From positions 9,407,501 to 9,471,500 of the forward strand of contig NZ_CP086136.1 in assembly GCF_017565645.3 (NCBI RefSeq): DNA of 64,000 bases, read 5' to 3'. Within the stretch, counting starts at the first letter, position 1, and each line of letters starts with the position of its first letter. Made by a program: the position numbers and the translations under genes. The stretch is from Bradyrhizobium barranii subsp. barranii (lineage in GTDB: Bacteria; Pseudomonadota; Alphaproteobacteria; Rhizobiales; Xanthobacteraceae). Below the pieces are notes generated by a model. That model was not told the origin of the DNA, did no database searches, and saw only the letters and a program-made list of their open reading frames with translations. This document shows, piece after piece, positions 1 through 64,000 of this stretch.

Positions 1-402
1 CCGGTCCACCCAATAGTCATGATTGCCCATGACGGCATGGACGCCGAGCGGTGCCTTGAGGCCCGCGAGCACCTTCGCCCATTCGCTCGACGGAATGATG
101 CGCGTGACCTGGTGAACACCCGCGACATAGTCGCCGAGCAACACGATGACATCGGCGTTGAGCGCATTGGTGCGATCGACGATGCCCTCGATCCGCTCCA
201 GCGACATCCAGGGATCGCAGGCATGAATGTCGGTGACGATGGCGATCTTGAGCGGAAAATCCGCCGGCCATTGCCGCGGGGTCGGGTGATAGCGGGTGAC
301 GCGGAGCCGCAGCGGCTCGATGCCGACGCCATAGGCCGCGGTCGAGACGCCGAGCGCGGACAGGCCGCCGATGGAACGAATGAGATGACGACGCGTGATC
401 AT
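1..402 (-). CDS. Metallophosphoesterase, partial (C-terminus beyond the window)
   Basis: The first 134 residues of a calcineurin-like phosphoesterase are visible and the rest runs off the left edge. Three metal-binding blocks of the family appear in order: TDIHAC (near residue 57), GDYVAG (near 90) and MGNHDYW (near 125). The N-terminus starts MITRRHLIRSIGG, a twin-arginine-like signal, so the enzyme is probably exported or membrane-anchored. Family members hydrolyse phosphodiesters or lipid-linked phosphates such as UDP-diacylglucosamine; the substrate here cannot be told. Two operator-like dyads lie 65-100 bp upstream of the start. Confidence 0.85.
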   Translation of the reverse strand, partial: MITRRHLIRSIGGLSALGVSTAAYGVGIEPLRLRVTRYHPTPRQWPADFPLKIAIVTDIHACDPWMSLERIEGIVDRTNALNADVIVLLGDYVAGVHQVTRIIPSSEWAKVLAGLKAPLGVHAVMGNHDYWVDR

Positions 403-466
403 GGAAGTCCGATGGTGATGCAGCTTTGTGATGCGGTCCGATTGGAGCGGAATTGGGGTCCGCTCG

Positions 467-502
467 TGCAGACGGCCTGCATTTGCGTGCAGACCGTTTG
501 CA
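467..502. promoter_or_regulatory. Pair of operator-like dyads upstream of the phosphoesterase gene
   Basis: Two 15-bp imperfect palindromes of the form TGCA-N7-TGCA sit at 467-481 (TGCAGACGGCCTGCA) and 488-502 (TGCAGACCGTTTGCA). Their starts are 21 bp apart, two helical turns, so both face the same side of the DNA. They lie between the divergently placed phosphoesterase start (402) and the end of ruvB (553). This layout is typical of a dimeric TetR- or LacI-like repressor; the regulator is not identified. Confidence 0.5.
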
Positions 503-552
503 CAAAGGTTACCGGAAGTTCATGACAACCGACGCACCTTGCATCAACGCAA

Positions 553-1605
553 TCAGTCGTCGCTCTCGTCCGTGCCGAACAGGCCGAACTGTGCCGCGGC
601 ATCGCGCGAGGGCTCGGCGATGCCGAGATGGCGGAAGGCGTGCGAGGTGAGCAGGCGGCCGCGCGGAGTGCGCTGGAGATAGCCGCACTGAATGAGATAA
701 GGCTCGATGATGTCCTCGATCGCATCGCGCGGCTCGGACAAGGCGGCGGCCATCGTCTCCACGCCGACCGGGCCGCCGCCATAGTTCTGCGCGATGGTCG
801 TGAGGTAGCGGCGGTCCATGGCGTCGAGGCCGGCGGCGTCGACCTCGAGCGCGCTCAGCGCGTGGTCGGCGATCTTGCGGTCGATCGAGGCGGCATCGGC
901 GGCGGAGGCGAAATCGCGCACGCGCCGCAGCAGGCGGCCGGCGATGCGCGGCGTACCGCGGGCGCGGCGCGCGATCTCGTTGGCACCGTCGGCGCTCATG
1001 CCGACATTGAGCACGCGCGCGCCGCGGGTGACGATGCTTTCCAGCTCTTCAATGGTGTAAAAATTGAGCCGGACCGGGATGCCGAAGCGGTCGCGCAAGG
1101 GATTGGTGAGGAGGCCGGCGCGCGTGGTAGCGCCGACGAGCGTGAATTTCGACAGCTCGATCTTCACCGAGCGTGCCGCCGGGCCCTCGCCGATGATCAG
1201 GTCGAGTTGAAAGTCCTCCATCGCGGGATAGAGCACTTCTTCCACCGCCGGGCTCAGGCGATGGATCTCGTCGATGAAGAGCACGTCGCGCTCTTCGAGA
1301 TTGGTGAGGAGCGCGGCGAGATCGCCGGCCTTGGCGATCACGGGCCCCGAGGTGGCGCGAAAGCCGACGCCGAGCTCCTTGGCGACGATCTGCGCCAGCG
1401 TGGTCTTGCCGAGGCCGGGGGGGCCTACGAACAGCACGTGATCGAGCGCCTCGCCGCGCTTGCGCGCCGCCTCGATGAAGATCGAGAGGTTCTTGCGCGC
1501 CTGCTGCTGGCCGACGAAGTCGGACAGCGATTGCGGACGTAGCGCGGTGTCGCCGACGTCATCGGAGCGGCGCTCGGGCGTGACGATGCGTGGGGGAGTG
1601 GTCAT
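553..1605 (-). CDS. ruvB: Holliday junction branch migration helicase RuvB
   Basis: A 350-residue AAA+ motor that drives branch migration of Holliday junctions together with RuvA. The Walker A motif GPPGLGKT is at residues 61-68, Walker B FIDEIHRL near 110, sensor 1 GATTRAGLL and the arginine finger region near 160-175, and the C-terminal winged helix ends in the usual YLQRTPRGR segment. An upstream extension of the frame to 1812 is open, but the ATG at 1605 matches the family start and overlaps the stop of the preceding membrane gene (ATGA). Last gene of the ruvC-ruvA-membrane-ruvB run. Confidence 0.98.
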
Positions 1606-2132
1606 GCGGGCAGGATAACACGATGCAGCGGTTTCGCGAGCCACCAGCACAGGCTGGCCGGAATGACGGCGACGACGGCGAGCATCGCCGAAAGCTTCAG
1701 CGCCTCGGGCGCGGAACGGACACTCGGCACGATCACCGCCGAGGTTTCGGAGGGCACGACGAACATGCCAACCATGACGAAGCCGGCCGCACCCACCGCC
1801 GCGGCGAGCCACGCCATCCAGATCATGTTGAGATCGGCGTAGACCGCCGCCAACGCAAATATCAGGCCGGCGACGACTGCAGGAAGGAACGAGGCGAGAA
1901 TCGTGACGATGGCCAACAGCACGACCGCGATCGAAACCAGAGCACGCAGTGCTTCCAGTTCGAGGAACACGAGAAACATCTGCAGCACCGCGGCGCCGAG
2001 CGCCGTTACCGTCACAGCAACCAACGCGGCGGTCGTCAGCGGCCCGACAATGGAGAAAATCACGACGATACCGGCCACGCGCGAAAGGCGACGAAACAGG
2101 GCGGCGACGGGATTGGCGTGGGCCGCGCTCAC
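1602..2132 (-). CDS. Membrane protein encoded between ruvA and ruvB
   Basis: A 176-residue hydrophobic protein with about four membrane segments (around residues 20-45, 50-75, 80-105 and 110-130) and a last hydrophobic stretch near 150-170. It starts at a GTG that overlaps the ruvA stop (GTGA), and its stop overlaps the ruvB start (ATGA), so translation of all three is coupled. No functional family is recognised. The location inside the ruv cluster does not by itself imply a role in recombination. Confidence 0.8.
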
Positions 2133-2746
2133 TTCGACAGCTCCTTCAGGCCTAGCCGGATGAGTTGCGCGGTCTCGGCGCTCTCGCCCGCGCTGCGCGA
2201 TGCGGATGCAATAGCGGCAGCCGCCTGCGGCTGGCCGTAACCGAGATTGACCAGCGCCGAAATCGCATCTGCCACCGGGCGCGGCGCGCGCTGGTCGTCA
2301 ACGGCACCGGCGAGATGGACGACGGCCGGATCGACATTGGCGAAGGCCGGCGCCTTGTCCTTCAATTCGGTGACGATGCGCTCGGCGACCTTGGGGCCGA
2401 CGCCGGGCGTGCGCGCCACCGCGGCCTTGTCGCGTAGCGCGATGGCGTTGGCGAGATCGGAAGGCGCCAGCGTGCCGAGCACGGCAAGCGCGACCTTGGC
2501 GCCGACGCCCTGCACGGTCTGGAGCAGGCGAAACCATTCGCGCTCCTGGTCGGTGCGGAAGCCGAACAGCTTTATCTGGTCCTCGCGGACGTAGGTCTCG
2601 ATCGACAACACGGCGGCCTCGCCCGGCGACGGCAGATGCTGCAACGTCCGCGTCGAGCAGTGCACCTGATAGCCGACGCCGCCGACGTCGAGGAGCACAT
2701 AATCCTCGCCGTAGGAATCGATCAGGCCCTTGAGCTTGCCGATCAT
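2129..2746 (-). CDS. ruvA: Holliday junction DNA-binding protein RuvA
   Basis: A 205-residue protein that binds Holliday junctions as a tetramer and loads RuvB. It starts [20 protein letters not shown], the usual OB-fold, followed by two helix-hairpin-helix segments ([17 protein letters not shown] near residue 70 and [18 protein letters not shown] near 110), and ends in the RuvB-binding helical domain ([12 protein letters not shown]). The ATG overlaps the ruvC stop. Confidence 0.98.
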
Positions 2747-3270
2747 AAGCCCGCCACCTTCAGCCTGAGCGCCGTGCTTTGGCGATGATGGGCGTGGGTA
2801 ATGGCGATGGCGAGCGCGTCGGCGGCGTCCGCTGACGGCGGCTCGGCTTTCGGCAGCAGAATCTTCAGCATCATCGCGATCTGGTGCTTGTCGGCGTGGC
2901 CGGCGCCGACCACCGTCTTCTTGACCTGGTTCGGCGCGTATTCGGCGACAGTAATGCCGAACATCGCAGGCGCCAGCATGGCGACGCCGCGGGCCTGGCC
3001 GAGCTTCAGCGTCGCGACGCCGTCCTTGTTCACAAAGGTCTGCTCGACCGCGGCTTCCATCGGCTTGTGACCGGACAGGACGGCGGCAAGCCCCTCATGG
3101 ATCGCGAGCAGCCGGCTCGCCAGCGGCAAATCGTCCGGCGGTTCCACCGAGCCGCAGGCGACGTAGATCAAACGATTGCCCTCGGCCTCGATCACGCCCC
3201 AGCCGGTGCGGCGCAGGCCGGGGTCGATGCCGATGATGCGAACGGGGCCACGAATCGGGAGCGCAGTCAT
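2743..3270 (-). CDS. ruvC: Holliday junction resolvase RuvC
   Basis: A 175-residue endonuclease that cuts Holliday junctions. The RNase H-fold acidic residues appear in [14 protein letters not shown] near the N-terminus, in AAVEQTF near residue 75 and in [16 protein letters not shown] near 150. The frame stays open upstream to 3378, but the ATG at 3270 gives the family's normal length and start. First of the coupled ruv genes; yebC lies 240 bp upstream across a palindromic repeat. Confidence 0.97.
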
Positions 3271-3384
3271 GGGCCAGTGATAGCGGCTGGCTGCGGTGGG
3301 GGAAACAGAAACAGAACGGAAGTAACAGGGGAAGTGGGGTGTCGCGATTGGGTGCCCGCGATGACGACCACAAGACACGCGGTC

Positions 3385-3479
3385 ATACCCCGCGAAAGCG
3401 GGGTATCCAGTACGCCGCGGCTTCTCCGTTTCCCTCTGACGTCTCTGGAATACTGGGTCGCCCGGTCAAGCCGGGCGAC
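3385..3479. repeat. Extragenic palindromic element (double hairpin) between yebC and ruvC
   Basis: Two perfect 9-bp stem hairpins bracket a short core. The first is ATACCCCGC/GCGGGGTAT with a GAAA loop (3385-3406), the second GTCGCCCGG/CCGGGCGAC with a 5-nt loop (3457-3479). The inner flanks also pair (CCAGTA at 3407-3412 with TACTGG at 3451-3456), so the whole unit can fold as a cruciform. Elements of this appearance are common between genes in Bradyrhizobium and Rhodopseudomonas (recalled, not searched). Confidence 0.75.
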
Positions 3480-3509
3480 GACAGCAGAATCTGGGACAGG
3501 AGAGCGACC

Positions 3510-4256
3510 TCAGCCGCCCATCTTCGCGACCAGCGCGTCCGACACCTCGAAATTGGCGTAGACGTGCTGGACGTCGTCGTGCTCGTTGAGCAGGTCCATC
3601 AGCTTCAAGAGCTTCTCGCCGGTCTCGTCGTCGACCGCGACCGTATTCTGCGGCTTCCAGATCAGCGCGGCCTTGCGCGGCTCGCCGAACTTGGCTTCCA
3701 GCGCCTTGGCGACGTCGCGATAGCTTTCGGTCGAGGCGTAGATCTCGTGTCCGCCTTCGCCCGAGACCACGTCATCGGCGCCGGCCTCGATCGCGGCATC
3801 CAGCACCGCGTCGTCGGAGGCGACGCTGCGGTCGTATTCGATGATGCCGGTGCGGTCGAACATGAAGGAGACCGAGCCGGTTTCGCCGAGATTGCCGCCC
3901 GACTTGGTGAAGAAGGAGCGGATGTCGGAGGCGGCGCGGTTGCGGTTGTCGGTCAGCGCCTCGACGATGACGGCGACGCCGCCGGGGCCGTAACCCTCGT
4001 AGCGGATCTCGTCATAGTTCTCGCCCTCATTGCCGAGCGCCTTCTTGACGGCGCGCTCGATATTGTCCTTCGGCATGTTCTCCTGGCGCGCCGCGATGAT
4101 GGCGGCACGCAGGCGCGGGTTCATGTTGGGATCGGGGGTGCCCAGCTTGGCCGCGACGGTGATTTCCCGCGCCAGCTTGCCGAACAGCTTCGACTTCTGG
4201 GCATCCTGCCGCCCCTTGCGGTGCATGATGTTCTTGAATTGGGAATGTCCGGCCAT
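3510..4256 (-). CDS. yebC: YebC/PmpR family regulatory protein
   Basis: A 248-residue protein starting [19 protein letters not shown], the invariant YebC opening. Further family blocks are [28 protein letters not shown] and [19 protein letters not shown]. Members have been described as DNA-binding regulators and as factors that help ribosomes through difficult proline-rich stretches. It often precedes ruvC in alphaproteobacteria, as it does here. Confidence 0.96.
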
Positions 4257-4459
4257 GCGTGTCTCGTCAGGAATCGTGCGCCAAAGGTGAGCGTGGGAAG
4301 CGCGGCCTTATAGGCCGCCAACCCACCGGAATGAAAGAGGCTCTACGACTTTAAGGTAATATCGTAGTGGCCCGTGCCTAGGAGTCAGGCACCGTTAACC
4401 CTGATTTCATTCCGGCCTGCGAAAATAGCAACCGCCCGTTCCCCGACAAGAGTGACCTG

Positions 4460-6208
4460 ATGGCGTTCGCATTGTTTCGGAAGCGTCTGCCCGACTTGTC
4501 CGCGCCCGTGGCAACCCCACAGGCCGCGCCGTCGCCGGTCGATCCCGCGCCTGCCCCGTCGGCCGAGGCCGATTCCGCCCGGGAAATCCTGGAACTGCTG
4601 GAACTCGAGCTCGGCGCCATGATCCGCCAGCTCGAACGGGCCGCCAACTCGGTCGCCGGCGGCGCGGAGGCGACCGCGGCAACGCTCGCGGATATTCGCG
4701 AGCGCACCGACGCCCTCACCGGTCGGACCAATGCCGCGCAGTCGAACGCCTCGACCTTCGCCCATGCCGCCGACAAGTTTACCCAGTCCGCGCAGGGCAT
4801 CGGCGCGCAGGTGCGCGAGGCCGGCAAGCTCGCCGACGAAGCGAGCGCCGCGGCGCAGGAAGCCCGCGCCAATGTCGACCGCCTGCGCGAATCCTCCGCC
4901 GCCATCGGCAATGTCGTCAATCTGATTGCACAGATCGCGCGGCAGACGACGCTGCTCGCGCTCAACTCCACCATCGAGGCCGCGCGTGCGGGTGCGGCCG
5001 GCAAGGGCTTTGCGGTCGTCGCGACCGAAGTGAAGGCGCTCGCGGTGCAGACCCAGGGCGCGACGGAGGAGATCACCAGGAAGATCGACGCGCTCCAGCG
5101 CGACGCCGCCGGCTCGGCCGACGCCGTGCATCGCATCGCGCAGGCGATCGAGGCGATCCGCCCGGTGTTCGACACCGTCAACGGCGCGGTGGCCGAGCAG
5201 AATGCCACCACCAGCGAGGTCTCCGGCAACGCGGCCAGCGCGTCGCAGTTCATCATCTCGGTCGGCGAGAGCGCGGCCGAGATCGATGCCGCGACCAAGG
5301 CGGCCGAGACCCACGGCGAGAACGTCGCCAGCGCCGGCAAGGCCGTCACCACCTTCGCACGGAAGCTGAAATCGCGCTGTGCGGTGCTGCTGCGCCAAAG
5401 CGAGCACGACGACCGCCGCAAGACCGAGCGGCTGCCCTGCCATCTCAAGTTCGAAACCGCGCGCGGCATGTTGCAGGTCTACGAGATCGCGATGGACGGC
5501 GTGCTGATCGGCGGCGCGGAGGCGGCGAAGCTTGCCACGCAGGCCATCGTCGACGGCACCCTCGAAGGCGTCGGCGCCTGCCGCCTGCGCGTGATCGAGC
5601 AGTCCAAGGCCGGCGCCCGCGCGCAGTTCGTCAGCCCCAACGCCGATCTCAGCGAGAAGATCGAAGACAGGCTCTGGTCGATCCACGAGGAGAACACCGA
5701 GTTCGTCACTCGCGCCATGGAAGCCGGCACGGCGCTGACCCGGATTTTCGAGCAGGCGGTTGCACGCGGCGAGGTCGGGATCGACGACCTCTTCGACACC
5801 GATTATGCGGAGATCGCCGGCACCAATCCGCAGCAATACCGCACGAAATATCTGGACTGGGCCGACCGCGCGCTGCCGCCGTTCCAGGAAGCCTTTCTCG
5901 CCAAGGAACCGCGCATGGCATTCTGCGCCATGGTCGACCGCAACGGTTTCCTGCCGGTGCACAACAAGATCTATTCGCATCCGCAGCGGCCGGGCGACAC
6001 CGCCTGGAACACGGCCAACAGCCGCAACCGGCGGATCTTCAACGATCCGGCAGGGCTCGCCGCCGCCCACAACCTGCGCTCGTACCTGGTCCAGAGCTAT
6101 GCGCGCGATATGGGCAACGGCAACACCGTGATGATGCGCGAGATCGACGTTCCGATCCGCGTCCAGGGCCGGCACTGGGGCGGATTCCGCACGGCTTACA
6201 AGCTGTAG
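4460..6208 (+). CDS. Cytoplasmic methyl-accepting chemotaxis protein with PilZ-like and C-terminal sensor domains
   Basis: A 582-residue receptor with no membrane segment. The signalling hairpin tip is at about residues 154-193 ([19 protein letters not shown], then GKGFAVVATEVKALA), the part that contacts CheA and CheW. After it comes a degenerate PilZ-like segment: RRKTER near residue 320 and DGVLIGG near 345, resembling the RxxxR and (D/N)xSxxG c-di-GMP motifs but lacking the serine. Residues from about 395 to the end form a domain shared with the receptor encoded next (GTNPQQY, DRALPP, NSRNRRIF, HWGGFR). Sensing is therefore C-terminal to the signalling core. The ligand is unknown. Confidence 0.9.
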   Translation: MAFALFRKRLPDLSAPVATPQAAPSPVDPAPAPSAEADSAREILELLELELGAMIRQLERAANSVAGGAEATAATLADIRERTDALTGRTNAAQSNASTFAHAADKFTQSAQGIGAQVREAGKLADEASAAAQEARANVDRLRESSAAIGNVVNLIAQIARQTTLLALNSTIEAARAGAAGKGFAVVATEVKALAVQTQGATEEITRKIDALQRDAAGSADAVHRIAQAIEAIRPVFDTVNGAVAEQNATTSEVSGNAASASQFIISVGESAAEIDAATKAAETHGENVASAGKAVTTFARKLKSRCAVLLRQSEHDDRRKTERLPCHLKFETARGMLQVYEIAMDGVLIGGAEAAKLATQAIVDGTLEGVGACRLRVIEQSKAGARAQFVSPNADLSEKIEDRLWSIHEENTEFVTRAMEAGTALTRIFEQAVARGEVGIDDLFDTDYAEIAGTNPQQYRTKYLDWADRALPPFQEAFLAKEPRMAFCAMVDRNGFLPVHNKIYSHPQRPGDTAWNTANSRNRRIFNDPAGLAAAHNLRSYLVQSYARDMGNGNTVMMREIDVPIRVQGRHWGGFRTAYKL

Positions 6209-6316
6209 TGCACGCTCAGGCAAGACGCCGGCCGCGAATCATCCTTTAAGGCTGGAATTGGAATGGGAATGCCGCGGGGAGCCGGCGAACGGCTCTGACT
6301 GGAGGACTCTCAAAAC

Positions 6317-7741
6317 ATGTCCGTCGCACAACTGGCAGTCCTGGACACCGGCTCCGACCGGACACTTGCCGAACGTCTGATCGACCAGCTCGCTGACCGC
6401 ATCGGCGGCCTCGGCGTCGAGCTCGCCGACATCGCCGGTAACGTCCAGGAAGTCGCAAACCGCGTCGCGAACCAATCCGAACGGTTCCATCACCTCCAGG
6501 AGACGGCCGAGACGATGGTCTCGGCCAATCACGATATCGCCAATGCCTCACAAGCGGTGCAATCGACCGCATCAGCGGCGGTCGGCGAGATCGCGCAGTC
6601 GCGCGGCGCGGTCGACACCGCGGTCAGCCACATCTCCGAGCTCGTCGCAGCCGTGGAGCGAATCGAGGCGCGCCTGAGCGCGGTCGGCTCGGCGCTGGCG
6701 CAGGTGGCAAAAGTGTCCGGCTCGATCGAGGCGATCGCCAAGCAGACCAATTTGCTCGCGCTCAATGCCACCATCGAAGCGGCCCGCGCCGGCAATGCCG
6801 GCCGCGGTTTTGCAGTGGTGGCGAGCGAGGTCAAGAATCTCGCTGAGGCCACCCGTGCGGCCACGCATCAGATCTCCGACACCGTGCGCGATCTCGACGG
6901 CCAGATCGAAGGCCTGATCGGCGAGAGCAGCGACGCCTCGCAACGCGCCAAGACTGCCGGCGAAGGCGCCCAGCAGATCTCCGGCATCATCTCGCGGGTC
7001 CAGCAGGGTTTTGCCTCGGTGGAAGCGGAGATCGACAGCGTCACGCGCGCCGCGACCTCCAATCTCGGCCATTGCGACACGGTCATCAGCGAGCTCAACG
7101 AGCTCGCCAAGGGCGTCGACCTGTCCTCGCGCGATCTCAAGAACGCCGATCAGCGCGTGACAAAACTGCTCGACACGTCCGAAGCGCTGATCGCAATGAT
7201 CGCCGACAGCGGCGTGGAGACATCGGATGCGCCGCTGATCCGCGTCGTCGTCGAGACCGCAAAGCGGATCTCGGACGAGTTCGAGGCCGCAATCGACCGC
7301 GGCGAGATCACGCTCGACCAGCTCATGGACGAGAACTACCGGCAAATCCCCGGCACCGATCCCAAGCAATACAAGACCAACTACGTCGACTTCACCGACC
7401 GCGCCCTGCCCGCCATCCAGGACCCGATCCAGAAGTCAGACCCCCGCATCGTGTTCTGCGTCGCGTGGGCCAAGGGCGGCTATCTGCCGACCCACAACCC
7501 GAACTACCGCCTGCCGCAGGGCAAGGACCCCGTCTGGAACAACGCCAATTGCCGCAACCGCCGCCTGTTCAGCGACCGCGCGGTGAAGAAGGTCGCGGCC
7601 AACACAAAACCGTTCCTGCTCCAGACCTATCGCCGCGACATGGGCGGCGGACAGTTCGTGCTGATGAAGGACCTGTCCTCGCCGATCGTGATCCGCGGCA
7701 AGCACTGGGGCGCCTTCCGGATGGGTTTTCGGCAGAGCTGA
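6317..7741 (+). CDS. Cytoplasmic methyl-accepting chemotaxis protein with C-terminal sensor domain
   Basis: A 474-residue soluble receptor. The CheA/CheW-contacting tip is at about residues 137-176 ([34 protein letters not shown]). Residues from about 305 to the end match the C-terminal domain of the upstream receptor ([39 protein letters not shown]), which looks like a Cache-type ligand domain placed downstream of the signalling region. It lacks the PilZ-like insert. The start follows a good GGAGG site. The 108-bp gap to the upstream gene and common orientation suggest an operon or a tandem duplication. Confidence 0.92.
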
Positions 7742-7876
7742 CGCCCGCCGCGACGGCCGCGCCTACGACCCTGAATCAAAAATCTGGAAAACAACCCCAT
7801 GCACAGTAACCGGGGCGTGGGGAATCAATGGCTTGGATGCCTATGAAGAGACACACCTAGCGCGCCGACGGAGGTG

Positions 7877-8034
7877 CGTTCCCTCCCCCCTTGCGGGGGA
7901 GGGCTAGGGAGAGGGGCAGCTCAGGAAAAGGTACCGGCTGTTGACGCGGCATCGAGCCTGCGTGTCAGCGACTCGAAAGAGTCCCCGTGTGGCACCCCTC
8001 TCCCTGCCCCTCCCCCGCAAGGGGGGAGGGAACG
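7877..8034. repeat. Long inverted repeat (40-bp arms) of GC-rich extragenic type
   Basis: The left arm 7877-7916 and the right arm 7995-8034 are nearly perfect reverse complements (both include CCCTCCCCCCTTGCGGGGGA when read from the outside), separated by 78 nt. Each arm itself contains a small hairpin (CCCCC/GGGGG). It lies downstream of the chemotaxis genes and could act as a transcription end or be a non-autonomous repeat unit. No open frame is convincing inside it. Confidence 0.7.
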
Positions 8035-8288
8035 GAGAGAGCTGTGCCTTGCCGTCCGCCGAGCCTGATCGGACTTCAACTCATCACGCTGCACCCATTG
8101 CTCCGTCGGGCAAAACAGGAGCATGATGCTATTACTCCGAAATTCCCATCTCCTCCCCTTCCCTTCTCCCCTTGTGGGAAAGGGACGAAATGGCCGAAGG
8201 CATTGAGAAGAAAGGTTCTTCCCGCTTTCGGCCGCCGGGCGATACTGTAAACCGATACTGTATTTTCCCGGAGCCGCCTATCCCCATT

Positions 8289-8316
8289 AAAAAAGCCCGG
8301 ATCGGGGCCCGGGCCC
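8289..8316 (-). terminator. Rho-independent terminator, minus strand
   Basis: Read on the minus strand, GCCCGG and CCGGGC form a 6-bp all-GC stem with an 8-nt loop, followed by six Ts. It is correctly placed to end transcription of the small minus-strand gene at 8521-8751. Confidence 0.6.
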
Positions 8317-8520
8317 TTTCATGGGGCCCGGATCGGAGGGCGGCCATGCGGCTCAATATCGTCGGGCGGCGAACGGCGCCGTCGTAGTCTCCGGACGTGT
8401 ACTTACAAAAGAGACGTAGCGGATCAGGCGCGGTGGATGATCAACAGCGGTTCGAAGGGCGGACATCGCCCGAGGTCCGAGTCGGGCCAACGGACTTTGA
8501 GCTTAGTCGCTAGCAGTCGA

Positions 8521-8751
8521 TCATGCGAGGGGGCCGACCGGTTCGGCATCACTCTCAGCAGACACCAAGAACTCATTTAGCAGGTGCCGCTTGATCCTAA
8601 TCGGTTCACGCTCCCCTTGCGAAGCGAGCCAGAGAACACGCTCGGCCACTTCCACGGCAGATCGCTGCTGCTGACGAGTGAACGACGGGCTGGAAAGAAC
8701 GTCGTCTAGAACGTTGCGGAGCATATGTACTGTTGCCGTGTCGTATGCCAT
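8521..8751 (-). CDS. Small hypothetical protein
   Basis: A 76-residue soluble protein beginning MAYDTATVHMLRNVLDDVL. The frame is open 51 bp further upstream (8802), but this ATG gives a more protein-like start. It is predicted helical, with an Arg/Gln-rich middle (SFTRQQQRSAVEVAERVLW). Small proteins of this type are frequent in Bradyrhizobium; no function is known. A terminator follows at 8289-8316. Confidence 0.55.
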   Translation of the reverse strand: MAYDTATVHMLRNVLDDVLSSPSFTRQQQRSAVEVAERVLWLASQGEREPIRIKRHLLNEFLVSAESDAEPVGPLA

Positions 8752-9003
8752 GCGCCAAATATCCCGGCCGTCGAAACAAAATGCGCCGTAGCGATGGCGC
8801 AAGGGGAAAGGAAGTGAAGCGTCGCCGGGCTCGAAATAAGCGTCCCGGCAGCGCCTATTCTCTAACTGAGCGCTGAAATCCCAGTTGCCCTGAATTATGC
8901 AATGGTCATGCCACAGGTTTGTGACGCGGTTCTCGCTGGCGTGCCGCCATGCTACCGTCGAACGGCGACCGGAAGCCCCGATCGCAATCTACAGTCCAAA
9001 CTC

Positions 9004-9032
9004 CCGCCGGCTCGCAAAGGTCGGCGGTTTTT
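9004..9032 (+). terminator. Terminator-like hairpin without an obvious upstream gene
   Basis: CCGCCG (9004-9009) pairs with CGGCGG (9022-9027) and is followed by five Ts on the plus strand. No plus-strand gene precedes it between 8752 and 9003, so it may be the 3' end of a small RNA. Confidence 0.45.
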
Positions 9033-9113
9033 CTTTGTCGATTTACTCCGCCCCCGTTCCTCGCTAAAGCCTATCCGTATTGCAGATCCGAAATTTGATT
9101 GTGAGGTAAGATT

Positions 9114-9326
9114 ATGTCGACTGCGATTGAGTTGATTGTGGACGGCTATACAAGACTTAAGGACCGCCAGTCGCTGGAGAATCTGAGGACGCATCGTCGG
9201 CGCTTGGCAGTCGACCTGAAGGCCAGGACGGGCTTCGATTGTCGGTCGTCTATTGCGCAGCTGGAGCAGGATATCGCGACCATTGAGGCCGAGTTGCAGA
9301 CGCTTTCAGGGCCGATCGGAGGCTAG
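9114..9326 (+). CDS. Small hypothetical protein, helical
   Basis: A 70-residue protein starting MSTAIELIVDGYTRLKDR. It is predicted mostly alpha-helical with a heptad-like C-terminal half (IAQLEQDIATIEAELQTL), suggesting a short coiled coil. No family is recognised. The coding character (regular charge pattern, no low-complexity) supports it as real. Confidence 0.6.
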   Translation: MSTAIELIVDGYTRLKDRQSLENLRTHRRRLAVDLKARTGFDCRSSIAQLEQDIATIEAELQTLSGPIGG

Positions 9327-9407
9327 GCGCCGGCTCGCAGGGGGGCCTGGGTAACGCCGGGCCGGCTGACCCATCTCGGTCGTTGGCGCGGACGCGCGTC
9401 GGAGCGT

Positions 9408-9617
9408 TCAGCGGTCGGCGTCAGGAATGCGGAGCCGGCTAAGTAGCCAGGCGATGATTCGCTGCTCATCGCCAGGCTTCTTGATCGCCTGTCGGATCTC
9501 GCCGAGCAGCTTTTCCCTTTCGGATAGTTCGTGCCGCGTTACGCCGCGCTCTGACCTCAAAGCGCTAATCTGCCTTTGCATGCCTGCGCCATCACTGCGG
9601 GTGCGATTGCATTTCAT
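9408..9617 (-). CDS. Possible small hypothetical protein
   Basis: A 69-residue frame beginning MKCNRTRSDGAGMQRQ. The C-terminal 50 residues look like a helical, charged protein (REKLLGEIRQAIKK). The frame continues open upstream to 9800, but that part has weak protein character. No homologue is recalled, and the call is uncertain. Confidence 0.3.
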   Translation of the reverse strand: MKCNRTRSDGAGMQRQISALRSERGVTRHELSEREKLLGEIRQAIKKPGDEQRIIAWLLSRLRIPDADR

Positions 9618-10175
9618 TAGTGAAATATTCACGTGCCTAACAATGCAGCCATTCTTGTCGACCGGGAGAAAATGGGCAACCGAACTGGAGTTGGATTCCC
9701 TGATTTTTCTGCTCTTGGATATCGATCCCGTGGTTTCCCTTGGCAGAACTGGCAGAAACTGCATAGTCAGCCGAAATTGGCCCATGCTAATTTTGAACAA
9801 TGAACGACAGCGTATTTTTCACACTAGTCATTTTGGCCGCAGTCTTCACCGTCGCAGCCACGTCGGTGCTCGTCTTCGGCAGTTGATCTACCTCAAGCCG
9901 CGCCGGCTCCTAGCCGTACGTAGGTCCCGCTCTCGTGCAGTTCGAGCCAGCGATCGCAGCCCAAAAGATCGTCAGGCTGGTTTCTTTTCGTGACGCATGA
10001 ACGTTGGCGGTACTATGCTCCTTATTTCTTAATGAAAATCAACACTTTGCGCGATGTTTTCCGAGGCAAGTGTTGTAGCCGAGCTACAGCAACCAAGAGT
10101 CGAACCGGCTAATATTGATTCCGAAAGTGGGGCGTCACGCCGTTTCTCGTATTTGTTTCTGGGGAGATCACTTAC
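9618..10175. other. Intergenic region upstream of the outer-membrane protein gene
   Basis: About 560 bp, visibly more AT-rich than the flanks. No convincing gene is seen. The promoter of the barrel gene at 10176 must lie here; its ribosome-binding site GGGGAG is just before the ATG. Confidence 0.4.
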
Positions 10176-10946
10176 ATGAAGAAGCTTCTGGTTGCCGCGG
10201 CCGGGATGATGGCCGTGGGTCTATCTGCTCCTGCGTCCGCGGCTGATCTGGCGGCGCGTCCGTACACCAAGGCGCCGCCCCCGATTGTCTCTCCGATCTA
10301 TGACTGGACTGGCTTCTACATCGGCGCTAACGGCGGATGGGGCCAAAGCCGCGGTTGCGTGGATTTCGTAACTGACCTTGGAACAGTCGCAGGTGGTTGC
10401 GCTTCTCGCTCCGGAGGCCTAGTCGGCGGACAGATCGGGTATCGCTGGCAAACCAATCAGTTCGTGTTCGGATTGGAAGCGCAGGGCGATTGGGCCGACA
10501 TTAAGAACACGCGCGTCAGCCTGATCGATCCGCTGCTTTCGACCACAGGAAAAACCGACGGTATTGGTCTCTTCACGGCCCAACTCGGTTGGGCGTGGAA
10601 CGCCTCGCTGCTCTATGTGAAGGGTGGTGCCGCCGTGACCCACAATCGTCTTGATGTCTTCAACAACCTCACCGGAGTCGGCCTGGACTCGGCAAGTCAC
10701 ACGCGCTGGGGCGGCGCCTTGGGCGTCGGCTGGGAGTATGGCTTCGCGCCGAACTGGTCGGTCGGTGTTGAATACGACCACCTCTGGATGGGGAATGACA
10801 CCCGCACCTTCGTGGGTGCAGGCGTGGTCACGCCCGGTGGCGTCACCCTCCTTGGCGAGCGGTTCAGCCAGGATGTGGACATGGTCACCGTCCGGTTGAA
10901 CTATCGCTTCGGCGGCTACGGCGCTCCGGTCGCGGCCAGATACTAA
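10176..10946 (+). CDS. Outer-membrane beta-barrel protein (Omp31-like porin family)
   Basis: A 256-residue protein with a clear signal peptide (MKKLLVAAAGMMAVGLSAPA, cleaved after ASA), a short proline-rich linker and then an eight-stranded barrel beginning YDWTGFYIGANGGWG. The terminal stretch DMVTVRLNYRFGG and the last residue Tyr fit an outer-membrane insertion signal. Such proteins are abundant in Bradyrhizobium and their substrates are mostly unknown. A strong terminator follows directly. This is the last clear host gene before the prophage. Confidence 0.9.
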   Translation: MKKLLVAAAGMMAVGLSAPASAADLAARPYTKAPPPIVSPIYDWTGFYIGANGGWGQSRGCVDFVTDLGTVAGGCASRSGGLVGGQIGYRWQTNQFVFGLEAQGDWADIKNTRVSLIDPLLSTTGKTDGIGLFTAQLGWAWNASLLYVKGGAAVTHNRLDVFNNLTGVGLDSASHTRWGGALGVGWEYGFAPNWSVGVEYDHLWMGNDTRTFVGAGVVTPGGVTLLGERFSQDVDMVTVRLNYRFGGYGAPVAARY

Positions 10947-10967
10947 TCGCTTCAGTCTGCGCAAACC

Positions 10968-10994
10968 AAAGCCCCGGCTCGTCGGGGCTTTTTT
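10968..10994 (+). terminator. Rho-independent terminator of the outer-membrane protein gene
   Basis: AAAGCCCCG (10968-10976) pairs perfectly with CGGGGCTTT (10983-10991) around a 6-nt loop, with a run of six Ts at 10989-10994. Confidence 0.9.
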
Positions 10995-11170
10995 GGTTAT
11001 GATGCTGGCGATTGCTGCATTTGCGGTGTCTGAGTTGGGTCAAAATCGGCAATGCTCTGATTGAGCAGAAAATTTCAGCTTAGCCCTCAAAGCCGACATC
11101 GGCGCCTTTATGAGTGCCCGTCCTGTCGTGGCGATGATGATGGCGCATTTCTTTGAATCGCCTGGGCCCC

Positions 11171-11578
11171 TTAAGACTTAGCGCCCGGATTGGGCACCAG
11201 ATCGGGCAGCGCCGCATACATGACGTCGATGCTATCGAGGTCGATCAGAGTCCGGGCGTCGAATTTCTTCGCCTTGATCCGCCCGGCATTGATCAGTTCG
11301 TAGCATTTGGTGTGCGAGAATTTCCCGTAGCGGCACGCCTCCTTTACGGTCGCGAGCCGGTGGCCGCTCGCGGTATCGATCGCGCTCACCTTTACGTCCT
11401 CGGTCATCGTCAATTGCCTCGTTTCCCTCGCCCGACGGCGCCGCTCCTGCGTGCTCTGCGCGGTGCGCGCCCGATGGCAGACTTTGCAGACTGTCATCCG
11501 CCGGGGCGCATAGCCGTCGCGGGCCTGCATGTAGAAATCGGCCTCGGGCTTCTCCTGCTCGCATTTCCTGCAAATCAT
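11171..11578 (-). CDS. Zinc-finger plus excisionase-like HTH protein
   Basis: A 135-residue protein of two parts. Residues 1-40 hold two CxxC pairs (CRKC and CKVC), a zinc ribbon like those in stand-alone phage HNH-type proteins. Residues 60-135 look like a MerR/excisionase-type helix-turn-helix (LATVKEACRYGKFSHTKCYE, then a wing with KAKKFDARTLIDLDSID). It is the last gene of the leftward early operon. A directionality factor or transcription regulator is plausible; an internal ATG at the HTH boundary could also yield the HTH alone. Confidence 0.65.
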   Translation of the reverse strand: MICRKCEQEKPEADFYMQARDGYAPRRMTVCKVCHRARTAQSTQERRRRARETRQLTMTEDVKVSAIDTASGHRLATVKEACRYGKFSHTKCYELINAGRIKAKKFDARTLIDLDSIDVMYAALPDLVPNPGAKS

Positions 11579-11604
11579 CGTCGCCAGGACGGCCGGCCCC
11601 TCGG

Positions 11605-12276
11605 TCACTTGAGCACCTTGGCAATCTCGGCCAGCGACTTCTCGATTTTGTCGGCGACCGCGATCAGCCGCTGCGCCTCGCTGATGCCCGGCTCGATCGC
11701 CTTGATCTGCGAGAGCAGTTCGCGCGCGTCCTTGATCTGCTCGCGGATGCTTTCGTTGCCGACCTCGTCGCCGAAATTCTCGTCGCGGATCAGCTTGACC
11801 CATGCGCGCGGGATGCCGAGGTCGTTCGCGACCTTCTCGTCGGTCCACCCATCGCCATAGCCGATCTTGTCGTTGACGTAGACCTCGTTCAGCTTCTCGA
11901 AAATGATGCGGCGATCCTCGCGGCTCATCACCCGCATGTTGTCCTTCACGACCTTGAGTTTGTCGGTCATCGCGTTTCCGTTCTGCATGGCTTCCGCCTT
12001 CCTGATCGATGAGAATTTCGCGGCCTTGAAGCAGCGCGGGCAGCGATGGGCATCGTGGCTGCGGCCGACACGCCAGCCTTTCGCCTCCAATTTGCGCGCG
12101 ATGAAGCGCCATTCGATCTCGGTGTCGTCGCCGCGAGAATTCTGCAAGGTGTTGACCGGCAGCGGGATCGCGGCCTCGCAGCCCGGCGCACCGCATCGGG
12201 CGATGATCCCGCGCACCAGCTTGCCGTCATCGCCATACGGCACAGTCGTGTGAACGAACGCCTTGTCCGTGCTCAT
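11605..12276 (-). CDS. Phage hypothetical protein with zinc-binding N-terminus and coiled-coil C-terminus
   Basis: A 223-residue protein. The N-terminal half contains CGAPGC and, near residue 78, HRCPRC, a likely zinc site. The middle has a helix-turn-helix-like stretch (WTDEKVANDLGIPRAWVKLI) and the last 50 residues are a charged helix. Its start overlaps the stop of the upstream HNH-like gene. The combination suggests a DNA-binding early regulator; no named family is recognised. Confidence 0.65.
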   Translation of the reverse strand: MSTDKAFVHTTVPYGDDGKLVRGIIARCGAPGCEAAIPLPVNTLQNSRGDDTEIEWRFIARKLEAKGWRVGRSHDAHRCPRCFKAAKFSSIRKAEAMQNGNAMTDKLKVVKDNMRVMSREDRRIIFEKLNEVYVNDKIGYGDGWTDEKVANDLGIPRAWVKLIRDENFGDEVGNESIREQIKDARELLSQIKAIEPGISEAQRLIAVADKIEKSLAEIAKVLK

Positions 12277-12671
12277 GACTGCGCCCTCCGCTTCTGGAAC
12301 GAGCTCTTCGGCCAGCGGTTCGGCGGGCGCGGTTCGCCTCGATGCTTCGCGAGCAGCCGGGCGCGAAACTCGGCCTCGCGCTGTTCGATCCGCCGGGTCT
12401 TCGCGATCTGCGGGATATCGCGCTTGCGGGTCTTCTCGCGGTGCTCGGGGATCAGCGTGGGCGTCAAATTCCAGAACGCATCCGCCCCGCCCCGCGCGTG
12501 GTAAATTGCGTGGTCGAAATGAAAGAGCGACAGCACTTGATCCTCGGTCATCTTTACCGCGTCCTCGTGCGGGATGACCTTCACAAGCTTCCCAGTGCCG
12601 TCGTCGGTCAGTATCTCACAGAGAGTCGCCGCGAGCCGGGTTTTGAGCGGTATGTAGTCCCGTCGCCTCAT
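12273..12671 (-). CDS. HNH-like phage protein
   Basis: A 132-residue basic protein. The segment LFHFDHAIYHARGGADAFWN followed by LTPTLIPEHREKTRKRD resembles the histidine-rich core of HNH nucleases (H..H......N....H), with a Lys/Arg-rich tail. It overlaps both neighbours by 4 bp (ATGA). The role is unknown; many tailed phages carry such nucleases in early operons. Confidence 0.6.
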   Translation of the reverse strand: MRRRDYIPLKTRLAATLCEILTDDGTGKLVKVIPHEDAVKMTEDQVLSLFHFDHAIYHARGGADAFWNLTPTLIPEHREKTRKRDIPQIAKTRRIEQREAEFRARLLAKHRGEPRPPNRWPKSSFQKRRAQS

Positions 12672-13186
12672 TTCCAGGCTCCACGAACGACGCGATGAAT
12701 AGTCGATGCGGTCACGCCAAAATCGTCACCCAGCTCTGCCATCGTTCCGCGTTTACCGGCATAGGCGGCCCTGATTTCGTCTGCTTTTTCGAGCGTCATC
12801 TTCGCATTCCAATGCGCAACGCCTTTCGGTGTGCGACCATTCCGCATTGCATCGGCGATGTTACCGGCGCGGATGTCATCGCGAAGATTGTCGAGATCGT
12901 TAATCCGATCATCGTTGCGATGGCAAATGTCCAGCCCTGGCGGGCGCGCACCGATGAAGGCAGCAGCCATAAGCGAATGAACGGTGCGCAGCGTGCGCCT
13001 GCCGTGATTGTGCAATTGCACTACGTCATAACCGCCGCGCGTTGCCTTGGCTGGCTTCAAGATGCGCTCCGGTACCAGCATAGCACCACCGCGCGCACCC
13101 CGTTCAAGCGACTTCACGTGGCCTAGGTCGGATACCGCATACAGACCCTCGAACCCGGGCACGTCTTTCCAGATTTCTTTCCTCAT
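12668..13186 (-). CDS. NUMOD4-HNH homing-type endonuclease
   Basis: A 172-residue protein. Residues 1-50 are a NUMOD4 module (EIWKDVPGFEGLYAVSDLG). Residues 65-110 are an HNH core (TVHSLMAAAFIGARPPGLDI, then CHRNDDRINDLDNLRD). The C-terminal 45 residues form an HTH (GTMAELGDDFGVTASTIHRV) for DNA specificity. This is the standard architecture of free-standing homing endonucleases. The start at 13186 overlaps the stop of the disrupted gene upstream (ATGA); an upstream frame extension to 13345 is noise from that gene. Confidence 0.85.
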   Translation of the reverse strand: MRKEIWKDVPGFEGLYAVSDLGHVKSLERGARGGAMLVPERILKPAKATRGGYDVVQLHNHGRRTLRTVHSLMAAAFIGARPPGLDICHRNDDRINDLDNLRDDIRAGNIADAMRNGRTPKGVAHWNAKMTLEKADEIRAAYAGKRGTMAELGDDFGVTASTIHRVVRGAWK

Positions 13187-13436
13187 TGCAGCCGCTCCTT
13201 GATCTGCTCGGCGATCATCTGGCGCGTGTACGCCGCCTAATGATCGAACTCCTCCAAGGCGGCGCCGGGTTCGAGGAACGGCCCGCTGTAAAGACCGACA
13301 CGGTGATGTTGCCGATGATGTTGTAGGCGATGCTGACGGGCGCACCCTGCATCAGATCGAGGATAATGTTGGCCGCGTCGCGCGCGATCTCGGCGTCACG
13401 TTCGGCCCGTTCCTCGGCCCTCTGTTCTTCATTCAT
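13183..13436 (-). pseudogene. Small early gene disrupted by a frameshift and an amber stop
   Basis: The frame beginning MNEEQRAEERAERDAEIARD is sensible for about 48 residues, then turns into an Arg/Ser/Pro-rich tail ending at 13215. In another frame the same DNA continues as a sensible protein (VGLYSGPFLEPGAALEEFDH), meets TAG at 13237-13239, and resumes as AAYTRQMIAEQIKERLQ. That frame ends at a TGA overlapping the next gene's ATG exactly as its intact neighbours do. One missing base near 13290 plus a CAG-to-TAG change would restore a gene of about 84 residues. Function unknown. Confidence 0.55.
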
Positions 13437-13753
13437 TGGTCGCCCCCTCGCGCGAGCCGATCGATCACCGCGCCGATCACCGATGACGGGCCGCCCCGAT
13501 CATCGCGGGTGATGGCGCTGGCGATATTGTCGAGCGACGCGCCGTATTGCAGGGCGGGCGAAAGCAGAACCGCGCCATCGCGGGCGATCGCCTCGACCGT
13601 CTGACCGGACTTGCCGCCGCTGATGAAAACCTCCCCCAGAGCGCCGTCATCGTAGAAGCCGAGCGTCACCGCATAGCGGCGTTCGAGGCCCCCGAATTCG
13701 ATCTCGAAGGTCTCGGCTTGCCGCCTTTGCGGTAAGGCCCGACGCTCGCCCAT
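13433..13753 (-). CDS. TSCPD domain protein
   Basis: A 106-residue protein carrying the small TSCPD domain otherwise found at the C-terminus of B12-dependent ribonucleotide reductase: FGGLERRYAVTLGFYDDGAL, GEVFISGGKSGQTVEAIARD and the helix DNIASAITRDDRGGPSSVIG. The stand-alone form is seen in alphaproteobacterial phages and its role is not established. The start is taken at 13753, after a low-complexity upstream extension. It overlaps the next gene by 4 bp. Confidence 0.75.
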   Translation of the reverse strand: MGERRALPQRRQAETFEIEFGGLERRYAVTLGFYDDGALGEVFISGGKSGQTVEAIARDGAVLLSPALQYGASLDNIASAITRDDRGGPSSVIGAVIDRLARGGDQ

Positions 13754-13754
13754 G

Positions 13755-13949
13755 TCAGGCGGCCTCGGCGGTCGTGACGGCCTTCTTGCGCGGACCGCGC
13801 TTCTCAGCTTCCAGCGCCCCGGCAATCTGCCGGATCGCCGCGATCAGTTCGGCCGCAGCCGTGCGCGTAGTCACCGCGGCGTTGATGTGCAATTCAACCT
13901 GGCCGCCCTCGGTCTTGAGTTGGATGTCGGCGCCTTTCGGGATTTTCAT
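13755..13949 (-). CDS. Small hypothetical phage protein
   Basis: A 64-residue protein (MKIPKGADIQLKTEGGQVEL at the start). A short beta-strand N-terminus is followed by an Ala-rich helix and a basic tail (EAEKRGPRKKA). It overlaps the upstream gene and precedes the TSCPD gene. No family recognised. Confidence 0.55.
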   Translation of the reverse strand: MKIPKGADIQLKTEGGQVELHINAAVTTRTAAAELIAAIRQIAGALEAEKRGPRKKAVTTAEAA

Positions 13950-14152
13950 TGTCCGTCCTCCTTGTAAATCGCGGCGCGCACCGCACAGTCCTTCGCCTCG
14001 ATAAGTTTGCGAAGGCAGGCGGTGCGCTCGGGATTGCGCGGCAGCAGCGAGACCACCCATTCGGCGACCTCGGCAAACTTGGCGCTGGTTGGTTGAAGTT
14101 CGGGCTTCAAATGCGAGTAGGCGAAGAATTGCAGCATCGGTTCGGTGCTCAC
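13946..14152 (-). CDS. Acb2/Tad1-like helical hairpin protein (candidate anti-CBASS/anti-Thoeris sponge)
   Basis: A 68-residue protein, GTG start at 14152 (an internal ATG at 14137 is the alternative). After YSHLKPELQPTSAKFAEVAE comes a second helix ERTACLRKLIEAKDCAVRAA. This two-helix pattern resembles small phage proteins grouped with the Acb2/Tad1 hairpin, which bind cyclic nucleotides or gcADPR and thereby block CBASS or Thoeris immunity. The match is by recalled pattern only; it could instead be an unrelated helical hairpin. It sits among small early genes, as anti-defence genes usually do. Confidence 0.45.
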   Translation of the reverse strand: MSTEPMLQFFAYSHLKPELQPTSAKFAEVAEWVVSLLPRNPERTACLRKLIEAKDCAVRAAIYKEDGQ

Positions 14153-14173
14153 GTCAGTCTCCCGTTGTCATGG

Positions 14174-14530
14174 TCAGTGGTCGGTTTGCGGGCCATCCGT
14201 ATGAATGGCCCCGCCGTTGCGGCGGGCGACGATCGCGGCCATGCCGCTCTCGATCTCGCCGCTCGCCTCCTCGCGGCGCTCGACCTCGCGCTCGGCGGCG
14301 TATTGCTTCAAGCCGTGCATCAAGGTGGCTCCGCATTGATCGAGCAGGCTCTTGATCGCCTCCGAGCGCCGGATCAGCGCGTCGCGATCGGCGTTTGCCT
14401 TGGCAAGTTGCTGCTTCAAGCTGTCATTCTCAAATTCAAGGACGGCGTTCCTCTTGCCGAGCGCTTCGGCCTCAACGCGGCTGCTTTGCAACTCGGTCTC
14501 CAAATTGGTGATTTCGCTCGCGAGGGTCAT
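14174..14530 (-). CDS. Coiled-coil phage protein
   Basis: A 118-residue protein whose first 80 residues are a long heptad-patterned helix (MTLASEITNLETELQSSRVE, then LEFENDSLKQQLAKANADRD). The C-terminus is short and disordered. It overlaps the small membrane gene upstream (ATGA), suggesting the two are made together, possibly a Rz-like or scaffold-like pair. No family assigned. Confidence 0.6.
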   Translation of the reverse strand: MTLASEITNLETELQSSRVEAEALGKRNAVLEFENDSLKQQLAKANADRDALIRRSEAIKSLLDQCGATLMHGLKQYAAEREVERREEASGEIESGMAAIVARRNGGAIHTDGPQTDH

Positions 14531-14649
14531 AGTGCTCTCCTTGGAAAATCGCTGTCCTTGCCCATGACGAAAATCGCCATGATGATTGCGCCGAGACTGC
14601 CGACGCAGACGAGGCCAGCGATCAGACCGACCGTGAATGCCGCGCTCAT
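14527..14649 (-). CDS. Tiny single-pass membrane protein
   Basis: A 40-residue frame starting MSAAFTVGLIAGLVCVGSLG with one membrane helix (about residues 5-30) and a short charged cytosolic tail. Its stop overlaps the start of the coiled-coil gene and its start overlaps the stop of the gene upstream (ATGA on both sides), strong support for it being translated. Confidence 0.6.
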   Translation of the reverse strand: MSAAFTVGLIAGLVCVGSLGAIIMAIFVMGKDSDFPRRAL

Positions 14650-14885
14650 CCTCGGTGACACTCCGGGTTACACGCTCGTGGCGCGATCTTCCGACGGAGT
14701 TGGGAGCGGATCATCGCGGCGTAGCGGGTGGTGACCGTCGCGCCGCGATGGATCAGGAGATGGGATTTCCGACCGTTCGGGCCGGTGAAGTGGACGCGCG
14801 TGTGTTTGCCGCCCTCGGAGACCCACACGTCCGATCCCCCGGCCTGCCGCACCAAGGTGACAATCTCACGCATCAGTTTCCGCAT
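14646..14885 (-). CDS. HicA-like small nucleic-acid-binding protein
   Basis: A 79-residue basic protein starting MRKLMREIVTLVRQAGGSDV. The pattern of a first helix, a strand with KHTRVHFTG, a strand with SHLLIHRG and a last helix (YAAMIRSQLRRK) resembles the dsRBD-like fold of HicA toxins and related phage proteins. No HicB-type partner is adjacent, so a toxin role is unlikely. The start overlaps the 3' end of the next gene by 20 bp. Confidence 0.5.
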   Translation of the reverse strand: MRKLMREIVTLVRQAGGSDVWVSEGGKHTRVHFTGPNGRKSHLLIHRGATVTTRYAAMIRSQLRRKIAPRACNPECHRG

Positions 14886-15345
14886 CAGGCTCGCTCGTTG
14901 GTTGGGCCGACGAGATGGTGGCGCGAACAGCGGCGGCGAACCGGGCGCAGGCCGATCCGACCGAGGAGTGATCGCGCTTGAAGACCAGCCCGACCTGACG
15001 GTGCGTGGCCCCGGTCGCAACCGCGACGAACGCCATCATCTTCTGGCGCAACTCGATCAGCTCGGGGTCGCGATCGGGCCGAGTGACGACGCTGGGCTGG
15101 GCGCCATAACCTTTGACGATGCAGGCGAACGCCTGATCGCACTGCTTCATGTAGCCGCGCGCGGCGCGCTGGCGCCGAAACTCCCGCTCGGCGAACAGCA
15201 TGACGCGGATGTCCTGCGAGGGGAGCAACGGGCGGGACGCGCCGCCATGGCGCGGGGCCGCCTCGATGCGGAGAACGTCGCCGAGCCGGGTTGCGGTGAT
15301 AGGCGCAGCACAGGACGAGCCGTCGCGGTCGCAGAAGTCAGGCAT
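14866..15345 (-). CDS. DnaA domain IV-like DNA-binding protein
   Basis: A 159-residue protein. Residues about 95-140 (ELIELRQKMMAFVAVATGAT, then HRQVGLVFKRDHSSVGSACA) match the C-terminal DNA-binding domain of DnaA, including the signature like GRDHTTVxHA. There is no AAA+ domain. Phages use such domains as regulators or to recruit host replication. It lies just downstream of recT in the leftward early operon. Confidence 0.65.
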   Translation of the reverse strand: MPDFCDRDGSSCAAPITATRLGDVLRIEAAPRHGGASRPLLPSQDIRVMLFAEREFRRQRAARGYMKQCDQAFACIVKGYGAQPSVVTRPDRDPELIELRQKMMAFVAVATGATHRQVGLVFKRDHSSVGSACARFAAAVRATISSAQPTSEPDAETDA

Positions 15346-15365
15346 TTCCCACTCCTTCCAGCTTC

Positions 15366-16268
15366 TTAAGCGTCGCCCGAGGGGCCCTCGGTAGGCGCCT
15401 TCGCTTTTGATTTCGGGGCGTGTTCTGCGGCTTGCGCATCGATCGCGGCAATAGCCGCCTGACCGATCGACGGCGCGGTGCCGCGCAGGCGTTCCGTCAG
15501 ACGCGGGGAGACATCGCGCGCGGCCTCAGATGCGACGGTGAAGCCCGCGTCCTCCATCTCGTCGCGGCCGTACATGCCCGAGATGACATCGGGGCAGTAC
15601 ATGCGCGCCCAATCGCGGCTCATGTTGTAGAACAGTTGCAGGTCTGGCTTGGTGTCCCAAAGCGGCGAGCCCTTGATCCGGCCACTGTCGTTCCGCTTCG
15701 GGCGCAGCTTGCCGAGTGTGAACTGATCCGGCGCAGCATCGAGCGGCGGGAAATGGCGCGGCTCTTTCTCGCCCTTGAAGGTCGCCCACACCCGGCACCG
15801 CCGCATGTCGCCTTCGCCCTCATAGGCGACTTGTAGGCGCGTGGTGATCGGGGCGCGCGCCTCGACCACCGCGTGAAACATCTGGCTCTCGTAGGCGACC
15901 TGCTCGACCTTCTGGCCGCCGACAAACTGCTCGACGACATAGGTCCACTTCGCCAGGGCGAGCGGCGAGACGCCAAGCTCCTGCGCCCGCATGCAATTGG
16001 CGAAACAGGCGCCGACGTTGCCCTGCATGAAGGGCGGCAGATAAGGCCCGGACGCCGCCAGAAGCTTCGCGGCATCGACCAGATCGCGCAGGTTCGCGTA
16101 GTCGACGCCCCCGCCCTTGAACAGCGTCACGGCCTCGGTGCGCTCGGTGACCACCTTCTCCGCGTTCCCCTCCACAAGGTCGCGGCGGGTCACACGATCG
16201 GGCTGCGCCTGCTGTTGCGAGGGCGGCGGCGTCTGCGGGGCCTCGGTGGTGACGGTTTGATCGGTCAT
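15366..16268 (-). CDS. RecT/Bet-family single-strand annealing protein
   Basis: A protein of about 300 residues with a Gln/Pro-rich N-terminus, then a RecT-type core (PPFMQGNVGACFANCMRAQE, LGVSPLALAKWTYVV, VWATFKGEKEPRHF) and a Lys/Ala-rich tail. Such proteins anneal complementary single strands during phage recombination, after the partner exonuclease has resected the ends. A GTG at 16271 is an alternative start; the ATG at 16268 overlaps the exonuclease stop, coupling the pair. Confidence 0.82.
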   Translation of the reverse strand: MTDQTVTTEAPQTPPPSQQQAQPDRVTRRDLVEGNAEKVVTERTEAVTLFKGGGVDYANLRDLVDAAKLLAASGPYLPPFMQGNVGACFANCMRAQELGVSPLALAKWTYVVEQFVGGQKVEQVAYESQMFHAVVEARAPITTRLQVAYEGEGDMRRCRVWATFKGEKEPRHFPPLDAAPDQFTLGKLRPKRNDSGRIKGSPLWDTKPDLQLFYNMSRDWARMYCPDVISGMYGRDEMEDAGFTVASEAARDVSPRLTERLRGTAPSIGQAAIAAIDAQAAEHAPKSKAKAPTEGPSGDA

Positions 16269-17194
16269 CACGCAGCCTCCCGCAATTCGAACTTGATCCG
16301 GTCATCAACAGACTGGCGATACCAGTCGGGCAAATCGACATACTCGGCGTCGGCGCGATCATCGCCCGGGCCGGGCCAGACGCCACTCTGGAAGCACTGC
16401 CAGAACGTCTTGGCGGCGAGTTCATTGAGGGCGGCGCCGCGCGCCAAGTCCTCGTCCTTGAGCGTCTGCGCGCGGACGCAATGCGGACGCTTGCTCTCGA
16501 CCCACAGCAGCGTGAATGAGGACGCCGGGATGCCGAGCGCCCGCGCGCCTTCCATCACCATCGCGCCCTGCTGGTGGTAACCGTAGTCGATGATGGACCG
16601 CTGCGTGTCGCGATAGAGGACCGAGCTCGTCGACTTCAGATCGACGAAGTCGCCGCTGTCGTTCGGGATTTCATCTGGCCGCGCTTTCTTCCAGAAGCCG
16701 CGCGAGTCCTTCCAGATCAGCGAGCGCTCCGGCGATCCGCCCAGCATGCCGTGCTGCACGAGCGGAAACTGACCGAGCGCGATGATCATGCCCTTGGCGC
16801 GCTCCGCCAGGGCGGGCGAGATCACATACTTTCCGGCGCCGCGCTGCTCCTTGAGCCAATCCCGCCATTCCTTCCTGTTCGCGTTGTACGCGAACCCGCC
16901 AACGGTGGCCGGGCGCATGACTGTATCGTCATCGAACGGCTCGCCAGCGACCGCCTTGTGCACGAAACGGCCGAGCACGATCGCCTCGGTCTCGGTCTCG
17001 CCGTCTTCGCGATCGGGATTGAGCGACGATTTATCGAAGGCGTGCTTTGGTGACTTGTTAACGATGTGCCGAAACATCGACGATGAGACGCTGATCGCAT
17101 CGCAAAGGTCGGCGCGGTGATAGTCGTGCAGCGGGATATCCCGATAAACGCCGGGCACCGTGATCGTTTTCCCGTCCCACCGGAGCGACTGCAT
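16268..17194 (-). CDS. RecE-type PD-(D/E)XK exonuclease
   Basis: A 308-residue nuclease that would pair with the adjacent RecT-like protein. The family layout is seen: an N-terminal segment (YHRADLCDAISVSSSMFRHI), GRFVHKAV, then the catalytic strands with PDEIPNDSGDFVDLKST (D...DxK) and the helix YGYHQQGAMVMEG. It is the first gene of the leftward operon, with a good ribosome-binding site (GGGAGG) and a dyad element just upstream. Confidence 0.85.
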   Translation of the reverse strand: MQSLRWDGKTITVPGVYRDIPLHDYHRADLCDAISVSSSMFRHIVNKSPKHAFDKSSLNPDREDGETETEAIVLGRFVHKAVAGEPFDDDTVMRPATVGGFAYNANRKEWRDWLKEQRGAGKYVISPALAERAKGMIIALGQFPLVQHGMLGGSPERSLIWKDSRGFWKKARPDEIPNDSGDFVDLKSTSSVLYRDTQRSIIDYGYHQQGAMVMEGARALGIPASSFTLLWVESKRPHCVRAQTLKDEDLARGAALNELAAKTFWQCFQSGVWPGPGDDRADAEYVDLPDWYRQSVDDRIKFELREAA

Positions 17195-17209
17195 GCCGAC
17201 CTCCCTAAG

Positions 17210-17227
17210 CCTTGCAGCGTTGCAAGG
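17210..17227. promoter_or_regulatory. Dyad element just upstream of the recombination operon
   Basis: CCTTGCA (17210-17216) and TGCAAGG (17221-17227) form a perfect 7-bp inverted repeat with a 4-nt centre, 16 bp upstream of the exonuclease start. It could be a repressor operator or a small hairpin near the ribosome-binding site. No second copy was noticed near the XRE repressor gene. Confidence 0.4.
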
Positions 17228-17643
17228 AACGCACAGAAACCAATCCCACCGGTCCCAAGGTGCACTTGGAGCGCGGCATCGATGATGCTTTTGTCGGGTG
17301 TGAGGGCCGCCCGCTGGTAGTCCGCAGGCGGTGCGCCGTGGTGATCAGGTCAGTGCGTTATTGTTTGCTTCAATCTGCCTGTCATCGCGATTGTCCGCCC
17401 GCTTCGATCAAGCTGTCAACATGCGCGATCAAAAAAAGCGGGTACGGATCAACTTCAACGTGCTGTCGAAATTGCTGCCACCAACCAATGAACTCGCGGC
17501 GAGTTGTCAGCGTTCGTTCGCATTTGTCCGCCGGTCCTGAGTTACGCAATTGGTGGGTACGGGCCGCAGAAAACAGATGACGATGACGCGAAGCAGTGAC
17601 TATTAAAACGACCGTCGTGCTTCGCGACAAACGGGGCGGCCCG
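17228..17643. other. Divergent control region between leftward and rightward early operons
   Basis: About 415 bp separate the RecE-type gene (minus) from the GcrA-like gene (plus). Short open frames exist on both strands, none with convincing protein character. The divergent early promoters and their operators should lie here, though no -35/-10 pair could be assigned with confidence. Confidence 0.45.
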
Positions 17644-18063
17644 ATGGTCTATCAATCGACATGGGATGATGCGGCTGAACAAACCCTGCGGCGCTGGGTC
17701 GCCGAGGGCGCGTCGTCGTCGGTGATCGCCGATGCGATGCATCGCACGCGCAGTGCGGTCTCCGGGAAAATCTCACGCCTCAAGCTTAAACGTCCCGAGG
17801 GCCAGTCGCCGATGACTAAAGCCATCACCAAGCAGCCGCCGAAAGCCGAGGCGTCGGTCGCCCTGGCGCGCAAGCTCGCGCCGATCGAGGCCGTCAACAG
17901 CAAGCCCGTGCCCTTCCTGCAAGCCAAACGCTTCCACTGCCGCGCCGTGCTGAACGAGCGCGGCGAGGACGGTCTCGCCATGTTCTGCGGCGCCAAGAAG
18001 CGGCCCGGCTCGTCATGGTGCCCGAAGCACCATCGCCTGTTCGTCAACTACGGGAGGGCCTGA
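17644..18063 (+). CDS. GcrA-like cell-cycle regulator
   Basis: A 139-residue protein. The N-terminus has the GcrA DNA-binding domain (STWDDAAEQTLRRWVAEGAS, HRTRSAVSGKISRLKLKR). The C-terminus carries the GcrA cysteine/histidine cluster (FHCRAVLN, MFCGAKKRPGSSWCPKHH). Host GcrA binds methylated GANTC promoters with sigma-70 RNA polymerase. A GTG 48 bp upstream keeps the frame open, but the ATG at 17644 matches the family start. It leads the rightward early operon, so it may recruit host polymerase to phage promoters. Confidence 0.82.
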   Translation: MVYQSTWDDAAEQTLRRWVAEGASSSVIADAMHRTRSAVSGKISRLKLKRPEGQSPMTKAITKQPPKAEASVALARKLAPIEAVNSKPVPFLQAKRFHCRAVLNERGEDGLAMFCGAKKRPGSSWCPKHHRLFVNYGRA

Positions 18064-18146
18064 TGCCCGGGGCTCCGATGCGACCACGCGCGGCCCGGCG
18101 ATGATCCCAATTCGCCGAGGCCCCGCAACGCAAAGGGACCTTTCAT

Positions 18147-18527
18147 ATGGCGAAGCCAGCAGCAACGCAGACGAACGATTTCGACCCCGAGATCGTGCAG
18201 GAAATCCTCGGCAAGATCGACGGCTATCATGCCGATCTCGCGTCCGAGCGCGGGTCATCGATGGCCCGGTGCCGCAACATCCGCGAGAGCATCAACGCCT
18301 GCTTCAAGGAAGGGAAGGCGCGCGGCATCCCGACCAAGGAGCTTCGGTCGCTCGTCAAGATCAGGATCAACGAGGCCAAGAACCGCGAGATTTACGAGGA
18401 GCTTGAACAGGATCAGCAGCACATCCTCTCGATGCTCGCGACCGCCGAGGGTGTGAAGGATTTGCCGCTCTGGCGGGCGGCGGCGATGTCCGCCGTTAAT
18501 GGTGCCGATAGCGCCACCGCTCATTAG
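18147..18527 (+). CDS. GapR-like (DUF2312) nucleoid protein
   Basis: A 126-residue helical protein. FDPEIVQEILGKIDGYHADL followed by CFKEGKARGIPTKELRSLVK resembles the coiled-coil DNA clamp GapR of alphaproteobacteria, including its RxxVxxR-like helix. GapR tracks overtwisted DNA ahead of replication and transcription. Here it lies in the early operon behind a GcrA-like gene, with an AAAGGGA ribosome-binding site. Confidence 0.6.
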   Translation: MAKPAATQTNDFDPEIVQEILGKIDGYHADLASERGSSMARCRNIRESINACFKEGKARGIPTKELRSLVKIRINEAKNREIYEELEQDQQHILSMLATAEGVKDLPLWRAAAMSAVNGADSATAH

Positions 18528-18539
18528 CGGAGGCGCGGC

Positions 18540-19079
18540 ATGGACCCGCGCATTCTGGCGCTCGATCTCGCATCCCGCACCGGCTGGGCCTGCGGCAATC
18601 CCTCTGAGGATCGCCCACGTTCGGGCTCAGTGCGTTTTGCGCGCCAGGGCGCCAGTCTTGGCACGGTCTATTCGGCATGCCGACAGTGGCTCGCCGATTT
18701 CCTTACCGCCAATCCCGACGTGCGGCTGATCGTATTCGAGGCGCCGATGGCGCCCCAGCACATGGCGGGCTTCACCACCGCGCACATCATCCGCGTGCTG
18801 ATCGGGCTTTGCGCCGTGGTGGAGGAATTCGGCCACTCAGGCGGCTATGACGTGCGCGAGGCGAAAGTCTCGGAAGTTCGCGAGCATTTCCTCGGCACCA
18901 ACCGGATCAAGCGGAAGGAAGCGAAGTCGGCGACGATCGATGCATGCAATCGGCTCGGCTGGGCGCCGTGCGATGACAACGCCGCCGACGCACTCGCCCT
19001 CTGGCACTATCAAGCCTCGGTCTTCGACCCGAAGCTCGCGCTGCAAACCTCACCACTGTTCCGGCGGAGGATTGCATGA
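18540..19079 (+). CDS. Phage RuvC-like Holliday junction resolvase
   Basis: A 179-residue RNase H-fold nuclease distinct from the chromosomal ruvC. Acidic catalytic positions are visible in ILALDLASRTGWA (D9), LIVFEAPMAPQ (near 64) and DNAADALALWHY (near 143-148). Phage versions cut branched intermediates from recombination or before packaging. It overlaps the next gene by 4 bp. Confidence 0.82.
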   Translation: MDPRILALDLASRTGWACGNPSEDRPRSGSVRFARQGASLGTVYSACRQWLADFLTANPDVRLIVFEAPMAPQHMAGFTTAHIIRVLIGLCAVVEEFGHSGGYDVREAKVSEVREHFLGTNRIKRKEAKSATIDACNRLGWAPCDDNAADALALWHYQASVFDPKLALQTSPLFRRRIA

Positions 19080-19708
19080 ACGCGGGCGGGATTGTCCTGT
19101 CGCTCTGCGATCGAACCGGCACCATGGTGCTGCCGTGGATCGAGGCGGGCTATTCGGCGATCACCGTCGATCTCCAACCGGCGCCGCGCGAGCACCATCG
19201 CCGCCATCACATCGTCGCCGACATCACGCAATGGCGCTATCCCGCGCATCTGCCGCGCCCCGTCATCGTCTTCGCATTTCCGCCGTGCTCGCATCTCGCG
19301 GTCTCGGGCGCCCGCTGGTTCAAGGGTAAGGGCCTCGGCGCCCTGATCCATGCGCTGCAAGTGGTCGATGCCTGTCGGCGCGTCTGCGAGGACAGCGGCG
19401 CGCCCTACATGATCGAGAACCCGGTCTCGACCCTTTCGACCTACTGGCGCGATCCCGACTACACGTTCGATCCCTGCGGCTACAGCGACCCCTATACGAA
19501 GCAAACGTGCCTGTGGGTCGGCGGCGGGTTCGTCATGCCCGAGAAGGTCCAGATCGGTGATCTGTTCGCCGAGCCGACGTGCGTCGAGCCGGTGCTGGGC
19601 TCCGCAATCCTCAATTTCTCACCGACTGCCGATCGCGCCGACACCCGCAGCATCACGCCGCCAGGTTTCGCGACCGCCGTCTATCGAGCCAATGCCGGGA
19701 GGGTCTGA
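19076..19708 (+). CDS. DNA cytosine methyltransferase-like protein
   Basis: A 210-residue protein with the order of a small C5-methyltransferase core: a nucleotide-binding start (GGIVLSLCDRTGTMVLPWIE), a PC motif (FAFPPCSHLAVSGARWF) with the candidate catalytic cysteine, and an ENP motif (YMIENPVSTLS). It is shorter than typical M.HhaI-like enzymes and lacks an obvious target-recognition domain, as is common for phage members. It might protect phage DNA or act in regulation; activity is unproven. Confidence 0.65.
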   Translation: MNAGGIVLSLCDRTGTMVLPWIEAGYSAITVDLQPAPREHHRRHHIVADITQWRYPAHLPRPVIVFAFPPCSHLAVSGARWFKGKGLGALIHALQVVDACRRVCEDSGAPYMIENPVSTLSTYWRDPDYTFDPCGYSDPYTKQTCLWVGGGFVMPEKVQIGDLFAEPTCVEPVLGSAILNFSPTADRADTRSITPPGFATAVYRANAGRV

Positions 19709-20439
19709 TGGCGCGCATCAGGACGATCAAGCCCGAGTTTCCGCAATCTGAGACCATCGGCAAGCTGTCCCGGGATGCGCGCCTGCTGTTCATCCAATTG
19801 TGGACCCTCGCCGATGACGAAGGGAGGGCTCGCGCGGCCTCGCGAATGCTCGCGAGCCTTCTCTACCCATACGATGACGATGCGCCGGGGCTCATGGACG
19901 GCTGGCTCGCCGAACTTGAGCGTCATGGTTGCATCACCCGTTACGTGGTTGAGGGCTCCACCTATCTGCAAATCGATAACTGGCTGAAACACCAGAAGAT
20001 TGATCGCCCGACGCCCTCGCGTTTGCCGGTTGTCAGCGAGGCTACGCGATTGCTCGCGAGCCCTCGCGAGGCTTCATCGACGGACCTTGGACCTAGGACC
20101 GTGGACCATGGACCTAGGACCGAGGACCATGCCGCGCCGATTGGGGCGCGCTCGGGCTCTGGCGAATTGGACTTCGGCGAGACGGTCCCGCCGCCGCGAC
20201 CGGCCAAGGTGCCACCGCCGTCTGACGCGGAGACCGAACTGTTCCGGCGCGGCAAGGAAGTCCTCGGCAGTGCTGCGGGAGGCCTCGTCTCGCGATTGCT
20301 CAAAGCGAAGGGCGGCAAGGTCCCGCTGGCGCGGGCGGCGATCGAACAGGCGTCCACCAAGCACGATCCCCGCGAATACATCGGCGCCATCATCCGGGCC
20401 CCGCCCGAGCATGAGCCGCCAAGGGTGGTGCAGCCATGA
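19708..20439 (+). CDS. O-like phage replication initiation protein
   Basis: A 243-residue protein. The N-terminal 110 residues (MARIRTIKPEFPQSETIGKL, LFIQLWTLADDEGR, LQIDNWLKHQKID) form the winged-helix domain of phage replication initiators. A repetitive linker follows (GPRTVDHGPRTEDH), then a C-terminal helical segment that probably contacts the helicase. As in lambda O, the linker DNA carries tandem repeats (seven 7-bp units) that could be the origin. It overlaps the primase zinc-ribbon gene by 4 bp. The ATG at 19708 was chosen over an out-of-character upstream extension. Confidence 0.78.
   Translation: MARIRTIKPEFPQSETIGKLSRDARLLFIQLWTLADDEGRARAASRMLASLLYPYDDDAPGLMDGWLAELERHGCITRYVVEGSTYLQIDNWLKHQKIDRPTPSRLPVVSEATRLLASPREASSTDLGPRTVDHGPRTEDHAAPIGARSGSGELDFGETVPPPRPAKVPPPSDAETELFRRGKEVLGSAAGGLVSRLLKAKGGKVPLARAAIEQASTKHDPREYIGAIIRAPPEHEPPRVVQP
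19829..20130. other. Iteron-like arrays, candidate phage replication origin
   Basis: Inside the O-like gene, seven exact tandem 7-bp units GGACCNN run from 20082 to 20130. Nearby are CTCGCG units on a 10-bp period: three at 19829, 19839 and 19849, and two CTCGCGAG palindromes at 20053 and 20063. A tandem array in the linker of an initiator gene is the arrangement of the lambda origin. A flanking AT-rich unwinding stretch is not obvious, so the origin call is an inference. Confidence 0.5.
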
Positions 20440-20753
20440 CGCGCCGCCTGTCGCTGGATGAGGTGCTGCGGATGTTCGCCCGGATCGGCTTCGACCCGCG
20501 CTCGCATAGCGGCACCCACGAACTCCGCTGCCCGGCCTGCTCACATCTGCGGCGCAAGAAGACCCACAAGTGCCTGTCCATCCGCTGCGATGCGGACGGC
20601 TTTTTCTTCCGCTGTTTCCACTGCGACGAATTCCATGGGAGCTATCGCTATGACGACGCTCGCGACGCGACACGTCGAGTTCTTCGAGGCCCGGGGGATA
20701 TCGCCCGAGCTGGCCGCCAAGTTCGAGATTTATACGGGTACTCTCGTCGGTGA
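20436..20753 (+). CDS. Primase-type zinc ribbon protein
   Basis: A 105-residue frame. Residues 15-65 contain HELRCPACSHLRRK and FFFRCFHCDEFHGS, the CxxC...CxxC ribbon that recognises the priming site in T7 gp4-type primases. After about residue 68 the frame overlaps the helicase gene for 104 bp and the tail has poor protein character. In single-chain relatives this ribbon is fused to the TOPRIM-helicase that follows here in the +1 frame. Confidence 0.7.
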   Translation: MTRRLSLDEVLRMFARIGFDPRSHSGTHELRCPACSHLRRKKTHKCLSIRCDADGFFFRCFHCDEFHGSYRYDDARDATRRVLRGPGDIARAGRQVRDLYGYSRR

Positions 20754-22185
20754 GAAGCCGAACCGGCATGTCGTCGCCAACCCGAGCGGCAACATCCTCG
20801 TCTATCCGTTCATCGAGCACGGCGTCGTCGTGAACGAGAAATATCGCACCGAGCGCGATGGCGAGAAGTTCTTCTGGCATCGCAAGGGCGGCAAGCGGAC
20901 GTTCTGGAACGCCGACGTGCTCGATGACCCGCTTCTGGAAGCGGGCACGCAAGCGCTCGTGATCACCGAGGGCATCGAGGACGGCATGGTCGCGATCGAT
21001 TGCGGCTGGCCGCTCACGGTCTCGGTGCCCGATGGCGCGCCGCCGGTCCCGAAGGATGGACGCCTGCCGCCGCTCGATCCGCAGACCGAGGCGAGCGGCA
21101 AGTTCGAGTTCCTGTGGCTCAACCGCGATCGGTTGAAGCGGATCAAGCGGTTCATTCTCGCAGTCGATGACGACGGGCCAGGACAACGGCTCGCTGCCGA
21201 AATCGTCCGTCGGCTCGGCGCCGTGCGCTGTCTGTTCGTGACGTTCCCGCCGGGCTGCAAGGACTTGAACGAGGTGCTGCGCCAGTGCGGGCGCGATGCG
21301 GTCAGCGCCGTGCTGCGGGAGGCCAAACAGTATCCGGTTCGCGGGCTCTATCGGCTCTCGGAGTATCCGGCGCTCCCGGCGCTGCACCCGATCTCGATCG
21401 GCTGGCCGCTGTTCGACGGCGACAGCGTCGCGTCCGCCAACAATGCTTGGCTGAAGCTGTTCCCGGGCGAGTTCATGGTCGTCACCGGCATCCCGAGCCA
21501 CGGCAAATCGACTTGGGTGCTGAACGTGCTGGTCAACATCGCCCGCGCCTACGGATGGCGTTCGGCCGTCTTCTCCGCCGAGATGCCAACGGTGCCGCAT
21601 CTCCGCGACAAGCTGCGCCGGATCATCGCGGGCACCGCGGCTGCATCGGCCGAGGCCGACGAGTTCATCGAGGGTAGCTTCACGTTCATCGACCACGATC
21701 CGAATGACGCCGACGAGGAAGACATCACGCTGGAATGGATCATCGAGAAAGCCCGCGATGCGGTGCTGCGCGATGGCATCCGCGTGCTGGTCATCGACCC
21801 ATGGAACGAGATCGAGCACGCCCGGCGCCGCGATGAGAGTTCGACGGAATACATCGGCCGGGCCATCCGCATGCTGAAGCGCTTCGGGCGGCAATACGAG
21901 GTCGCCGTGATCGTCCTGGCGCACCCGACCAAGGACGTGTGGGAGCACGGCCGGGCCCGAACCGCCACGCTCTACGATATCGAGGGGTCGGCCCACTGGT
22001 TCAACAAATGCGACCACGGCGTCGTCATCGAACGCGCGCCGGAAGCCAACAGATCCACCGTGCACATCGCCAAGGTTCGGTTCGAGGAAACCGGCTTCAA
22101 GGGCGCGATCAACATGGGGTTCGACGTGCAGACGCAACGGTTCGAGGAACTGGCCGAAAAGCAGAAGGAGATGGCCCTTGAGTGA
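20650..22185 (+). CDS. TOPRIM-helicase (T7 gp4/Twinkle-like replicative helicase)
   Basis: A protein of 511 residues. The N-terminal third is a TOPRIM fold (ALVITEGIEDGMVAI with the EGxxD glutamate; RFILAVDDDGPGQRLA with DxD). The C-terminal half is a RecA-type helicase with Walker A VTGIPSHGKSTW, Walker B RVLVIDPWNE and an arginine-rich end of the DnaB family. It would unwind DNA and, with the separate zinc ribbon, prime synthesis. The start is the ATG at 20650; the frame is open further upstream but noise-like. It ends overlapping the next gene. Confidence 0.85.
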   Translation: MTTLATRHVEFFEARGISPELAAKFEIYTGTLVGEKPNRHVVANPSGNILVYPFIEHGVVVNEKYRTERDGEKFFWHRKGGKRTFWNADVLDDPLLEAGTQALVITEGIEDGMVAIDCGWPLTVSVPDGAPPVPKDGRLPPLDPQTEASGKFEFLWLNRDRLKRIKRFILAVDDDGPGQRLAAEIVRRLGAVRCLFVTFPPGCKDLNEVLRQCGRDAVSAVLREAKQYPVRGLYRLSEYPALPALHPISIGWPLFDGDSVASANNAWLKLFPGEFMVVTGIPSHGKSTWVLNVLVNIARAYGWRSAVFSAEMPTVPHLRDKLRRIIAGTAAASAEADEFIEGSFTFIDHDPNDADEEDITLEWIIEKARDAVLRDGIRVLVIDPWNEIEHARRRDESSTEYIGRAIRMLKRFGRQYEVAVIVLAHPTKDVWEHGRARTATLYDIEGSAHWFNKCDHGVVIERAPEANRSTVHIAKVRFEETGFKGAINMGFDVQTQRFEELAEKQKEMALE

Positions 22186-22702
22186 CGTGCCCGTGATCCG
22201 CCGGGATGACCCGCTGAAATTCAACCCGCTCGAAGACGCCGTAATGGAGGACATCGCCCCCTCGGTCTGGAGCGGCCCGCATGTCGGCAAGCGTCTCGCC
22301 GAGGCGATGCGAACCCTGCGCCTGATCCCGATGCGCGCGGTCGCGGGCTATGGCGCGCCGTGGCCTGCCTACAGTTACGAGTTCGAGGACTTGCTCGCTC
22401 AACAGGCGCAAGGCGAACTCGAGAAAACGATGCGGATGCAGAACCGCACGCGCCTGCTGCCGTCCTTCAGCGATGTCACCCGCATGGAGGCGGCGATCTG
22501 CTGGCCCGCCCGCTACCTGCTCGGCCAAATGCATCTGCTCCGGGCGGTCAACTGTGTCGCCCTGGCGCACTCTCTCGAACGCGACGCGGGATGGGTCGCG
22601 GTCAAGCGCGGCGGCTATGCCGACACATGGCGGGCCAACCACGATCGCGGCTGCGATGTCATCGCCGAGGGTCTGCGCGGCGAGCTCGTGCCGGTCTTCT
22701 AA
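22178..22702 (+). CDS. Conserved-looking phage hypothetical protein
   Basis: A 174-residue protein starting at a TTG that overlaps the helicase stop. It has a stretch of aromatic and Met-rich helices (VTRMEAAICWPARYLLGQMH) but no named motif. The position after the helicase suggests a replication accessory or regulator. Confidence 0.6.
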   Translation: MSDVPVIRRDDPLKFNPLEDAVMEDIAPSVWSGPHVGKRLAEAMRTLRLIPMRAVAGYGAPWPAYSYEFEDLLAQQAQGELEKTMRMQNRTRLLPSFSDVTRMEAAICWPARYLLGQMHLLRAVNCVALAHSLERDAGWVAVKRGGYADTWRANHDRGCDVIAEGLRGELVPVF

Positions 22703-22713
22703 GGGAGGGCACC

Positions 22714-22902
22714 ATGCGGATCACCGAGGCGATGATTGAGACCGCCGCCATCGCGATCAGGGACGCGGTCGCGAACAGGGTTGTCGGCGAGGAAGCCCGG
22801 CGTCGGGGAAAGCCATGGGCGGCTTTGCCCGCGAAACTGCGCGACGCCTGCCGCGCGGAAGCGGCGGCGGCGCTGCACGCCGCATTGCAAGGTGATCAAT
22901 GA
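22714..22902 (+). CDS. Small alanine-rich helical protein
   Basis: A 62-residue frame (MRITEAMIETAAIAIRDAVA...) with a good GGGAGGG ribosome-binding site 6 bp upstream. Predicted to be two or three helices. Many alphaproteobacterial phages have small genes of this look in the replication operon; no function is known. Confidence 0.6.
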   Translation: MRITEAMIETAAIAIRDAVANRVVGEEARRRGKPWAALPAKLRDACRAEAAAALHAALQGDQ

Positions 22903-22929
22903 GCGACGGCAAGCGCGGGTGGAGATACG

Positions 22930-23643
22930 ATGGACCTTGAAATCCCCCATGGCGCGGACAGGGAGTACCTGATCGTTTTCGGCGTGGCGGCGATCTATAT
23001 CGCCACGATCCCGCGCGGCGAGCCGTGCATCGTCGGCGTCTCCCGCGACCTCGGCCGGACCTTCGATGGCATCCGGGACAATTGGCCGTGGTCGGAGATC
23101 GGCTGCGCGTATTGGGTCAAGGACCGCGACACCGCCGAGGCGATCGTGGCCGAGGCGACCGAGGTGCTGCCGCGCGATCCCGAGGGGAGGCTTGCGGTCC
23201 GCGCCGAGTTCGCCCGGCGCCAAGTCGAGGCGGTCGCCGCGCGCTGGAAGATCACGCTGACGAACCACGACGCGGCGATGTCGCGGGTGCATGCGGCGGT
23301 TCGCCATGTGCAAGAGACAATCAACCACGCTAACGCGACCGGTGATCTCGCTTGGTTCAACGCCGCCTATCGTGCCTGGCGGATCGAAGCAGAAAAAATT
23401 GGGCGCGTCATGAGCTACGCCGAGGCGCTCGCGCGGCTGCGCAAAGCGGTGACTAAACGGCTGATTACTCTCGACGTAATCAATTTGGACGCCGATCTCT
23501 TGCCCGGCATCTTCCCCGAACTGCCGAAAGAGCGCGCAGAAAATTACGTTGACGACTTGAAAAAACCGGTGCCTTCTTCGCGCACGCGCCCGAGGCCAAA
23601 GCCACGCGCTGATGGATCGGGCCGCCGTGGTATTTCCCACTAA
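22930..23643 (+). CDS. Phage hypothetical protein, possible GIY-YIG-like N-terminus
   Basis: A 237-residue protein. The N-terminal 75 residues (YLIVFGVAAIYIATI, IVGVSRDLGRTF, IGCAYWVKDRDTAEAIV) recall the strand-helix pattern of GIY-YIG nucleases, but the second GIY-like and catalytic positions are not convincing. The middle is helical and the C-terminus is a basic Pro/Arg tail. Last gene of the rightward replication operon before a terminator. Confidence 0.5.
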   Translation: MDLEIPHGADREYLIVFGVAAIYIATIPRGEPCIVGVSRDLGRTFDGIRDNWPWSEIGCAYWVKDRDTAEAIVAEATEVLPRDPEGRLAVRAEFARRQVEAVAARWKITLTNHDAAMSRVHAAVRHVQETINHANATGDLAWFNAAYRAWRIEAEKIGRVMSYAEALARLRKAVTKRLITLDVINLDADLLPGIFPELPKERAENYVDDLKKPVPSSRTRPRPKPRADGSGRRGISH

Positions 23644-23658
23644 CGCAAGACTGTTCGA

Positions 23659-23686
23659 CCGATCCCGGCGGCGGGGTCGGTTTTTT
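23659..23686 (+). terminator. Rho-independent terminator of the replication operon
   Basis: CCGATCCC (23659-23666) pairs with GGGGTCGG (23673-23680, one G-T pair) around GGCGGC and is followed by six Ts. It closes the operon that starts at 17644. Confidence 0.8.
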
Positions 23687-24289
23687 GGGGTCACGTACTC
23701 AAGAACCACGTGCCGCAGATCCGGGCGCATATGACAGTGGCCCGCTGCCCCCCTGTTAGCGGGCGCGAGAGCGGATCTCGAGGTCGGGGTTGGGCCAAGA
23801 GCGGTCATTCAATCACGTCATCTGCACGCAGTAACAACTCTCGGCTAATCGGCAATCCAATGCTGCGCGCTGTTTTCAGATTAATCACAAGCTCGAACTT
23901 CACTGGTTGCTCAATCGGCAGGTCGGCCGGTTTTGTACCGTTCAGCACCTTCTGCACGTAACCTGCGATGCGCTTGGCCTCAAAAATCCTATCTGGTCCA
24001 TACGACAACAAGGCCCCGCTGGCGGCGAATTCGCGCCACGCTGCGATGACCGGAAGCCGCTGCTCCAATCCATATTGGGCAATTCTTGGGGCGACAAAAT
24101 TAGTTAGGCGCGAGGCGACCACAAACAAACCGTTCGCGCCATTGGTACTTGCTGCACGAAGCGCGGGCTCAAGTTCTCCGGGGCTACCAATCGGATGCGC
24201 TGTTATATCGATGCCCCCGCGGGTCACTTCAAATTCCTCCGGGTGTGGTCAGTCAAATTCCTCCACCCGCGAGGCAGGACAAGGGACTG

Positions 24290-25057
24290 TTAGTTTGAGT
24301 TTGTTTCCCGGGCAAGAGCTTCAGCGGCTTCTTTGAGCCGATAGCTGCGTCCGTCGAACTCAAGCAGATGGCAATGATGCATAAGGCGATCGAGGATCGT
24401 CGTGCTCATAGTGTTGTCCCCAAGGTATGCCCCCCAATCCTGCACGACGCGATTGGAGGTGACGATGACGCTGCGGCGCAGTTTGTAACGCTGATGGATC
24501 AGGGTCTGCAGCAAAGTGCCGGCGTCGTCGGGGATGGCGCGTGCGAGGAATAGATCGTCCAGCACGAGGAGATCGCAGTCGATGATGGTTCGCAGCCGGA
24601 CCTCGCGTTGTGCCGGAGAGTTCAGGGCGTAGCGGTGGAAGAAGTCGTCGGTCTCAAGATACTGGACCTTGTGGCTTTGCAGGATCGCCTGATAGGCAAT
24701 CGCCTTGGCTATGTGCGACTTCCCGGTGCCAGGTTTGCCAACAAGCAGAGCGTTCTCGCCAGCGGCAATGAACGCCAGGGTGTGGAGCTGGAAGCAGGTC
24801 TGACGTGGCAGTTTGGGATTGAAGGACCAGTCGAACTCGGCGAGCGTCAGCTTTTCGTCGAGCCCGGATTGCTGGTATCGCCGCTCGATAAGACGGGACT
24901 GACGACGGTCCAGTTCATCCTGCAGGATAAGGGAGAAGGTCTCGAGGAAGGGCTGGTTGGCGCCCTGCGCCTGGAGCACGCGCGTCTGCAGCGTGTCGCG
25001 GACACCCGACAGGCGCAGCTGTCGTAGGCAACGCTCAATTTCCGGCATGGTCATCAT
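24290..25057 (-). CDS. istB: IS21 helper ATPase IstB
   Basis: A 255-residue AAA+ protein that assists the IstA transposase. Walker A is GKPGTGKS at residues 107-114, Walker B LLVLDDLF near 160, and the conserved SNR segment (IVTSNRVVQDWG) follows. The start at 25057 lies 4 bp after the istA stop; a longer upstream frame is out of character. Confidence 0.95.
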   Translation of the reverse strand: MMTMPEIERCLRQLRLSGVRDTLQTRVLQAQGANQPFLETFSLILQDELDRRQSRLIERRYQQSGLDEKLTLAEFDWSFNPKLPRQTCFQLHTLAFIAAGENALLVGKPGTGKSHIAKAIAYQAILQSHKVQYLETDDFFHRYALNSPAQREVRLRTIIDCDLLVLDDLFLARAIPDDAGTLLQTLIHQRYKLRRSVIVTSNRVVQDWGAYLGDNTMSTTILDRLMHHCHLLEFDGRSYRLKEAAEALARETNSN

Positions 25058-25061
25058 GTGG

Positions 25062-26819
25062 CTAGGTCTCCAGTTTAAGGTGAGAAGGTGCAGCGGGAGC
25101 GCTCGTGGCGCCGGAGTTGGCCGGGGTTGCGCAGGCGACACGAGCGCGGATTGCCGTGGCGTGATCGTCGTGAGCCTCGGCCTGCCGACCATTGTCGTCG
25201 GCGTCGCGCCGCACAGCGCGGCTGAAGAGGTCGCCGTATTCCGCGGGGGTACGGATCAGCGGATGATCCTGGGTGAGCGGCGATGCCGGCTGTGGCGTCA
25301 CTCCAACCTGCTCGATCGCCTGTTCGAACAACCGCTCGACGGTCGCACGCACGTGCTTGTAGCGGTAGATGCGGTTGTCGATGGCGTGCGCGCAGGCCTG
25401 CTCGACCAGCCGCGCCGGATACTTCCGGCCCAGCCCGACAATGCCCCACATCGCGCGCTGTCCGGGGCGCCCTTCGGTGTCGAACACCTGCTGGCACAAG
25501 GCCCTGGTCTGCGGTCCGATGCGCTCGGCGCTCGCCAGCAGCACGGCGGTTTGCCGCGACGGGTTGAACGGCCGTTCGCTGGTCGGCAGGACGACAGAAC
25601 CGGGGTGCGCCATCCGGGAATGAACACGCAGCAGCGCACGGGTGTGGCGATCACGGATCTCGATCGTGGTGGTGTAGATGCGCACGACGACCTGGCTGCC
25701 GATCGGCGCGGGCCGCGCGGCGTAATAGCTGTTGTCGACGCGTACGGTGGTGTCGTCGCAGACAGTCCGGACGACTTCGGTGAAGATGCGGAAGGGAGCG
25801 ACAGGCAGCGGCCGCAGGTGCGGCTTCTCTTCCTGGAACATCGCCTCGACCTGACGGCGCGTGCTGCCGTGGATGCGTTTGGAAGCCCAGTTCTCCTCCC
25901 AGTGCCTCAAGAACTCGTTTTGCGCCTCCAGCGTCTCGAAGCGCCGTCCGGCCAGCGCAGTGCCCTGGGTATGTTGAATCGCATTCTCGACGCATCCTTT
26001 CCGATTTGGATCGGCCACGCGCGCGGGATCGGCGACCACGGCGTAATGAGCCAGCATCGCGCTGTAAATCGGGTTGAGCTGGGGCTCGTACAAATCCGGC
26101 TTGAGGACGCCTTCCTTCAGGTTGTCGAGCACGACATAGCTGGGGACCCCGCCAAAATACCGGAACGCCTCTTCGTGGAGCTGCGCCCAGACTTGTTGGC
26201 TGGACTTCCAGACTACCCGCCGGAAGCTGCGCCGCGAGTAGCGTAGCGTCATCACGAACAGGCGGGGACGACGGTACCGCCCGCTCTTCGGATCAACCGT
26301 CGGCGCGCCCTCGCCATAGTCGACCTGAGCTTCCTCGCCGGGGAGGAACTCAAGACGATCAAACTGCTCAGGATCAGCGTGCCGCAACCGGCGCACAAAC
26401 CGCTTGACACTCTGGTAGCTGGACGGAAAGCCAAATTGATCAACCAGGTCCTGGTAAATCGCCTGCGCGTTCCGCTTCAGCCGGACCTGTTCTTCGATCC
26501 ACGTCCGATGCGCTTCGCAAGCCGAACGGGCCAGGCTGCTGGTGACCGTCGCTTCCGATGTCCCAAAAGCCGGTGGTCGGGGTGGAGGAATTTGGCCGTC
26601 CGCGCTCACCGAGCCGGTGGTCACTTCCCCGGGGGAATTTGCCTCCGCACCGGCCCGCAGCGCCTGATAACGCCGGATCGTCTTGCGATCGACACCCGTC
26701 AGCCGGTGAATCTCGCGCTGGCTGGTGTTGCGATCAAGTAATGTAAGTACGGTGCTTTGCAGATGTCGCTTCAAGACGTTCAACTCCCCGGCCCCTTGCT
26801 GGCTAAAGGGGTCGAACAT
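25062..26819 (-). CDS. istA: IS21 transposase IstA
   Basis: A 585-residue transposase. An N-terminal HTH (TSQREIHRLTGVDRKTIRRY, residues 32-51) is followed by a second basic region and an RNase H-type core with the DDE residues D167 (QVDYGE), D232 (VVLDNLKE) and E278 (KGCVENAI). The C-terminus is a beta domain plus a basic tail. The frame is intact, so the element could still move. Confidence 0.95.
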   Translation of the reverse strand: MFDPFSQQGAGELNVLKRHLQSTVLTLLDRNTSQREIHRLTGVDRKTIRRYQALRAGAEANSPGEVTTGSVSADGQIPPPRPPAFGTSEATVTSSLARSACEAHRTWIEEQVRLKRNAQAIYQDLVDQFGFPSSYQSVKRFVRRLRHADPEQFDRLEFLPGEEAQVDYGEGAPTVDPKSGRYRRPRLFVMTLRYSRRSFRRVVWKSSQQVWAQLHEEAFRYFGGVPSYVVLDNLKEGVLKPDLYEPQLNPIYSAMLAHYAVVADPARVADPNRKGCVENAIQHTQGTALAGRRFETLEAQNEFLRHWEENWASKRIHGSTRRQVEAMFQEEKPHLRPLPVAPFRIFTEVVRTVCDDTTVRVDNSYYAARPAPIGSQVVVRIYTTTIEIRDRHTRALLRVHSRMAHPGSVVLPTSERPFNPSRQTAVLLASAERIGPQTRALCQQVFDTEGRPGQRAMWGIVGLGRKYPARLVEQACAHAIDNRIYRYKHVRATVERLFEQAIEQVGVTPQPASPLTQDHPLIRTPAEYGDLFSRAVRRDADDNGRQAEAHDDHATAIRARVACATPANSGATSAPAAPSHLKLET

Positions 26820-27683
26820 AAACGTCCTGCCTGACCGGCTACTGCTGTTCAGCGGCGCTGACGGCGATCATCAGGTGGGGGAGTTTCAAGTGACCATACC
26901 CGGGGGATTTTGACCGACCCACGGGGATCGATGCCAAGCGATTGTGCCGCTTTCCGTGCAAACGTTAGCTCATCATCGAGATGTTGCGGATTGAAAATGA
27001 CTGACACCCGCTTTGCCTTAGGAGCTACCTCGCTTAGCAATTCCACCCGTTTGACCGCCATTTCATCGGTAAGAAAGGTTACACCGGTAAAATTCTTGCC
27101 AGGGTTGGCGAGAGACGTGGCCAGACCTGCTCGTATCGGACTGTCGCTGACGCCACCCACGACAGGTATGACGCCCCCGCTTGCATCGAACAGCGCTTTG
27201 ATGAGGTCGCCACCAATCGCAAGCAGTAGGTCGGGCTTCTGCACAACGAGTTCCTCCGCCAACTCTCGGAGTCGCGTCGAGTTGCCTTCGGCGTAACGGT
27301 AAATGATCTGGAGATTGCTGCCGCTCGCGAAGGCGCCCTGCGCGAGCGCATCCTTCAGCGATTGATCGATCCGCCCCAGCGATGCATCGTCGAACACGAG
27401 CCAACCGATCCGAAGGGGCTTTTTTTGCGCAAGCGCCCGTCGTGGAAGCGACAACGCCGCAAACGTGATCAAGGCAACGAAATCGCGCCGCCTCATGGTC
27501 GTTCACCAGAATTCGAGCCGCCCGGCAGCCAGAATATAGCAGTCCGGAGAGCAGCAGCGTTCGCTTTTTTGAGAGCACATGTTCCGTTGAGGGGCAAAAG
27601 CAGTAAGGCTCTGGCTAAGCGTAAGAATTCCGCCTGGCCGTCAGAAGCTTGACCTCTACGCCTTATGAGCACACCCACCACCC

Positions 27684-28302
27684 ATGCCAACGCTCGGGGT
27701 TGATTTCGATTTCTCGCAGATCGCGCAGCGTGCCATGGACCTCGGCGCGACGGTCGATCAAATCCCCTACATCATGGCGACCACACTCAACATGGCCGCC
27801 GAGAATACCCGGTCGTACCTGATCGAGACGACATGGCCGTCGTCAGTGACCGTCCGGAATCGTTCGTTCATGAATGCCGCGCTGACCACGAAGGGCTCGC
27901 GCGCCACGAAGGGCGATCTGACGGTCGAGATTTACGACAAGATCGGTCGGGCGAACCTGTTTCTGCATGCCAAGGGCGGCACGCGCCGGGCGAAGGGCGG
28001 CAACCTCTCGATCCCGTCGTCGGTCAACGTGCAGCGGACGAGCGGCGGCGCCGTGCGGACGCAGCAGCAGCCGAAGAATTTACGGAACAGCTTCAAGCGC
28101 GGGCGCTTCATCTTCCAACGTCAGGGCCGATCGACACGCAAGGCGAAGGGCCGCATCAAGCTGATGTATTCGCTGCGGCCGTCGGTCCCGATCCGGCAAG
28201 ACGTGCCGTTCTACAAGGACTTCGCCGAGGTGATGCGGGCAGGAGATGACGCTAAACCTCGCAATCGCGGTCATCCGGGCGATGTCGACCCGGCGCCGCT
28301 AA
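27684..28302 (+). pseudogene. Tail-type virion protein gene with a +1 frameshift
   Basis: Residues 1-186 read as a phage virion protein of the gpZ-like minor tail type (FSQIAQRAMDLGATVDQIPY, TKGSRATKGDLTVEIYDKIG, ...VPFYKDFAEVMRA). From 28243 the annotated frame becomes Arg/Thr/Pro noise, while one base further on the DNA encodes EMTLNLAIAVIRAMSTRRR and a stop at 28300, a natural end for this family. One extra G at 28242-28243 explains it. The gene sits far from the tail operon, between cargo genes, so it may come from a different phage. Confidence 0.7.
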
Positions 28303-28315
28303 CACTGAGGGTGCC

Positions 28316-28456
28316 ATGGCAGGCAAGCCGAAAGAGGACGAGCACGAGGACCGGCGCCATGCGGACAAGCCGCCGGCGGACAAGGCCGAACAGGAGCAGC
28401 CGAACGCGGATAAGCCGGAAGATCCCCCGCCCGGCGTGCCGCCCTACAAGGACTAG
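28316..28456 (+). CDS. Small acidic/basic low-complexity protein
   Basis: A 46-residue frame (MAGKPKEDEHEDRRHADKPP...) rich in Lys, Asp, Glu and Pro, predicted disordered. It has a plausible GAGGG ribosome-binding site and starts just after the restored stop of the frameshifted gene. Function unknown. Confidence 0.45.
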   Translation: MAGKPKEDEHEDRRHADKPPADKAEQEQPNADKPEDPPPGVPPYKD

Positions 28457-28459
28457 GCC

Positions 28460-28717
28460 GTGCTGATCCAGCGCGTTGCGCGAGATCGTGCTGTCAACCG
28501 GCTCGATCCCGAATACCTCGCGCAATGGCGCGCCTACCATCGCAACATCGTCGAGCGATACATCGCTCGCGCGATGTCATGGGCCGACGCCCACAATGCG
28601 CTGGTCTCCCTCGGCTACCGGGACCAAGCGCTCAAGATCGAACTGCTCAGTTGGATAAGGCCCGCGCCCGGCAAGGACATGGCTAATGATCCTTACTCGA
28701 TTCGCGCCATTTCTTAG
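28460..28717 (+). CDS. Small hypothetical phage protein
   Basis: An 85-residue helical protein from a GTG start 3 bp after the previous stop. YLAQWRAYHRNIVERYIARA and the regular spacing suggest a helical bundle. It belongs with the two genes before it; no family recognised. Confidence 0.5.
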   Translation: MLIQRVARDRAVNRLDPEYLAQWRAYHRNIVERYIARAMSWADAHNALVSLGYRDQALKIELLSWIRPAPGKDMANDPYSIRAIS

Positions 28718-28757
28718 CGTCGAAGAGGCCTGGAGCTTGGCTATAGGTGTGATCTTT

Positions 28758-30461
28758 TCAATCGAACCTATAGGACGCCTGAAAGAACGTGCCCCAGCGC
28801 TTCATGCTGTGCTTTGCAAATATGGGTGCACCAACGCAGCCGCTGTCGCTGCACGGCAACGTATCGCTCCGCCTGTTGGTCCACATCGCCCAATAGCGGC
28901 CACCGACGCCGACGCTGAAGTTCCTGGTGATGAAGTAGGACAAGACGCCTTCAACCTGAACGCCGCCGCCACGATTGCCCCGTTGCTCATCGAAGGTGGT
29001 CATAGGGCGCAAGAGATGGTTGTCACGCCCCTTGAAATCGGTCCAGGGCAGGTAAGCGACGTCAGCGTTCAAACGCCAACGCTCGGTGAGCATGGTTTCG
29101 GCGCTCAGGCCGATCCGAGCTGCATTCCACTGAGTATTCTGGCTTCCAACGACCCTGTCGTCACCCGGCGGCAAGCAGGGTTCCGGGTGAGCTATCTGTA
29201 CACAGCCCCTCGTGTCGGAGCTCTGTTCGTAGTAGGTCCAGCCGATAAATCCGCCGACCTTGTAGTTGGCGGCGCGCAGGAAATCGTAACCTACATCGGC
29301 CGTGTAGTACGTGAACCTCCCGTTTGCCTGGCCTGAGATCGTGTTGACATAGGAGAAGTTCGGGGGGAGCCCCCAATCTTCATCGTTCATGTGTCCTTTG
29401 TCGAAGCGCCCGAGGCCAATGTTGCCCTTCAGGAACACTCCCCACGGGCTGTCAACACGGCCAAATAGCTCTCCGGAAAGTCCGTCAAGTCCGTGATAGG
29501 TGAGCCTCGATTGAAGAATGCTGGGGTCATCAAGGCCGCCGGCGCCCACTGCGCTGTGGTCCCATTGGAAGCGTCCCCGGCTGAGCCAGAGCCGCGATCC
29601 GCCTTCGAACGACCAACCGGCCGTGTAAGCAATCGGCGGCGCGCTGGCGGGGGCTTTTGCGTATAGCGGCGCGTCGGGCCATTGCACTGCCCACGGGTCG
29701 GCGCCAAAATGGTAGTTCAACCCTATCTTTCCGATGTGATAGCTGCTGGAGAGGCTGGTTATGTTCGCCGGAAGAATTGCGAACGGCGGATCCTGCACCG
29801 TCGGAGGCGTTGCGACACTCGGCCCGCCGAAATGGAGATAGTCATACTCGACGTTGACCGACCATGCAGGCGTAAGTGCTTGCTCGACGCCCAGCCCGAT
29901 GATGCTACCGACTCGACCATAGTCGAAATGGGTTTTCTCCTGGGTGTAAGAGCCGTAATATTCGTTGTTGTTGATGACGTCGCCCCGATTGTTTTGCCAA
30001 GCTACGCCTCCCTTGAGATAGGCCAGTGTGTGGCCGAGTGCGCCAAAAGCGTAACCAACGCGGGCTGTCCCGGTAGCAAAGAGGTTGGGACCTGCCTTGC
30101 AGTTTGCGCTCACGACGAAGCCGGAGGCGGCGAGGCAGGTGTTTGTGCCTTCGGAGACAACACCGCTGGCGTCGAGTTCGAGACCAAACACCCAACTGCT
30201 GTTCTGCCAATTGTAGCCGACCTGGCCACCCGCGAGAAACACTGGGGTATCGACGACACCGCCATAGATTGACTGACCGTAGGGATTGCTGAAGGAGGTT
30301 CGGCCGTACCCGCCGCCGACGTGTCCGCCAATATAGCCGCCTGACCAGTTCCACACCGCGGGTGGCAGTTTCACTTCTGGCTCAAGGTCTGCCGCATTCG
30401 CTGCACCGTTTGCGACGAACGCAATTGTCGTGGCTCCTAAAAGAAGAACTCCAGATCGCAT
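28758..30461 (-). CDS. Large outer-membrane protein with two barrel-like regions
   Basis: About 567 residues with a signal peptide (MRSGVLLLGATTIAFVANGA). Residues 30-270 are an Omp31-type barrel (WNWSGGYIGGHVGGGYGRTS, ...GLNYHFGA). Residues 290-567 read as a second barrel, related to omptin-like or opacity-type proteins (GWSFEGGSRLWLSRGRFQW, ...FSVGVGGRYWAMWTN), ending FQASYRFD. A fusion of two barrels is unusual but seen in Bradyrhizobium. It faces the neighbouring phage genes and is probably cargo or host DNA trapped in the prophage. An upstream ATG at 30491 is the alternative start. Confidence 0.75.
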   Translation of the reverse strand: MRSGVLLLGATTIAFVANGAANAADLEPEVKLPPAVWNWSGGYIGGHVGGGYGRTSFSNPYGQSIYGGVVDTPVFLAGGQVGYNWQNSSWVFGLELDASGVVSEGTNTCLAASGFVVSANCKAGPNLFATGTARVGYAFGALGHTLAYLKGGVAWQNNRGDVINNNEYYGSYTQEKTHFDYGRVGSIIGLGVEQALTPAWSVNVEYDYLHFGGPSVATPPTVQDPPFAILPANITSLSSSYHIGKIGLNYHFGADPWAVQWPDAPLYAKAPASAPPIAYTAGWSFEGGSRLWLSRGRFQWDHSAVGAGGLDDPSILQSRLTYHGLDGLSGELFGRVDSPWGVFLKGNIGLGRFDKGHMNDEDWGLPPNFSYVNTISGQANGRFTYYTADVGYDFLRAANYKVGGFIGWTYYEQSSDTRGCVQIAHPEPCLPPGDDRVVGSQNTQWNAARIGLSAETMLTERWRLNADVAYLPWTDFKGRDNHLLRPMTTFDEQRGNRGGGVQVEGVLSYFITRNFSVGVGGRYWAMWTNRRSDTLPCSDSGCVGAPIFAKHSMKRWGTFFQASYRFD

Positions 30462-31036
30462 CCAACACTTCCCTGCATTTTCTCGGTCCACGACCGAGCG
30501 TCCTTAAGCTATCGCGCAGCAAACCGTCGGGGCGGACCAGACGCTTCAGCGACGCGCGCCGAGTCCGCCCCGAAGATCACCGCATGCGATTGGTGATGAT
30601 GCCGTGAACAAAGCAAACCGCGTGCCGAAGTGAATTCGCAGGCTGCGAAGGCACTTCGTCGCGGCATGTAGCGTCAAGTTGCTGACATTGGTCTCGATAC
30701 CGACAGTCGGCGCAGCCAGTGCCCGACAGTGGCCCGCGCGCGCGCTGAATGTGCGGGGCAGGCCTTGCGCAGCATTTCATTCTTACGCGCGGTGCGCACG
30801 CTGACGCGTGCAGACTCCGGCGGTGCGATTTCAACAGGGTCTTCTGTGCGCGTCCTCGACGACCGCGCTGTGTCGTCGTTGATTTGAACTTTCACGGGGT
30901 CCTACCGATGGGACGAGCTTGCGCGGGTACGCGGGACCGCCCGCCTTATGGATATTTCGCGGCGCCGATTTACGGCTTTGGTTCCTCGCAAAACGGGCTT
31001 TCCCGGGCGGGTAAACGGCCCTGCAGGCGGCAAATC
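30462..31036. other. Intergenic region between the barrel gene and the ParB-like gene
   Basis: About 575 bp between divergent genes. Short open frames are present on both strands but none has protein character I can support. Promoters for both neighbours are expected here. Confidence 0.4.
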
Positions 31037-31666
31037 ATGGATGCACTGGCGAGCAAGCCGGCCGTGGAAACATGGCCGATTGAGCGGCTACGGCCCTATG
31101 AGCGCAATTCGCGCCGGCATTCGGCCGAGCAAATCGAGCAGATCGCGGCGTCAATCCGGCAATGGGGATGGACCATGCCGATTTTGGCGGCCGATGACGG
31201 CATGGTTCTCGCCGGTCACGGCCGCCTAGCCGCCGGCAAACTGCTCGGATTTACGCAAGTCCCGGTCATCGTGGCGCGCGGATGGACCGATCAGCAAAAG
31301 CGCGCCTATGTCATCGCCGATAATCGGCTGACCGACGCCAGCGATTGGGATGACGAGATGCTGCGGCTCGAATTGGCCGACCTCGTGGAGGGCGGTTTCG
31401 AGATCGCGCTGACCGGCATAACCGAGGACGAGCTATCGCGACTGTCCGTAGGGGTCGGCGAATTGGAGCAGATGCCCGAATTGCCGGACGGCGATCGGTC
31501 GCCTTTTCGGGACATGACGTTCATACTGTACGGCGAGCAATTCGGGATCGTTGAGCGCGCGATAGCGAAGGCGACCAAGCCGCGCGACCCGGACAATCCT
31601 AATCGATCGCCGCAAGGCAATGCGCTCGCCGCGATTTGCGCCGAATATCTAGGGCGCGTCTCATAA
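31037..31666 (+). CDS. ParB N-terminal domain phage protein
   Basis: A 209-residue protein. The N-terminal 90 residues carry the ParB/Srx fold: PIERLRPYERNSRRHSAEQI, IAASIRQWGW and the box LAGHGRLAAGKLLG (GxxR-like CTP-binding region). The rest is a short helical tail rather than a DNA-binding domain. Proteins of this kind are common just upstream of phage terminase genes, often with DNA-modification genes; a Mom-like gene lies 3 kb downstream here. Confidence 0.8.
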   Translation: MDALASKPAVETWPIERLRPYERNSRRHSAEQIEQIAASIRQWGWTMPILAADDGMVLAGHGRLAAGKLLGFTQVPVIVARGWTDQQKRAYVIADNRLTDASDWDDEMLRLELADLVEGGFEIALTGITEDELSRLSVGVGELEQMPELPDGDRSPFRDMTFILYGEQFGIVERAIAKATKPRDPDNPNRSPQGNALAAICAEYLGRVS

Positions 31667-31902
31667 ATCGACTTTGATTGGTGCGGCTTACTCGATCTCT
31701 GTTATGCCGCGATAGAATACCGCAGCGACATGTGCGATGGGCCAAGCGCACTTGGGCAGGCAGCTCTAGCGCATGCTCCGCGGCACAGACTACCTTTGGA
31801 CCTTCTGCCACGAATTACCTTTTGGCCTATCTTCCGAAATCGTGACGCCTCCGTTACTCAAGTCGAAGCTTATCGGTTGACCCCACCAGTAGCCATGACC
31901 GT

Positions 31903-33301
31903 GAGCTATGGCGGAATCTGGGTGATGACGGTGTGAGGAAGGCGGCGTATCGAGGCGGGTGACGAGCCTGCCAGAACCTCTCGAGGAGAGCGATACGCCA
32001 TGACCGAGACTACCAATGTTCTTGCTTTCCGTCAGCCGTCCGCGGTTGATGATCCACTGACCGATATCGTTCGTGCCGGCGCGCGGGACCTGCTTGCCAG
32101 GGCGATCGAGATCGAGGTTGGCGCGTTTCTGGCCAGCACGGCCAATCTGACGCTGCCCGACGGTCGAGCGCGCCTGGTCCGACATGGGCACGGTCCGGTG
32201 CGCGAGATTGCGACCGGCATCGGTCCGGTGGAGGTCGCTCGTCCCAAGGTCCGCGACCGCGGAGCGAGCGGGCCAGGCGACCGCCTCCGCTTCAGTTCGG
32301 CAATCCTGCCGCTATGGGCGCGGCGGACGAAGAGCCTGGATGCCTTGATCCCGGTCCTCTATTTGCGCGGCATCTCGACCGGCGACTTCCAGGAGGCGCT
32401 CTCGGCGCTGCTCGGCAAGGATGCGCCGAACCTGTCGCCTTCGGTGATCGCCGGCCTGAAGGCCGATTGGCAGGTCGAGTACGAACGCTGGCAGAGACGC
32501 GATCTGTCGGCGCGTCGCTATGTCTACATCTGGGCCGATGGCGTGTACCTGCAGGCCCGCATGGAAGATCACAGCGAATGCATGCTGGTGCTGATTGGCA
32601 CCACGCCGGAAGGCAAGAAGGAGCTGATCGGCTTCCAGGTCGGCGTGCGCGAGAGCGCGCAGAGCTGGCGCGAACTCCTGATCGACCTGCGGCAACGCGG
32701 GTTACGGATTGCCCCGCAACTCGCCATCGGCGACGGCGCCCTCGGCTTCTGGAAGGCACTGGACGAGGCCTTTCCCGGCACGCGGCACCAACGATGCTGG
32801 TGCCATAAAGTGAGCAACGTACTCGACAAGGTCGCCAAATCCGTGCAGGGCCCCATGAAGAACGACCTGCGGAACATCTATCTGGCCCCACACCGGGCCG
32901 AAGCTGAAACCGCGATCGACGTCTTCGTCGAGAAATACCACGTCAAATACGGACGTGCGGTGGAGTGCCTGATCAAGGATCGCCATGCGCTGCTCGCCTT
33001 CTTCGACTTCCCTGCTGAGCACTGGATCCACCTACGCAGCTCGAACCCGATCGAGAGCGTCTTCGCCACGGTGCGCCACCGAACGGTGCGGACCAAGGGA
33101 TCGCTGTCGCAACAAACTGCAAAGCTGATGGTGTTCAAGCTCATCGACGCCGCATCGAAGACCTGGCGGCGATTGAAGAGCACGAACCAGTTGCCGAAAG
33201 TCATCGCCGGTGTAAAGTTCATCGACGGAATCGAAGTCATTCCGAACACTGAAAGCCACGCCGCCTGATCAGGCCGCGTCACCCAAAATCAGCCATAGCT
33301 C
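31903..33301 (+). mobile_element. IS256-family insertion sequence (1.4 kb)
   Basis: The element is 1399 bp with one transposase gene. Terminal inverted repeats match over about 25 bp (left GAGCTATGGCGGAATCTGGG, right complement GAGCTATGGCTGATTTTGGG). It is flanked by a 9-bp direct repeat CATGACCGT at 31894-31902 and 33302-33310. Confidence 0.93.
32000..33268 (+). CDS. IS256-family (MULE-type) transposase
   Basis: A 422-residue transposase with catalytic residues D180 (YIWADGVY), D245 (LAIGDGALGFW) and E352 (SSNPIESVFATVRHRT), and the family's CWCHK segment near 266. The frame is intact from ATG to stop within matching inverted repeats, so the element may be active. Confidence 0.95.
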   Translation: MTETTNVLAFRQPSAVDDPLTDIVRAGARDLLARAIEIEVGAFLASTANLTLPDGRARLVRHGHGPVREIATGIGPVEVARPKVRDRGASGPGDRLRFSSAILPLWARRTKSLDALIPVLYLRGISTGDFQEALSALLGKDAPNLSPSVIAGLKADWQVEYERWQRRDLSARRYVYIWADGVYLQARMEDHSECMLVLIGTTPEGKKELIGFQVGVRESAQSWRELLIDLRQRGLRIAPQLAIGDGALGFWKALDEAFPGTRHQRCWCHKVSNVLDKVAKSVQGPMKNDLRNIYLAPHRAEAETAIDVFVEKYHVKYGRAVECLIKDRHALLAFFDFPAEHWIHLRSSNPIESVFATVRHRTVRTKGSLSQQTAKLMVFKLIDAASKTWRRLKSTNQLPKVIAGVKFIDGIEVIPNTESHAA

Positions 33302-34178
33302 CATGACCGTTATCCACGACGCTTAGTCGTGACGTATCGTTACACTCATTGGTCGCGAAGACGGCCCCCGCATTGTCTATAGTGATTTTCGCAAGATTTC
33401 GGGGGAAGGAGTTAGCCGGACCTCCGTTACAACCTCCACCCGGGCCGAGCCGCACTTGGTAATTGCCTACAAGCACTTGGGGAACTTCCGGCGGTGGTGG
33501 TGCTGGTGGCGGCACGGCGGGTATGAAGAACCTTGCACCGCCCATTGTTGAATTCGCGATCACGGTCACTGGTCCGGTCCCCGATCGCTGACAACTCTGA
33601 TATTTCGGAGCGTTGGTTAAAACAGTCCGGGCCTTCACTCCCGGTCTTGGACAGCTAGCTCCCGTAATACGTGGGTCTTCGATTAGCGTCGTTCTCGAAA
33701 TAGGGCCCATTGGACGAAATCTAAACTCAAGTGCCAGTGTGTCTCCATTCAAATCTCCATTGATGAAGAAGCCACCTTTACGGCAATCCGTCCATGCAGC
33801 CACTATCTCCGGGGCAACAACTTTCTGAAGGATATTTTCATAGGTCGCATCACTAAAGGACGAGGCCGAACTGCCACACGATCCTTGCTGGTGCAGGCTC
33901 GATTTCGTTTGATTGAAATCACCACCAAACTTCACTGGGACACCTTTGATGGGGACTTCGACGCTTAAGCCCGCGCCAGTAGAACCTCCCTTTTGATCAA
34001 CGTTTGATGCGCAGAACGACTGCTGAACACCTGCTCTCAGGTCTCTTGTCCGCAGGCCTTGATATGTATTGAAGACTCCCTGCTCCAAGATAGCGGAGCA
34101 TTCATCGGCGACACATACGCCCGAAATTCCAACCAACAACAATGCGGAAATGAAGACAGATTTAGCGTGCGCAACCAC

Positions 34179-34488
34179 GGAAACCTCCCCTCTGTACATA
34201 AAACTATAGGCTGATACTAAATCTTGCTTCAATTTCGCAAAAGGGGACATTCGCAGCGCCAAGTCGGTTTTTTAGTCGCAGGCCGCGGTGCCAAGGTTCT
34301 CTCGTCCGACATCGATGTTTTTGGACTAAGTATCACTAGCGCCAAGCGAAATCGTCGAAAAGCAGGTCCGGCAATATCCGCCATATCCCAAAAGCTGAAG
34401 TGAATTGAGATCATTGACGCCTCCGCGACGGGCCGTTGTGAGTTGATGGTACCGTGACTCCCGAACCGAAGCCTCGCAGTGACTAACC
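34179..34488. other. Intergenic region upstream of the Mom-like gene
   Basis: About 310 bp, visibly AT-richer than the flanks. No gene is supported. The promoter of the divergent secreted-protein gene and of the Mom-like gene must lie here. Confidence 0.4.
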
Positions 34489-35227
34489 ATGGGACAGGCT
34501 AAAGAAATCCGCGTCGCGCCGATCGCGAAGAAGGACGCCGACGCGGCTGATCACGCGGCTGCATTACAGCCACAAGACGGTCAACAACTCGTTCCTGTCG
34601 CTGGGCGTCTTTTGGAACGGCCGGCTCGAAGGCGCGATGACGTTCGGCCCGTCGATGGACAAGAGCAACATTCAAGGGCTGGTGCGCGAGACGCCGTGGA
34701 ACGGTTTCCTCGAGTTAAACCGGCTCGCCTTTTCGGAGGCGCTGCCGCGCAATAGCGAAAGCCGGGCGCTGGCAATCGCGATGCGGACGATCAAAAGGAA
34801 CTATCCGCACATCGGCTGGGTGATCTCGTTCGCCGATGGATGCCAGTGCGGCGACGGCACGATCTATCGCGCGGCGGGCTTCGTCCTGACCGGGATCAAG
34901 GTGAACAAGAGCCTCCTGCGACTGCCCGACGGTTCGGTCACGCACAAGATGACGCAAGTGACCGGCAAGAATCGTGCGGCTCACTTCGCCAGGACTGGCG
35001 GATCATGGTCGGGTCAGGGCACGCCGCTCGACGGCTACCAGATGCGGTACATCTATTTCCTCGATCCGGCGGCGCGGGCGCGGCTCGTGCCGAAGGAGAT
35101 CGCCTATGCCGAGATCGAGCGGCGCGGCGCCGGGATGTATCGTGGAATTGCGCGTGGGAAGCAGGCGATGGCCGAGGCCCCCTCGGAACAGCGGCGGCGC
35201 AGCACCGACCCCCACGCTCCATCATAG
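34489..35227 (+). pseudogene. Mom-like DNA-modification gene with a +1 frameshift
   Basis: The first 19 residues (MGQAKEIRVAPIAKKDADA) run in one frame; one base later the DNA continues LITRLHYSHKTVNNSFLSLG, then FWNGRLEGAMTFGPSMDKSN and further blocks of the Mom family (WNGFLELNRLAFSEALPRNS, YPHIGWVISFADGCQCGDGT). One extra G at 34545-34546 accounts for the shift; the repaired protein would be about 246 residues. Mu Mom is a GNAT-fold enzyme that turns adenine into N6-carbamoylmethyladenine and hides phage DNA from restriction. An ATG at 34637 could still give a truncated product. Confidence 0.75.
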
Positions 35228-35242
35228 GCGGATCGACAAAAA

Positions 35243-35265
35243 GGCCCCGGGGATCGCCCGGGGCC
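35243..35265 (-). terminator. Strong hairpin terminator between convergent genes
   Basis: GGCCCCGGG (35243-35251) pairs perfectly with CCCGGGGCC (35257-35265). On the minus strand it is followed by five Ts, so it ends the leftward accessory operon; for the plus-strand Mom-like gene the following GTTTC is a weaker tail. Confidence 0.75.
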
Positions 35266-35304
35266 GTTTCGTCAGATCGCACCGTTAAGCGGGGCTCTTG
35301 ATCT

Positions 35305-35676
35305 TCATGCCTCGATCCTTCCGGCGCGCCGCGCGCGCTCGGCATGGACCGATAGCGGCTCGGTGATTGACCAATACAGGTCGCGTTCGAGCGGCAGACC
35401 ATGGCGGCCGATCTTGACCCGCACGCCCTCCATCTCCGATCGGGCGACATAGCCAAGCTCGGGCTCGCCCATGCCGAGGTCGCAGAGGCCGTACAGGCGA
35501 TCTGGTTCGTCGGGGTCGCTCTCGGTCAGCAGCCAAGTGGCGCCGCTGTAGGGATTGAAGACCTTGACGACCGGGATGTGATCCGGCTCGCGCTGACCGG
35601 CTCGCTGCGCGGCGCGCGTGGCCGCGCCATTGGCGGCGAGTTGGTCGAGAATTCCTTTCGTAAAGATGGCTTCCAT
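35305..35676 (-). CDS. DUF2958 family protein
   Basis: A 123-residue protein matching the DUF2958 layout: an N-terminal helix (DQLAANGAA), DHIPVVKVFNPYSGATWLLT, YGLCDLGMGEPELGYVARSE and the ending GLPLERDLYWSI. The family is common on plasmids and phages of alphaproteobacteria and its function is unknown. Last gene of the leftward accessory block. Confidence 0.8.
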   Translation of the reverse strand: MEAIFTKGILDQLAANGAATRAAQRAGQREPDHIPVVKVFNPYSGATWLLTESDPDEPDRLYGLCDLGMGEPELGYVARSEMEGVRVKIGRHGLPLERDLYWSITEPLSVHAERARRAGRIEA

Positions 35677-35778
35677 TTTCGTCCTCTGATCGGTCAGCGC
35701 GCACCATGCGAGCCGTTCCGACCCCTCACGCCCGGGAGCCGAGGCGCCGGGCGATCGGGCGATGATCAGAAAGGGCGG

Positions 35779-36282
35779 CTAAGTTTCGGCTTTCGTGATG
35801 ATCAGTTCGGCGTCGATGCCGTCGCGCAGCGCCCTGCGCAGCGTGGTCATGGCGCGATCGATCATGTCGGCGCTGTCAGCGTCGATGTCATCGATCCCCC
35901 AAAGCAAGTCGCGGCCCTCGGTCGCACGATCCCGCACGGCGTAGTGCAGGCGGATGCGCTCGGTCTTGGCGATCTCTTTCCGCGCGGTGACCTCGGCGCG
36001 GCTGTTATCGATGAAAGCGAGCACCGCTGACCAATCATCGCTGCTGAAGCCATCGCCCGCGATCTCGACGCCATCGCGCTGCGGTTCGAGTTGGAAGCGA
36101 TGACCGGCGCCATGCTCTCGCATGCTGACATCGGAATAGTCGATCCAGACGGTCAGCTCGGCCTCGTCGCTGGTGAAGCTCGGGCAAGCGTTGTTATGCC
36201 AAGACGTATCGACGAAGTCCGCCGGGATGGCGGGCAGGTCGGCCTCGGGGAAATCGGGAAACTCGGTTTTCCACGTGGTCAT
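35779..36282 (-). CDS. Hypothetical phage/plasmid accessory protein
   Basis: A 167-residue acidic protein beginning MTTWKTEFPDFPEADLPAIP. No motif is recognised; the strand-rich first half and helical second half suggest a compact domain. The frame is open further upstream but the ATG at 36282 immediately follows the neighbouring gene's stop (TGATG). Confidence 0.6.
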   Translation of the reverse strand: MTTWKTEFPDFPEADLPAIPADFVDTSWHNNACPSFTSDEAELTVWIDYSDVSMREHGAGHRFQLEPQRDGVEIAGDGFSSDDWSAVLAFIDNSRAEVTARKEIAKTERIRLHYAVRDRATEGRDLLWGIDDIDADSADMIDRAMTTLRRALRDGIDAELIITKAET

Positions 36283-36485
36283 CAGATTTTCTCCGCTGTA
36301 TCCGGCGGCACCACCATCGAGAGCGTGCGGCCGTTGTCCCATTGCACCGGGACATCCCAACTCTGGTCGAAAAATGTCGGCTCCCCGCTAACCGTGCCCT
36401 CGGTGCCGGGCGCGACCGGCGCCGGGTCATCGACCATTGCGATCAGGCGGATGCGGTCGCCATTGGCGAAAGGCGGCTTTCTCAT
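36282..36485 (-). CDS. DUF4314-like small protein
   Basis: A 67-residue protein: FANGDRIRLIAMVDDPAPVA, then GTEGTVSGEPTFFDQSWDVP and VQWDNGRTLSMVVPPD. This SH3-like barrel pattern with VQWDNGR is the DUF4314 signature. Role unknown; common on mobile elements. Confidence 0.75.
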   Translation of the reverse strand: MRKPPFANGDRIRLIAMVDDPAPVAPGTEGTVSGEPTFFDQSWDVPVQWDNGRTLSMVVPPDTAEKI

Positions 36486-36634
36486 AGGCGGCCTCCGTCG
36501 TGCGGCGGTCGCACGCTGATGTGGGGCGCCGGTCCCTTCTGCTCTTGATACGGCATCTTGACGATGACGCCCGATCCCCAAAGGGCGAGCAGGCCAGCGA
36601 GAGCGGCGGGCGCTAACAGTCTTTTCTTCGTCAC
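36482..36634 (-). CDS. Small single-pass membrane or secreted protein
   Basis: A 50-residue frame from a GTG start (TKKRLLAPAALAGLLALWGS) with one N-terminal hydrophobic segment and a Pro-rich tail. It overlaps the downstream gene (ATGA), supporting translation. Confidence 0.5.
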   Translation of the reverse strand: MTKKRLLAPAALAGLLALWGSGVIVKMPYQEQKGPAPHISVRPPHDGGRL

Positions 36635-36637
36635 CGG

Positions 36638-37066
36638 TCAGCCCTCCACGATCGCGATGGCATCGGCCCGGAAGTCGAGCGCGATGGTTTTCGCGCCGCG
36701 ATCGAGCAGCGCCTTCAATTCATTCGCCCATGGCAGGCACTCGCCGAAATCATCGCCGCCCACGAGCGCGCGGGCGGTCTCGTACCAATCGGCGTCGCGA
36801 TCCGGGTGGCATCCCTGGGCATAGGCGCAGAATGACGTTTGGCCCTTGACGATGTCGCGCGGCTGACCGTTCGACATCAGATAGACGCCTTGATCATGGA
36901 CGAGCAGCACCGATGGCGCGGGCACCGGCTTTGTTATCGCGCGATATGGCGGCTTGTCCTCGTAGTCTACGAGCATCTCGGATTGCGTCGGCGCGGTGAT
37001 CGAATGTTCGACCACCCGGCGCACGTCGGCGGCATTGAAGATTAAGCGGGACATCTGGTTATCCAT
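36638..37066 (-). CDS. DUF3085-like protein
   Basis: A 142-residue protein: LIFNAADVRRVVEHSITAPT, VLLVHDQGVYLMSNGQPRDI and CAYAQGCHPDRDADWYETAR. These blocks match my memory of DUF3085, a family of unknown function on alphaproteobacterial plasmids and phages. It overlaps the upstream gene by 8 bp. Confidence 0.65.
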   Translation of the reverse strand: MDNQMSRLIFNAADVRRVVEHSITAPTQSEMLVDYEDKPPYRAITKPVPAPSVLLVHDQGVYLMSNGQPRDIVKGQTSFCAYAQGCHPDRDADWYETARALVGGDDFGECLPWANELKALLDRGAKTIALDFRADAIAIVEG

Positions 37067-37328
37067 TCGATTTGAGGGAAAGCAGTTTCTCGATCAGCGC
37101 GGCGGTCAGCAGCGTGGCGTGACCGTCGGGCGCAATGGCGTAAATGAGCGCGCGCCGGGTAAAGGCGGCGGGATCGGTCTCGATCTCGCGCGCGGCTTGC
37201 ATCGCGGCGAGCACCGTGGGTCGCTTCTCGACGCGGTACTGACCGCGCCCGAGGAAAAGCGAAGCGGTGAAGTAATCCGCTTTGCGGATCGCCTCGACCG
37301 CGCGGGCCTCGATCTCGGTCAGCGTCAT
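37059..37328 (-). CDS. Small hypothetical protein
   Basis: An 89-residue protein beginning MTLTEIEARAVEAIRKADYF, mainly helical, with a conserved-looking FLGRGQYRVEKRPTVLAAMQ. It overlaps the HTH gene upstream by 4 bp. Confidence 0.6.
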   Translation of the reverse strand: MTLTEIEARAVEAIRKADYFTASLFLGRGQYRVEKRPTVLAAMQAAREIETDPAAFTRRALIYAIAPDGHATLLTAALIEKLLSLKSNG

Positions 37329-37570
37329 CGGCCAACCCCGAGCGATAGCGCCGCGATTGCGAGCGAGATGTATTTCGGGATCGGTTGGTCGCCGTGCTCG
37401 TAACCGGCCCATGCGCCGCGCGAGCAGCCGATCGCCTCGGCGGCTTGCCGCTGCGAATAGCCGAAGCGCTCGCGCCATTCGGTCAGCGATTGAGCGCTGC
37501 TGAAAAGGTGCGTGGCGTCTTCGATCTGCGCGGCGGCGGCGCCGATGTCTGCGGGAGTGCGTGCCATCAT
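37325..37570 (-). CDS. XRE-family helix-turn-helix regulator
   Basis: An 81-residue protein whose residues 30-75 are a Cro/CI-type HTH (WRERFGYSQRQAAEAIGCSR, GAWAGYEHGDQPIPKYISLA). Small regulators of this form are often autoregulators of the operon they head. It lies 5 bp after the gene upstream. Confidence 0.8.
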   Translation of the reverse strand: MMARTPADIGAAAAQIEDATHLFSSAQSLTEWRERFGYSQRQAAEAIGCSRGAWAGYEHGDQPIPKYISLAIAALSLGVGR

Positions 37571-37575
37571 GGCCG

Positions 37576-37755
37576 TTACTCCGTGCCGTATTCGCAGACG
37601 CGGTTGCCGTTGGCGTCCTGTACCGATCCGCAGGTGCGGTGCCCGGCCTCAAGGCGATCGGCGATCTGGCGCAGCATGCGCGCGATCTCGCGCTCGAATT
37701 GATCGCCCGCGAAAGCGTCATTCTCGGTTTTGATGCTTACGAAAAAGCGTTGCAT
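37576..37755 (-). CDS. Small hypothetical protein leading the accessory operon
   Basis: A 59-residue frame (MQRFFVSIKTENDAFAGDQF...) with a helix FEREIARMLRQIADRLEAGH and two cysteines near the end (TCGSVQDANGNRVCEYG). This matches many small rhizobial phage and plasmid proteins of unknown role. First gene of the leftward block, divergent from the terminase operon. Confidence 0.6.
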   Translation of the reverse strand: MQRFFVSIKTENDAFAGDQFEREIARMLRQIADRLEAGHRTCGSVQDANGNRVCEYGTE

Positions 37756-37946
37756 CGGTGGGTCTCCATTTGGCGCTCGCGGAATTGCGAGGGCCTCGCC
37801 CCCCGAGGCCGGGTGGCTGGCTCGGCAGCGCCCGGCGGGAGACCGGCGGCGGCCCGGTATTGGGCCAATTCCCCGGCGGAGTGGCCCAGATTTAGGCCAC
37901 TGGTCGGTGGTTGGAAGATCCTCCGGGTCGATTTTCGAGGCTAAAA

Positions 37947-38624
37947 ATGGCGGAAGATCAAAGGGTTACGACGCCTCCGGAAAGGCCCGTAGGGGCCTCA
38001 CAGGGCGGCTCCGATCCCGGCGGGGCTTCCGGCGCCCCGGGCGGCCATGGCGCACCAGCGGGCGCGGACGGCGGCGGGCGCGGTCAACTACTGACGAGCA
38101 ATCTTGCCGGGCGCCTTCTCATGGTCTCGGCAGAGCGCGTGCGCCAACTGGCAAAAGAGGGATGGATCGAGAAGCAGGGCAAGGACCAGTTCTACTTGGT
38201 CGATGTCGTGCAAGGTTACATCCGCTTTCGCAACGACGCCGATCGGCGCGCGCAGAAATCCGCCGCTGACAGTCGGGTCCGCGACGCCAGGGCGCGCGAA
38301 ATCGAGTTGCGCAACGCGGTGCGCGAAGGCCGCCTGATCGAGATCGACGAAGCGATGGCGATCGTCGAGCAGATGACCGGGCTTTTCAGAGCAGAGACCG
38401 CCGGGCTCCCGGCGCGCGTGACGCGCGATCTGCAATTCCGCAAGACAATTGAAACGGCGTTGAATGACATCCTCGAACGGGTCGCAGATATTGCCGCCGA
38501 AAGGGGACGTGCTGTGGCAGCGGCTCGCCTTGCTAGCGAGACCGTCGCGGCCGACGCCGCCCGACGTGTGGGCGGCGACGAACCGCATCTATCCGCAAAC
38601 GGCGGCGATCCCCGGGCCGCGTGA
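37947..38624 (+). CDS. Terminase small subunit-like protein
   Basis: A 225-residue protein. After a Gly/Pro-rich disordered N-terminus comes an HTH (LLMVSAERVRQLAKEGWIEK, residues 57-76) and a long helix (FRNDADRRAQKSAADSRVRD...EIELRNAVREGRLIEID), the pattern of Nu1-type small terminases that bind the packaging site. Its 3' end overlaps the large-subunit gene by 161 bp. Confidence 0.8.
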   Translation: MAEDQRVTTPPERPVGASQGGSDPGGASGAPGGHGAPAGADGGGRGQLLTSNLAGRLLMVSAERVRQLAKEGWIEKQGKDQFYLVDVVQGYIRFRNDADRRAQKSAADSRVRDARAREIELRNAVREGRLIEIDEAMAIVEQMTGLFRAETAGLPARVTRDLQFRKTIETALNDILERVADIAAERGRAVAAARLASETVAADAARRVGGDEPHLSANGGDPRAA

Positions 38625-40470
38625 TCCGCATCTGACGCCTTACGTCGTCGGGCCCGAGCGCATGATCGCGAGCGGACAGTTTCGCCGCGTGGTCATGGTC
38701 TTCGGAGCGCAGACCGGCAAGTCGGAGGCGATGCTCGATGTCGCGGGCCAGCGCCTCGATCAGAGGCCCGGGCCGATCCTGTACGTCGGGCCGAACCGGC
38801 AGTTCCTCACCGAGCAGTTCGAGCCGCGCGTCATGTCGCTGCTCGAACAGGCGCCGACGCTGACCGAGAAGCTCGCGCGCGGCAAACGGATGACGAAGAC
38901 CCGCAAGATGGTCGCGGGCGTCCCGTTCCGTCTCGCACATTCGGGATCATCGGCCGCGCTCAAGTCCGATCCGGCAGTCCTGGCGTTGGTGGACGAATAC
39001 GACGAGATGCGCGCCAACGTGAACGAGCAAGGCGGCCCGCTCGGTCTGGTCGAGCGGCGCGGCGACACCTATGCGGATTTTGTTTGCGTGGTCACATCGA
39101 CACCAAAGCGCGGGCGCGTCGAGGCCGTCGAGGACAAGCGATCGAAGCTGTTCTTTTGGGACGTTGCCGTGGCTGACGATATCGAAAGCCCGATTTGGCA
39201 ACTCTGGCAGCAAGGCACCCGGCATCATTGGTGCTGGCCGTGCCCGCATTGCAGCGAATACTTCGTCCCGCGCTTCAACCTGATGCGCTACCCGGCGAAG
39301 GTTTCGCCGATGAAGGCCGCGCGCGAGACCTATCTCGAATGCCCGCACTGCGGCGGCGTCATCGAGGACGGCCACAAGGCGGCCATGAACGAGCGCGGCC
39401 AGTACGTTGCGCCCGGGCAGACGATCGATCGCAACGGCCAGGTTTCCGGCGATCCGCCGGATACGATGTCGGTGAGCTATTGGGTCTCGGGCCTCGCATC
39501 GCCCTTCGTCTCGTTCGGTGATCGCATCCGGGTCTATCTGGAAGCCATCGCGCTCGGCGACGACGCGATGGTGCAACAGGCGATCAATGCGGGCTTCGGC
39601 GAGTTGTACTCGCCCGGCGGCGGCGAGGTGCCGGAATGGGCCGAGATCAAGGAGAAGGCCCGCCACGCCGACTACCGGCGCGGTGAGGTCCCCGACGGCG
39701 TGCTGCGGCTCTCAATCGCGGCCGACGTGCAAAAGCAGTCCATCCCCTACGTCATTCGCGGCTGGGGTTCGCGCGCCACGTCATGGCTGATCGATTGGGG
39801 ATACCTGCGCGGCGACACAGCCGAGGCGGACGTGTGGAACCAGCTCGCCGAGTTGATCTCGACGCCGATCGATGGCCTGCCGATCCATCTGACGTTCGTT
39901 GATAGCGGTTTCCGCCCGGGCAAGGCGGACACATTGCCGCTCAATCGCGTTTACGAGTTCTGCCGCCGGTTCCCGAAACGGGTTCGCCCGACCAAGGGAT
40001 CGAGCGCCCCGATGCGCGTGCCGCTGCTGATGTCCAAGATCGAGGTCAATCGATCCGGCAAGGCGGCGAAGTTCGGGCTCGATCTTGTGCGGCTCGATAC
40101 CGATCACTGGAAATGCTGGGTGCACGAGCGGCTGCGCTGGCCGTCCGAGATGCCGGGCGCGTGGAATGTCCCGGTCGGCATCGATGACGATTACTGCCAC
40201 CAGATCGTTTCCGAGGCGCGGGTCAAGTCACCGACCGGGCGACCGGAGTGGATCAGGCGGTCGAAGAACAACCATTTCCTCGACTGCGAGGCGATGCTCG
40301 CCGCGACCAGCTACCTCATGAACATGCAGCGGGTCGGCTTGCCGCGAGAGCGAGAGGCGCCCGCCAGGACAAACGAAAATCCCCCGCCGCCGAATGACGT
40401 GCCGCCGACGCACCGGACCTTGCCGCGTGCGCCGCGCCGGATTGTGCGGTCGGGCTATTTGGGAGTGTGA
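38464..40470 (+). CDS. Terminase large subunit, GpA family
   Basis: A 668-residue packaging motor and nuclease. ATPase motifs are near residues 78-90 (VVMVFGAQTGKSEAMLDV) and 175 (LALVDEYDEM). A CxxC pair and a second CPHC (CWPCPHCSEYF, YLECPHCGGV) lie in the middle, and the nuclease acidic residues are in LSIAADVQKQSIPY, LTFVDSGFRPG and GIDDDYCHQI. This is the lambda gpA type that cuts cos sites. The first 50 residues overlap the small-subunit frame. Confidence 0.93.
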   Translation: MTSSNGSQILPPKGDVLWQRLALLARPSRPTPPDVWAATNRIYPQTAAIPGPRDPHLTPYVVGPERMIASGQFRRVVMVFGAQTGKSEAMLDVAGQRLDQRPGPILYVGPNRQFLTEQFEPRVMSLLEQAPTLTEKLARGKRMTKTRKMVAGVPFRLAHSGSSAALKSDPAVLALVDEYDEMRANVNEQGGPLGLVERRGDTYADFVCVVTSTPKRGRVEAVEDKRSKLFFWDVAVADDIESPIWQLWQQGTRHHWCWPCPHCSEYFVPRFNLMRYPAKVSPMKAARETYLECPHCGGVIEDGHKAAMNERGQYVAPGQTIDRNGQVSGDPPDTMSVSYWVSGLASPFVSFGDRIRVYLEAIALGDDAMVQQAINAGFGELYSPGGGEVPEWAEIKEKARHADYRRGEVPDGVLRLSIAADVQKQSIPYVIRGWGSRATSWLIDWGYLRGDTAEADVWNQLAELISTPIDGLPIHLTFVDSGFRPGKADTLPLNRVYEFCRRFPKRVRPTKGSSAPMRVPLLMSKIEVNRSGKAAKFGLDLVRLDTDHWKCWVHERLRWPSEMPGAWNVPVGIDDDYCHQIVSEARVKSPTGRPEWIRRSKNNHFLDCEAMLAATSYLMNMQRVGLPREREAPARTNENPPPPNDVPPTHRTLPRAPRRIVRSGYLGV

Positions 40471-40473
40471 GCC

Positions 40474-40698
40474 ATGGCGAAGAAACCGGGCACGCTGACG
40501 TTCACGCAACAACAGCAGCAGGATTTGCTGACTGCGATTGCGTCGGGCGCCGAGCGGGTGAGCTATTCGGACAAGTCGGTCGAATATCGATCGCTGTCCG
40601 AGTTGCGGGAAATCCTCGCGGGGATCGATGCCGATCTGAGCGGCGTGAAGGCGCGCCGCACGTTCCGCATGGTCTCGCCGTGGGACAGGGGCCTCTGA
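40474..40698 (+). CDS. Head-tail joining protein, gpW type
   Basis: A 74-residue protein: FTQQQQQDLLTAIASGAERV, SYSDKSVEYRSLSELREILA. The order and length match lambda gpW-like joining proteins, which fill the portal channel after packaging. It lies between terminase and portal, as expected. Confidence 0.85.
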   Translation: MAKKPGTLTFTQQQQQDLLTAIASGAERVSYSDKSVEYRSLSELREILAGIDADLSGVKARRTFRMVSPWDRGL

Positions 40699-40701
40699 TC
40701 G

Positions 40702-42288
40702 ATGCCCGTCCCCGCCGCCGTCGAGAAGCCGCGCTATCGCGTCAAGGCGCCGTCGATCCGCAATCAAGCCGATCCGACGGCGCCCGCGACCATAGGCGGA
40801 ACGCCGCGCCAGACCGGCTTTGATGCGGCGCGCTATGCCCGGCGGCTTGCGCCGTGGCGCCCGGCGACGGTTACGTCCAACGTCATCATGTCTTGGCAGG
40901 GCGACATGCTGCGCGCCCGCGCCCGGGACGTGCTGCGCAACAATCCGCATGCGACCGCCGCGTCCGAGAATTTTGTCGGCAACCTGATCGGCGCCGGGAT
41001 CAAGCCGTCGTCGCTAATCACCACCGAGGGCCAGCGCGATGCGGTGATGACCGCATGGCTCGACTGGACCGACGAGTGCGACGCCGACGTCCTCGCCGAC
41101 TTCTACGGCCTGCAATCGATGGCCGCGCGATCCCTGTTCGAGGCGGGCGAGTGCTTCATCCGCTTCCGCGCCCGGCGCGTTGAGGACGGACTTTCGGTGC
41201 CGCTGCAAATCCAGATGCTTGAAAGCGAGATGCTGCCCTATTGGGACAACCGCATCGCGCCGAACGGCAACTACGTGATGAACGGCGTCGAGTTCGATTT
41301 CATCGGGCGGCGCGTCGCTTACTGGTTCTTCGTCAACCATCCTGGCGACGGGCCGATCGAGATGGGCGGCATCAATACCGATCAGGTAAGAGTGCCCGCC
41401 GATCAAGTCCTCCACATCTTTCGAGCAACGCGCCCCGGCCAAGTCCGGGGCGTTCCGTTAGTGACGCCTGCGCTGGTCAAGCTGTATTTCCTCGACCAGT
41501 ACGACGACGCCGAACTCGATCGCAAAAAGCTCGCGGCCATGTATGCGGGCTTCATCACGTCGCCCGCGCCCGAGGACATCCTCCCCGATGTCGAGCCCTC
41601 GGACACCAGCGATCAAGTCGGTATCGCGCCGCTCGAACCGGGCACGATGCAAGCGTTGCTGCCCGGCGAGGACATCAAGTTCTCCGAGCCCGCCGATGTC
41701 GGCGGCACCTATGAGGCATTCCAGTATCGCAACCAACTCGCCTGCTTCTCGGCAATGGGCGTGCCCTACATGCTCGGGACCGGCGACACGCGGCGCGCGT
41801 CCTACTCGTCGCTGCGCGGCGTCATCGTCGAATATCGGCGCCGGTTGGAGCAGTTGCAGCACAACGTCATGGTTTTCCAGATGTGCCGCCCGGTCTGGCA
41901 GCGCTGGATGAATGATGCGGTGCTCGCGGGCACGATCGCGCTGCCCGGCTATGCCGACAATCCGATCGCCTATCAGCGGGTGAAGTGGATCGCACCGCGC
42001 TTTGAGTGGGTCGATCGGCTCAAGGACCGCCAGGCTGAGAAGCTCGCGGTCGATAGCGGCTTCAAGTCGCGCAGCGATGTCATCGAGGCCGAAGGCTACG
42101 ACCCCGAGGAGACCGACGAGCGGATCGCGGCCGACAAGGAGCGCGAGAAGAAGCTCGCGCTCGACTTCCCGATCCATGGCGCCTCGGCGACGCAGCCGAC
42201 CGATCCGAACGACGAACCCGACGCGCCGGATGCGCAAGAGGTCGCCGACGAGGCCGATCTGGCCGACGACAATCAGGCCGCAGCATAG
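40702..42288 (+). CDS. Portal protein, lambda gpB family
   Basis: A 528-residue portal that forms the DNA entry ring. Family blocks: RARARDVLRNNPHATAASEN, FVGNLIGAGIKPSS, VLHIFRATRPGQVRGVPLVT and GDTRRASYSSLRGVIVEYRR. The C-terminal region is acidic and disordered. Confidence 0.95.
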   Translation: MPVPAAVEKPRYRVKAPSIRNQADPTAPATIGGTPRQTGFDAARYARRLAPWRPATVTSNVIMSWQGDMLRARARDVLRNNPHATAASENFVGNLIGAGIKPSSLITTEGQRDAVMTAWLDWTDECDADVLADFYGLQSMAARSLFEAGECFIRFRARRVEDGLSVPLQIQMLESEMLPYWDNRIAPNGNYVMNGVEFDFIGRRVAYWFFVNHPGDGPIEMGGINTDQVRVPADQVLHIFRATRPGQVRGVPLVTPALVKLYFLDQYDDAELDRKKLAAMYAGFITSPAPEDILPDVEPSDTSDQVGIAPLEPGTMQALLPGEDIKFSEPADVGGTYEAFQYRNQLACFSAMGVPYMLGTGDTRRASYSSLRGVIVEYRRRLEQLQHNVMVFQMCRPVWQRWMNDAVLAGTIALPGYADNPIAYQRVKWIAPRFEWVDRLKDRQAEKLAVDSGFKSRSDVIEAEGYDPEETDERIAADKEREKKLALDFPIHGASATQPTDPNDEPDAPDAQEVADEADLADDNQAAA

Positions 42289-42297
42289 GAGACGACC

Positions 42298-43317
42298 ATG
42301 CGCCGATGGTTCTCGATGAAGAAGACCGACGATACGACCGGCGAGATCATGATCTATGACGAGATCCGCCGCTCCTATTGGGGTGAGGACACGATCTCGG
42401 CCAAGGATTTCGACACCGAGTTGAAGGCGCTCGGCGACATCACCCAGCTCGATCTGCGCATCAACTCGCCCGGCGGCGACGTGTTCGATGGCGTCACCAT
42501 CCACAACACCATTCGGCATCATCCTGCGAACGTCACGGCCTATGTCGATGGTATCGCAGCCTCGGCGGCGTCCTACATCGCCATGGCTGCCGACAAGATC
42601 GTCATGCCCGCGAACTCGTTCCTGCTCGTGCACGGCGCCAGCGGCTTCTCGTTCGGCAACGCCGACGACATGCGCGCGATGGCCGACGATCTCGATCGGA
42701 TCGATCAATCACTGACTGCGACCTATGCGAACCGGAGCGGCAAGCCGGTCGAGGAAGTGACCGCGCTGATGAAAGAGGACCGCCTGATGTCGGCGGAGGA
42801 GGCGAAGGAATTCGGTCTCGCCGACGAGGTCAGCGCGGAGGTCAAGATGGCGGCCAACTTCTCGCTGCGGCTCCTGCCTCCCGCCGTAGCGGTCAAGTTC
42901 AAGGCGACCATCAAGACAACCGCCGAGCAGGAGCCGCCTCCCGCACCGGCAGCTGAGGAACCGGGTCCGAAGCCGGAGACGGCGGCGGACCCGGGTCCTG
43001 TCAATCGCGGTGGCAGCGCCGAGGTCATCAACCTCGATGCGGCGCGCAAGGAGGGCAGCGAGAGCACGATCGCCTACGTCAACGAGGTGAATACGCTATG
43101 CGCGCTCGCGGGCCTTCCCGCCCTGGCGCGCGATTTCATCAGGGCGAGCGAGACCATCGAGAACGTGCGCGCCAAGCTGATCGATGCGCGGGCCGCCGCC
43201 GACGAAAAGCTCCAAACCCAACACCATCGCGCGATGCCGACACAGGCGTCGCGCGAAAAGAATACTGCTGCGTGGTCGCGGGTCGCGGAGCAGTTGAACG
43301 CGCGCATCCGCAAGTAA
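42298..43317 (+). CDS. Head maturation protease, ClpP/S49 type
   Basis: A 339-residue protein. The N-terminal 190 residues are a ClpP-like fold (DLRINSPGGDVFDGVTIHNT; catalytic Ser in VDGIAASAASYIAMAA; His in NSFLLVHGAS). A Pro/Ala-rich linker and a helical C-terminus follow; the C-terminus may serve as scaffold, as in lambda C/Nu3 arrangements. Confidence 0.92.
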   Translation: MRRWFSMKKTDDTTGEIMIYDEIRRSYWGEDTISAKDFDTELKALGDITQLDLRINSPGGDVFDGVTIHNTIRHHPANVTAYVDGIAASAASYIAMAADKIVMPANSFLLVHGASGFSFGNADDMRAMADDLDRIDQSLTATYANRSGKPVEEVTALMKEDRLMSAEEAKEFGLADEVSAEVKMAANFSLRLLPPAVAVKFKATIKTTAEQEPPPAPAAEEPGPKPETAADPGPVNRGGSAEVINLDAARKEGSESTIAYVNEVNTLCALAGLPALARDFIRASETIENVRAKLIDARAAADEKLQTQHHRAMPTQASREKNTAAWSRVAEQLNARIRK

Positions 43318-43342
43318 CCCAGCCGCTACAGGAGAACCACCC

Positions 43343-43711
43343 ATGCCCACGTTCAATGAAGGTCGGCATCCCGCCGAGTTTTTGCTGTCCGAGGCGAACG
43401 GCCAGCGCTCGCGCGGCAACATCACCATCGGTCAGAACCAAACCATCGTGCCCGGCTCGGTGCTCGGCCAGATCACCGCGAGCGGTCAGTACATCGCGCA
43501 TGATCCCGCCGCCGCCGACGGCTCGCAAACCGCTGCGGCGGTTGCGCTCTACGGTGCAGTGACCGGCGCGGGCGCGACGGCGGCGATCTCCGCGATCGTG
43601 CGCGAGGCGGAATTGAACGGCAAAACGCTCACGACGAAAACCGGCCTGACCGCTCCGCAGCTCGCGCAGATCAGCACCGATCTCGCAGGCAAGCAGATCA
43701 TCGTCCGCTAG
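43343..43711 (+). CDS. Head decoration protein, gpD type
   Basis: A 122-residue protein: HPAEFLLSEANGQRSRGNIT, then VPGSVLGQITASGQY and VALYGAVTGAGATAAISAIV. This matches capsid-stabilising decoration proteins and lies between protease and capsid genes. Confidence 0.88.
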   Translation: MPTFNEGRHPAEFLLSEANGQRSRGNITIGQNQTIVPGSVLGQITASGQYIAHDPAAADGSQTAAAVALYGAVTGAGATAAISAIVREAELNGKTLTTKTGLTAPQLAQISTDLAGKQIIVR

Positions 43712-43817
43712 CGGCGAACCCTCCCAACGCATCCCAGCAATCTATCCGACCTCAACAACCACGGCGGCGTGCTGTCGGGGGTGCGGGTGGCTTTTGTCTT
43801 TTTGAAAGGACACGGCA

Positions 43818-44843
43818 ATGCCCATGCTCGACATCTTCAACAGCGATGCATTCAGCGTCACGTCGCTGACCGATGCGATCAACAAACTCAAGTTCGTTCC
43901 CGGCTATCTTGGCTCGCGAGGCTTGTTCGCCGAGAGCGGCGTGGTCACCACCTCCATCGCGATCGAGCAGAAGAACAACGTGCTCGTGCTTGTCCCGCCG
44001 ACGCCGCGCGGCGGCCCCGGCGTGACGTTGGACAAGGGCAAGCGCTCGCTACTCTCGATCAACGTCCCGCATTTCGAGATCAACGATGCGGTCTTCGCCG
44101 AGGAGGTGCAGAACATCCGCCCGTTCGGCCAGGAGAGCGGCGAAGAGAGCGTGATGAACCTGCTCGGTCAGCGCATGCAGGCCGATGGGCAGTCGCAGGA
44201 GGCGACTATCGAGTACTCGCGGATCGGCGCCGTCAAGGGTATCGTCACCTATGCCGACGGAAGCACGCTCAACCTGTTCAATGTGTTCGGCGTGGCGCAG
44301 CCTGCGGAGATCGGTTTCGATCTGTCGAACGCGGCCCCGGTGCCGGGCGTGCTGCGGAAGCTCTGCCAGCAGACCATCCGGCAGATCGCGGTCGCTCTCG
44401 ATGGCACGCCCTTCACTGGCGTCGAAGCGCTCTGCGGCGATCAGTTCTTCGACAACCTGATCGCGCATCCCGAGGTGCGCGCGTCCTACCTCAACTGGAA
44501 TGCGGCGCAGGAATTGCGCCAGAGCTACGTGTCGGGCGGCGACACCTATGGCTCGTTCCCTTGGGGCGGCATCCTCTGGACCAACTATCGCGGGCAAGTC
44601 GGCACGCAGGCGTTCATCGATCCGACCAAGGCGAACATCTTCCCGACCGGTGTGCCGGGACTGTTCCGCACCTACTTCGCGCCAGCCGACTACATGGACA
44701 CGGTCAACACCCTCGGCCAGCCGCGCTACGTGCGGCAGTACCCGATGCAGAACCAGAAGGGCGTCCATCTCGACGTGCAGACGAACAATCTGAACATCTG
44801 CACACGGCCCACGGCCCTGTTCCAAGGTCGCATGGGCGCCTAA
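43818..44843 (+). CDS. Major capsid protein E
   Basis: A 341-residue capsid subunit of the lambda gpE family: FNSDAFSVTSLTDAINKLKF, FVPGYLGSRGLFAESGVVTT, IRPFGQESGEESVMNLLGQR and the ending GVHLDVQTNNLNICTRPTAL. The start follows a moderate AAAGGA site. Confidence 0.94.
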   Translation: MPMLDIFNSDAFSVTSLTDAINKLKFVPGYLGSRGLFAESGVVTTSIAIEQKNNVLVLVPPTPRGGPGVTLDKGKRSLLSINVPHFEINDAVFAEEVQNIRPFGQESGEESVMNLLGQRMQADGQSQEATIEYSRIGAVKGIVTYADGSTLNLFNVFGVAQPAEIGFDLSNAAPVPGVLRKLCQQTIRQIAVALDGTPFTGVEALCGDQFFDNLIAHPEVRASYLNWNAAQELRQSYVSGGDTYGSFPWGGILWTNYRGQVGTQAFIDPTKANIFPTGVPGLFRTYFAPADYMDTVNTLGQPRYVRQYPMQNQKGVHLDVQTNNLNICTRPTALFQGRMGA

Positions 44844-44861
44844 CCACAGACGGGGCGAGCC

Positions 44862-45212
44862 ATGGGAATGGACTTTTCCACGCTCGTCCTTCTGCCGGGC
44901 ATGACCACGTTCGCGATCTCGGTGACGGTGCGCCCCGAGGTCTCGCAGCCCGGCGCTGCCGACTATGCAGCGCGCGGCGTCTTCTCGTCGGCGCCGACCG
45001 ACGTGCAGATGCAGGACGGCACGGTGTTCTCCGATCAGCAGACGACCCTCGGCATCCGCATGGTCGAGTGGGCGGTGCTGCCCGTCAACGGCGATCGGAT
45101 CACCATCAACGAAGGCGTTGCCGCTGGCACCACCTTTTGGGTCGCCGATAGCAGCGGCGACGGCCAGGGCGGAATGACACTCACGCTCCGCAAGACGGAC
45201 CCGCCCGAATGA
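44862..45212 (+). CDS. Probable head-tail connector protein
   Basis: A 116-residue protein: MGMDFSTLVLLPGMTTFAIS, FSDQQTTLGIRMVEW. Position right after the capsid gene and the small beta-rich fold suggest a head completion or head-tail joining role. It overlaps the next gene by 4 bp. Confidence 0.65.
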   Translation: MGMDFSTLVLLPGMTTFAISVTVRPEVSQPGAADYAARGVFSSAPTDVQMQDGTVFSDQQTTLGIRMVEWAVLPVNGDRITINEGVAAGTTFWVADSSGDGQGGMTLTLRKTDPPE

Positions 45213-45931
45213 GCACCTACGCGATCGAGATCGCCGACAAGGTGCTCGAATTGCTCCAAGCCCCGACCGCTGACGCGCCGACGCCGTTCTTCAAATCCTA
45301 TTGGCGCACGCCGATGCGGCAAGTCGCGGCCTCCGATCTCCCGTTGCTCGGCGTCTACATCCTGCGCGAGACGCGCGGGCCCGACGGCGACGAGAACGCG
45401 GGCGAAATCCGTTTCATCCATCGGCTGCATCTCGGCATCGCTGGCGCGATCTCGAACGCCGATCCCGGCGAGCAGTTGCGGATTTTGGAAGAACGGATGG
45501 CCGACATCGACGATCGGCTGCTCACCAATCCTGACTTCGTTCGCATGATCGAGGGCGTGATCGCGATGGATCGGCGGTCGCAATACGCGCAAGTCGCCGA
45601 GACGCCAGTCGCCGAAATCCAGATCGAGATGGTCGTCACCTTCCGCACCTATTGGGAGCCGGTGGTGCCCGACGACTTCAAGACCATGCACGTCGAGACC
45701 CGGTATCCGAACGCGAATGTCGATCCGGCCGAGGTGCAGCAGATCACGCAGGAATACGACATCCCGCAAAACGCGAAAGGCACGCACGATGGTCCGGAAA
45801 ATCCGCGTCAAGGCCGTGGGCGATCTGAAATTGAAGCACCCGAGCGCCGGGATGATCCGGCCCGAAGGGTCGATGTGGCCCGCCGATCAATTCACGCTCC
45901 GCCGCCTGCGCGAGGGCGTCATCATCGCTGA
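45209..45931 (+). CDS. Tail terminator-like protein
   Basis: A 240-residue frame. Residues 1-180 are globular (MSTYAIEIADKVLELLQAPT, LLGVYILRETRGPDGDENAG, ...IQIEMVVTFRTYWEPVV), consistent with a tail terminator or minor tail U-type protein. The last 50 residues overlap the next gene in another frame and read as Arg/Pro noise, so the real end may be nearer 45,790. Confidence 0.6.
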   Translation: MSTYAIEIADKVLELLQAPTADAPTPFFKSYWRTPMRQVAASDLPLLGVYILRETRGPDGDENAGEIRFIHRLHLGIAGAISNADPGEQLRILEERMADIDDRLLTNPDFVRMIEGVIAMDRRSQYAQVAETPVAEIQIEMVVTFRTYWEPVVPDDFKTMHVETRYPNANVDPAEVQQITQEYDIPQNAKGTHDGPENPRQGRGRSEIEAPERRDDPARRVDVARRSIHAPPPARGRHHR

Positions 45932-45995
45932 CAAGACCGAGCCCGCCAAGCCGAAGCCCGAGGCGAAGAAGCCCGCGACCACTCCGGGCAGTTAG
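45789..45995 (+). CDS. DUF2635 family protein (Mu gp38-like)
   Basis: A 68-residue protein: MVRKIRVKAVGDLKLKHPSA, RLREGVIIADKTEPAKP. Mu-like phages carry this small protein just before the sheath gene, as here. It overlaps the preceding frame by 143 bp. Confidence 0.75.
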   Translation: MVRKIRVKAVGDLKLKHPSAGMIRPEGSMWPADQFTLRRLREGVIIADKTEPAKPKPEAKKPATTPGS

Positions 45996-46093
45996 CCGCC
46001 TCGCTCCACCCGACATCGCTGATCCGAGCCGCGTCCGACCGCGCAAGGTCGGCGATGGGCGTCGCCATGCCGTAACCCGAAGGAGAAATCCCG

Positions 46094-47617
46094 ATGCCCA
46101 TCTCGTTCAATGACATCCCGGCCAACTGGAGAATGCCGCTCTATTGGGTCGAGGTCGATCCGTCGAAGGCAGGTTCGCTGACCCAGCGTCAACCGGCGCT
46201 GCTGGTCGGGTACATGCTCCCGGCCGGTGTCGCGACCGTCGATGTGCCGGTGCCGATCGGCTCTATCGCCGAGGCGCAGCAAGGCGCCGGGCTTGGCTCG
46301 ATGCTCGATGCCATGGCGCAAGTCTTCTTCAAGAACAGCGCCTCGCAGGAAGTGTGGATGCTGCCGATCGCCGAACCGACGACGGGCGTCGCGGCAACGG
46401 GCAAGATCAGCGTGACGGGTGCGCCGACGCAGGCGGGCACGATCTATGTCTACGTCGCGGGGCGCCGCGTGCCGGTACATATGGACGCCGAAGATACGAT
46501 GGCGATCGTGGCGCAATCGATCAACGATGCCATCGGCGCCGATATCTCGATGCCGGTGACCGCTGCCACTGTCGCCGCCGATGTCACACTGACCGCCAGA
46601 CACAAGGGCATCGAGGGCAACGACATCACCATCGCGATCAACTACGGCGGCTCGCTCGCAGGCGAGACCATGCCCGCCGGGCTCGTCATCGACATCGGCA
46701 CCGGTCAACTCGCGGGCGGCACCGGGGTGCCCGATCTGACCGCCGCGATCTCGGCGCTGGGCGACGAAATCTACGACTATGTCGCGTTCCCGTTCACCGA
46801 CAGCACGTCGCTCGATGCGATCGACATGGAATACGGGTTCTCGGACAATGGCCGCTGGGGCTGGATGCGCGAACTCTATGGTCACGTTTTCGGCGCGCGG
46901 CGCGGCACCTATGCCGATCTGCTGCAATGGGGCCCGAACAATAATTCGGGGGTGATCTCGGTGATGAGCATGGAGCCCACCATGCCGTCGCCGCCATGGG
47001 ATGTCGCGAGCGCCTATGCGGCGAAGGCGGGCCGCGCCCTGATCAATGACCCGGCGCGCCCGCTGCAAACGCTGGAATTGACCGGCATCCTTTCGCCGCC
47101 GAAGCATCAGCGCTTCCTGCTCGCGGAATGCAACGCGCTCGCGGGCGTCGGGCTCGCGACGCAGGGCGTCGGCGCCAACAATGTCCCGGCGATCCGCCGA
47201 GAGACCACGACATATCAGAAGAACCTCTATGATCAGCCCGACGACGCCTATGAACTGGTGACGACGCTCGCCACGCTCTCGGCGCTGCTGCGGCGGCAGA
47301 AACAGGCGATCACCAGCAAGTATCCGCGCCACAAGCTGGCCGATGACGGCACGCGGTTCGGCCCGGGTCAGGCGATCGTCACGCCGAAGATCGTCAAGGC
47401 CGAACTGGTCGCGCAGTATCGCCAGGACGAATTCGAGGGGCTCGTCGAGAACGCGAAAGCCTTCAAGGACAATCTGATCGTCGAGCGCGACACGACCAAC
47501 CCGAACCGGCTCAACGTCCTGTACCCACCCGATCTGATCAACCAGCTCCGCATCTTTGCGGTGCTGGCGCAATTCCGGCTGCAATACGACCGGGGCTACG
47601 ACGCATCGGTCCTTTAG
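46094..47617 (+). CDS. Contractile tail sheath protein (Mu gpL-like)
   Basis: A 507-residue sheath subunit. The N-terminus MPISFNDIPANWRMPLYWVE, the QPALLVGYMLP segment, the beta-domain LTARHKGIEGNDITIAINYG and the C-terminal strand region (RDTTNPNRLNVLYPPDLINQ) that engages neighbouring subunits all match Mu-type sheaths. This fixes the tail as contractile. Confidence 0.94.
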   Translation: MPISFNDIPANWRMPLYWVEVDPSKAGSLTQRQPALLVGYMLPAGVATVDVPVPIGSIAEAQQGAGLGSMLDAMAQVFFKNSASQEVWMLPIAEPTTGVAATGKISVTGAPTQAGTIYVYVAGRRVPVHMDAEDTMAIVAQSINDAIGADISMPVTAATVAADVTLTARHKGIEGNDITIAINYGGSLAGETMPAGLVIDIGTGQLAGGTGVPDLTAAISALGDEIYDYVAFPFTDSTSLDAIDMEYGFSDNGRWGWMRELYGHVFGARRGTYADLLQWGPNNNSGVISVMSMEPTMPSPPWDVASAYAAKAGRALINDPARPLQTLELTGILSPPKHQRFLLAECNALAGVGLATQGVGANNVPAIRRETTTYQKNLYDQPDDAYELVTTLATLSALLRRQKQAITSKYPRHKLADDGTRFGPGQAIVTPKIVKAELVAQYRQDEFEGLVENAKAFKDNLIVERDTTNPNRLNVLYPPDLINQLRIFAVLAQFRLQYDRGYDASVL

Positions 47618-47640
47618 GCCCGCGTCGCTCGATCCGCTGT

Positions 47641-47676
47641 GCCCGCCCGCGCGTGAAGCGCGCGGCGGGCTTTTTC
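47641..47676 (+). terminator. Internal hairpin between sheath and tube genes
   Basis: GCCCGCCCGCGCG and GCGCGCGGCGGGC fold around TGAA with one bulge, followed by five Ts. Within a virion operon it probably attenuates rather than ends transcription. Confidence 0.65.
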
Positions 47677-47698
47677 ATTCCTAACAGGGAGCAAGGCA

Positions 47699-48061
47699 AT
47701 GGGCGTCGCAATCGCAGGCACCGCCTATCTCAAGGTGGACGGCAATCAATACCCGCTCAAGGGCTCGTTCGTGGTCAGCCCGAGCGCGGTCGAACGCGCT
47801 GGCATCGCGGGGCAAGACTACGTGCACGGCTACTCGGAATTGCCGCGCGTCCCATACATCGAGGGCGACATCTCCTCGCGGCCCGAGATTTCGCTGGAAG
47901 ACATGGAGTTGATCACCGACGCGACGGTCACCGCCGAGCTGATCAACGGCAAGGTCTACGTCCTGCGAAATGCGTGGTGCAAATCCGCACTCGAATTGAA
48001 CACGTACGACGGCCAGTTCCGCGCCCGGTTCGAGGGCCAAGCCTGTGACGAGATCAGCTAA
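47699..48061 (+). CDS. Tail tube protein (Mu gpM-like)
   Basis: A 120-residue protein starting MGVAIAGTAYLKVDGNQYPL, with FVVSPSAVERAGIAGQDYVH and DATVTAELINGKVYVLRNAW. Length, beta-rich pattern and position after the sheath identify the tube. Its stop abuts the chaperone start. Confidence 0.88.
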   Translation: MGVAIAGTAYLKVDGNQYPLKGSFVVSPSAVERAGIAGQDYVHGYSELPRVPYIEGDISSRPEISLEDMELITDATVTAELINGKVYVLRNAWCKSALELNTYDGQFRARFEGQACDEIS

Positions 48062-48545
48062 TGGCCGACGCCAAACCGAAACTCGAGGCCGTGGCCGACG
48101 AGGCGCCGCCGCAGCAGATCAAGCCGCTCACCTTCAAGCTCCGCAAGCCGGTGGAGGCCCACGGCGAGAAGATCAGCGAGATCACATTCCGCGAGCCAAC
48201 CGGCGCCGACATCGAGGCGGCGGGCTTGCCGGTCAACATCGATTTCGCATTTGACCCGCCGCGCATCGAATTCGACGCCCGCAAGATGTCAGCGATGATG
48301 TCGGTGCTGGCGGCGGTGCCGCCATCCACCATCCGCGCGCTCGCGCCGAAGGATTGGTCAACTTGCGCGTGGGGCCTCGCAAGTTTTTTCATACCGGACC
48401 TCGTGTAGTCCTCGACTGCTATCGCCTCGCGAAGTTCTACGCGCAGGACCCGGATGTCTTTCTCGCCAAGCCGGTCTCGGCGATCCAGCAGCACATGCAC
48501 TGGACCGATCGGCTGCTTGAGGTGGTGACGCCGCCCGGGGATTGA
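48061..48545 (+). CDS. Tail assembly chaperone, short form and -1 frameshift product
   Basis: The zero-frame product (48061-48408, 115 residues) matches Mu gp41-type tail assembly proteins (ITFREPTGADIEAAGLPVNI, MMSVLAAVPPSTIRALAPKD). Near its end the heptamer TTTTTTC (48384-48390) lies in the correct phase for -1 slippage. After slippage the ribosome reads HTGPRVVLDCYRLAKFYAQD and continues to 48545, adding a gpE'-like segment. The two-product chaperone is a common feature of long-tailed phages, where it assists the tape measure encoded next. Confidence 0.85.
48384..48390 (+). promoter_or_regulatory. Programmed -1 frameshift slippery site TTTTTTC
   Basis: Zero-frame codons are AGT TTT TTC; a -1 shift re-pairs both tRNAs on TTT TTT. 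The downstream -1 frame is open for a further 155 bp and protein-like. A stimulatory structure could form in the GC-rich bases after 48391 but was not modelled. Confidence 0.75.
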
Positions 48546-48549
48546 TCGC

Positions 48550-50991
48550 ATGGCCGACGACGAACTCAGGATGCGGGCCAAACTGATCGACGAGGTCTCC
48601 GGGCCTCTCGGTCAGATCGCGAAGAACCTCGGGCTGATCGGCAAGAACGTCGATACCCGGCACGCGCACTCGCAGTTGTCGGCGATCCAGAACGCCGCCG
48701 CTGGCGTCGGCAAGGAGATCAAGACCGTCACCGTGCCCGCCCTGGCGGCGCTCGGTTTCACGACCGGCGGCGTCGTGCTCTCGCTGATGGGCGTCTCGCG
48801 CGCGCTGCGCGACTTCTCCAACCAGATGGCGCAGATGCGCTTCGGCGCTCGCGAGTTGGGGCTGACGGTCCAGCAGTTGGAGGCGTTCAAGTCCGCCGCC
48901 GATAAGGTGGCGATGTCGCCCGGCGTGATCGAGCAAGCGCTCAAGTCGGCGAACCAGCACATCTATGAGTTCCGCAACAACTTCGGATCGCTGCGCGACG
49001 AGTTGCGGAATTTGGGCGCCGGGTCGGTGGTCGATGCGGTCAAGCGAGCGCGGACCGATCTCGACGCTTACCGGGCATTGTTCAAGGGCATGGAGGAAAT
49101 CCAGCGCCTGCATGGCCCGGCGGCGGCGCGGTACTATGCCGAGCAGGTTTTCGGCAGCGCCGAGGCCGCGCGGCTCGCGTGGGAGAAGTTCAACGACGAA
49201 CTCAAGGCGACGCCCGAGTACACGAAAAAGCAACTCGACGACATCGAGGCGTTCCGCAAGGCCACGCTCGATCTGAGCACGTCGCTCGATCACTTGAAGG
49301 GCTCGCTGCTGGCCGCGATGGCGCCCGGCGCCACCAAGGCGGTCGAGAACCTGCAAAAGCTGATCGATAGCAATCCCGAGGGGATCAAGGCGCTCGCCAA
49401 GGGGATGGAAGACCTCGGCGACGCACTGGCGAACATCGACCCGAAACTGATCGATGACATCGCGGGCGGCATTGGCAAGTTCATGAGCGCGATGGGTGAA
49501 ACCCTGTCGCAGGACGCCAAGGACCTCAAGGCGATCATTGATGGCCTGCAATGGATTTGGAACCATCTGCCCGGCGCTGGTCCGCCCGCCGTCACGCCGC
49601 CGCAGGCCAAGGAAAATCTGGCGAAGCCGTTCGACAAGTTCTTCGGTCGCGACCCGCAGACCGAGGAGCAGAAGAAGACCACCGACGAGCTAAAGAAGCT
49701 CAACGAGAACCTGCAAAAGATGCTGCCCGGCGGCGGCTGGTCTCCGGTGAATTTCGAGGGCGGCGGCGGGTTCGGCGGAGCAGTGATCCCCGCAGCTTAT
49801 CGTCCTGGCGGCGGTGGTCAGTTCGGCGGCGGTGGCGGCGGCGGCTTCCGCAGCGGTGGGGGATATAAGCTCCTCGATCAGGATGGCAGCGGCACCGGCA
49901 CGGTCCCGCGCTCATTCCCCAACCCGCTCGGCGGCGGCACGCCCAGCAATCCGCTCGGCGGCTCTAGCGGCTCCAACCCGCTGACCGGCCCGCAATCGGA
50001 TGCGATCGGCGGGCGCCGCCCGATGGAGAGCGGCGGCGGTGTCGCGGGGATCACGGCGCCTGCGGGCACGCCGATCCAGCGCGGCGGCATGGCCACGGTG
50101 ACGACAGCGGCCGGGCGCAAGTTTCAGGTCGATGCGCGGTTCGCTCAGAATTTTCGGGGCTTCATCAACGACTACGAGAAAGCCGGTGGCGTCATCGGCC
50201 CGGAGAGCGGCACGCTCGGCGAGCGCCCGCACAATGCGAGCGGCCATCCGATCGGCGCCGCGATCGACATCAACCAAGTCGGCTACGGCATTCGCGGGCG
50301 CGGCGGCAGGACGCTCGACTACGACACCGAGGACGCCCTGGCCGCGAAGTGGGGCCTCGTCTCGGGGCACAAATGGCACCGGAAGGATACCGGACATTTC
50401 GGCGTCGAGAGCGTGAAGGCGGCGCGCGAGGCGCTCGTGCGCAACGGCGTCGCGCCCGAGACCGCCGAGAAGCTCGCGCCAGCGGTCGCGGCCGAGGGCA
50501 AGACCGTCAAGGGATCGTGGTTCGGAAGTTCGCCACGATGGAGCGATCCGTCCGAACCGGCGGGCCGCAAGACGGCGTCCGGTCAATCGAACACCGTCCC
50601 CGGGATCGCGCTGCCGACGCGCGAGGGCCTCGGCAAGATGTACGAGGTGACGACGCCCGACGGCCGCAAGTTCACGCTGCCGCAAACCGATATCGGCCCG
50701 GCGGCACGCACCGGGCGCGGCATCGACATCACGTCGGCTGCGGCGACGCAGATGGGATACACGGCGAAGAATTTCCCGACCGACGCGAAGTTCACTTACC
50801 GGCGGATCGACGAGAACCTCGCGGGCAAGACCGAGCCAAAGGGCAGCGTCAACATCAAGCTTTGGACGCAGGGATCGGGCGTCAAATACGACGCCGCAGC
50901 GGACGGCTTTTTCCAGCAGACCAGCGTGCAGCGCTACAAGCAGATGGACCGCGCGGCCATCGATAGCGGTGGCAAGAGCGGCGACAACTGA
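48550..50991 (+). CDS. Tail tape measure protein with M15-type peptidase and RlpA/3D-like domains
   Basis: An 813-residue protein. Residues 1-400 are the helical tape measure part with a hydrophobic segment near 58-82 (ALAALGFTTGGVVLSLMGVS). A Gly-rich linker (about 405-500) follows. Residues 525-620 resemble a D-Ala-D-Ala peptidase: GHPIGAAID (HxxGxAxD, near 564) and DTGHFGVES (near 614). Residues about 655-755 resemble a double-psi barrel of the RlpA/3D type (GSWFGSSPRW, GRKTASGQSN, TDIGPAARTGRGIDI). Both would act on the cell wall during DNA entry. The length is modest for a tape measure. Confidence 0.8.
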   Translation: MADDELRMRAKLIDEVSGPLGQIAKNLGLIGKNVDTRHAHSQLSAIQNAAAGVGKEIKTVTVPALAALGFTTGGVVLSLMGVSRALRDFSNQMAQMRFGARELGLTVQQLEAFKSAADKVAMSPGVIEQALKSANQHIYEFRNNFGSLRDELRNLGAGSVVDAVKRARTDLDAYRALFKGMEEIQRLHGPAAARYYAEQVFGSAEAARLAWEKFNDELKATPEYTKKQLDDIEAFRKATLDLSTSLDHLKGSLLAAMAPGATKAVENLQKLIDSNPEGIKALAKGMEDLGDALANIDPKLIDDIAGGIGKFMSAMGETLSQDAKDLKAIIDGLQWIWNHLPGAGPPAVTPPQAKENLAKPFDKFFGRDPQTEEQKKTTDELKKLNENLQKMLPGGGWSPVNFEGGGGFGGAVIPAAYRPGGGGQFGGGGGGGFRSGGGYKLLDQDGSGTGTVPRSFPNPLGGGTPSNPLGGSSGSNPLTGPQSDAIGGRRPMESGGGVAGITAPAGTPIQRGGMATVTTAAGRKFQVDARFAQNFRGFINDYEKAGGVIGPESGTLGERPHNASGHPIGAAIDINQVGYGIRGRGGRTLDYDTEDALAAKWGLVSGHKWHRKDTGHFGVESVKAAREALVRNGVAPETAEKLAPAVAAEGKTVKGSWFGSSPRWSDPSEPAGRKTASGQSNTVPGIALPTREGLGKMYEVTTPDGRKFTLPQTDIGPAARTGRGIDITSAAATQMGYTAKNFPTDAKFTYRRIDENLAGKTEPKGSVNIKLWTQGSGVKYDAAADGFFQQTSVQRYKQMDRAAIDSGGKSGDN

Positions 50992-51474
50992 TGCAAATCC
51001 GAGACATCCACAATCCGTGGCGCGATCGGTATCAGACCGCATCGTTCCGCGGTGCCTTCTTCCATGTCGAGAGTGATGCGCGCGCGTCCGGGCGCCGCGT
51101 GGTGCTGCACGAGTATCCGAAGCGGGACGATCCCTATGCCGAGGACATGGGCCGGGCGGCGCGCCGGTTTCAGGTGCAAGGCTATCTGATCGGGCCGAAC
51201 TACTTGCAGCAGAAGGACGCGCTGATCTCCGCGCTAGAGGCCGACGGCCCGGGCACGCTGCGCCTGCCGATGCCCTACATGGGCGAAGACCTCGACGTGA
51301 TGGCGGGGCCCTACACGGTCACCGAGACCCGCGAGAAAGGCGGCATGTGCGCCGTCGAAGCATCGGCGAATAGCCCCGGTAATAGTCGCCAGCCAGCACG
51401 TCGGCTATGACGCGAAGAACCACGGCGTTCGCATCATCGGCGTCGGCCCCGATCTGCGCATAGGAGGAATTTGA
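50991..51474 (+). pseudogene. Truncated gpN-like DNA circularisation gene fused to a downstream remnant
   Basis: Residues 1-125 match the N-terminal domain of Mu gpN (IRDIHNPWRDRYQTASFRGA, VLHEYPKRDDPYAEDMGRAA, GYLIGPNYLQQKDALISALE). A full gpN is several hundred residues, but this frame stops at 51408-51410. In another frame, from about 51375, a protein-like segment runs to the stop at 51472 (VIVASQHVGYDAKNHGVRII). The missing DNA should contain the rest of gpN and the gpP-like hub gene, so a deletion of roughly 2 kb is likely. Without those proteins a contractile tail would not assemble. Confidence 0.65.
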
Positions 51475-52007
51475 TGCAGCGGTTCAATCCTGCCGAAGCA
51501 ATGATGCGGACCTATCACACGCTCGCGCGGATCACGTTCCTGCTGTCCCTCGACAGCAAGGACGAAAAGGGCAACGACGTGGAGCGCATGGCGTCGCTGC
51601 GCCATGTCGAGAAGCAAAAGCAGCCGCGCCCGAAGTCTCATGCGCAGGTCAATCAGCAGCGGGCGCGCGATCGTTTGCCGCCATTGACGCTGGAGCAGTT
51701 CGACGCGCAGCAGGCGCAAGAGGCCGAGAACTTCAAGCACGAGGGCGAGAGCGTCAACACCGAAATTCGCTGCACGAAAGGCCGCATCGAGTTTCGCGTC
51801 GGCGGCGATGTCGTCGGCTACTACGACAAGCAGAACAAGCGCTGGTCGTTCACGGGCGAGATGCGGCTGGGCTCCGACGATGCCAGCCATCCGGTCTACG
51901 GCGTCAACGGCGGCAAGGGCATGACGACCGAAAGCAGTGGCTCCGGTGCGGTGCTGGTCAATGCGCCGAAGCCGGGACCGCCGACCTCCGAAGACGTGAA
52001 CCCGTAG
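51474..52007 (+). CDS. Baseplate spike-like protein (gp45-type position)
   Basis: A 177-residue protein starting at an ATG that overlaps the previous stop (TGATG) with a good GGAGGA site. The first 90 residues are a charged helix; the C-terminal half is beta-rich and repetitive (TEIRCTKGRIEFRVGGDVVG, YGVNGGKGMTTESSGSGAVL), resembling the beta-helical tip of baseplate V/gp45 proteins. The position between gpN and gp46 genes supports this, though the OB domain is not evident. Confidence 0.5.
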   Translation: MQRFNPAEAMMRTYHTLARITFLLSLDSKDEKGNDVERMASLRHVEKQKQPRPKSHAQVNQQRARDRLPPLTLEQFDAQQAQEAENFKHEGESVNTEIRCTKGRIEFRVGGDVVGYYDKQNKRWSFTGEMRLGSDDASHPVYGVNGGKGMTTESSGSGAVLVNAPKPGPPTSEDVNP

Positions 52008-52008
52008 C

Positions 52009-52512
52009 ATGCCCGACATTGCCTACGTCCAGCGGATCGACTTCCCGCGCGAGGTAGTCGAGATGGACTGGCTCATGTCGCCCGCGAACCTGATCGAGGA
52101 AGACGCGGGCCTCGCGTCGGCCGCGATCGTCGCGCTCGCGTCGGATCGGCTCGCGAACAAGAGCGACGTTCTGCCCGGGCTCGATGATGACGACCGGCGC
52201 GGCTGGTGGGGCGATCTCGATGCTGCCGAGATTTGGGGCGGATGGCCGGTCGGCTCGCGGCTCTGGCTGCTGCGGCGCGCCAAGATCACGTCATCGCTCG
52301 CCGCCGATGGAGGCACCGTCGCCAGGGCGGAAGCCTACGCGCGCGAAGCGATGCGCCCGTTCATCGACAACAAGATCGCGTCGCAAGTGACGGTTATCGC
52401 CGAGCGCACGGCCATGAACCGCATCGACGTTCTGATCCGGCTCTATCGCGGCCCCGAGCCCGCGATCGAGCTTCGCTATGCCGAGTTGTGGGACGATATC
52501 AAGGTCGCATAG
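52009..52512 (+). CDS. Baseplate protein, Mu GP46 family
   Basis: A 167-residue protein: MDWLMSPANLIEEDAGLASA, GWWGDLDAAEIWGGWPVGSR and the C-terminal strand VLIRLYRGPEPAIELRYAEL. These match the GP46 family of baseplate wedge proteins. Confidence 0.85.
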   Translation: MPDIAYVQRIDFPREVVEMDWLMSPANLIEEDAGLASAAIVALASDRLANKSDVLPGLDDDDRRGWWGDLDAAEIWGGWPVGSRLWLLRRAKITSSLAADGGTVARAEAYAREAMRPFIDNKIASQVTVIAERTAMNRIDVLIRLYRGPEPAIELRYAELWDDIKVA

Positions 52513-53584
52513 ATGCCGTGGACAACGCCGACGCTCAGAGACGTGCGCCGCCTGACGCGCGACTACGTCGCGTCGCAGCTTGGCGCGCAAAGCCTGATCC
52601 CGAACTCCGTGCTGCGGATCATGAGCGACGCCAAGGCGGGCCTCGCCCATCTGGTGCTGCTCTATATCGATTGGCTGTCCAAGCAATTGCTGCCAGACAC
52701 CGCCGAGACCGAATGGCTCGATCGGCACGGCCAGATTTGGCTGACCAACGCCGACGGCTCGAAAGGGCCGCAAGGCGGCGTCCTATGCGCAGGGCACCGT
52801 CACGCTGACCGGCACGCAAGGCATCATCGTGCCGACCGCAACCGGGCTCACGAGCGCGGCGGGCATCGCCTACGAGACCACCGAGGAAATCACGATCGGG
52901 ACCGGCCCGACGCCCGTTGGCGCCATGGCGCTGACCGCTGGCGCGGTCGGCAACATCGACGAGGGCGAGACCGTCTCGGTCGCGGACGCGATCCTGGGCG
53001 TCGATGGCATCGCCACGGTCGTCTCGATGACCGGCGGCGTTGACGAGGAAACCGACGATCAGTTGCGCGCCCGCATCCTGTTCCGCATCCAGCGCCCGCC
53101 GATGGGCGGCGATGCGGACGATTATGTCCTATGGGCGCTCGCTGTCCCTGGCGTGACCAGAGCATGGTGCGCGGCCGAGATGGGCCCCGGCACCGTCACC
53201 GTGCGGTTCATGATGGACGATCTGCGCGCCGACAATCGCGGCCTCCCGACGCCCGATGATGTCCTCGTGGTGCGCAACTATCTCGACACAAAGCGGCCCG
53301 TCGCAGTCAAGGATATGTTCGTCGAGGCCCCGGTCCCGCTGTACTACGACCTGACCATTTCCGCGCTCGATGACGATGACGAGGCGACCCGCGCCGCGAT
53401 CGAGGCGTCGATCGAGGACATGGAGATGCGCCGGTCGAAGCCCGGGCAGACCATGTATCGGTCGTGGGTCGATGAGGCGATCAGCACCGCCGTCGGCGAG
53501 GATCATCACGAGCTAGACTTCGTCACCACGCCGATGCCGGAGCCCGGCTACATGCCGTTCGTCGGGACCATCCTGTACTCTTAG
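52513..53584 (+). pseudogene. Baseplate J/gp47 protein gene with a +1 frameshift
   Basis: The first 84 residues (MPWTTPTLRDVRRLTRDYVA, TAETEWLDRHGQIWLTNADG) and the part from 52763 onward (GRKAASYAQGTVTLTGTQGI, GVDEETDDQLRARILFRIQR, ...MPEPGYMPFVGTILYS) together make a standard gp47 of about 357 residues. They are in different frames; one extra A in the run at 52762-52764 (TCGAAAGGGCCG) explains it. An ATG-like reinitiation could only give a C-terminal fragment. Confidence 0.8.
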
Positions 53585-54022
53585 ATGGCGAGCAAAGAAT
53601 ATCACAGGGTCTGGCGCGAGAAGAACCGGGGAAAGACGCGGGCCGCCGACAAGAAAAGCTATGCCAAACATGCAGAAAAGCGCCGCGCGAAATCGGCGAA
53701 CTGGCGATCCGATAACCCGGAGAAGTTGACAGAATATCTAAAGCGTCAAGCGACAAGAGCGAAGCAGCGCGCGGCGATGCGGCGCTATGAAGCCAAGCGA
53801 CTTGGCTATGCTGAATGCACCGAATATCCGCCGCCGCCATCCGACAATAAGTGCGCGATCTGCCATCTCGAGGCGGGGCGGCTATGCCTCGACCACGATC
53901 ATGAGACCGGAAAGTTTCGTGGGTATCTCTGCCACAACTGCAATATGGGGTTAGGGAAGTTGGGCGATTGCATCGGGACAATCCGGCGCGTTCTGGCCTA
54001 TCTGGAAAAGGCCGATGCCTGA
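53585..54022 (+). CDS. Endonuclease VII-type HNH nuclease inserted among baseplate genes
   Basis: A 145-residue basic protein. The first 85 residues are Lys/Arg-rich. The C-terminal half holds CAICHLEAGRLCLDHDHETG and KFRGYLCHNCNMGLGKLGDC, the zinc and catalytic core of recombination endonuclease VII. It separates gp47 from gp48 with no gap, like a free-standing homing nuclease; alternatively it could process branched DNA before packaging. Confidence 0.85.
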   Translation: MASKEYHRVWREKNRGKTRAADKKSYAKHAEKRRAKSANWRSDNPEKLTEYLKRQATRAKQRAAMRRYEAKRLGYAECTEYPPPPSDNKCAICHLEAGRLCLDHDHETGKFRGYLCHNCNMGLGKLGDCIGTIRRVLAYLEKADA

Positions 54023-54794
54023 CCGCCATGTGACCCGCAGCGGCGACGACTACGCCGAAGCGCTCTCGCAATTGCTGCCGCAAGGGCAAGCGTGGCCCCG
54101 GGACGAAGGCAGCACCTTGATGAAAGTGGTGCGCGGCCTCTCGCAGATTTGGGGCGTGGTCGAGGCGAGCGCGTCGAAGCTTCTGGAAGTCGAGAGCGAT
54201 CCGCGCATCACCCTCGATCTGCTGCCCGATTGGGAGCGCAATTGGGGCCTGCCTGATCCCTGCTACAAAGAACTGCTCACCATCGGCGACCGGCAAAAGG
54301 CGCTGGTGCAGCGGATGACGATCGAGGGCGCGCAATCGCGCGAGTTCTTCATTTCGGTCGCGTCGTACATCGGCTATACGATCACGATCCACGAATATCG
54401 CCCGTTCATGGTCGGCGTCGATCGATGCGGCGACAATCGCGTGTACGGCGACGGCAGCTTGCCGATGTACAGCGAGACATTCGTTCTCGGCGAAATCCCG
54501 GTCGATAATCCGCGCGGCGTGCCGGTCGCACTCGGCGAATTGTCCGAGTGGCCGAACTTCGGGCTCGGGCCCGATGCCAACCGCCACTATTGGACCGTGC
54601 ACGTCGATCAAGCGCGCTTGACGTGGTTTCGCTGCGGTGGCGGCGGCGGGCAAACCGGCGTCGATCCGCATTTGCGCATCGGTCTCGCGACCGATCTCGA
54701 ATGCCTGCTCAATCGCTGGAAGCCAGCGCATACGCAAATCATCTTCGACTACTCCGGGCTGACGAACGGCGGCTCGATGGCGGGCACTCCGTAG
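54015..54794 (+). CDS. Baseplate wedge protein, Mu gp48/YmfQ family
   Basis: A 259-residue protein: YAEALSQLLPQGQAWPRDEG, LLEVESDPRITLDLLPDWER, NWGLPDPCYKELLTIGDRQK. These are the conserved gp48 (DUF2313) blocks. It overlaps the nuclease gene by 8 bp. Confidence 0.9.
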   Translation: MPDRHVTRSGDDYAEALSQLLPQGQAWPRDEGSTLMKVVRGLSQIWGVVEASASKLLEVESDPRITLDLLPDWERNWGLPDPCYKELLTIGDRQKALVQRMTIEGAQSREFFISVASYIGYTITIHEYRPFMVGVDRCGDNRVYGDGSLPMYSETFVLGEIPVDNPRGVPVALGELSEWPNFGLGPDANRHYWTVHVDQARLTWFRCGGGGGQTGVDPHLRIGLATDLECLLNRWKPAHTQIIFDYSGLTNGGSMAGTP

Positions 54795-54866
54795 CGCCTG
54801 CGCTCACCGAAATTTCGATCTGGTTGATCGGCGTCCGCCAGGGCGCCGCGAGAGGGACCGTGCGCG

Positions 54867-56207
54867 ATGAAATATCATCAGCCCTATGGCATCACCGACC
54901 CGAACGGCTCGTATGTCAACGGCGATCCGTCTGTCGGTCGAGCGGGTAGCATCCCGCCTGCTGAGAGCATCGAATATCCGCAACGCGAGATCGTGTACCT
55001 GATCTCCGACGCTGGGCTCGCCGTGCCCGACGACGGCGACTTGCACCAGCTTGCGAAAGCGGTCCAGAGCCAATTGCTGATCTCGGACGACGATGCGGGC
55101 ACATCGAACGCCTATCAGGTGACGATGACGCCCGCGCCGACCGCCTACTTCAAATACATGACGGTGGTTTGCAAGATCGGCAACACCAACACGGGCGCGT
55201 CGGTCCTCAACGTAAACGCGATGGGACCGAAGCCGATCCGGCATCCCGCCGACAACAGCGAGCTGTCGGCGGGCGAGCTGAAGCAGGGTGCCATCGCGTG
55301 CTTCATCTATGACGGCGTCTACTTCCATCTGGTCTGGTCGTCTGGCGGCGCGGCGAGTGTGAGCGGCGGCACCATCTACCTGACGAAGCCGGTGGACTTC
55401 TACGTTGACGCCAACATCGGCAACGACACCTACGACGGTCTCTCGGCGGCGTTCACCACCGGTATCCATGGGCCGTTCAGGACGTTGCAGAAGGCGTCGA
55501 ACACCATCAACCCGTACAATCTGAATGGCTTCGATGTGCGCGTGCATGTCGCCGATGGCAACTACGGTGCGTTCAGACTGCCGTCGCCAAGCGGCACGGG
55601 TACGGTGTCGTGGTTGGGGAACAATCCAAGTCCCGCGAACTGTCTGGTCTATACCGACAACTACACGGCGGTGTCTGGCTCGCAGATCGGCAACCAGATC
55701 ATGCAGGGCTTCAAGCTGAAGTCGTCGGGCGTGTGGACGGTCAACAACGATCCGCTGTGCTGCCTCTATCTGTCTGGCAATATGTCAACGCTGTCGTTCG
55801 GCAACATGGAGTTTGGCGGCTCGCCGGGCGCAATGGTGTCGGTCGGTCGTTCGGCGGCGCTCTACTTCGGCGCTCCCGCGCAATACATCGTCTCGGGGAG
55901 TTCGCCGGGCAATCCAGAATGGATTGGCGCTTTCGTTTACGCCTTCCAAGGCGGGCAGATCGGCAACAACACGCTCAACCCGCCGACGATCACGGTCACC
56001 GCCGCAATTAGCTTGCAGCAGGGCTGGATCGTGTCTTGGGGCAGCTCGATGGCGCAGCAGTATGCGACCTTCGCTAATCCCGGCAACGTCACCGGCAGGA
56101 AGTTCTACTCATCGCTGAACGGTGTCATCAGCTCATCGGGCAGCGGCATCAACTACTATCCCGGCAGTGTCGCCGGACTGACGGACACAGGAGGTCAATA
56201 TGCCTAA
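54867..56207 (+). CDS. Tail fibre or tailspike protein with beta-helix-like region
   Basis: A 446-residue protein. The N-terminal 170 residues are an attachment domain (HQPYGITDPNGSYVNGDPSV; SVLNVNAMGPKPIRHPADNS). From about residue 170 FYVDANIGNDTYDG and GPFRTLQKASNTIN begin a right-handed beta-helix of the type found in tailspikes that bind or cut surface polysaccharide. No catalytic residues were assigned. Confidence 0.75.
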   Translation: MKYHQPYGITDPNGSYVNGDPSVGRAGSIPPAESIEYPQREIVYLISDAGLAVPDDGDLHQLAKAVQSQLLISDDDAGTSNAYQVTMTPAPTAYFKYMTVVCKIGNTNTGASVLNVNAMGPKPIRHPADNSELSAGELKQGAIACFIYDGVYFHLVWSSGGAASVSGGTIYLTKPVDFYVDANIGNDTYDGLSAAFTTGIHGPFRTLQKASNTINPYNLNGFDVRVHVADGNYGAFRLPSPSGTGTVSWLGNNPSPANCLVYTDNYTAVSGSQIGNQIMQGFKLKSSGVWTVNNDPLCCLYLSGNMSTLSFGNMEFGGSPGAMVSVGRSAALYFGAPAQYIVSGSSPGNPEWIGAFVYAFQGGQIGNNTLNPPTITVTAAISLQQGWIVSWGSSMAQQYATFANPGNVTGRKFYSSLNGVISSSGSGINYYPGSVAGLTDTGGQYA

Positions 56208-56476
56208 CGAAGTAAGCACTCCGGTCGATTTGCCGCCGTTCGATTTTCAGCTTCGTGGCCCGGTCTACAATCCGCTCGATTGGTATTGGGTCATGGATGA
56301 TGGCCGCATCTACAGCAGCGCGCTGCGAAGCCATGATTTCTGCCGACGATCAACAGTATCTGATCTGGAGGGAAGGCCGCGCTCCAACCAACTGGCCGCG
56401 CGACGCTGACGGCAAGCAGACCGTCGAGGCGCTGCGGGAGGTCGTGGCTGCATTCGTGAAACAGGTGCCGGAATGA
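56200..56476 (+). pseudogene. Small fibre-associated gene with a +1 frameshift
   Basis: Residues 1-43 (DLPPFDFQLRGPVYNPLDWY, WVMDDGRIYSSAL) and, one base later, AMISADDQQYLIWREGRAPT, NWPRDADGKQTVEALREVVA, form one protein of about 91 residues. One extra A at 56328-56329 breaks the frame. Similar short proteins with YNPTDWYW motifs accompany fibre genes in Bradyrhizobium phages (recalled). The 5' end overlaps the fibre gene by 8 bp. Confidence 0.7.
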
Positions 56477-56859
56477 CCGTCGTCAACATCACCGTCGATA
56501 ATGACGCGGACTTCTACCGCGTGTTCAAGTATCAGACCATCAGCGGTCAGCCCATCGACATGACGGGATGCTCGATGTGGATGATGCTGCGTCGTCACGC
56601 GAAGGACGAAGCGGCGGTGATGCGCTTGTCAACAGACACTGGCGAGATTGTGCTGGTCGATGCCGTCAATGGGCTGTTCTCGGTGCGCATCGCGCAAGCC
56701 GATCTGGAGCGGCTGGGGCTTGGCGACTTCGATCAGTCGATGATAGCCAGCATCCAGAACTACAAGCGCAGCATCTGGAGCGGCCTGTTCACCAACAATC
56801 CCGGCCCATCACGCGGCACGTTCGTCGCGCCTCCTCCAAGCAACGGTGCAACGCGATGA
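56473..56859 (+). CDS. Beta-rich virion accessory protein
   Basis: A 128-residue protein: MTVVNITVDNDADFYRVFKY, GQPIDMTGCSMWMMLRRHAK. The strand pattern resembles baseplate or fibre-associated jelly-roll or Ig-like proteins. It is coupled to the collagen-like fibre gene (ATGA). Confidence 0.6.
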   Translation: MTVVNITVDNDADFYRVFKYQTISGQPIDMTGCSMWMMLRRHAKDEAAVMRLSTDTGEIVLVDAVNGLFSVRIAQADLERLGLGDFDQSMIASIQNYKRSIWSGLFTNNPGPSRGTFVAPPPSNGATR

Positions 56860-57938
56860 GCGTGAAAGTCGAGGTCATTACCGCGACCGACACCGCCTTC
56901 GCCGATGGGCAGACGCCGATCGTCGTGCTGGCTGACGATGATGTTGAAACCATTTCGGTTGGCGAGGTCGGTCCTCCCGGTCCTCCCGGCCAGCCCGGCC
57001 CTCCCGGCATCCCCGGAAAGACCATCCTCTATGCCGCGCGCGATCCAACACCTGCGGACGGCAACAACGGCGACAGTTGGATCAACACGGCGACGAATTT
57101 TATGTTCGGGCCGAAGTTTGAACATTCATGGCCTGCTGGCATTTCGCTGGTTGGCCCGCAGGGCATCCCCGGCAATACCGTCCTGTACGGCGCGGCTGAT
57201 CCGGTCGCTGCGACCGGCGTGGACGGCAACTTCTACATCAACACGACGACGCATTTCATATTCGGGCCGAAGGCGGCTGGCGCGTGGCCCGCAGGCACGT
57301 CGATGATCGGGCCGCAGGGTCCGCAAGGCATCCAAGGCATCCAAGGCCCTCCGGGTGCGGTGCCGGAAGCTCCGTCCGATGGCAAAATCTACGGCAGGCA
57401 AAACGCTGCGTGGGCCGATACAGGCGGCATCGGCTTCCCTTCCGGCACAACGATGGTGTTCTATCAAGCCGCAGCACCGACAGGCTGGACGAAGCTCACA
57501 ACTCAAAACGACAAGGCGCTGCGTGTCGTCTCTGGCAACGGCGGCGTCGCGGGCGGTACCAATCCGTTCTCGACCGTGATGGCGCAGACGGCGGTCGGCA
57601 ATCACACGCTGACGCTGGCAGAGACACCCGCTGGCATCACCTCAAATGGATCGGCCAACATGACGGTCTATCCCGGCGGCAGCAGCAACTTCAATATGGC
57701 CGTCCTCAGCGGCAACACTTGGTATCAACTGGGCATCTTGTCGTCTGCGACCGCTACTGTACCGCCCGGCTACAATATTGCCTACACGCCAGCAACCACC
57801 GCGCCTACCGGCCTCAACTATTCGCAGGGCAGCAATAGCGTCCCCTCGACCAGCACGAACACGGGCGGCGGCGCGCACAATCACCCGATCACGATGGCGA
57901 TCCAGTACATCGATGTCATTCTCGCAAGTAAAAACTGA
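56856..57938 (+). CDS. Collagen-like tail fibre with C-terminal collar domain
   Basis: A 360-residue protein. Two Gly-X-Y collagen blocks are visible (GPPGPPGQPGPPGIPG near residue 37 and GPQGPQGIQGIQGPPG near 152), which form a trimeric triple helix. From residue 190 the tail-collar type domain (GFPSGTTMVFYQAAAPTGWT, ...GGGAHNHPITMAIQYIDVIL) ends in the conserved HNH-containing strand of short fibres. A receptor-binding fibre is likely. Confidence 0.85.
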   Translation: MSVKVEVITATDTAFADGQTPIVVLADDDVETISVGEVGPPGPPGQPGPPGIPGKTILYAARDPTPADGNNGDSWINTATNFMFGPKFEHSWPAGISLVGPQGIPGNTVLYGAADPVAATGVDGNFYINTTTHFIFGPKAAGAWPAGTSMIGPQGPQGIQGIQGPPGAVPEAPSDGKIYGRQNAAWADTGGIGFPSGTTMVFYQAAAPTGWTKLTTQNDKALRVVSGNGGVAGGTNPFSTVMAQTAVGNHTLTLAETPAGITSNGSANMTVYPGGSSNFNMAVLSGNTWYQLGILSSATATVPPGYNIAYTPATTAPTGLNYSQGSNSVPSTSTNTGGGAHNHPITMAIQYIDVILASKN

Positions 57939-58258
57939 TGATCAAAATTCCGCACGCCGACGAAGGCGGCATCTGCCCGCTGCATCGAGAAGACATGAGC
58001 AAGGTCTGCCACAGGTGTCCGTGGTGGACGCTGGTGCGCGGCAAGAACCCGCAGAGCGAGGAGATGATTGACGACTGGCGTTGCGCGGTCGCATTGCTGC
58101 CGATGCTGCTGGTCGAGAACGCGCAGATGCAGCGACAGACCGGCGCGGCGATCGAGACGTTCCGCAACGACGTGGTGTCCGGCGTGGTACAGGCCGTGAG
58201 CCATGCCGCCGACAACGCAGGGAGATTGATCGATGCGCGCAACAATCGTCGTCAGTGA
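57938..58258 (+). CDS. Small phage protein with Cys/His cluster
   Basis: A 106-residue protein: EGGICPLHREDMSKVCHRCP (C..H....C..C, a likely zinc site), followed by a helical C-terminus. It overlaps the fibre stop (TGATG). Role unknown. Confidence 0.6.
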   Translation: MIKIPHADEGGICPLHREDMSKVCHRCPWWTLVRGKNPQSEEMIDDWRCAVALLPMLLVENAQMQRQTGAAIETFRNDVVSGVVQAVSHAADNAGRLIDARNNRRQ

Positions 58259-58523
58259 CAACATCGTCGTCGTGGACGGCGAGCCGATGAAGAGCGACCT
58301 TTCGGAGCTGGCGGCGCAGCAGGTCAGCGCCGTTCAATGGTACGACACCGAAGGCGAGGTCGAGTACGCACGCCACGTCAAGCCGAACGAGGCGATCACC
58401 GACTTCGCACCATTCCAAATCTATATCGACAACGCCGATCCGCTGGCGCCGCCGGAGCCGACCATCGTCCCGGCACTCGACGGCTTCAATCCAAAGACCA
58501 TCGCCACCATTCTCGGAGTTTGA
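58233..58523 (+). CDS. Small phage hypothetical protein
   Basis: A 96-residue beta-rich protein: MRATIVVSDNIVVVDGEPMK, VSAVQWYDTEGEVEYARHVK. The VQWYDxxGEVEYA pattern is frequent among rhizobial phage proteins next to fibres (recalled), with no known role. Confidence 0.6.
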   Translation: MRATIVVSDNIVVVDGEPMKSDLSELAAQQVSAVQWYDTEGEVEYARHVKPNEAITDFAPFQIYIDNADPLAPPEPTIVPALDGFNPKTIATILGV

Positions 58524-58525
58524 CC

Positions 58526-58852
58526 ATGTCCGCACTCGATCTGATTTCAACCGCATCCGATGAGACGTTCGCCGGTCGCGTCATGATGCTGATGTTCAAG
58601 GTTGGCCAGATGGTCGCCAGTGAAGCGCCAGATGCGCCAAACCATGCGGAGCGCGTTGCCTATGCGCAGCGCGTGATGCGCGGGCAGGAGCAGCCGCAGC
58701 TCGTGGCCGCACACGTCATCTCAAGCAACCCGACGATTGCGCAGACCATCGAAAGCGATCCGGCGGCGCTGGGCGCGAATGCGCCGGATGCCGACATCGA
58801 GTTCGCGTTGTCCTCGATCTGGACGGCGCGGTCGCTGGCGTTTGCGGAATGA
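58526..58852 (+). CDS. Small phage helical protein
   Basis: A 108-residue protein starting MSALDLISTASDETFAGRVM, mainly helical, ending FALSSIWTARSLAFAE. No family assigned. It overlaps the following membrane gene by 4 bp. Confidence 0.6.
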   Translation: MSALDLISTASDETFAGRVMMLMFKVGQMVASEAPDAPNHAERVAYAQRVMRGQEQPQLVAAHVISSNPTIAQTIESDPAALGANAPDADIEFALSSIWTARSLAFAE

Positions 58853-59028
58853 GAAAGGTCGCCGCCGATATCATCGAGGCGCTCCGGTCTCAACCGATGG
58901 CGCTCGCCGTCGTCGTGATCAATCTGCTGTTTCTGACCGGCTTCGCGTTCATGCTGCGCGAGATCGTGCAAGCCGTCGCAAGGAAGGACGCACTGCTCGC
59001 CGAGATCGCGAGCCATTGCATGAGATAA
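58849..59028 (+). CDS. Small membrane protein, possible holin
   Basis: A 59-residue frame with one strong membrane helix (MALAVVVINLLFLTGFAFML, residues 17-36) flanked by charged ends. It is the last gene of the virion operon, where holins often sit, and a terminator follows. A single segment allows a class III-type holin, but no lysin gene is adjacent, so this is tentative. Confidence 0.55.
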   Translation: MRKVAADIIEALRSQPMALAVVVINLLFLTGFAFMLREIVQAVARKDALLAEIASHCMR

Positions 59029-59052
59029 CCGCGCGCGCGATAGACCGAACCT

Positions 59053-59086
59053 CCCGGCCTCAGCCCCGCTTCGGCCGGGCTTTTTG
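59053..59086 (+). terminator. Terminator of the virion operon
   Basis: CCCGGCC (59053-59059) can pair with GGCCGGG (59073-59079), followed by CTTTTTG. It ends the rightward operon that starts at 37947. Confidence 0.75.
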
Positions 59087-59290
59087 CCTATTTCGTTATT
59101 TGTTCACTCCTCGACCGACTCCACACTAATGGTTAGTTAGAAACCGGCGGCGTCTTGTCCGCGCCCCACCGATGCGAGATGCGCTTGCGGATGGAATCGG
59201 CTACAAAAGGTTGATTGGCAGTCGAGCGCAACCTTGGGGAGATCTCCCTTGTCCCGCCAGCTCCGAGCAACGAAATTCCGCGCACTCTCA

Positions 59291-59479
59291 TTAAGCGATC
59301 CATTCTTTGACAGCCTGAAGGCCGGATAGCCTAAACCACGACTCGATCTCGGGATAGTCGCGAGAGAGCGGCAGAAGAAATGCTATGGCCGCACTTTCGG
59401 TTGCACTCAACGCTAGCGCATTCGTGGTTAGTGAGCACCAGGGCTGATGGGCCTGTCGAGCCGCCAACGCCGTGTTCAT
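59291..59479 (-). CDS. Small hypothetical protein coupled to a membrane-anchored protein
   Basis: A 62-residue frame starting MNTALAARQAHQPWCSLTTN. Its ATG overlaps the stop of the upstream 350-residue protein (ATGA), so it is probably translated with it. The end (LSRDYPEIESWFRLSGLQAV) faintly recalls an acetyltransferase fragment, but is too short to call. Confidence 0.45.
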   Translation of the reverse strand: MNTALAARQAHQPWCSLTTNALALSATESAAIAFLLPLSRDYPEIESWFRLSGLQAVKEWIA

Positions 59480-60528
59480 TTTCGATTTTCCTTGTCGGAG
59501 ACGACGTTGTTGATTGGGGATCCAAGCCATGAGTCTATTCGAGAAGCAGCGAGATTACCGAATACACCAAACACGAATGCTAGCAGCAAGTAAGTTAGCA
59601 CAATTTTGAGGCTGGAACGACGAATTCGAAGCTTTACAAAGGCAGAAAAGTCTCCAACTGGATTCGTATGATTCCGCCAATGATAGACCATCATGCTAAT
59701 TGGTAGTTTATCACCAATGTACTTTTCCCAAATTTGTCGTTCGAGTACTCGATTCTTGTGAGTCGCAATACTTGTTCCGGTGAGTTCGGCCGCAACGGGT
59801 ATAGCCGTTAGAAAGGCAATTCGAGTGAGAGGTACGGGGTGCTCGGGGACCGGCGTTCTCATGAGACTCTCGATTCGGTGAGGCAACGTTCTTGCTTCAT
59901 TCAGTCGAAAGTCAACACACTCGATCTCATCGAAACCGCTCTGAAAGAATCTGTCATGCGGAGATGTGACTTCCACAAAGGGACTTGGCTGCTTCTCAGG
60001 CAAAAATGCTCTGAGGCGGATATACGCAGGGCACCTTTCGGGGAGTTGGTGGCAGATTTCATCGATTGCTTGCCGGGTGACGGTAATCAGGGCGCCCCCG
60101 CCTTGGGGCTTTAGAGATATCTGACTTGCGTCGATCCTGTTGTCTTGTGTGGGAAAAAGATAAACACGGCAGAAGGGTTCACCGTCCTTCAATAGCTCAA
60201 CGCGAGCAGGACCAGGCGGTCCCGCCGAGTTGCACGTCAGTGCTTCGTTAAAGATTCCTTGCGCGATCTCGACGCTTTTGAAGTGGGGACCGCAATCTAG
60301 GAGGTCTCTATCGCTGAGCTCAAAGGGCAAAAAAATTCGAATGCTCTCGATTTTCTGCGGATTCGCAACGAGTGCGCCGACCTCAGCAAAGTCGCGAGAA
60401 GGGGTCGCAGAGCGGAAGAAGCCTCCTCTCTGAGCAACACGCCAGTAATTGAAGTGAATCTCCGCAGATGCGCCATCCTGCCCGGTTCGGTGAGTACACC
60501 AAGCCGCCATGCTACCTAGAGCCGCCAT
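59476..60528 (-). CDS. Membrane-anchored protein of unknown function (possible cargo or defence gene)
   Basis: A 350-residue protein that I do not recognise. A mixed alpha/beta body (IHFNYWRVAQRGGFFRSATP, IESIRIFLPFELSDRDLLDC, IFNEALTCN) is followed near residue 305 by a single membrane helix (IVLTYLLLAFVFGVFGNLAA) and a short charged tail, so the body is probably cytosolic and tail-anchored. GC content and codon use are visibly lower than in flanking phage genes, a sign of recent transfer. The position between the virion operon and the repressor end is typical for phage cargo genes. Confidence 0.65.
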   Translation of the reverse strand: MAALGSMAAWCTHRTGQDGASAEIHFNYWRVAQRGGFFRSATPSRDFAEVGALVANPQKIESIRIFLPFELSDRDLLDCGPHFKSVEIAQGIFNEALTCNSAGPPGPARVELLKDGEPFCRVYLFPTQDNRIDASQISLKPQGGGALITVTRQAIDEICHQLPERCPAYIRLRAFLPEKQPSPFVEVTSPHDRFFQSGFDEIECVDFRLNEARTLPHRIESLMRTPVPEHPVPLTRIAFLTAIPVAAELTGTSIATHKNRVLERQIWEKYIGDKLPISMMVYHWRNHTNPVGDFSAFVKLRIRRSSLKIVLTYLLLAFVFGVFGNLAASRIDSWLGSPINNVVSDKENRK

Positions 60529-60712
60529 CGGTAATGTCGCCCTAAATGTCCCGAATCGCTGCTATTCGAGATCGTATCAGCTTTTTCTGCAACGGAAACT
60601 CCTATCGACCTCAACGGTGACTTGGTTCACGCGTGAAAACCGGTAAAAACTGATCGCTTGGTGCCCGCAGGACAGCTTCGCGGAGTACGCACCGGAGTTC
60701 AACCTCCCAGAA

Positions 60713-60976
60713 TCAATGGGGAAGTGGTCCGGTTTGCGTTGCATGAGCGGCCCACTCTGCCCCGCGAAGGACCACGCTGAGTCGGGCGCCGCCGTTGCAG
60801 GCGCGGCATACGGCTGGCCAGCAGCCAACCGATTTGTTTGTCGGATCACTCCTCAGGAAGGCGGCATGCGTCGTGCCCGCCACCTCCGGGCTTTGCCTGG
60901 CGAGGATCGGCCTGCTCTGATCGACCAGCGCATCGCGCTCGCGCAAAGACGCTTGGAAATCGCAATCCTCAGTCAT
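60713..60976 (-). pseudogene. Possible truncated early gene
   Basis: A frame starting MTEDCDFQASLRERDALVDQ overlaps the stop of the upstream early gene, as the other genes in this operon do. After about 45 residues it turns into a stretch of low coding quality. It may be an early gene cut off when the cassette at 59,291-60,528 was acquired. The rest of 60,529-60,712 shows no gene. Confidence 0.3.
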
Positions 60977-61283
60977 CGGGCGTCCTCCCATGGCGGGCGA
61001 GCAATTCGGCGCGCCGCTGGATTCCCGGTCCCAGTTCGTTTTGGAAATTGCTGCTCAAGGTCGACGAGATTGCGAGCATGTCGGCAATCTGCTTGTGCGC
61101 AAGCGCAAGTTCGCCGACCAGTTCTTCGATCACCGCGCGCTGCACGCCGATGATGTCGGTGGCCTTGCGCGTCGCAATCTGCTGGCGGCGGAGCATCGCC
61201 TCGTTTGGATTTTTGCCAAAGGCGTATTGGTCGATGATCCGCGCCGCATCGGCAATGTGCCGCTCGTGGTCGTCCTCCGTCAT
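60969..61283 (-). CDS. Small helical early phage protein
   Basis: A 104-residue protein starting MTEDDHERHIADAARIIDQY, entirely helical, with LVGELALAHKQIADMLAISS. It overlaps the gene upstream by 4 bp. No family recognised. Confidence 0.6.
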   Translation of the reverse strand: MTEDDHERHIADAARIIDQYAFGKNPNEAMLRRQQIATRKATDIIGVQRAVIEELVGELALAHKQIADMLAISSTLSSNFQNELGPGIQRRAELLARHGRTPDD

Positions 61284-61621
61284 TTTCTCGCTTCCGCTTC
61301 TTCGGATCGCGCCGATCGGGCCACGTGCCGCACGAGCGCGACGGTGAGCCGATCGAAGCGTTCGAGCAGATCGGCGGCCTGCTGGCGGACCCGGCTTGCT
61401 TCCAGCGCGGTCTCGACGGTCGCCAGGCCGCCATGGATTTGCCAGCGCTGGCCCCTCCGCAGATCGCCAACGAGTGCCGCGACCGCATCCGAAGGGGGCA
61501 TGTCGAGCATAGCATTCCGCTCGCGCAACATGCCCGCGATCTCGATCCGCTCTCGCTCGGTCGGGTGCCAAACGAGGGAAAGATCGCCAATCCGTTTCGG
61601 CAGGTCCGCCTGATCGATCAT
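61280..61621 (-). CDS. Helical early phage protein
   Basis: A 113-residue protein starting MIDQADLPKRIGDLSLVWHP, with TERERIEIAGMLRERNAMLD and further charged helices. It overlaps both neighbours by 4 bp. Function unknown. Confidence 0.6.
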   Translation of the reverse strand: MIDQADLPKRIGDLSLVWHPTERERIEIAGMLRERNAMLDMPPSDAVAALVGDLRRGQRWQIHGGLATVETALEASRVRQQAADLLERFDRLTVALVRHVARSARSEEAEARK

Positions 61622-62040
61622 GCTGCTTTGCAGAGTTCGCCGAGCGCGCGGGCAATATCGATCACGAGCCGCCGCACCCTCTCCTCGTCGATTGTCATCA
61701 TGGCCTCGATGATGGCGACGCCCTCGCGTGTCGCCATGAACTCACCGAACTCGCTCTCGTGGCCACGCCCCTTTTCCAGTTCCCCGATGAAATAACCGGT
61801 GTTGGTGTCGAGCGCCTCGGCGAGTTGCACCAGCCGCGCGGCGCCGACCCGATTGACCCCTTTCTCGTACTTCTGGATTTGCTGGAAGCTGACGCCGAGC
61901 ACCTGACCAAGCTCCTGCTGGCTGATCTTCAGTTCCATCCGGCGCGTGCGAAGACGCTGACCGATCCGCACATCGCGCTCGTCGGCAGAACGCTTGTTGG
62001 TGGTGCCGATCTTCCGATACGTCGTTGCCTTACGTCCCAT
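61618..62040 (-). CDS. XRE-family repressor (CI/Cro-like)
   Basis: A 140-residue protein. The HTH lies at residues about 27-80 (GQRLRTRRMELKISQQELGQ, VLGVSFQQIQKYEKGVNRVG). The C-terminal half is a short helical domain without a LexA-type peptidase. It is of the small alphaproteobacterial phage and nodulation-type regulator kind. It heads the three-gene leftward block and is the best candidate for the lysogeny repressor. Confidence 0.82.
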   Translation of the reverse strand: MGRKATTYRKIGTTNKRSADERDVRIGQRLRTRRMELKISQQELGQVLGVSFQQIQKYEKGVNRVGAARLVQLAEALDTNTGYFIGELEKGRGHESEFGEFMATREGVAIIEAMMTIDEERVRRLVIDIARALGELCKAA

Positions 62041-62146
62041 GATTTCACTTTCTCCTTCATTTTTTTGCGTGGCCGTTGGCCTTCCGCTTCTTTTTGGCGC
62101 CGCGGTTCTGTTTGCGAGCCAGCCGGCCTTGCGCTCGCGTTCGACA

Positions 62147-62956
62147 TCAGCCGAAAACTGCGCGAGCGGCACGAGCGGGGCGGATCGACCCAGCCGCACG
62201 AACTGCGGCCTTCGCGGTCTTCCCGTTCTTCCCTGCTGGCGGCTTCGCGGCCTCGGCCGCCTCCCTCGCCATCTTCTGCGCGGTCTTCCAGTGAACCTTC
62301 TTCTTCGCTGCCTTGCCGTCCTTCGGCGGCTTCAGCTTGACCTGTCCCCGGAATATCTCGATCTCGTCGTGGTTCTTCAGATACTGAAGCTTCAGCTTGA
62401 TCTGCTCTGCTGTGAGCCCGGTGTCTCGCGGCAGCGTGTCGATGGTCACCCATCGGTCGCGCGAGAGGTATTCGACCAATTTGACGCTGCGCGACGAGGT
62501 CGGTTTCGGAGCGGCTTCCACGGGCTTCGGCACATAGGCCGCGACGGTGTCGCGAACGCCGGTCACGATCTTGATGAGGCGCACCACCAGTTCGCTGAGA
62601 TCAGCCATCTCGCTGCGCATCGCGGCGACTTGGTCCGGTATGGGCAGCACGTCGGGCTGCGGCAACGACATTGCCTTTTGGACCAGCAACTGCGCCGGCT
62701 TCTTCGGCTTCTCCTGCGACATCTTCGGCGAGACGTTGTCGGCACGGAGCAGCCTGCGCACGTCGGCGCGGGTATTCATGCGTGAGCGCCAGTCGCTGGT
62801 GGACTTGGCGACGACGATCTTGCGAACCTCCTTCTCGGGAACGACCTGCCACGCGATCTCGATATGGCCGCCATTGGTGTCGCGGAGATGCGCCTTGATC
62901 CCGTGCGCCTTCAGCTCGTTAACCGCTATCTCGGTCAGCTCATTGGAGTAGGCCAT
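62147..62956 (-). CDS. Nucleic-acid-binding-like phage protein with winged helix and basic tail
   Basis: A 269-residue protein. Residues 1-75 (NELKAHGIKAHLRDTNGGHI, EIAWQVVPEKEVRKIVVAKS) have the strand-helix pattern of HicA/dsRBD-like domains and share a pattern with the gene at 14646-14885. Residues about 160-215 form a winged helix (VTIDTLPRDTGLTAEQIKLK). The last 60 residues are Lys/Ala-rich, like a nucleoid protein tail. A DNA-binding role is likely, the target unknown. Confidence 0.6.
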   Translation of the reverse strand: MAYSNELTEIAVNELKAHGIKAHLRDTNGGHIEIAWQVVPEKEVRKIVVAKSTSDWRSRMNTRADVRRLLRADNVSPKMSQEKPKKPAQLLVQKAMSLPQPDVLPIPDQVAAMRSEMADLSELVVRLIKIVTGVRDTVAAYVPKPVEAAPKPTSSRSVKLVEYLSRDRWVTIDTLPRDTGLTAEQIKLKLQYLKNHDEIEIFRGQVKLKPPKDGKAAKKKVHWKTAQKMAREAAEAAKPPAGKNGKTAKAAVRAAGSIRPARAARAVFG

Positions 62957-62986
62957 GGTTGTTAGCTCCTTCTTCCTTCTCTATGG

Positions 62987-63526
62987 CTAGACGATCGCCG
63001 CCGCGCGACCGCCGAGCGCCGCATCGATCTCTGCGAATGAATGCGTGGCGCCGGTCCTGGCGCCGCTGATCTCGTGCCATTCGCCTTTGTCGTCGAAGGG
63101 CGGCGCGAACACGGTCAGGGCGTCGCAGGCGTTGAAGCGAATGAGCGCGGCGATGCCGTCCTCGGCGCGGCGATAGAGCCAACGGCGCTGGGCCGGGTCG
63201 CGGTGCGCGTCCGGGTATTTGGGATCAACCCAAATCTGGACGACTTGGATGTTCTGCTTGGAGCCGTCACCATTCGTGATGGTGATGAAATCCGGCATCA
63301 GGTCGATGACGTAGTGCGAGCGATCGGGCCGGGAGAGTTCGGCGGCGTCGTCGTTGATCAGCCAGCGGCAGTTCCAGAGGCCGCATTCGGGCGGCATCTG
63401 GTGCGTGTGATAGACAATGCAGCCCTTGTGGAATTTCTGGAAGCGGCACGCGACGCCAGCGCCTTTCCTCAAGGGCGGCACCGGCAATAGCTTACAGCAC
63501 AGCTGACAGTCTCCACACCTTCGCAT
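62987..63526 (-). CDS. YkgJ-like cysteine-cluster protein
   Basis: A 179-residue protein starting MRRCGDCQLCCKLLPVPPLR. The CxxCxxCC cluster plus later cysteines (ACRFQKFHKGC, CGLWNC) match the YkgJ family, thought to bind zinc or an iron-sulphur cluster. The C-terminal part is an unrecognised alpha/beta domain. Its place in the prophage end is unusual but such proteins are seen in rhizobial phages. Confidence 0.7.
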   Translation of the reverse strand: MRRCGDCQLCCKLLPVPPLRKGAGVACRFQKFHKGCIVYHTHQMPPECGLWNCRWLINDDAAELSRPDRSHYVIDLMPDFITITNGDGSKQNIQVVQIWVDPKYPDAHRDPAQRRWLYRRAEDGIAALIRFNACDALTVFAPPFDDKGEWHEISGARTGATHSFAEIDAALGGRAAAIV

Positions 63527-63843
63527 GGCCCGTCAAACTCCCACACACGCTTCTTTTGTTCGCGCGGTTTGCCCGCTGCGATGGCGACGCGAGCCGTTGT
63601 GCCCGCGTCTCCTTACATCATCATTGGAATACCAAATACGGCGAGAGTTAGCCCGATACCCGCGAACATCATTGCTCCGAGATCCTGACGACCTCGGAGC
63701 GAATGAGCGCAAGAGTGCATTCGCCTCGCGCGAGATGACCAAGTTGGTCAGGGAAAAAGAAGCATTATCAATCGAGTCAAATCACAAGAAACGTCGCGCG
63801 CACTCCATCTCGATCTATTCCAGGGCGCGTAGTAGTGAGGTTC
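63527..63843. other. Intergenic region, no gene supported
   Basis: About 315 bp between a leftward and a rightward gene, AT-richer than its surroundings. Only short, poor open frames are seen. Likely holds divergent promoters. Confidence 0.4.
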
Positions 63844-64000
63844 ATGGCACGAGATACAAAACAAGATGTGATCAAACGGCAACGGCAGCAGGCGATTGTC
63901 GCCGATATGGTTCTCACGATTGTCGCGGCGATGCAGCGCGTTTATCGCCGCAAGCATGTTGGGGCGAGCTGGGAAGAACTGCTCGTGTCGATGGTGGTGA
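63844..64000 (+). CDS. Hypothetical protein, partial (continues beyond window)
   Basis: The first 52 residues of a helical basic protein (MARDTKQDVIKRQRQQAIVA, MVLTIVAAMQRVYRRKHVGA). Nothing more can be said from this fragment. Confidence 0.45.
   Translation, partial: MARDTKQDVIKRQRQQAIVADMVLTIVAAMQRVYRRKHVGASWEELLVSMVV

Follow-up and report, generated by a model that had tools for sequence, protein, structure and literature searches.

The phage replication initiator gene in the window, by which we mean the whole 64,000-nucleotide stretch of Bradyrhizobium barranii subsp. barranii DNA that was analysed, is a candidate for a gene that holds its own replication origin, overprinted on the coding sequence and composed of short boxes and a run of GGA-headed units. 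Judged from sequence comparisons, we regard this reading as fairly likely. As a sequence signature, the arrangement marks a probable origin throughout a very large family of initiators, with at least 5564 homologues at E 0.001, and a conserved, seemingly meaningless linker peptide would be accounted for as DNA code. The relevant features of the window are the following.

19708..20439, + strand: phage replication initiator gene, 243 aa (phrog_2149, E 8e-33; phrog_1408, E 9.9e-30)
19829..19855, no strand: box cluster 1, in the DNA coding for the N-terminal domain (TCGCGC at 19830, TCGCGA at 19840 and 19850; 10-bp step)
20044..20069, no strand: box cluster 2, in the linker (degenerate ACGCGA at 20044, TCGCGA at 20054 and 20064; 10-bp step)
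20082..20130, + strand: GGA array, seven GGACCNN units at a 7-bp step (exact sequence; tandem-repeat score 86)
20626..22185 as scanned, approximate start, + strand: downstream Toprim-DnaB-like primase/helicase gene (phrog_239, E 2.1e-70; DnaB_C, 3.6e-13; Toprim_3, 1.9e-6)

Initiator gene, repeats and neighbouring genes

Both PHROG profiles listed for the initiator ORF are named 'replication initiation protein', and replication initiators make up the majority of all profiles matched. The AlphaFold2 model (mean pLDDT 81) consists of a winged-helix N-terminal domain, with the winged helix within residues 5-98, a linker and a helical C-terminal domain. Ten-residue blocks below 60 span residues 111 to 170; the linker is of low confidence in the model and probably disordered. 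No Pfam family was matched by the protein at E 0.01, and an AAA domain, sought with Pfam in the initiator and in 67 relatives, was not found. A sequence search of the PDB returned two fused receptor constructs only (E 0.034), which were taken as chance matches.

The seven exact units of the GGA array, in which GGACC is followed by TT, TA, GT, AT, TA, GA and AT, were confirmed as reported, and the array has the highest score among 34 tandem-repeat rows in the window. All six exact GGACCNNGGACC matches in the window lie inside it; the other five matches listed carry one mismatch each, and 5.4 matches with at most one mismatch are expected by chance. The CTCGCG units on a 10-bp period were likewise present where they had been reported, at 19829, 19839 and 19849 and at 20053 and 20063. 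Taken alone, the word CTCGCG shows no enrichment in the window (140 observed, 161 expected); it is the spacing of the units, not the frequency of the word, that matters. The units are better written as the 6-bp palindrome TCGCGA, arranged in two clusters with a degenerate first copy in each.

The gene that follows the initiator gene is annotated as a helicase or helicase loader in three of 11 cultured relatives (JBD44, Louie, and PantheRoc) and as a replication protein in Tyrion; in the remaining seven it is hypothetical or unannotated. This setting bears on a reading of the repeats as a DNA element other than an origin, either an autoregulatory operator cluster or a partition centromere. Operators and centromeres are also formed by winged-helix proteins and short direct repeats, and the centromere binders TubR and AspA were among the weak Foldseek matches of the initiator (E >0.1). 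Moreover, parS loci with eight copies of an 8-bp repeat are described for mycobacteriophage RedRock in the available text of PMC7157519. However, the repeats are situated inside the gene and not at a promoter, a primase/helicase gene lies downstream, the matched profiles are mostly those of replication initiators, and no partition ATPase was matched among the 10 window proteins scanned. An operator or a centromere is, in our estimate, quite improbable.

Conservation of the repeats at the DNA level

Relatives were compared with a synonymous null, in which codons were permuted within each gene and the protein and the codon counts were kept. The 143 nonredundant genes include 5 from a scan with GGACC and 21 plus 21 from searches that included linker or C-terminal peptide words. 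Leaving out these 47 genes, 4 further genes and the window gene gave a subset of 91. Of these, scans with N-terminal words supplied 79 and genome searches with the first 110 residues 4; the other 8 were cultured phages hand-picked among whole-protein matches, for which 11 regions were taken among 60 rows listed of 374 records. Candidates in these scans were ranked on their alignment to the first sequence along its full length, with the top 80 retained, a procedure that may have favoured genes with similar linkers.

A box pair was present in the linker of 75 of the 91 genes (null 15.7) and in the N-terminal part of 73 (null 18.9), and a GGA tract in 78 (null 19.5); in these counts purine-only box words were excluded and GGA was scored by density. 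Two repeat families in one initiator gene had originally been considered an unusual design. They are common in this family: in 67 of the 91 genes the linker contains a GGA tract as well as a box pair, versus 3.4 under the null. All three elements (N-terminal boxes, linker boxes, and GGA tract) occurred together in 55 genes (null 0.9), so that the suggested conservation of the DNA units despite protein drift was strongly borne out. Relatives that keep the protein domains and lack the repeats, which would have spoken against the original prediction, were rare: none of the three elements was found in two of the 91 genes (null 47.5), namely L238 and the gene of Pseudomonas phage JBD44 (L247).

In the linkers of 89 nonredundant genes, TCGCGA was counted 199 times, compared to 42.7 expected under the synonymous null. 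TCGCGA pairs at exactly 10 bp numbered 90 (null 2.3; maximum 6 in 200 shuffles), and GGA pairs at 7 bp numbered 188 (null 66; maximum 84 in 200 shuffles). The reading frames 0, 1, and 2 of TCGCGA in these linkers were represented by 68, 54, and 77 copies; one DNA word thus encodes SR, lies within LAN/LAS, or lies within PRE. Among 77 TCGCGA-type genes, chosen for at least three copies of TCGCGA, 72 had an exact pair at 10 or 11 bp in the N-terminal part, where 89 such pairs were found versus 0.5 under the null (maximum 3 in 200 shuffles).

A motif-free count of exact 6-mer pairs in the 143 genes gave 644 pairs at a spacing of 7 bp (null 55), 480 at 8 bp (null 51), 829 at 10 bp (null 68), and 485 at 11 bp (null 59), with 107 at a spacing of 9 (null 79). 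Peaks were located at 5, 7, 8, 10, 11, 14, 16, and 20-22 bp, and most other spacings, including multiples of 3, were also somewhat above the null. For 136 control genes from the same loci, defined as ORFs without initiator overlap, the ratios at ten spacings were 0.63-1.54; earlier control genes had given 1.15-2.72, probably because some of those ORFs were antisense to the initiator. With lambda O as a control, the same test singled out spacings of 20, 23, and 44 bp, which are explained by the annotated lambda iterons; at some others (7, 51, 54, and 56 bp), too, few shuffles (11-14 of 300) matched the observed count. In this gene family, the linker and a portion of the N-terminal-domain coding sequence are conserved as DNA, beyond the requirement of the protein.

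The specificity of the repeats was assessed in the host genome and in viral contigs. In the 11.4-Mb host genome, exact GGACCNNGGACCNNGGACC matches were confined to two arrays, each within an initiator gene, and one further place carried a mismatch. The second array is found at C1:9666758, and a protein search of this genome returned two initiators, the window gene and C1:9666384-9666803. The pair TCGCGA-N4-TCGCGA was located at 11 genomic sites, five of them inside the two initiator genes. GGACCNN arrays alone are not specific to initiators: in viral contigs with three GGACCNN units, 8 of the 120 stretches listed fell in initiator ORFs (motif test). The composite pattern TCGCGA-N4-TCGCGA-N(8-38)-GGA-N4-GGA, run as DNA only over viral contigs, fell in initiator ORFs in 92 of the 120 stretches listed (84 sense, 8 antisense), near contig ends in 5, and elsewhere outside initiators in 23; these stretches include redundant sequences, and the profile used to sort them was built from the 143 genes.

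Neighbouring spacers were identical in 104 of 171 cases in the non-initiator GGACCNN arrays among the 120 listed, and this uniformity is what slippage would give. In nine initiator arrays (window included, two near-identical), 4 of 20 neighbours were identical. These numbers bear on the notion that the repeats merely encode a flexible linker peptide or represent a functionless microsatellite created by replication slippage. GGACCNN microsatellites do exist, and the low confidence of the linker in the model is of the kind seen for disordered segments. Nevertheless, this notion is contradicted by the excess of the repeats over a null that preserves protein and codon counts, by spacings that are not multiples of 3, by a box that runs in three frames and by the varied spacer dinucleotides; we consider its probability negligible.

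Among the 120 homologues listed, the names given were nearly always 'hypothetical protein', and the closest named relatives among the matches listed belong to Bradyrhizobium. Genome searches with the N-terminal part of the initiator brought in few relatives, present in 7 of the 146 genomes searched in the genus and 4 of the 385 in the class, counting the window genome. An initiator relative was present in 40 of 72,556 plasmid records, one of which covers at least 80% of the query. The product of the second initiator gene of the host genome shares 87% N-terminal-domain identity with that of the window, and the gene has its own GGACC array and TCGCGA boxes; the origin boxes of two initiators in one cell possibly cross-react.

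Array architecture and protein domains

The box preceded GGA in 65 of 67 genes that have both by a separate, pair-based rule, with a median gap of 13 nt; under this rule the box counts include purine words like AAGGGA, and the GGA-pair rule misses 5-bp arrays. Linkers with at least five GGA within 42 nt numbered 119 of 143 (null 57), and control genes 6 of 136; TCC reached this density in 1 of the 143 linkers. Strict GGA pairs at 7 or 8 bp were limited to 79 of the 143 linkers (null 32). The 7-bp GGACC run of the window is one version of a GGA-headed element with a step of 5, 7, or 8 bp in relatives. The first 30 nt of the 119 GGA tracts are 79% purine. Relative to the gene in which it lies, the GGA run shows only a small loss of stability (+0.10 kcal/mol per step) and little AT enrichment (GC -3 points).

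A hairpin directly after the GGA run was tried as a shared element and rejected, being striking in a few genes and overall not significant: the mean z was -0.49 in 119 genes versus -0.25 for stretches 90 nt beyond, with values below -1 in 33 of 119 versus 24 of 118 and below -2 in 5 versus 2. This result weighs on an RNA-level reading, in which the GGA repeats act in the mRNA, by binding a translational regulator or in R-loop priming, and the boxes are unrelated. Strand-specific units and the purine content of the tracts would suit such a role, as purine-rich RNA can form stable R-loops. On the other hand, palindromic boxes at helical spacing indicate duplex DNA, and the conserved order and short gap between boxes and GGA run argue against unrelated elements. 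An RNA-level function appears very improbable.

An exact 6-mer common to both box clusters was present in 62 of the 91 genes, versus 48% of cross-gene pairs; with TCGCGA words excluded, it was present in 5 of 22 genes, versus 4%. The low sharing indicates that the second cluster often consists of a different word. Gaps between the two clusters peak at 184, 194, and 204 bp, which is explained by the conserved domain length together with degenerate boxes, and no claim of helical phase is made.

In place of TCGCGA, relatives carry TCASTGA, TCCGGA, and other box words. The Mycobacterium phages Butters and Redi have TCGCGAG every 11 bp in two clusters, followed by GGAACAGG every 8 bp. In Klebsiella phage Kp4865-4, TCASTGA-like words every 11 bp, again in two clusters, are followed by GGGAAGG-type repeats. 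Corynebacterium phage PSonyx shows TCASTGA and then GGAACAG, Gordonia phage Attis an 11-bp unit and then GGAACAGG-type repeats, and Gordonia phage PantheRoc TCGCGAG and then GGAACAGG. GGA repeats (GGATCAG, GGAACAG) in a linker without a clear box pair were found in Enterobacter phage Tyrion and two Streptomyces phages. The recurrence of the two-array plan in phages of very different bacteria suggests that this arrangement is probably the phage replication origin. Inspection by eye placed GGAATCA repeats of Escherichia phage Louie (L248) seemingly on the non-coding strand of the linker, and JBD44, one of the two genes without elements, perhaps has a GGA-like 7/8-bp array on that strand too; this apparent inversion contrasts with nearly all other relatives.

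Pairs of relatives were compared for box type, with 'other' counted as a type; the pairs are not independent. In 1909 pairs with an N-terminal identity of at least 60% and unrelated C-terminal parts, the box type agreed in 86%. Where the C-terminal part was shared, it agreed in 25% (102 pairs with an N-terminal identity of 40-60%) and 23% (70 pairs below 40%), the baseline for pairs sharing neither part being 27% and 30%. For the GGA type, agreement was 35% among the 1909 pairs and 53% among 87 pairs in which both parts are alike; this type tracks neither domain cleanly. Box type therefore follows the N-terminal and not the C-terminal domain, and the GGA run is common more widely.

Clustering the C-terminal parts of 139 genes gave 43 clusters. 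In the 67 relatives, the only Pfam matches at 0.001 were DnaA_N (1) and DnaT (1). A DnaA N-terminal domain was noted in the C-terminal parts of relatives P0050 and P0066 and a DnaT domain in that of L243; such sequence matches suggest primosome parts borrowed from the host.

An origin inside the gene may also be built in a plainer way, with both repeat families serving as ordinary duplex sites of one initiator and the GGA run playing no part in opening or strand choice. The lambda origin, which comprises iterons plus a separate AT-rich stretch, offers a precedent, the GGA run is hardly AT-rich, and its GGACC units are in tandem like iterons. Against this, a step of 7/8 bp (or 5 bp) cannot put the sites on one helix face, dense GGA is a feature of the coding strand with almost no TCC counterpart, and the N-terminal domain predicts the box type far better than the GGA type. 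We regard this arrangement as unlikely. Our preferred reading divides the arrays originally described as iteron-like: the boxes on a 10/11-bp step are likely initiator sites, and the GGACC run is more likely a strand-asymmetric element. Specifically, the palindromic boxes of both clusters are probably the sites of the winged-helix domain, and the purine-rich run on the coding strand probably acts as an opening element or a strand-specific one, not as a set of classical iterons.

Proposed mechanism and known systems

In the proposed mechanism, the winged-helix N-terminal domain would bind both box clusters on one helix face. The bound complex would strain the adjoining purine-asymmetric GGA run, which would open or be held as a single strand. 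A step of 10/11 bp fits one duplex face and a step of 5/7/8 bp does not, hence the assignment of the GGA run as an opening or single-strand element. The C-terminal domain, which varies among relatives and may be DnaT-like or DnaA-N-like in some, would bring in the helicase/primase from the next gene or from the host, and the N-terminal domain and its boxes would form one portable specificity unit.

The cumulative GC-skew, used as an origin marker in five sequences, gave a mixed picture. The distance between its minimum and the array is 0.7 kb in the window and 1.6 kb in Louie; in Tyrion it is 0.6 kb, in the detrended profile only. The minima of Louie and Tyrion are beside divergent genes, and those of Butters and Attis are elsewhere.

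The placement of the candidate origin in the linker of a phage initiator gene, as in lambda O, was supported. As in the window gene, repeats lie inside lambda gene O and a gene for a replication partner (P) follows downstream, and lambda O binds its iterons with its N-terminal part. The description of the gene as 'O-like' holds for the proposed way of working and fails at the sequence level: PF04492 (Phage_rep_O) was not matched by the initiator at E 0.01 (lambda O itself, 5.7e-36), and hhalign against the single lambda O sequence gave no link (probability 0.1 per cent). Lambda O belongs to phrog_277, and phrog_5810, matching both proteins, is a weak bridge. The arrays differ as well, the annotated lambda origin having four 18-bp iterons with starts 20-24 bp apart, and the window family two clusters of 6-bp palindromes on a 10/11-bp step, together with GGA repeats of 5/7/8 bp. 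At least three direct repeats under DNA-level selection were found at the initiator gene, as expected for an iteron-type origin.

An origin within the initiator gene is also found in RepA_N plasmids such as pSK41 (Rep) and the pPR9 hybrid. According to the available text of PMC5703833, the linker encoded by the pSK41 origin is dispensable, and pPR9 differs from pSK41 in the N-terminal domain and the origin as one block. The RepA_N domain (PF06970) was matched neither by the initiator (E 0.01) nor by the 67 relatives (0.001). From these sequence comparisons, the family appears to work like the lambda O and RepA_N origins, yet it matches neither sequence model. For the mycobacteriophage RepA of Miko and Rachaly, an origin in repA or ahead of it, like that of lambda, is suggested in the available portion of PMC7157519, whose authors report no repeated motifs from their search of the region.

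A more specific version of the preferred reading is an origin class with two codes, in which duplex boxes would be read by the N-terminal domain and the GGA array, as a single strand, would fix the strand that is melted. The boxes would be lineage-specific and the 5/7/8-nt GGA array common to phages of Proteobacteria and Actinobacteria, and the class would be a widespread, apparently undescribed phage counterpart of the DnaA-trio system without an AAA+ initiator. We put this forward tentatively, as somewhat less probable than not. The repeat of the DnaA-trio system has a fixed polarity and step size. In an oriC of this kind, duplex boxes are followed by a short-period repeat that is read as a single strand (available text of PMC6669920 and PMC8287927); the repeat of the window family differs in being GGA-headed with a step of 5/7/8 nt, and the initiator showed no AAA+ domain in the Pfam search. 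DnaD, an initiation protein that loads helicase, recognizes one strand of the origin through a single-strand element (DRE), as described in the accessible part of PMC10201434; a similar role of the GGA run is suggested by analogy only. No description of the two-array design was found in the accessible text of the open-licence PMC papers that the searches listed, and a self-immunity DNA element overlapping a phage gene (PMC8585504, available text) was set aside as unrelated.

If the two-code reading is true, the peptides SRxLAS in the winged helix and SRxLAxPRExS and TDLGPRT in the linker would be partly by-products of origin DNA. The relatives also constitute a natural series, with box types that vary along with the N-terminal domain and C-terminal domains that are exchanged. 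This makes recognition, opening, and helicase recruitment separately testable in laboratory phages of M. smegmatis (Butters) or E. coli (Louie, whose array is apparently inverted).

Some further genes of the window were recorded. A gene resembling the cell-cycle regulator GcrA is located in the phage region at 17596-18063 (+) (PF07750, E 3.6e-13), and the ORF at 14869-15345 (-), adjoining a RecT gene, gave a sub-threshold match to the C-terminal DNA-binding domain of DnaA (PF08299, E 4.1e-6). An IS21-like pair on the - strand (IstB at 24293-25192, rve-domain transposase at 25065-26819) lies within 23808-27496, a few kb away from the genes for phage replication; it is flanked by two ORFs that match different parts (positions 197-292 and 11-142) of PF04392, an ABC-transporter substrate-binding profile.
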